Shown piece after piece: positions 1-11,436 of a stretch of DNA of 11,436 nucleotides (the first letter of the stretch is position 1; the number at the start of each line of letters is the position of its first letter). Where the stretch lies: contig JAJXTB010000091.1 in the NCBI GenBank assembly GCA_021784205.1, positions 1 through 11,436 of the forward strand, written 5' to 3'. Origin of the DNA: Actinomycetes bacterium. GTDB lineage: Bacteria; Actinomycetota; Acidimicrobiia; Acidimicrobiales; RAAP-2. The translations under genes and the position numbers were made by a program. Under the pieces are notes generated by a model. The model saw nothing but the letters and a program-made list of their open reading frames with translations, had not been told where the DNA came from and did not search any database.

Positions 1-530
1 TGCTGACACGTGCGATGACGGCGCTCGAGCTGATGCCGACTAGCTCGCCATTCGTCGTGCGAAGCATCGCGGCCACCTGAACCGTAATGATTCGTATTGT
101 GAGAACATCCAGGCGTTTCGTGCGGACATCGAAGGAAGGCCCGGTGGTTCATCGATCCCCCCTCGGCGAAAGGACGCATCTCGCACCGGGCGCGCCCGAT
201 GACCACCAGCATCACGAAGTCCAGGCACGTCCAGACGCACCAGGAATTCGCCCCGCCAAGGTTCAGACCCGATGAGGCGGTCCTGGACACGCCACCAAAG
301 ACCACTGTCCAGACGATGATCTGATTCGGCACGTTCACGAGGAACTGACACCTTCGAATGCGAAGGACACTCGCGCCAACAGCGATACGAGTGGCGTCCA
401 AACCCACGACAGGATCCGTCGGGTACAATCGCTGTCGCACAGGGCGATGCGACCGTGGCCGGAGGTAGATCGCGGCGACCACCGGAACCCTTCGATGTAC
501 GTCGGGGTAGCCAGAACCTGTCGCATACAT
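1..530 (-). CDS. Possible partial ORF with two hydrophobic segments (unrecognised)
   Basis: An ATG at 530-528 opens a minus-strand frame with no stop down to base 1, at least 176 codons, so the 3' end lies outside the window. The translation has two hydrophobic stretches about 20 residues apart. One is near residues 62-80 (contains NVPNQIIVWTVVFGG) and the other near residues 97-113 (contains WCVWTCLDFVMLVVIG). They could be membrane helices. The region after them is rich in His, Arg and Cys and looks less protein-like. A G-run directly precedes the ATG, and the AT-rich repeat island at 541-610 sits just upstream, where a promoter would be expected. No family is recognised. Other frames here are also partly open, so it may be a chance frame or a decayed gene. 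Confidence 0.28.
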   Translation of the reverse strand, partial: MYATGSGYPDVHRRVPVVAAIYLRPRSHRPVRQRLYPTDPVVGLDATRIAVGASVLRIRRCQFLVNVPNQIIVWTVVFGGVSRTASSGLNLGGANSWCVWTCLDFVMLVVIGRARCEMRPFAEGGSMNHRAFLRCPHETPGCSHNTNHYGSGGRDASHDEWRASRHQLERRHRTCQ

Positions 531-540
531 CCCCCCGGAC

Positions 541-610
541 GAATATGTAGTTACGTAGTTAACCACTACCGTATTACTACGCGTTTAGTTACGTACTATC
601 ACTTAGATTC
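541..610. repeat. AT-rich island with short direct and inverted repeats
   Basis: These 70 bp are about 36% GC (25 of 70 bases), clearly lower than the surroundings. The motif GTAGTTA occurs in tandem at 547-553 and 555-561, an 8-bp period. The 10-mer TAGTTACGTA occurs at 548-557 and 586-595. GTAGT (555-559) and ACTAC (565-569) form an inverted repeat with a 5-bp centre, and another ACTAC follows at 576-580. The pattern suggests binding sites of a regulator or another DNA-binding protein. It lies just upstream of the ATG at 530 on the minus strand. No convincing -35/-10 pair was found on either strand. Confidence 0.5.
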
Positions 611-905
611 CAGCCTGTCAATGACGCAACGAGGCCCAGAGCGCGGACAAGCGCCTGTGAGCTCTTCGAGCCTTCACCAACGACGTGGTCGAACTCTCTT
701 TGCCCTACATCCGACCTCGTCGCGAGCCAGAACAGACAGGGCCCCGAAAGCCATCGACGAAGCGGATCTCATGACAGCGAGCCGATTCACCAGGGAGCGG
801 GGCACCAGTTACGCCAGTTCGCTCGAACGTCACGCGTATGACAACGCGCGTCTTCTGTACATTCCACGCTTGACCAGTCGGGCACCGCCGCCGTGACGAG
901 AACGA
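611..905. other. No gene seen
   Basis: Between the AT-rich island and the small membrane-protein candidate I see no recognisable gene, RNA or terminator. A plus-strand frame crosses the stretch (447-896), but its translation is a compositionally poor Arg/Ser/Thr-rich string without domain features and is not called. Confidence 0.4.
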
Positions 906-1139
906 CTAGGTCAAACGACTTCGCCGCGCACGATGCGTTGGTGGCGTCGGCGCCGAATCAGTGCGCGGCCCGAGTATCTCGGTCAGAACTCGATCAAGGT
1001 CCTCTATTAGTTGTTGGTCTCGCCGAGCGCGCCGCAACGTTTGAACCACCGCCACTCCCGCCACGGCGCAATACGAGACGAGCGCGGCGAACGACACCAG
1101 CAACAGCACCGCCAGCACGCCTCCGACGAATCCCACCAT
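906..1139 (-). CDS. Small putative membrane protein, 77 aa (hypothetical)
   Basis: The frame runs from an ATG at 1139 to a TAG at 908-906. The N-terminal ~33 residues are strongly hydrophobic (starts MVGFVGGVLAVLLLVSFAAL), enough for one long transmembrane helix. A basic stretch follows (LRRARRDQQ), consistent with a cytoplasmic boundary. Next is a charged, helix-prone segment (IEDLDRVLTEIL) and then a Pro/Thr/Arg tail. Third codon positions are mostly G or C in the hydrophobic part, as expected for coding DNA here. There is no strong Shine-Dalgarno sequence; only GAAG lies very close to the ATG. It lies 378 bp beyond the last transporter gene, so any tie to the operon is unproven. No family is recognised. 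The main alternative is a chance frame. Confidence 0.42.
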   Translation of the reverse strand: MVGFVGGVLAVLLLVSFAALVSYCAVAGVAVVQTLRRARRDQQLIEDLDRVLTEILGPRTDSAPTPPTHRARRSRLT

Positions 1140-1517
1140 GCTTCAATCTTGGGCGGTCCGGCCCAAAATAGGAACCCTGAATCTACGGTGCCCTGATCAG
1201 AATTTCTACGGGTGCTCTTCACGCCTACGGAGGCATCCCGCTCGACTCTTCTCAGTATGAGGTGGACCTGAGCTTCCCGTCTCGGCACCGTTCGTACAAC
1301 TCTCGCCGCCGCACATTGACTGCGAGGAGCGATCGGCGACGTTCGACGACTCGCTCTTCGCAACACTGGCCCGGCCACCAGTGGAAGTACGTGTCGGGTC
1401 AAATTCACGCCGCCTCGAGTCGATTGGCACTTCAACTCAACGATCACGGTATGAACGACAACTGACTCCTCTCGGATTCCACATTGTCCACGTTACGGCA
1501 GATCCGGGCCATCTCAC
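1140..1517. other. Region downstream of the transporter operon, no gene called
   Basis: This stretch separates the last ATPase gene from the small ORF at 1139. Open frames cross it on both strands, but none has recognisable domains or a good ribosome binding site. I looked for an intrinsic terminator after the ATPase stop (minus strand, below 1518) and found no GC-rich hairpin followed by a U-run. A short inverted repeat (GGGC at 1151-1154 with GCCC at 1161-1164) has a weak stem and no assigned role. Confidence 0.4.
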
Positions 1518-2426
1518 TCACGTAGTCGTAGGTCGCATTTGCTCCACCTCGCCTCCGGTAGTCATCGCAGACGAGTAACCAACGCCCTCTGTCATGTCCG
1601 TTCCCACCCGATCGCATCGCAGCGCTGCCGTGGTCACGGCGTCAAGTAGACGAACTGTGTACTCGTGCGTCGGGTGCTGAAGCACGTGCTTAGTCTCTCC
1701 GCGTTCGACGACCTGACCCTCGTTTAGAACCAAAATGTGATCGGTGATAACCCGCGCGCTGAGAAGATCATGAGTGATGTAGAGGAGGCTGATCTTGCGC
1801 TCCTCTCGCAACGTGGCGAGAAGCTTCAATATGCCCGCGCGCATCGACACGTCCAGCATCGACACCGGCTCGTCGGCAATGATGAGCTCGGGCTCTGAAG
1901 CAAGGGCGCGGGCGATGACCACTCTTTGACGCTGACCACCCGACAGTTGATGTGGAAGTTTCTTCGCGAACTGGACGGTGGGAACGAGCCCCACCGCTTC
2001 AAGTAGTTCGTGTGCTCTCTCCGACGCCGCAATCCGCGACATTCCGAGGAAGTTGACGCAGGGACGACTGACGACGTACTCAACCGTGTGCATCGGATTC
2101 AGGGCCCCGTAGGGATCCTGGAAAACCATCTGCACGCGACGGTGAAGCGAGCGCAACTCTCGGCGGCGGATCCGCTCGATGGCCAGGTTACCGTAGCGGA
2201 TCTGGCCCGATGTGGGACGCTCCGCGCCGATGATCATCTTGGCCAGTGTGCTCTTGCCGCTCCCGCTCGCTCCCACCAATCCAACGGACGCACCGGGAGC
2301 TATTTCAAATGACACGTCGTCGACGGCGAGGCTCGCCAACCTCGCGCCACGATGTGCCAGATACGTCTTCGATACGTGTTCGACATGCAGTGACGCCCCG
2401 ACCTCCGATGCCTGCGAATTACTCAC
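1518..2426 (-). CDS. ABC transporter ATP-binding protein, DppF/OppF type
   Basis: This is the second ATPase subunit of a peptide/nickel-type (Dpp/Opp) importer. It hydrolyses ATP at the cytoplasmic face to drive uptake through the two permeases encoded upstream. All nucleotide-binding elements are present: Walker A GASGSGKST (residues 52-60), Q-loop MVFQDPY (Gln103), signature LSGGQRQRV (from 161), Walker B LIIADEP (Asp185, Glu186) and the switch histidine in YITHD (His219). At 302 aa it is near the short end for OppF-like subunits. Its C-terminus lacks the cysteine-containing oligopeptide-transporter tail of its partner and is Thr/Gly-rich instead. The start is GTG at 2426. This overlaps the stop of the preceding ATPase gene (2421-2419) by 8 nt, so translation is probably coupled. 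It is the last recognised gene of the operon. Confidence 0.93.
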   Translation of the reverse strand: MSNSQASEVGASLHVEHVSKTYLAHRGARLASLAVDDVSFEIAPGASVGLVGASGSGKSTLAKMIIGAERPTSGQIRYGNLAIERIRRRELRSLHRRVQMVFQDPYGALNPMHTVEYVVSRPCVNFLGMSRIAASERAHELLEAVGLVPTVQFAKKLPHQLSGGQRQRVVIARALASEPELIIADEPVSMLDVSMRAGILKLLATLREERKISLLYITHDLLSARVITDHILVLNEGQVVERGETKHVLQHPTHEYTVRLLDAVTTAALRCDRVGTDMTEGVGYSSAMTTGGEVEQMRPTTT

Positions 2427-3411
2427 GACTGGCTCTCTCGACGAGAGTGGTGCGAACGTGGCACGAAACCCGACCGCCCTCGATCGACGTGAGCTCAGGC
2501 TGCGTCATCGAGCAGAAAGAGATCGCCAGTGAGCATCGCGGCTCGAACGAACAGCCAGGTGGCGCCAGCGAGAGGTCGGGTGGGCTGCCCGGGATATCGA
2601 CGAGCATCACCTCGTCCGCCCGCGGATCGGCGAAGCAACGCAGTAATGCCTCAGTGTAGGGATGATGCTCTCCGCGTGTCAGATCGACAGTTGGTTGATC
2701 CTCAACGATGCGTCCGGCGTACATAACCAACGCTCGGTCCGCGGAGTCGAGCACCTCGCCCAGATCGTGCGTGATCAGGATCGCGGTGAATCCTCGACTC
2801 TTCTGTAGACTCTTGATCGTTGACATCACTGAGCGCTGGACGATGACGTCTAGCGCCGTCGTCGGCTCGTCGAAGATTACGAGTTTCGGCTCGAGCGAGA
2901 GCGCGATTGCAATGGAAACCCTCTGACGCATGCCGCCAGAGAGCTCGTGAGGGAAACGACCCAGAACGCCAGCGTCTAATCCGACGCTCTCGAGGAGTTC
3001 AGTAGCGCGCTCGCGAACCGCGGTTCGATTCCATCGCTCGTTGACAGCCGCATGAGCTCGCAACACATCCGCAAAGTGATGCTGCACGTCGCGCACCGGG
3101 TTAAGGGCATTCATTCCGCTCTGCAAGACAAGAGCGAATCCGTTACGACGATGCTGTCGCAACGCCTCCTGATCGAGTGTGGTGATGTCGTAACCGTCGA
3201 AGATAATCGAACCGCTCTCCATACGCGCGGGTGGACGCAACATTCGGGCGAGAGCGTAACCCAGAGATGACTTGCCACAGCCGGACTCGCCCACCACGCC
3301 GACGAACTCCCCTCGCTCGAAACTCAAGTCAACGTCGCGCACGGCCCATATCCGCTCGCCACCCTGTGGGGCGTAGGCGACGTTCAGCCCATTGACCTCC
3401 AACAGCGCCAT
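2419..3411 (-). CDS. ABC transporter ATP-binding protein, DppD/OppD type with Cys-rich tail
   Basis: This is the first ATPase subunit of the Dpp/Opp-type importer. It shows Walker A GESGCGKSS (41-49), signature LSGGMRQRV (from 157), Walker B LVIFDEP (Asp181, Glu182) and H-loop ITHDL (His215). The Q-loop reads LVLQSGMNALNPV (Gln97) rather than the common FQDPMTSLNP form. The C-terminal oligopeptide-transporter extension carries four cysteines (287, 293, 300, 317) in a CxFxxRCxxAxxxC...C arrangement. In DppD-type proteins this motif can hold an iron-sulfur cluster. ATG at 3411 is preferred: it forms a TGATG overlap with the upstream permease stop, and GAGGGAG lies 5 nt upstream. GTG at 3414 is the alternative. 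The substrate is inferred from context to be an oligosaccharide. A true peptide specificity cannot be excluded from the ATPase alone. Confidence 0.95.
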   Translation of the reverse strand: MALLEVNGLNVAYAPQGGERIWAVRDVDLSFERGEFVGVVGESGCGKSSLGYALARMLRPPARMESGSIIFDGYDITTLDQEALRQHRRNGFALVLQSGMNALNPVRDVQHHFADVLRAHAAVNERWNRTAVRERATELLESVGLDAGVLGRFPHELSGGMRQRVSIAIALSLEPKLVIFDEPTTALDVIVQRSVMSTIKSLQKSRGFTAILITHDLGEVLDSADRALVMYAGRIVEDQPTVDLTRGEHHPYTEALLRCFADPRADEVMLVDIPGSPPDLSLAPPGCSFEPRCSLAISFCSMTQPELTSIEGGRVSCHVRTTLVERASRE

Positions 3412-4349
3412 CACCGCTCCCTCAATCGCGGATTGGCCAGTGCATCGATGCCGAAGTTAATGAAGGCGAACGATACGGCCAAGATCGCGATGGCAACGCC
3501 GGGCGCCAAGAGGAGCAGAATCTGCTTGGAGAGCAGCGCGTTATCTTGCTCGGCCCAGTACAGCAAGTTGCCCCACGCAACCGTGTTGGGATTGCCGATG
3601 CCCAGGAACTCGAGTCCAACCGACGCTGAGAGCGCCGCACCCGCCGCGCCAAAGAAGCTGGCCGCCGCCAACGACGTCATATTCGGCAAGATCTCTCGGA
3701 AGGCAACCCGGAGCAGCCTCTCGCCGGAGAGCACGGCGGCACTGACGAAGTCACTGGTGCGAAGGGTAGCGGCCTGGCTGCGCATCACCTTCGCGCCGGT
3801 GGGCCAGCCGGTGAGTCCGATGAAGATGATGGTTATCCATATCGACTCGCTCTGCACGTAGGTCGATACAACGATAATGAGGACCAGACCCGGCAGGATC
3901 ATGTACTGGTTCGTGATGTACATCAGTGTCTCATCGACGATTCCTGGACGGAAGCCCGCGACGAGACCGACCAGGAGCGCGAGCACCGTGGCGATCGCAC
4001 CGGCGACGAAACTCACCAAGAGCGACACGCGCGTGCCGTAGACGAGCTGGGCGAACACGTCCTGTCCGTTGCCAGTCGTCCCAAACCAGTTGACCGCGTT
4101 CGGGTTCTGGTAGGGCACGAAGTTGTTGGCCGACGGCGACTGCTGAGCAATGAGGGGTGCGAAAATCGCGATTGCGATGAGGGCGAAGAGGATAATTAGT
4201 CCAACACGCGCTTTCGCGTTATCCCAGAGTGTCGCGAAGGCGCGACCGAGGAATCGAATGCTAATCGGCACTCCGCGCCTTCTGGGCGCACCGGACCGTT
4301 CGGTTTCGATGATTGATCCGGGCACCGGCGACGTCGCGTTCTCGGTCAT
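3411..4349 (-). CDS. ABC transporter permease, DppC/OppC type
   Basis: This is the second membrane subunit of the importer. A charged cytoplasmic N-terminus of about 45 residues leads into a first helix (VGLIILFALIAIAIFAPLIA), the arrangement of the OppC N-terminal domain. A conserved external segment follows (NWFGTTGNGQDVFAQLVYGTR), then the binding-protein-dependent transport core with further hydrophobic helices. The EAA-type cytoplasmic loop that contacts the ATPase is visible as AAVLSGERLLRVAFREILPN. The end contains the family's typical GLEFLGIGNPNTVAWGNLL. At about 312 aa it has normal length. ATG at 4349 is chosen, with GTG at 4352 directly in front as the alternative. The upstream G-run is a poor but usable ribosome site. 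It starts about 50 nt after the DppB-like gene and overlaps the next ATPase gene by one base, so it is clearly part of the operon. Confidence 0.95.
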   Translation of the reverse strand: MTENATSPVPGSIIETERSGAPRRRGVPISIRFLGRAFATLWDNAKARVGLIILFALIAIAIFAPLIAQQSPSANNFVPYQNPNAVNWFGTTGNGQDVFAQLVYGTRVSLLVSFVAGAIATVLALLVGLVAGFRPGIVDETLMYITNQYMILPGLVLIIVVSTYVQSESIWITIIFIGLTGWPTGAKVMRSQAATLRTSDFVSAAVLSGERLLRVAFREILPNMTSLAAASFFGAAGAALSASVGLEFLGIGNPNTVAWGNLLYWAEQDNALLSKQILLLLAPGVAIAILAVSFAFINFGIDALANPRLRER

Positions 4350-4401
4350 CACGCCCCCGCGCGACCGCGTCGACGACGCTCGCCCCGTGACCGTAGACGC
4401 G

Positions 4402-5394
4402 TCATTGTGCGCGCGTCCTTGGATCGAGCCAGGTGTAGAGAAGGTCCACAGCGAAGAGCGCCACGAGCATGCTCACCGACGTGAACAGCAAAATGCCCTG
4501 CATGAGGGGATAGTCCCGAGCGTTGATCGCCTGGATGAGTAAGCTGCCGATCCCCGGGATTCCGAAGACGTCCTCGATGAGGACCGTGCCCCCGATAGCC
4601 CCACCTAGCGCCAAGGCAAAATTCGTCACATTCGGCAAGAGCGCGTTGCGAGCCGCGTACGACAAGGCCACCTTGCGTCCCCTCAAGCCGTTAGCCTCCG
4701 CGAACGTCACGTAGTCCTGTCCGAAGGTCGTCACCATGTTGTTGCGCATGCCAAAAACCCACCCCGAGAGCCCCGTGATGACGAGGGCGGCCCATCCCAG
4801 CGCCAGGTGATAAGACGCATCCACCATGAAGTTCCACGTCAGATGGGGAGTCTCCCCGGGGTAGTAGCCACCGACGAGAGGGAACCAATGAAGCCTGAAA
4901 CCGAAGAAGAAGAGGAGCATCAACGCAATCCAAAATGAGGGAAACGATGACGTCAGCGTCGTGCCAACAGTGATCAACTGGTCGATGCGCGACTGACGGT
5001 GCCACGCCGCGTAGACGCCCAGCAGGGTGCCGAGAAAGAACGTCGTGATCGTAGTGGATCCCACCAAAACCAGCGACCACGGAGCCGCAACTTCAAGTGC
5101 CCTGATCACCGATTCGCCGGGAACTGAGGTGGACATGCCCAGTTGGAGTCTTGCAACGTTGGCCAGGTAGTCCCCGTACTGGACCAGCAACGAAGTGTGA
5201 GGAAGCCCCAACTGAATTCCGATGGCCCGCCTCATCGCGGCCGTCACTGCAACGCCAGACTGGGTCATGCGTTCGATGACCGAGTCCGCCGGGGAGCCTG
5301 GCATCAGGCGGGGAAGGATGAAGTTGAACGTGAGCGCCACCCACAGGGTGCTAACGAACAGCGCCAACTTTCGTACGACGTTCCGCAACCTCAT
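4402..5394 (-). CDS. ABC transporter permease, DppB/OppB type
   Basis: This is the first membrane subunit of the importer. It opens with a basic N-terminus and a helix (LALFVSTLWVALTFNFILPRLMPGSP), the usual DppB/OppB opening with the conserved PGSP. A large extracytoplasmic segment follows, then several more helices. The EAA loop reads FAEANGLRGRKVALSYAARN, followed by ALLPNV, a standard match. The C-terminal GIPGIGSLLIQAINARDYPLMQG is also characteristic of the family. ATG at 5394 is chosen because GGTGAGG lies 5 nt upstream and the N-terminus then matches the family's normal length. A GTG at 5415, 21 nt after the binding-protein stop and with its own AGAGGA site, is a real alternative that adds seven residues. 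The pairing with a glycosidase suggests a sugar oligomer as cargo. Confidence 0.94.
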   Translation of the reverse strand: MRLRNVVRKLALFVSTLWVALTFNFILPRLMPGSPADSVIERMTQSGVAVTAAMRRAIGIQLGLPHTSLLVQYGDYLANVARLQLGMSTSVPGESVIRALEVAAPWSLVLVGSTTITTFFLGTLLGVYAAWHRQSRIDQLITVGTTLTSSFPSFWIALMLLFFFGFRLHWFPLVGGYYPGETPHLTWNFMVDASYHLALGWAALVITGLSGWVFGMRNNMVTTFGQDYVTFAEANGLRGRKVALSYAARNALLPNVTNFALALGGAIGGTVLIEDVFGIPGIGSLLIQAINARDYPLMQGILLFTSVSMLVALFAVDLLYTWLDPRTRAQ

Positions 5395-5436
5395 CCTTCC
5401 CTCACCTAGTGCCACCGCGTCCTCTCTGGCCGAGAG

Positions 5437-7119
5437 CTACTTCACCGGCTTGACGTGCATCACGATTGCGAGCAGGTCGTAGTTCCACGTCGCCGGCGTC
5501 GTGTACGGATGCTTAGCCGAGGGCCAGCCCACCCAGTGCCGAGTGGAGAACAAGCCCCACATGCCGCCGTAGTACAGGTTGATCACCGGAACCTGGTTGT
5601 ACATCACGTCGGTCAGTGCGTGGATCCATGGCGCCTCTGCCGCCGTGGTGCGCGCCGCCGCCAAGCCCGCCAAATAGTGGTCGACCACCGGACTTGAGAA
5701 GTGCTCGATGTTGCTGCTTGCCGGCGTGTTGAGGGGGACATCGAATATGCTGTTTAATTGGGGGTTGTACGTTGAGTACGCGCTCCCGGTTCCACCAAAC
5801 GCGTCGATGTTGGCGTCGTACGTCCCATTCGCATTCCCGTTAGCCCAACCGGTGTAGTCAGTGAAATTCGTCGTCACATTCATGCCCAGCGCATTCAACT
5901 CAGAGGCAATCTCCGTCGCCGCGTCATTCCAATCCGTCCAACCCAGCGGGCAGTTGATGTTGAAGCCCACTTGGGTACCGGCCGAGTTCACGAGCTTGCC
6001 GTTCTGCTGGGTGTAGCCCGCCTTAGCGAAGTACGACAGTGCCAGCGTGGTGTTCTGCTTGACTAACCCTTTGTTCGGTATCGTCGGATCCGCCCAAGCC
6101 GCCTGCCCCGGCAGCATTGCGCCGGTCTGGGGGGCAACGCCTTCAAGCCCAAAGAGCGCGGCGTTCTCCACTGCCGACCGATTGATCGCGTACGACATGC
6201 CCAAGCGGAAGTCAACGTTATTGAACGGTGCCTTGGTCAAGTTCATGAACAGCGAGATCACTCCTCCTGGCGGGAACCAATAGACGTTGTGCTTGGGATC
6301 TTGACCGACGAAGGCCGTCTTCACGTTCGGGAAGTTGTCGTAGGCGAAATCGTAGGCGCCACTCGCTATGAGCAGCTGGTTCGCGGCTCCCGTCGACGGT
6401 CCAGCAACAAACGCTACGGTCTCCGGACGCGCCCTCGGCGCCTCAAACGACGTCGGGACCCTCACGAAGACCGTCTTGGTCGGAGCGTAGGACTTAAGGG
6501 TGTAGGGACCGGTGCCCACGGGATGAGTGTTCGTGAACGTCGCCGGATTGCTGACGTGTGACCAGATCGCGCTCGGGACGATTGGCACTCCTGATATCGC
6601 CTGGCGTAGCGGTACGTCCGGCGTCTTCAACCTGAAGGTGACCTTGTTGCCGGCGGCAGACACCGAGGTCAGGACGGACCAGACCCCGCCGGTGTCGAGC
6701 GCGGGAAACTTCTTGAGTAGTTTGAACGTCCCGACTACGTCGGCCGGCGTGAACGCCTTTCCGTTGCTCCACTTCACACCACGTCGAAGCGTGTAGACGA
6801 GTGTCGTCGCGTTGGTGGCCGTGAAGTTCGTGGCGAGTTCCGGCGCCAATGACGCATTCACGGGATTCAACAACTCCAAGCTGTTGTACACCAGATCGAC
6901 GCCCAGATCACCCCCAGCGAACGGGTTCAGGTTCAAGACGTTGTTAGTGTTTCCCTGAATGGTGAGCACGCCGTGCGCAGCCGTTCGCACGTGCGGGGAA
7001 CTACCAGTGCCGCTGGCCCCCGCACCTGACGCGGCCGCGATGATGGGGGTCAGGGAGAGTCCCATCATCGCGGCCGCGATCCCAAGCCAAACGCTGTGTG
7101 GCTTCGTATGTGATTTCAT
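5437..7119 (-). CDS. Extracellular solute-binding protein, family 5 (DppA/OppA-like)
   Basis: This is the binding protein that captures substrate outside the membrane and delivers it to the permease pair. It has 560 aa, typical for family-5 proteins. The N-terminus is a signal peptide: basic start (MKSHTKPH), hydrophobic core to about residue 30, then an Ala/Ser/Gly-rich linker. No cysteine lies at the cleavage region, so it is not an obvious lipoprotein. The mature part shows family landmarks, such as LNLNPFAGGDLGVDLVYNSL, LAPELATNF, YTLRRGVKWSNGKAFTPADV, HPVGTGPYTLKSY and DFRLGMSYAINRSAV. A ribosome site (AGAAGG) precedes the ATG, which lies 28 nt after the glycosidase stop. Codons 14-30 form a perfect 18-bp inverted repeat. 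Cargo is not readable from sequence. Oligosaccharide is inferred from the neighbours, peptide is the alternative. Confidence 0.93.
   Translation of the reverse strand: MKSHTKPHSVWLGIAAAMMGLSLTPIIAAASGAGASGTGSSPHVRTAAHGVLTIQGNTNNVLNLNPFAGGDLGVDLVYNSLELLNPVNASLAPELATNFTATNATTLVYTLRRGVKWSNGKAFTPADVVGTFKLLKKFPALDTGGVWSVLTSVSAAGNKVTFRLKTPDVPLRQAISGVPIVPSAIWSHVSNPATFTNTHPVGTGPYTLKSYAPTKTVFVRVPTSFEAPRARPETVAFVAGPSTGAANQLLIASGAYDFAYDNFPNVKTAFVGQDPKHNVYWFPPGGVISLFMNLTKAPFNNVDFRLGMSYAINRSAVENAALFGLEGVAPQTGAMLPGQAAWADPTIPNKGLVKQNTTLALSYFAKAGYTQQNGKLVNSAGTQVGFNINCPLGWTDWNDAATEIASELNALGMNVTTNFTDYTGWANGNANGTYDANIDAFGGTGSAYSTYNPQLNSIFDVPLNTPASSNIEHFSSPVVDHYLAGLAAARTTAAEAPWIHALTDVMYNQVPVINLYYGGMWGLFSTRHWVGWPSAKHPYTTPATWNYDLLAIVMHVKPVK
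7030..7078 (-). repeat. Perfect 18-bp inverted repeat (hairpin) in signal-peptide codons
   Basis: CGCGGCCGCGATGATGGG at 7030-7047 is the exact reverse complement of 7061-7078, with a 13-nt loop at 7048-7060. In the mRNA this would fold into a very stable GC-rich stem starting about 40 nt after the binding-protein start codon. It encodes the mirrored peptide pattern IAAAMMG...PIIAAA within the signal peptide. There is no U-run after it, so it does not look like an intrinsic terminator. Possible roles include an RNA processing or stability element separating the glycosidase message from the transporter message, or a translational pause during export. The function is inferred. Confidence 0.85.
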
Positions 7120-7147
7120 GGTCTACCTTCTCTCTTCGACCGGATGC

Positions 7148-8965
7148 TCATCCGGCAGATAGTCGGATCCGGGCGACGCCCGGCATCGGAATGGAAAACG
7201 TGACGAAAGCCTCCCCGTCCGTTGGCTGCACATCAGCCAGTCGCTCTTGGTATAGAACGTCGATCGCGCGCAAACGCGACCACGCTTGGGCGTCCGGCCA
7301 ATCGACGCCTGGGGGCAGTTCTTTGATGATGTTGGAGTGATCCGCGTCAACACGCGCGAGAAGAGCCCCGTACGACTTCCCCTCAAGGTTGTGCAAGCGC
7401 ACCGTCACAGTACGGTCAAGGCGCGGATCACCACTGCTCATTGCACTGTTGATCGTTCCATTCCAGACCAGCACGTCAATGGTGCCGTCATCGTGGCGAG
7501 TCGCGTTCGCCCCGACCAACACTTCGGCTCCGTCTCCAGTGACAGTGAGGTCTAAGACGTCATCGCCCTGGGCCGCTGCGAGGTGTGCTGCCCAGAACCT
7601 CGGTTTGCGGAGATTGCCAACACTGAGAAGGCCGAAACCGTCGTGAAAAAGTTTCGGCGGCCGTCCCAACTCCTCGAAGTGGTCGCTGATCACCCAATAC
7701 GCAAGTGCGTCGAGCCGTCCTTGAACGGCGTTGTAACCCTGAAGAATGAAGGGGGCACCCATCGGCGAGTCGTGAATGGCGCCGAAATGTGTGCTGCCCA
7801 CGCCCCACTCAGTCCACCAGATCGGGATTCCCGCGTAGCCGTAACGCTCGAGCATCGGTCGCAGGTCGATGGGCAGGTTGCCGTAGGTGTGCGTTGAAAC
7901 GAAGTCGAGCGGCACTCGACGAGCGCTCGTGTAGTCGAGTAGCGGCTCGATCCACTCGCCAGCCGCGCTTCCGGGCCCGCCGACGCGAAGACGTTCGTCA
8001 ACCTCCTTGACCGCTCTAGCCGCCTCCTCATAGAGACGCAAATACTCGTCGCGAGTACCCGTCCAGAACACCTCCAAATTTGCTTCGTTCCACACCTCGA
8101 AGCCCCATGCAGAAACCTCATCAATCCCGTAGCGCGCGACGAGATGGCGCGCCAAGGCCGAGACAAGGTGATACCACTCGCTCCAGTCCTTCGGCGGAGA
8201 GATGACGCCGCGATACGTGAAGACCGTCGCATCGGGATCTCGAGCGAGAGCCGCCGGCATGAACGAGAGCTCCACGATCGGACAGAGCCCCATCTCCACC
8301 AAACGGTCGTAGACGTCGTCGATGCCATCGAAGTCGTACGAGAGAGCACCGAACTCGTCTCGACGTACGACATTGAGGTCGTCATGAAAGATGGCGTGAG
8401 CACGCACGAATCGCACGCCCAGTTCATCACGGGCGATCCCCAGCGCCTCGGCGAACTCGCGCCCGACGTCGTGACCGTGCTCATCGACTCCCAAGCGCAG
8501 TTGCGAGAGTCTCTCCGCGCCCACCATCTCCCACACACGTCGGAGCGGACGGACAACCGAAGCGACGTCGATGTTCATCTCAATCGGCGCCGGTTCGTTA
8601 CGAAGTGTGGTGCCCACTACCGGAGCCGACCAGGTTTCGATGACATCGCCGGGATTGCGCACGGCGGCTATCCGAAAGCGGTACTCGGCTCCATCGTCAA
8701 TTCCAGTCACCGCAAACTGTGTCATTGGAGTTGCGGCAACGTCACTCCCTCCGTGGCGAAGCACGGTAGGGGTACCCCGATCATCGGTCATCTCGATGAC
8801 GTAACCGGCAGCACCCGACACGGGCTTCCAACACAGACGGATGTGCCCGGTGCCGGGCTCGGCTGTCACCTCGGGCGGCGACAGCGTCGACGACCCCTCC
8901 ACAGCATCTGAACGTTGGTAGATCCGAGACTCCCAGTCCTCTCGAGCCCTGAGCGAGTCACTCAT
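7148..8965 (-). CDS. GH39 beta-xylosidase-like glycoside hydrolase with N-terminal FnIII-like domain
   Basis: A predicted cytoplasmic glycosidase of 605 aa that would release sugars, probably xylose, from imported beta-linked oligosaccharides. Residues ~30-120 resemble a fibronectin type III domain (PPEVTAEPGTG..., GAAGYVIEM, GAEYRFRIAAV, WSAPVVGTT). From ~180 the GH39 barrel follows: VRFVRAHAIFHDDL, CPIVELSFMPAALA, ISPPKDW and FEVWNEANLEVFW. Glu294 of WNEANL is the expected acid/base. Glu386 in WWTEWG is the likely nucleophile, and FVSTHTY lies between them. A beta-rich C-terminal region completes the family architecture. No signal peptide is present. ATG at 8965 is chosen because a GAGGAG site lies upstream and it sits one base after the regulator's stop. 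An ATG at 9025 would extend into the regulator gene. GH39 also contains alpha-L-iduronidases, but the motifs here fit the bacterial xylosidase branch better. Confidence 0.9.
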   Translation of the reverse strand: MSDSLRAREDWESRIYQRSDAVEGSSTLSPPEVTAEPGTGHIRLCWKPVSGAAGYVIEMTDDRGTPTVLRHGGSDVAATPMTQFAVTGIDDGAEYRFRIAAVRNPGDVIETWSAPVVGTTLRNEPAPIEMNIDVASVVRPLRRVWEMVGAERLSQLRLGVDEHGHDVGREFAEALGIARDELGVRFVRAHAIFHDDLNVVRRDEFGALSYDFDGIDDVYDRLVEMGLCPIVELSFMPAALARDPDATVFTYRGVISPPKDWSEWYHLVSALARHLVARYGIDEVSAWGFEVWNEANLEVFWTGTRDEYLRLYEEAARAVKEVDERLRVGGPGSAAGEWIEPLLDYTSARRVPLDFVSTHTYGNLPIDLRPMLERYGYAGIPIWWTEWGVGSTHFGAIHDSPMGAPFILQGYNAVQGRLDALAYWVISDHFEELGRPPKLFHDGFGLLSVGNLRKPRFWAAHLAAAQGDDVLDLTVTGDGAEVLVGANATRHDDGTIDVLVWNGTINSAMSSGDPRLDRTVTVRLHNLEGKSYGALLARVDADHSNIIKELPPGVDWPDAQAWSRLRAIDVLYQERLADVQPTDGEAFVTFSIPMPGVARIRLSAG

Positions 8966-8966
8966 G

Positions 8967-10028
8967 TCACACTCCTCGTTGCGTAATCGAATCGTTGGTA
9001 CGACATCCACAGCTACGGCGTACAACGACGGCAGTGGGAAGTGTCACGACCTGGCGGTCCAGACCCGGATTCTCAATCCGGTTCAGCAACAGCTCGACCG
9101 CGCGTTCACCGAGCTCGCGCATGGGCTGGCGCACCGTGGTCAGCGCGGGACTCACTCGGCGACTTGATGCGATATCGTCAAAACCCGTCACGGCGATGTC
9201 GCTGGGAACGCGTACTCGCGCGCGGCGTAACGTCCTCAGCCCCCCAATGGCCATCTCGTCGTTGCCGAAGACCACAGCACGAATCTTTCGTCCCGAGAGC
9301 AGAAGACGCCGCATGGCTTCAGCGCCACCATCCTCCGTAAAATCGCCGAAGTCGTCCGGGACCTTTGGAGCATCGATTTGAGCCGACACGAGCACTTCGC
9401 AATAGCCGACGAAACGCTCGGCCGAGTCAGCCGAACGAGGCGGACCTCCTACGAACGCGAGCTCTCGGTACCCGTGCGTTTCGACTAGGTGCGAGGTAAT
9501 TTCGCGCGCACCAGAGCGGTTGTCGACGCTCGCTCGGTCAAGGACGCGACTTCCCGGAAGGCTGGCCACAATGATCACTGGCACGATGCGAGAGATCGTT
9601 GAGATTTCGCGCCCCGAGAGACTTCCCGACACGACGACCAATCCGTCGACCTTGCCAACGATTGAGCGCAGGAGGTCTCGGCCCGAAGCCCCCCGAGAAG
9701 CCGCTATTAGAACGGCCTCACCCGCGAGCGTTGCGGCACGCTCGGCGCCCCTGATCACTTCGTCGACGTAGAGGGGCGACTCGTCTTCGGTGGCGCCGGA
9801 CCGACCCAGATCAGGAAAGATCACTCCAACGATCCCCGCGCGGTTGGAAGCCAGACTTCGTGCGGCCCCGTTGGGCACCCACCCGAGGTCACGTGCCGCG
9901 GCGAACACGCGCTCGCGCGTCGACTCCTTGCCGAAAGAGGCATCACTGATGATGCGCGACACGGTGGCAGTCGAGACACCGCATCGCTGCGCCACAGCGT
10001 AGATAGTCGCCTTTCCTGACAACGCCAC
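8967..10028 (-). CDS. LacI-family transcriptional regulator
   Basis: This is a DNA-binding regulator of 353 aa, normal for the family. The N-terminal helix-turn-helix is TIYAVAQRCGVSTATVSRII (about residues 8-27). The hinge-helix region follows (VPNGAARSLASNRAGIVGVI), then a periplasmic-binding-protein-like sensor domain. The sensor domain shows typical late-family segments: VVFGNDEMAIGGLRTLRRA, VPSDIAVTGFDDI and ALTTVRQPMRELGERAVELL. Translation starts at GTG 10028 behind a G-rich ribosome site. An ATG option is not nearby. It is the first gene of the operon. The palindromic AGCGCT-centred boxes lie at the operon promoter, so it most likely represses its own transcription along with the downstream genes and responds to a sugar ligand. 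The ligand is unknown; xylose or a xylo-oligosaccharide is inferred from the glycosidase. Confidence 0.93.
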   Translation of the reverse strand: MALSGKATIYAVAQRCGVSTATVSRIISDASFGKESTRERVFAAARDLGWVPNGAARSLASNRAGIVGVIFPDLGRSGATEDESPLYVDEVIRGAERAATLAGEAVLIAASRGASGRDLLRSIVGKVDGLVVVSGSLSGREISTISRIVPVIIVASLPGSRVLDRASVDNRSGAREITSHLVETHGYRELAFVGGPPRSADSAERFVGYCEVLVSAQIDAPKVPDDFGDFTEDGGAEAMRRLLLSGRKIRAVVFGNDEMAIGGLRTLRRARVRVPSDIAVTGFDDIASSRRVSPALTTVRQPMRELGERAVELLLNRIENPGLDRQVVTLPTAVVVRRSCGCRTNDSITQRGV

Positions 10029-10050
10029 CGAGCCCCCCCGAGCAAGTCAC

Positions 10051-10058
10051 AAGCGCTC
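10051..10058. promoter_or_regulatory. Putative LacI-type operator box 3 (imperfect)
   Basis: AAGCGCTC has the same AGCGCT core as the two stronger boxes upstream but loses symmetry at its last base. Its centre is 16 bp from box 2, and it lies about 30 nt into the predicted leader, ahead of the regulator's start codon. It is probably the weakest site. Confidence 0.5.
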
Positions 10059-10064
10059 TTTGAG

Positions 10065-10076
10065 TTAAGCGCTTGC
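10065..10076. promoter_or_regulatory. Putative LacI-type operator box 2
   Basis: The palindrome AAGCGCTT at 10067-10074 has the central CG step typical of LacI-family operators. Its centre is 17 bp from box 1. It is located just downstream of the predicted transcription start of the operon. Confidence 0.72.
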
Positions 10077-10082
10077 GTATGT

Positions 10083-10092
10083 TAAGCGCTTA
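10083..10092. promoter_or_regulatory. Putative LacI-type operator box 1, at the transcription start
   Basis: TAAGCGCTTA is a perfect 10-bp palindrome and shares one base with the predicted -10 element. A regulator bound here would cover the expected start site and block transcription of the regulator-glycosidase-transporter operon. Assignment to the neighbouring LacI-family protein rests on position and symmetry. Confidence 0.75.
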
Positions 10093-10119
10093 TCATACAC
10101 AGCGACGAGTGTGTGTCAA
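10092..10119 (-). promoter_or_regulatory. Sigma70-type promoter of the operon
   Basis: Read on the minus strand, a perfect -35 TTGACA (10119-10114) and a -10 TATGAT (10097-10092, five of six consensus bases) are separated by 16 bp. The start should fall near 10086-10084, giving a leader of about 57 nt before the GTG at 10028. The nearest upstream gene ends at 10236, so this promoter is positioned to drive the whole downstream operon. The -10 abuts operator box 1. Confidence 0.8.
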
Positions 10120-10235
10120 GTCCAATTCGTGAACTGTGTCACGAGCCTCGGTCACTGGCGTTGGGGGCCCCACGATCAATGCGAGGCGCCCGTTCACTTC
10201 ACCATCAGCATCGATGGGGCGAGCCGGTTGACGTG
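10120..10235. other. Short intergenic gap after the GGDEF-EAL gene
   Basis: This gap lies between the GGDEF-EAL stop and the operon's -35 element. GCCTCG at 10145-10150 and CGAGGC at 10182-10187 form a weak inverted repeat around a GGGGCCCC palindrome. Without a U-run it is not a convincing intrinsic terminator. Confidence 0.35.
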
Positions 10236-11436
10236 TCAAGGCTCGAGTATCTCCGATGAACCCCAGGTGCCGCGCGCGAGGCGAACAGTCATTTCCTCAG
10301 AAGGCATCGGTCGCGCAAAGAAGTACCCTTGTGCCGACTGACAACCAAGATCGCTGACGTATCGTGCCTGGTCTCTCTCTTCGACACCTTCAGCAATGGT
10401 TCTTAGGTTAAGTCCCGCGCTGAGATCAAGAATGGCCCGCAAGATGGCTTCACCACCTGGGTGACCGGATGAGGCGGCATCGACAAATGTCTTGTCGATC
10501 TTGAGTATGTCGATTGGAAAGTGACGTAGGTACGCCAGTGAGCTGTAACCCGTTCCAAAATCATCGATTGCAATTGAGACTCCAAGCTCCTTGAGCTCTC
10601 GTAGACGTTCAACGACGAGGTCTATATCACTCATCAACAGTGATTCCGTAATCTCGAGCACCAGACCTTCGGGTGCAAACCCCGAACTAGCCAAGATTCG
10701 GCGCACGTCGGGTATCAGGCTCTTGTGTGTGAGTTGCCGTCCCGAGACGTTAACTGCCATTGAGAAGGGATCCTCGGGATTCAGATCCTTGCGCCAGGCA
10801 GCGGCCTGTTCACACGCCTGCTCGAGCACCCACCGGCCGATCGGAACGATGAGGCCCGTCTGTTCCGCGACGGGGATAATGTGATCAGGCATGACGAGTC
10901 CGAACTCGTGGTGGCGCCAACGTAGGAGAGCCTCGACACCCTCGAGTTGCTCGCTAGCTAGGTTGATGCTCGGCTGATAGTAAACCACGAGTTGATCACG
11001 CTCAAGAGCTCTCGCCAGATCCTGGGAAAAGCGAAGCTGTTTGGTCGCGCGTGCGTGCATTGCGGGTTCAAAGCGTCGATACCGATCGCGCCCGTTCGCC
11101 TTTGCCGCGTACATGGCGATGTCGGCGTCGCGGACAAGGGCCACCGGCGTTTCGCCGTGGTCGGATATTGCAATTCCAATACTGGCGCTCACCCGCAGAC
11201 TCGTTCCCCGGATTACCAGCGGTTGACGGACAAGGTCAAGGATTCGGCCCGCAACTTCGTCGGCAAAGGGTACCTCATTGAGGCCCTCAAGGAGAACGGC
11301 GAACTCATCACCACCGAGTCGGGCGACCGTATCTCCGGGTCTGGCTGAGCGGGCCACACGTGCGGCTATCTCTCGCAAAGCATCGTCACCAGCCTCGTGG
11401 CCCATACCATCGTTAATCGCCTTAAAGCCGTCAAGG
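10236..11436 (-). CDS. GGDEF-EAL cyclic-di-GMP signalling protein (partial, 5' end outside window)
   Basis: A bifunctional-type c-di-GMP enzyme whose N-terminus, including any sensor domain, lies beyond the right edge. The first visible residues (LDGFKAINDGMGH) are already inside the GGDEF domain. Counting from the Met at 11405, the active-site motif GGDEF is intact (31-35). An RxxD inhibitory-site motif (RPGD, 22-25) lies five residues before it. The EAL domain follows with its catalytic set apparently complete: EAL 158-160, Asn219 (AVNVSGRQL), Glu251 (LEITES), Asp281-Asp282 in DDFGTGYSSL, Lys302 (ILKIDK), Glu339 (TIAEGVEE) and Gln359 (SAQGYFFARP). Synthesis and degradation are therefore both possible on paper. 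Which dominates cannot be told. The stop is TGA at 10238-10236. It ends upstream of the sugar operon's own promoter and is probably an independent gene. Confidence 0.94.
   Translation of the reverse strand, partial: LDGFKAINDGMGHEAGDDALREIAARVARSARPGDTVARLGGDEFAVLLEGLNEVPFADEVAGRILDLVRQPLVIRGTSLRVSASIGIAISDHGETPVALVRDADIAMYAAKANGRDRYRRFEPAMHARATKQLRFSQDLARALERDQLVVYYQPSINLASEQLEGVEALLRWRHHEFGLVMPDHIIPVAEQTGLIVPIGRWVLEQACEQAAAWRKDLNPEDPFSMAVNVSGRQLTHKSLIPDVRRILASSGFAPEGLVLEITESLLMSDIDLVVERLRELKELGVSIAIDDFGTGYSSLAYLRHFPIDILKIDKTFVDAASSGHPGGEAILRAILDLSAGLNLRTIAEGVEERDQARYVSDLGCQSAQGYFFARPMPSEEMTVRLARGTWGSSEILEP

Follow-up and report, generated by a model that had tools for sequence, protein, structure and literature searches.

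Why should a long and perfect inverted repeat lie within the translated signal-peptide codons of a transport gene? From the letters alone the repeat had been suggested to act as an mRNA element or to stem from a short in-frame insertion or duplication, and these readings are weighed here against mutation at the DNA level and against coincidence.

The host operon and the geometry of the hairpin

The window (the whole 11,436-nt stretch of DNA that was analysed) carries on its minus strand, in order of transcription, genes for a LacI-family regulator (8967–10028), a glycoside hydrolase family 39-like protein (7148–8965), a 560 aa solute-binding protein of the SBP_bac_5 family (PF00496; 5437–7119), an OppB-type and an OppC-type permease (4402–5415 and 3411–4352) and two ABC ATPases (2419–3414 and 1518–2426). 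In Pfam the glycosidase is matched by family 39 and, under the cut-off, by fn3; its sole NCBIfam match, to alpha-1,4-L-rhamnosidase, is far under the cut-off. The glycosidase start is placed provisionally at 8965, the longest frame beginning at 9025. Among solved structures, those closest in sequence to the binding protein bear the names of peptide-binding or chitin-oligosaccharide-binding proteins (6lzt, 5yqw and 1zty), and because of these relatives and the adjoining glycosidase the job of the operon is likely to be oligosaccharide uptake.

Between 10050 and 10092, some 20–65 bp upstream of the lacI-type gene, an AAGCGCT-type motif, which we take to be a LacI-family operator motif, occurs three times (CAAGCGCTCTT, TTAAGCGCTTG and TTAAGCGCTTA); these copies look like putative operators through which the operon would be autoregulated. 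Further upstream on the same strand, positions 10236–11405 encode an EAL domain and a partial GGDEF domain (profile positions 51–161 of 161), and this gene may be cut by the window end. At the other side of the glycosidase gene, a candidate Shine-Dalgarno sequence, AGAAGG, can be read at 7126–7131 upstream of the binding-protein ATG at 7119, and a perfect 6-bp hairpin (CCGGAT-4-ATCCGG; 7140–7155) spans the glycosidase stop codon. Lying between the glycosidase and binding-protein genes, this small hairpin occupies the more usual site for an intercistronic mRNA element; it is partly paired (4 bp) when folded in a context of 161 nt.

The stem of interest lies in codons 14–30 of the binding-protein signal peptide. 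In the minus-strand mRNA its 5' arm (7061–7078) runs from the last base of codon 14 to the second base of codon 20, the 13-nt loop (7048–7060) comprises the last base of G20 followed by L21, S22, L23 and T24, and the 3' arm (7030–7047) covers codons 25–30, encoding P I I A A A. The arms are exact reverse complements over 18 bp, precisely as originally described, and the mirrored IAAAMMG/PIIAAA peptide pattern was also read correctly. In this register third bases stand opposite third bases and first bases opposite second bases. The segment CGCGGCCGCG, which encodes Ala-Ala-Ala as GCG GCC GCG, is its own reverse complement, is found in both arms and supplies 10 of the 18 pairs. A scan of the entire window for perfect stems of at least 12 bp with loops of 3–20 nt returned this stem as its sole match. 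Pairing begins at nucleotide 42 of the frame, 41 nt past the A of the ATG, in agreement with the earlier figure of about 40 nt, and this is beyond the usual footprint of the initiating ribosome.

The 49-nt hairpin RNA of the coding strand has a predicted folding energy of -41.4 kcal/mol (z -9.4; shuffled sequences -15.1, sd 2.8). Folding of the surrounding mRNA had been proposed as a check, and the 18-bp stem persists in the 161-nt context (z -4.4). If it forms, the stem would be strong enough to affect ribosomes or RNases. Such stability favours the view of a selected mRNA hairpin just past the initiating ribosome, with the amino acids following the stem, which could slow early elongation, shield the message from RNases or expose it to them, or tune binding-protein output relative to the glycosidase and permeases. 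Against it, the stem is part of a translated frame and would presumably be melted by passing ribosomes, and the hairpin gave no match in Rfam 15 at the gathering score; taken with the comparisons described below, we consider selection of this kind unlikely.

Known classes of element were sought around the hairpin. No intrinsic terminator was returned by a scan of 6800–7300 that covered loops of 3–8 nt, and no U run is seen in the sequence 3' of the stem. Further copies of the arms were absent from the window at up to three mismatches and, as exact copies, from 122 loci. The scans of the window, Rfam and the 122 loci thus give no support to a terminator, an Rfam family or a repeat element. Nor did the sequence comparisons yield any sign that the message is processed or its output controlled at this site. 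Pairing of the loop CUCUC with GAGAG beside the Shine-Dalgarno sequence was also considered and set aside, 19% of random synonymous loops doing likewise.

Rarity of the stem and the contribution of its codons

The stem is rare, though favoured by the peptide that it encodes. Four related genomes, surveyed over 732 kb (G421, G035, G003 and G215; GC 51–70%) with loops of 3–20 nt, gave six perfect stems of at least 14 bp, two of at least 16 bp and one of at least 18 bp. The last, a 19-bp perfect stem with a 5-nt loop, is located in G035, which belongs to a family also holding Acidithrix, at L105:8060-8102 within a mechanically called frame of 351 aa. At gene starts, which were likewise called mechanically, the longest perfect stem was 9 bp among 60 starts that resembled signal peptides by a crude rule (120 nt each) and 11 bp among 600 sampled from the 939 others. 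No surveyed start exceeds these lengths, so stems of this kind do not commonly arise as by-products, a point against the mutational reading favoured below.

A different picture emerges when the peptide is held fixed. Among 5000 draws of codons from the operon, 17 produced a stem of at least 18 bp (P 0.0034); shuffling the gene's synonymous codons among themselves did so in 9 of 2000 permutations, and a smaller run over 36 codons in none of 600 codings. Given the value of 0.0034, codon composition accounts for much of the stem length. The peptide itself predisposes to a stem, since its Ala-Ala-Ala is coded in both arms by GCG-GCC-GCG, a self-complementary block. The stem was picked for its perfection, and for that reason these values are no test of function. 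The original prediction that such a stem is unlikely by chance therefore stands in part: the stem is an outlier, but the peptide predisposes to it and both kinds of recoding reach its length.

These figures bear on the possibility that the stem arose in one lineage by coincidence alone, from codon bias combined with a signal peptide rich in alanine, with any matching changes between its arms being chance among a few conservative C-to-T or G-to-A substitutions. A probability of about 0.003–0.005 per such peptide, for a stem chosen for being perfect, makes this conceivable, as does the occurrence of the one 19-bp perfect stem within 180 kb of a control genome of 68% GC; the absence of any other surveyed gene start above 11 bp weighs the other way.

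Facing changes in close orthologues and the more distant relatives

The six closest orthologues were compared with the window protein. P0001 (29 member sequences), P0004 and P0002 are 93%, 92% and 91% identical to it, whereas P0003, P0005 and P0006 are 75%, 69% and 65% identical. A protein search with residues 1–60 alone matched only the first three, and these form with the window protein a supported group (100/100) with unresolved inner branching, within which the loop residues 21–24 are invariant. Residues 1–37 of the window protein align without a gap to P0001–P0006, and on this ground an insertion or duplication was rejected; although the 12-mer ATCGCGGCCGCG is additionally repeated directly on the coding strand, as that origin might leave it, we regard the idea as highly improbable.

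Back-translation in the stem register indicates that P0001, P0002 and P0004 could each encode 17 Watson-Crick pairs and one G-U. At most 13, 12 and 13 of the 18 Watson-Crick pairs are available to P0003, P0005 and P0006, with 3, 4 and 2 unpairable positions, and by their residues these three proteins cannot encode this stem. Random codings of the P0001, P0002 and P0004 peptides (600 draws each) gave a Watson-Crick stem of at least 12 bp in 1–2% of cases, and one of at least 14 bp with G-U pairs allowed in 5–7%.

The differences within the close group fall in a suggestive arrangement. Ten residues within 1–439 are specific to the window protein, and they include V19M and T26I, with the altered bases opposite one another in the stem. 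Fifteen are specific to P0002 over the same span, with A16V, A17T and A28V located in the arms; at position 29 P0002 has I where P0001 and P0004 have V and the window protein has A. The facing residue pairs are accordingly V19M/T26I, A16V/V29I and A17T/A28V, and they imply G-C to A-U exchanges at codon positions 19.1-26.2, 16.2-29.1 and 17.1-28.2, every step being C-to-T or G-to-A, on the assumption that codons changed in one step and that the state in the other three proteins (at position 29, that in P0001 and P0004) is the older. The direction of change at position 19 is uncertain because P0003 has M there. The two changed pairs of P0002 adjoin closely within the stem.

Permutation over the conservative C-to-T and G-to-A sites gave probabilities of 0.076 and 0.021, one for each lineage (product 0.0016), and, when conditioned on the split between arms, 0.14 and 0.048 (product 0.0069); these tests are post hoc, built on the pattern already seen, and concern four proteins. 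In neutral simulations scoring at least 17 Watson-Crick pairs, the pairing potential of P0002 had a P of 0.008–0.073 depending on assumptions, while P0001 alone (0.04–0.14) and P0004 alone (0.12–0.21) were unremarkable. The facing changes are compatible with G-C to A-U swaps and would speak against pure accident, being improbable even under a null limited to conservative sites. The small post hoc sample tells in favour of coincidence, and on balance we find a purely accidental stem possible yet rather doubtful.

Facing changes would be expected equally from correction by template switching and from selection acting on the mRNA. Their compatibility in the closest orthologues and the P0002 simulations lend some weight to the selected hairpin, from which the ordinary behaviour of P0001 and P0004 detracts. 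That the signal-peptide codons hold a clade-level mRNA element selected as RNA, with the stem driving V19M with T26I, A16V with V29I and A17T with A28V, seems to us distinctly improbable; were the RNA-selected reading true, RNA shape would dictate protein sequence where the protein need only be hydrophobic.

The DNA of more distant relatives was also inspected. Genome contigs provided 45 loci with a best identity of 60%, and the best identity in whole genomes was 59%; the latter comprised two overlapping draws of 397 from the order (centred on G001 and G299, the second queried with P0001), 395 genomes drawn from the class, and two families, one of 32 and one of 42 genomes. Since the draws from order and class are samples of larger groups, a close relative may exist beyond the sampled genomes. 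Among named relatives at 55–59% identity are Ferrimicrobium, Acidithrix and an Acidimicrobiales MAG. A blastn search of a plasmid collection with the gene and its leader gave no match, and among viral contigs 29 stretches fit a pattern, none of them a relative.

Alignment located 70 distinct signal regions in 85 matching loci (from 90 nt upstream to 180 nt downstream of the estimated start; two cut by the locus end), all from relatives no more than about 60% identical. In every one of the 70 the longest perfect stem, with loops of 3–20 nt allowed, measured 5–10 bp. It was 5–7 bp in the nine regions whose gene is at least 50% identical, and the same scan of the window's own region returned 18 bp. 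A cruder scan from the most upstream ATG in 13 of the 45 contig loci, which covered some signal regions in part, gave 5–9 bp. Conservation of the stem across orthologues was thus found neither in these 70 DNA regions nor in the three proteins at 65–75% identity, a lack of conservation at 75% identity and below that counts against a selected hairpin. Hydrophobic signal peptides that lack a stem are the pattern that the original prediction had itself named as contrary to an RNA role, and it is seen in those three relatives at the protein level and in all 70 regions as DNA. Its proposed comparison for compensatory changes, made here on proteins, turned out weakly positive in the three closest orthologues, which are stem-compatible and have facing changes in both arms. 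The stem looks confined to one small lineage.

A proposed mutational origin and comparison with known systems

With moderate confidence, we favour a lineage-restricted inverted repeat in the codons of the signal-peptide hydrophobic core, which mutation for the most part created and maintains close to perfection, with no dedicated RNA function. A by-product of template switching, or chance, is preferred over a regulator because the stem is absent beyond the closest clade, the codon contribution is strong and the location is translated. The two GCG GCC GCG alanine triplets, facing each other across a short spacer, would constitute a quasi-palindrome; template switching during replication could then rewrite one arm from the other, which would make the two fully complementary and change them in pairs. 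The resulting A/V/T/I/M swaps would be tolerated in the core of the signal peptide and for that reason persist. The stem has the form expected of a template-switch product, a near-perfect inverted repeat with a short spacer. Template switching has been proposed to create or perfect stems and to leave clustered changes (PMC8794818), and the neighbouring changed pairs of P0002 have this arrangement. We infer both that such switching took place at this stem and that the stem has no regulatory role.

Signal-peptide cores tolerate many residues, and processes at the DNA or RNA level can therefore mark protein sequence there. Should the facing changes be genuine compensations, the locus offers a compact case for separating template-switch mutation from RNA selection in coding sequence; if they are not, it is an example of self-complementary alanine codons mimicking a regulatory hairpin.

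Among the papers listed on mRNA structure with signal peptides, on pausing and SRP and on quasi-palindromes, judged by titles and the opening lines of abstracts, we recognised no described case of this kind, and one may exist in print. Stabilising intercistronic hairpins occur in malEFG-type operons. These resemble the present situation in belonging to a binding-protein operon that needs differential expression, but they sit between genes, whereas the present stem is inside translated signal-peptide codons. The mutational hotspot gene of Pseudomonas fluorescens (PMC9234803) is alike in being reportedly a bacterial case in which mutation is biased by features of the nearby sequence; the terms hairpin and quasipalindrome occur in that text, while the present stem is described from sequence. 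The quasi-palindrome or template-switch hairpins of Monttinen and Loytynoja (2022; PMC8794818) concern RNA genes, whereas our stem lies in the codons of a secreted protein whose closest orthologues were compared as proteins. They are nevertheless alike in their perfect short-loop inverted repeat and in their clustered, apparently compensatory changes, and the mechanism described there is one by which a single event can create or perfect a stem.
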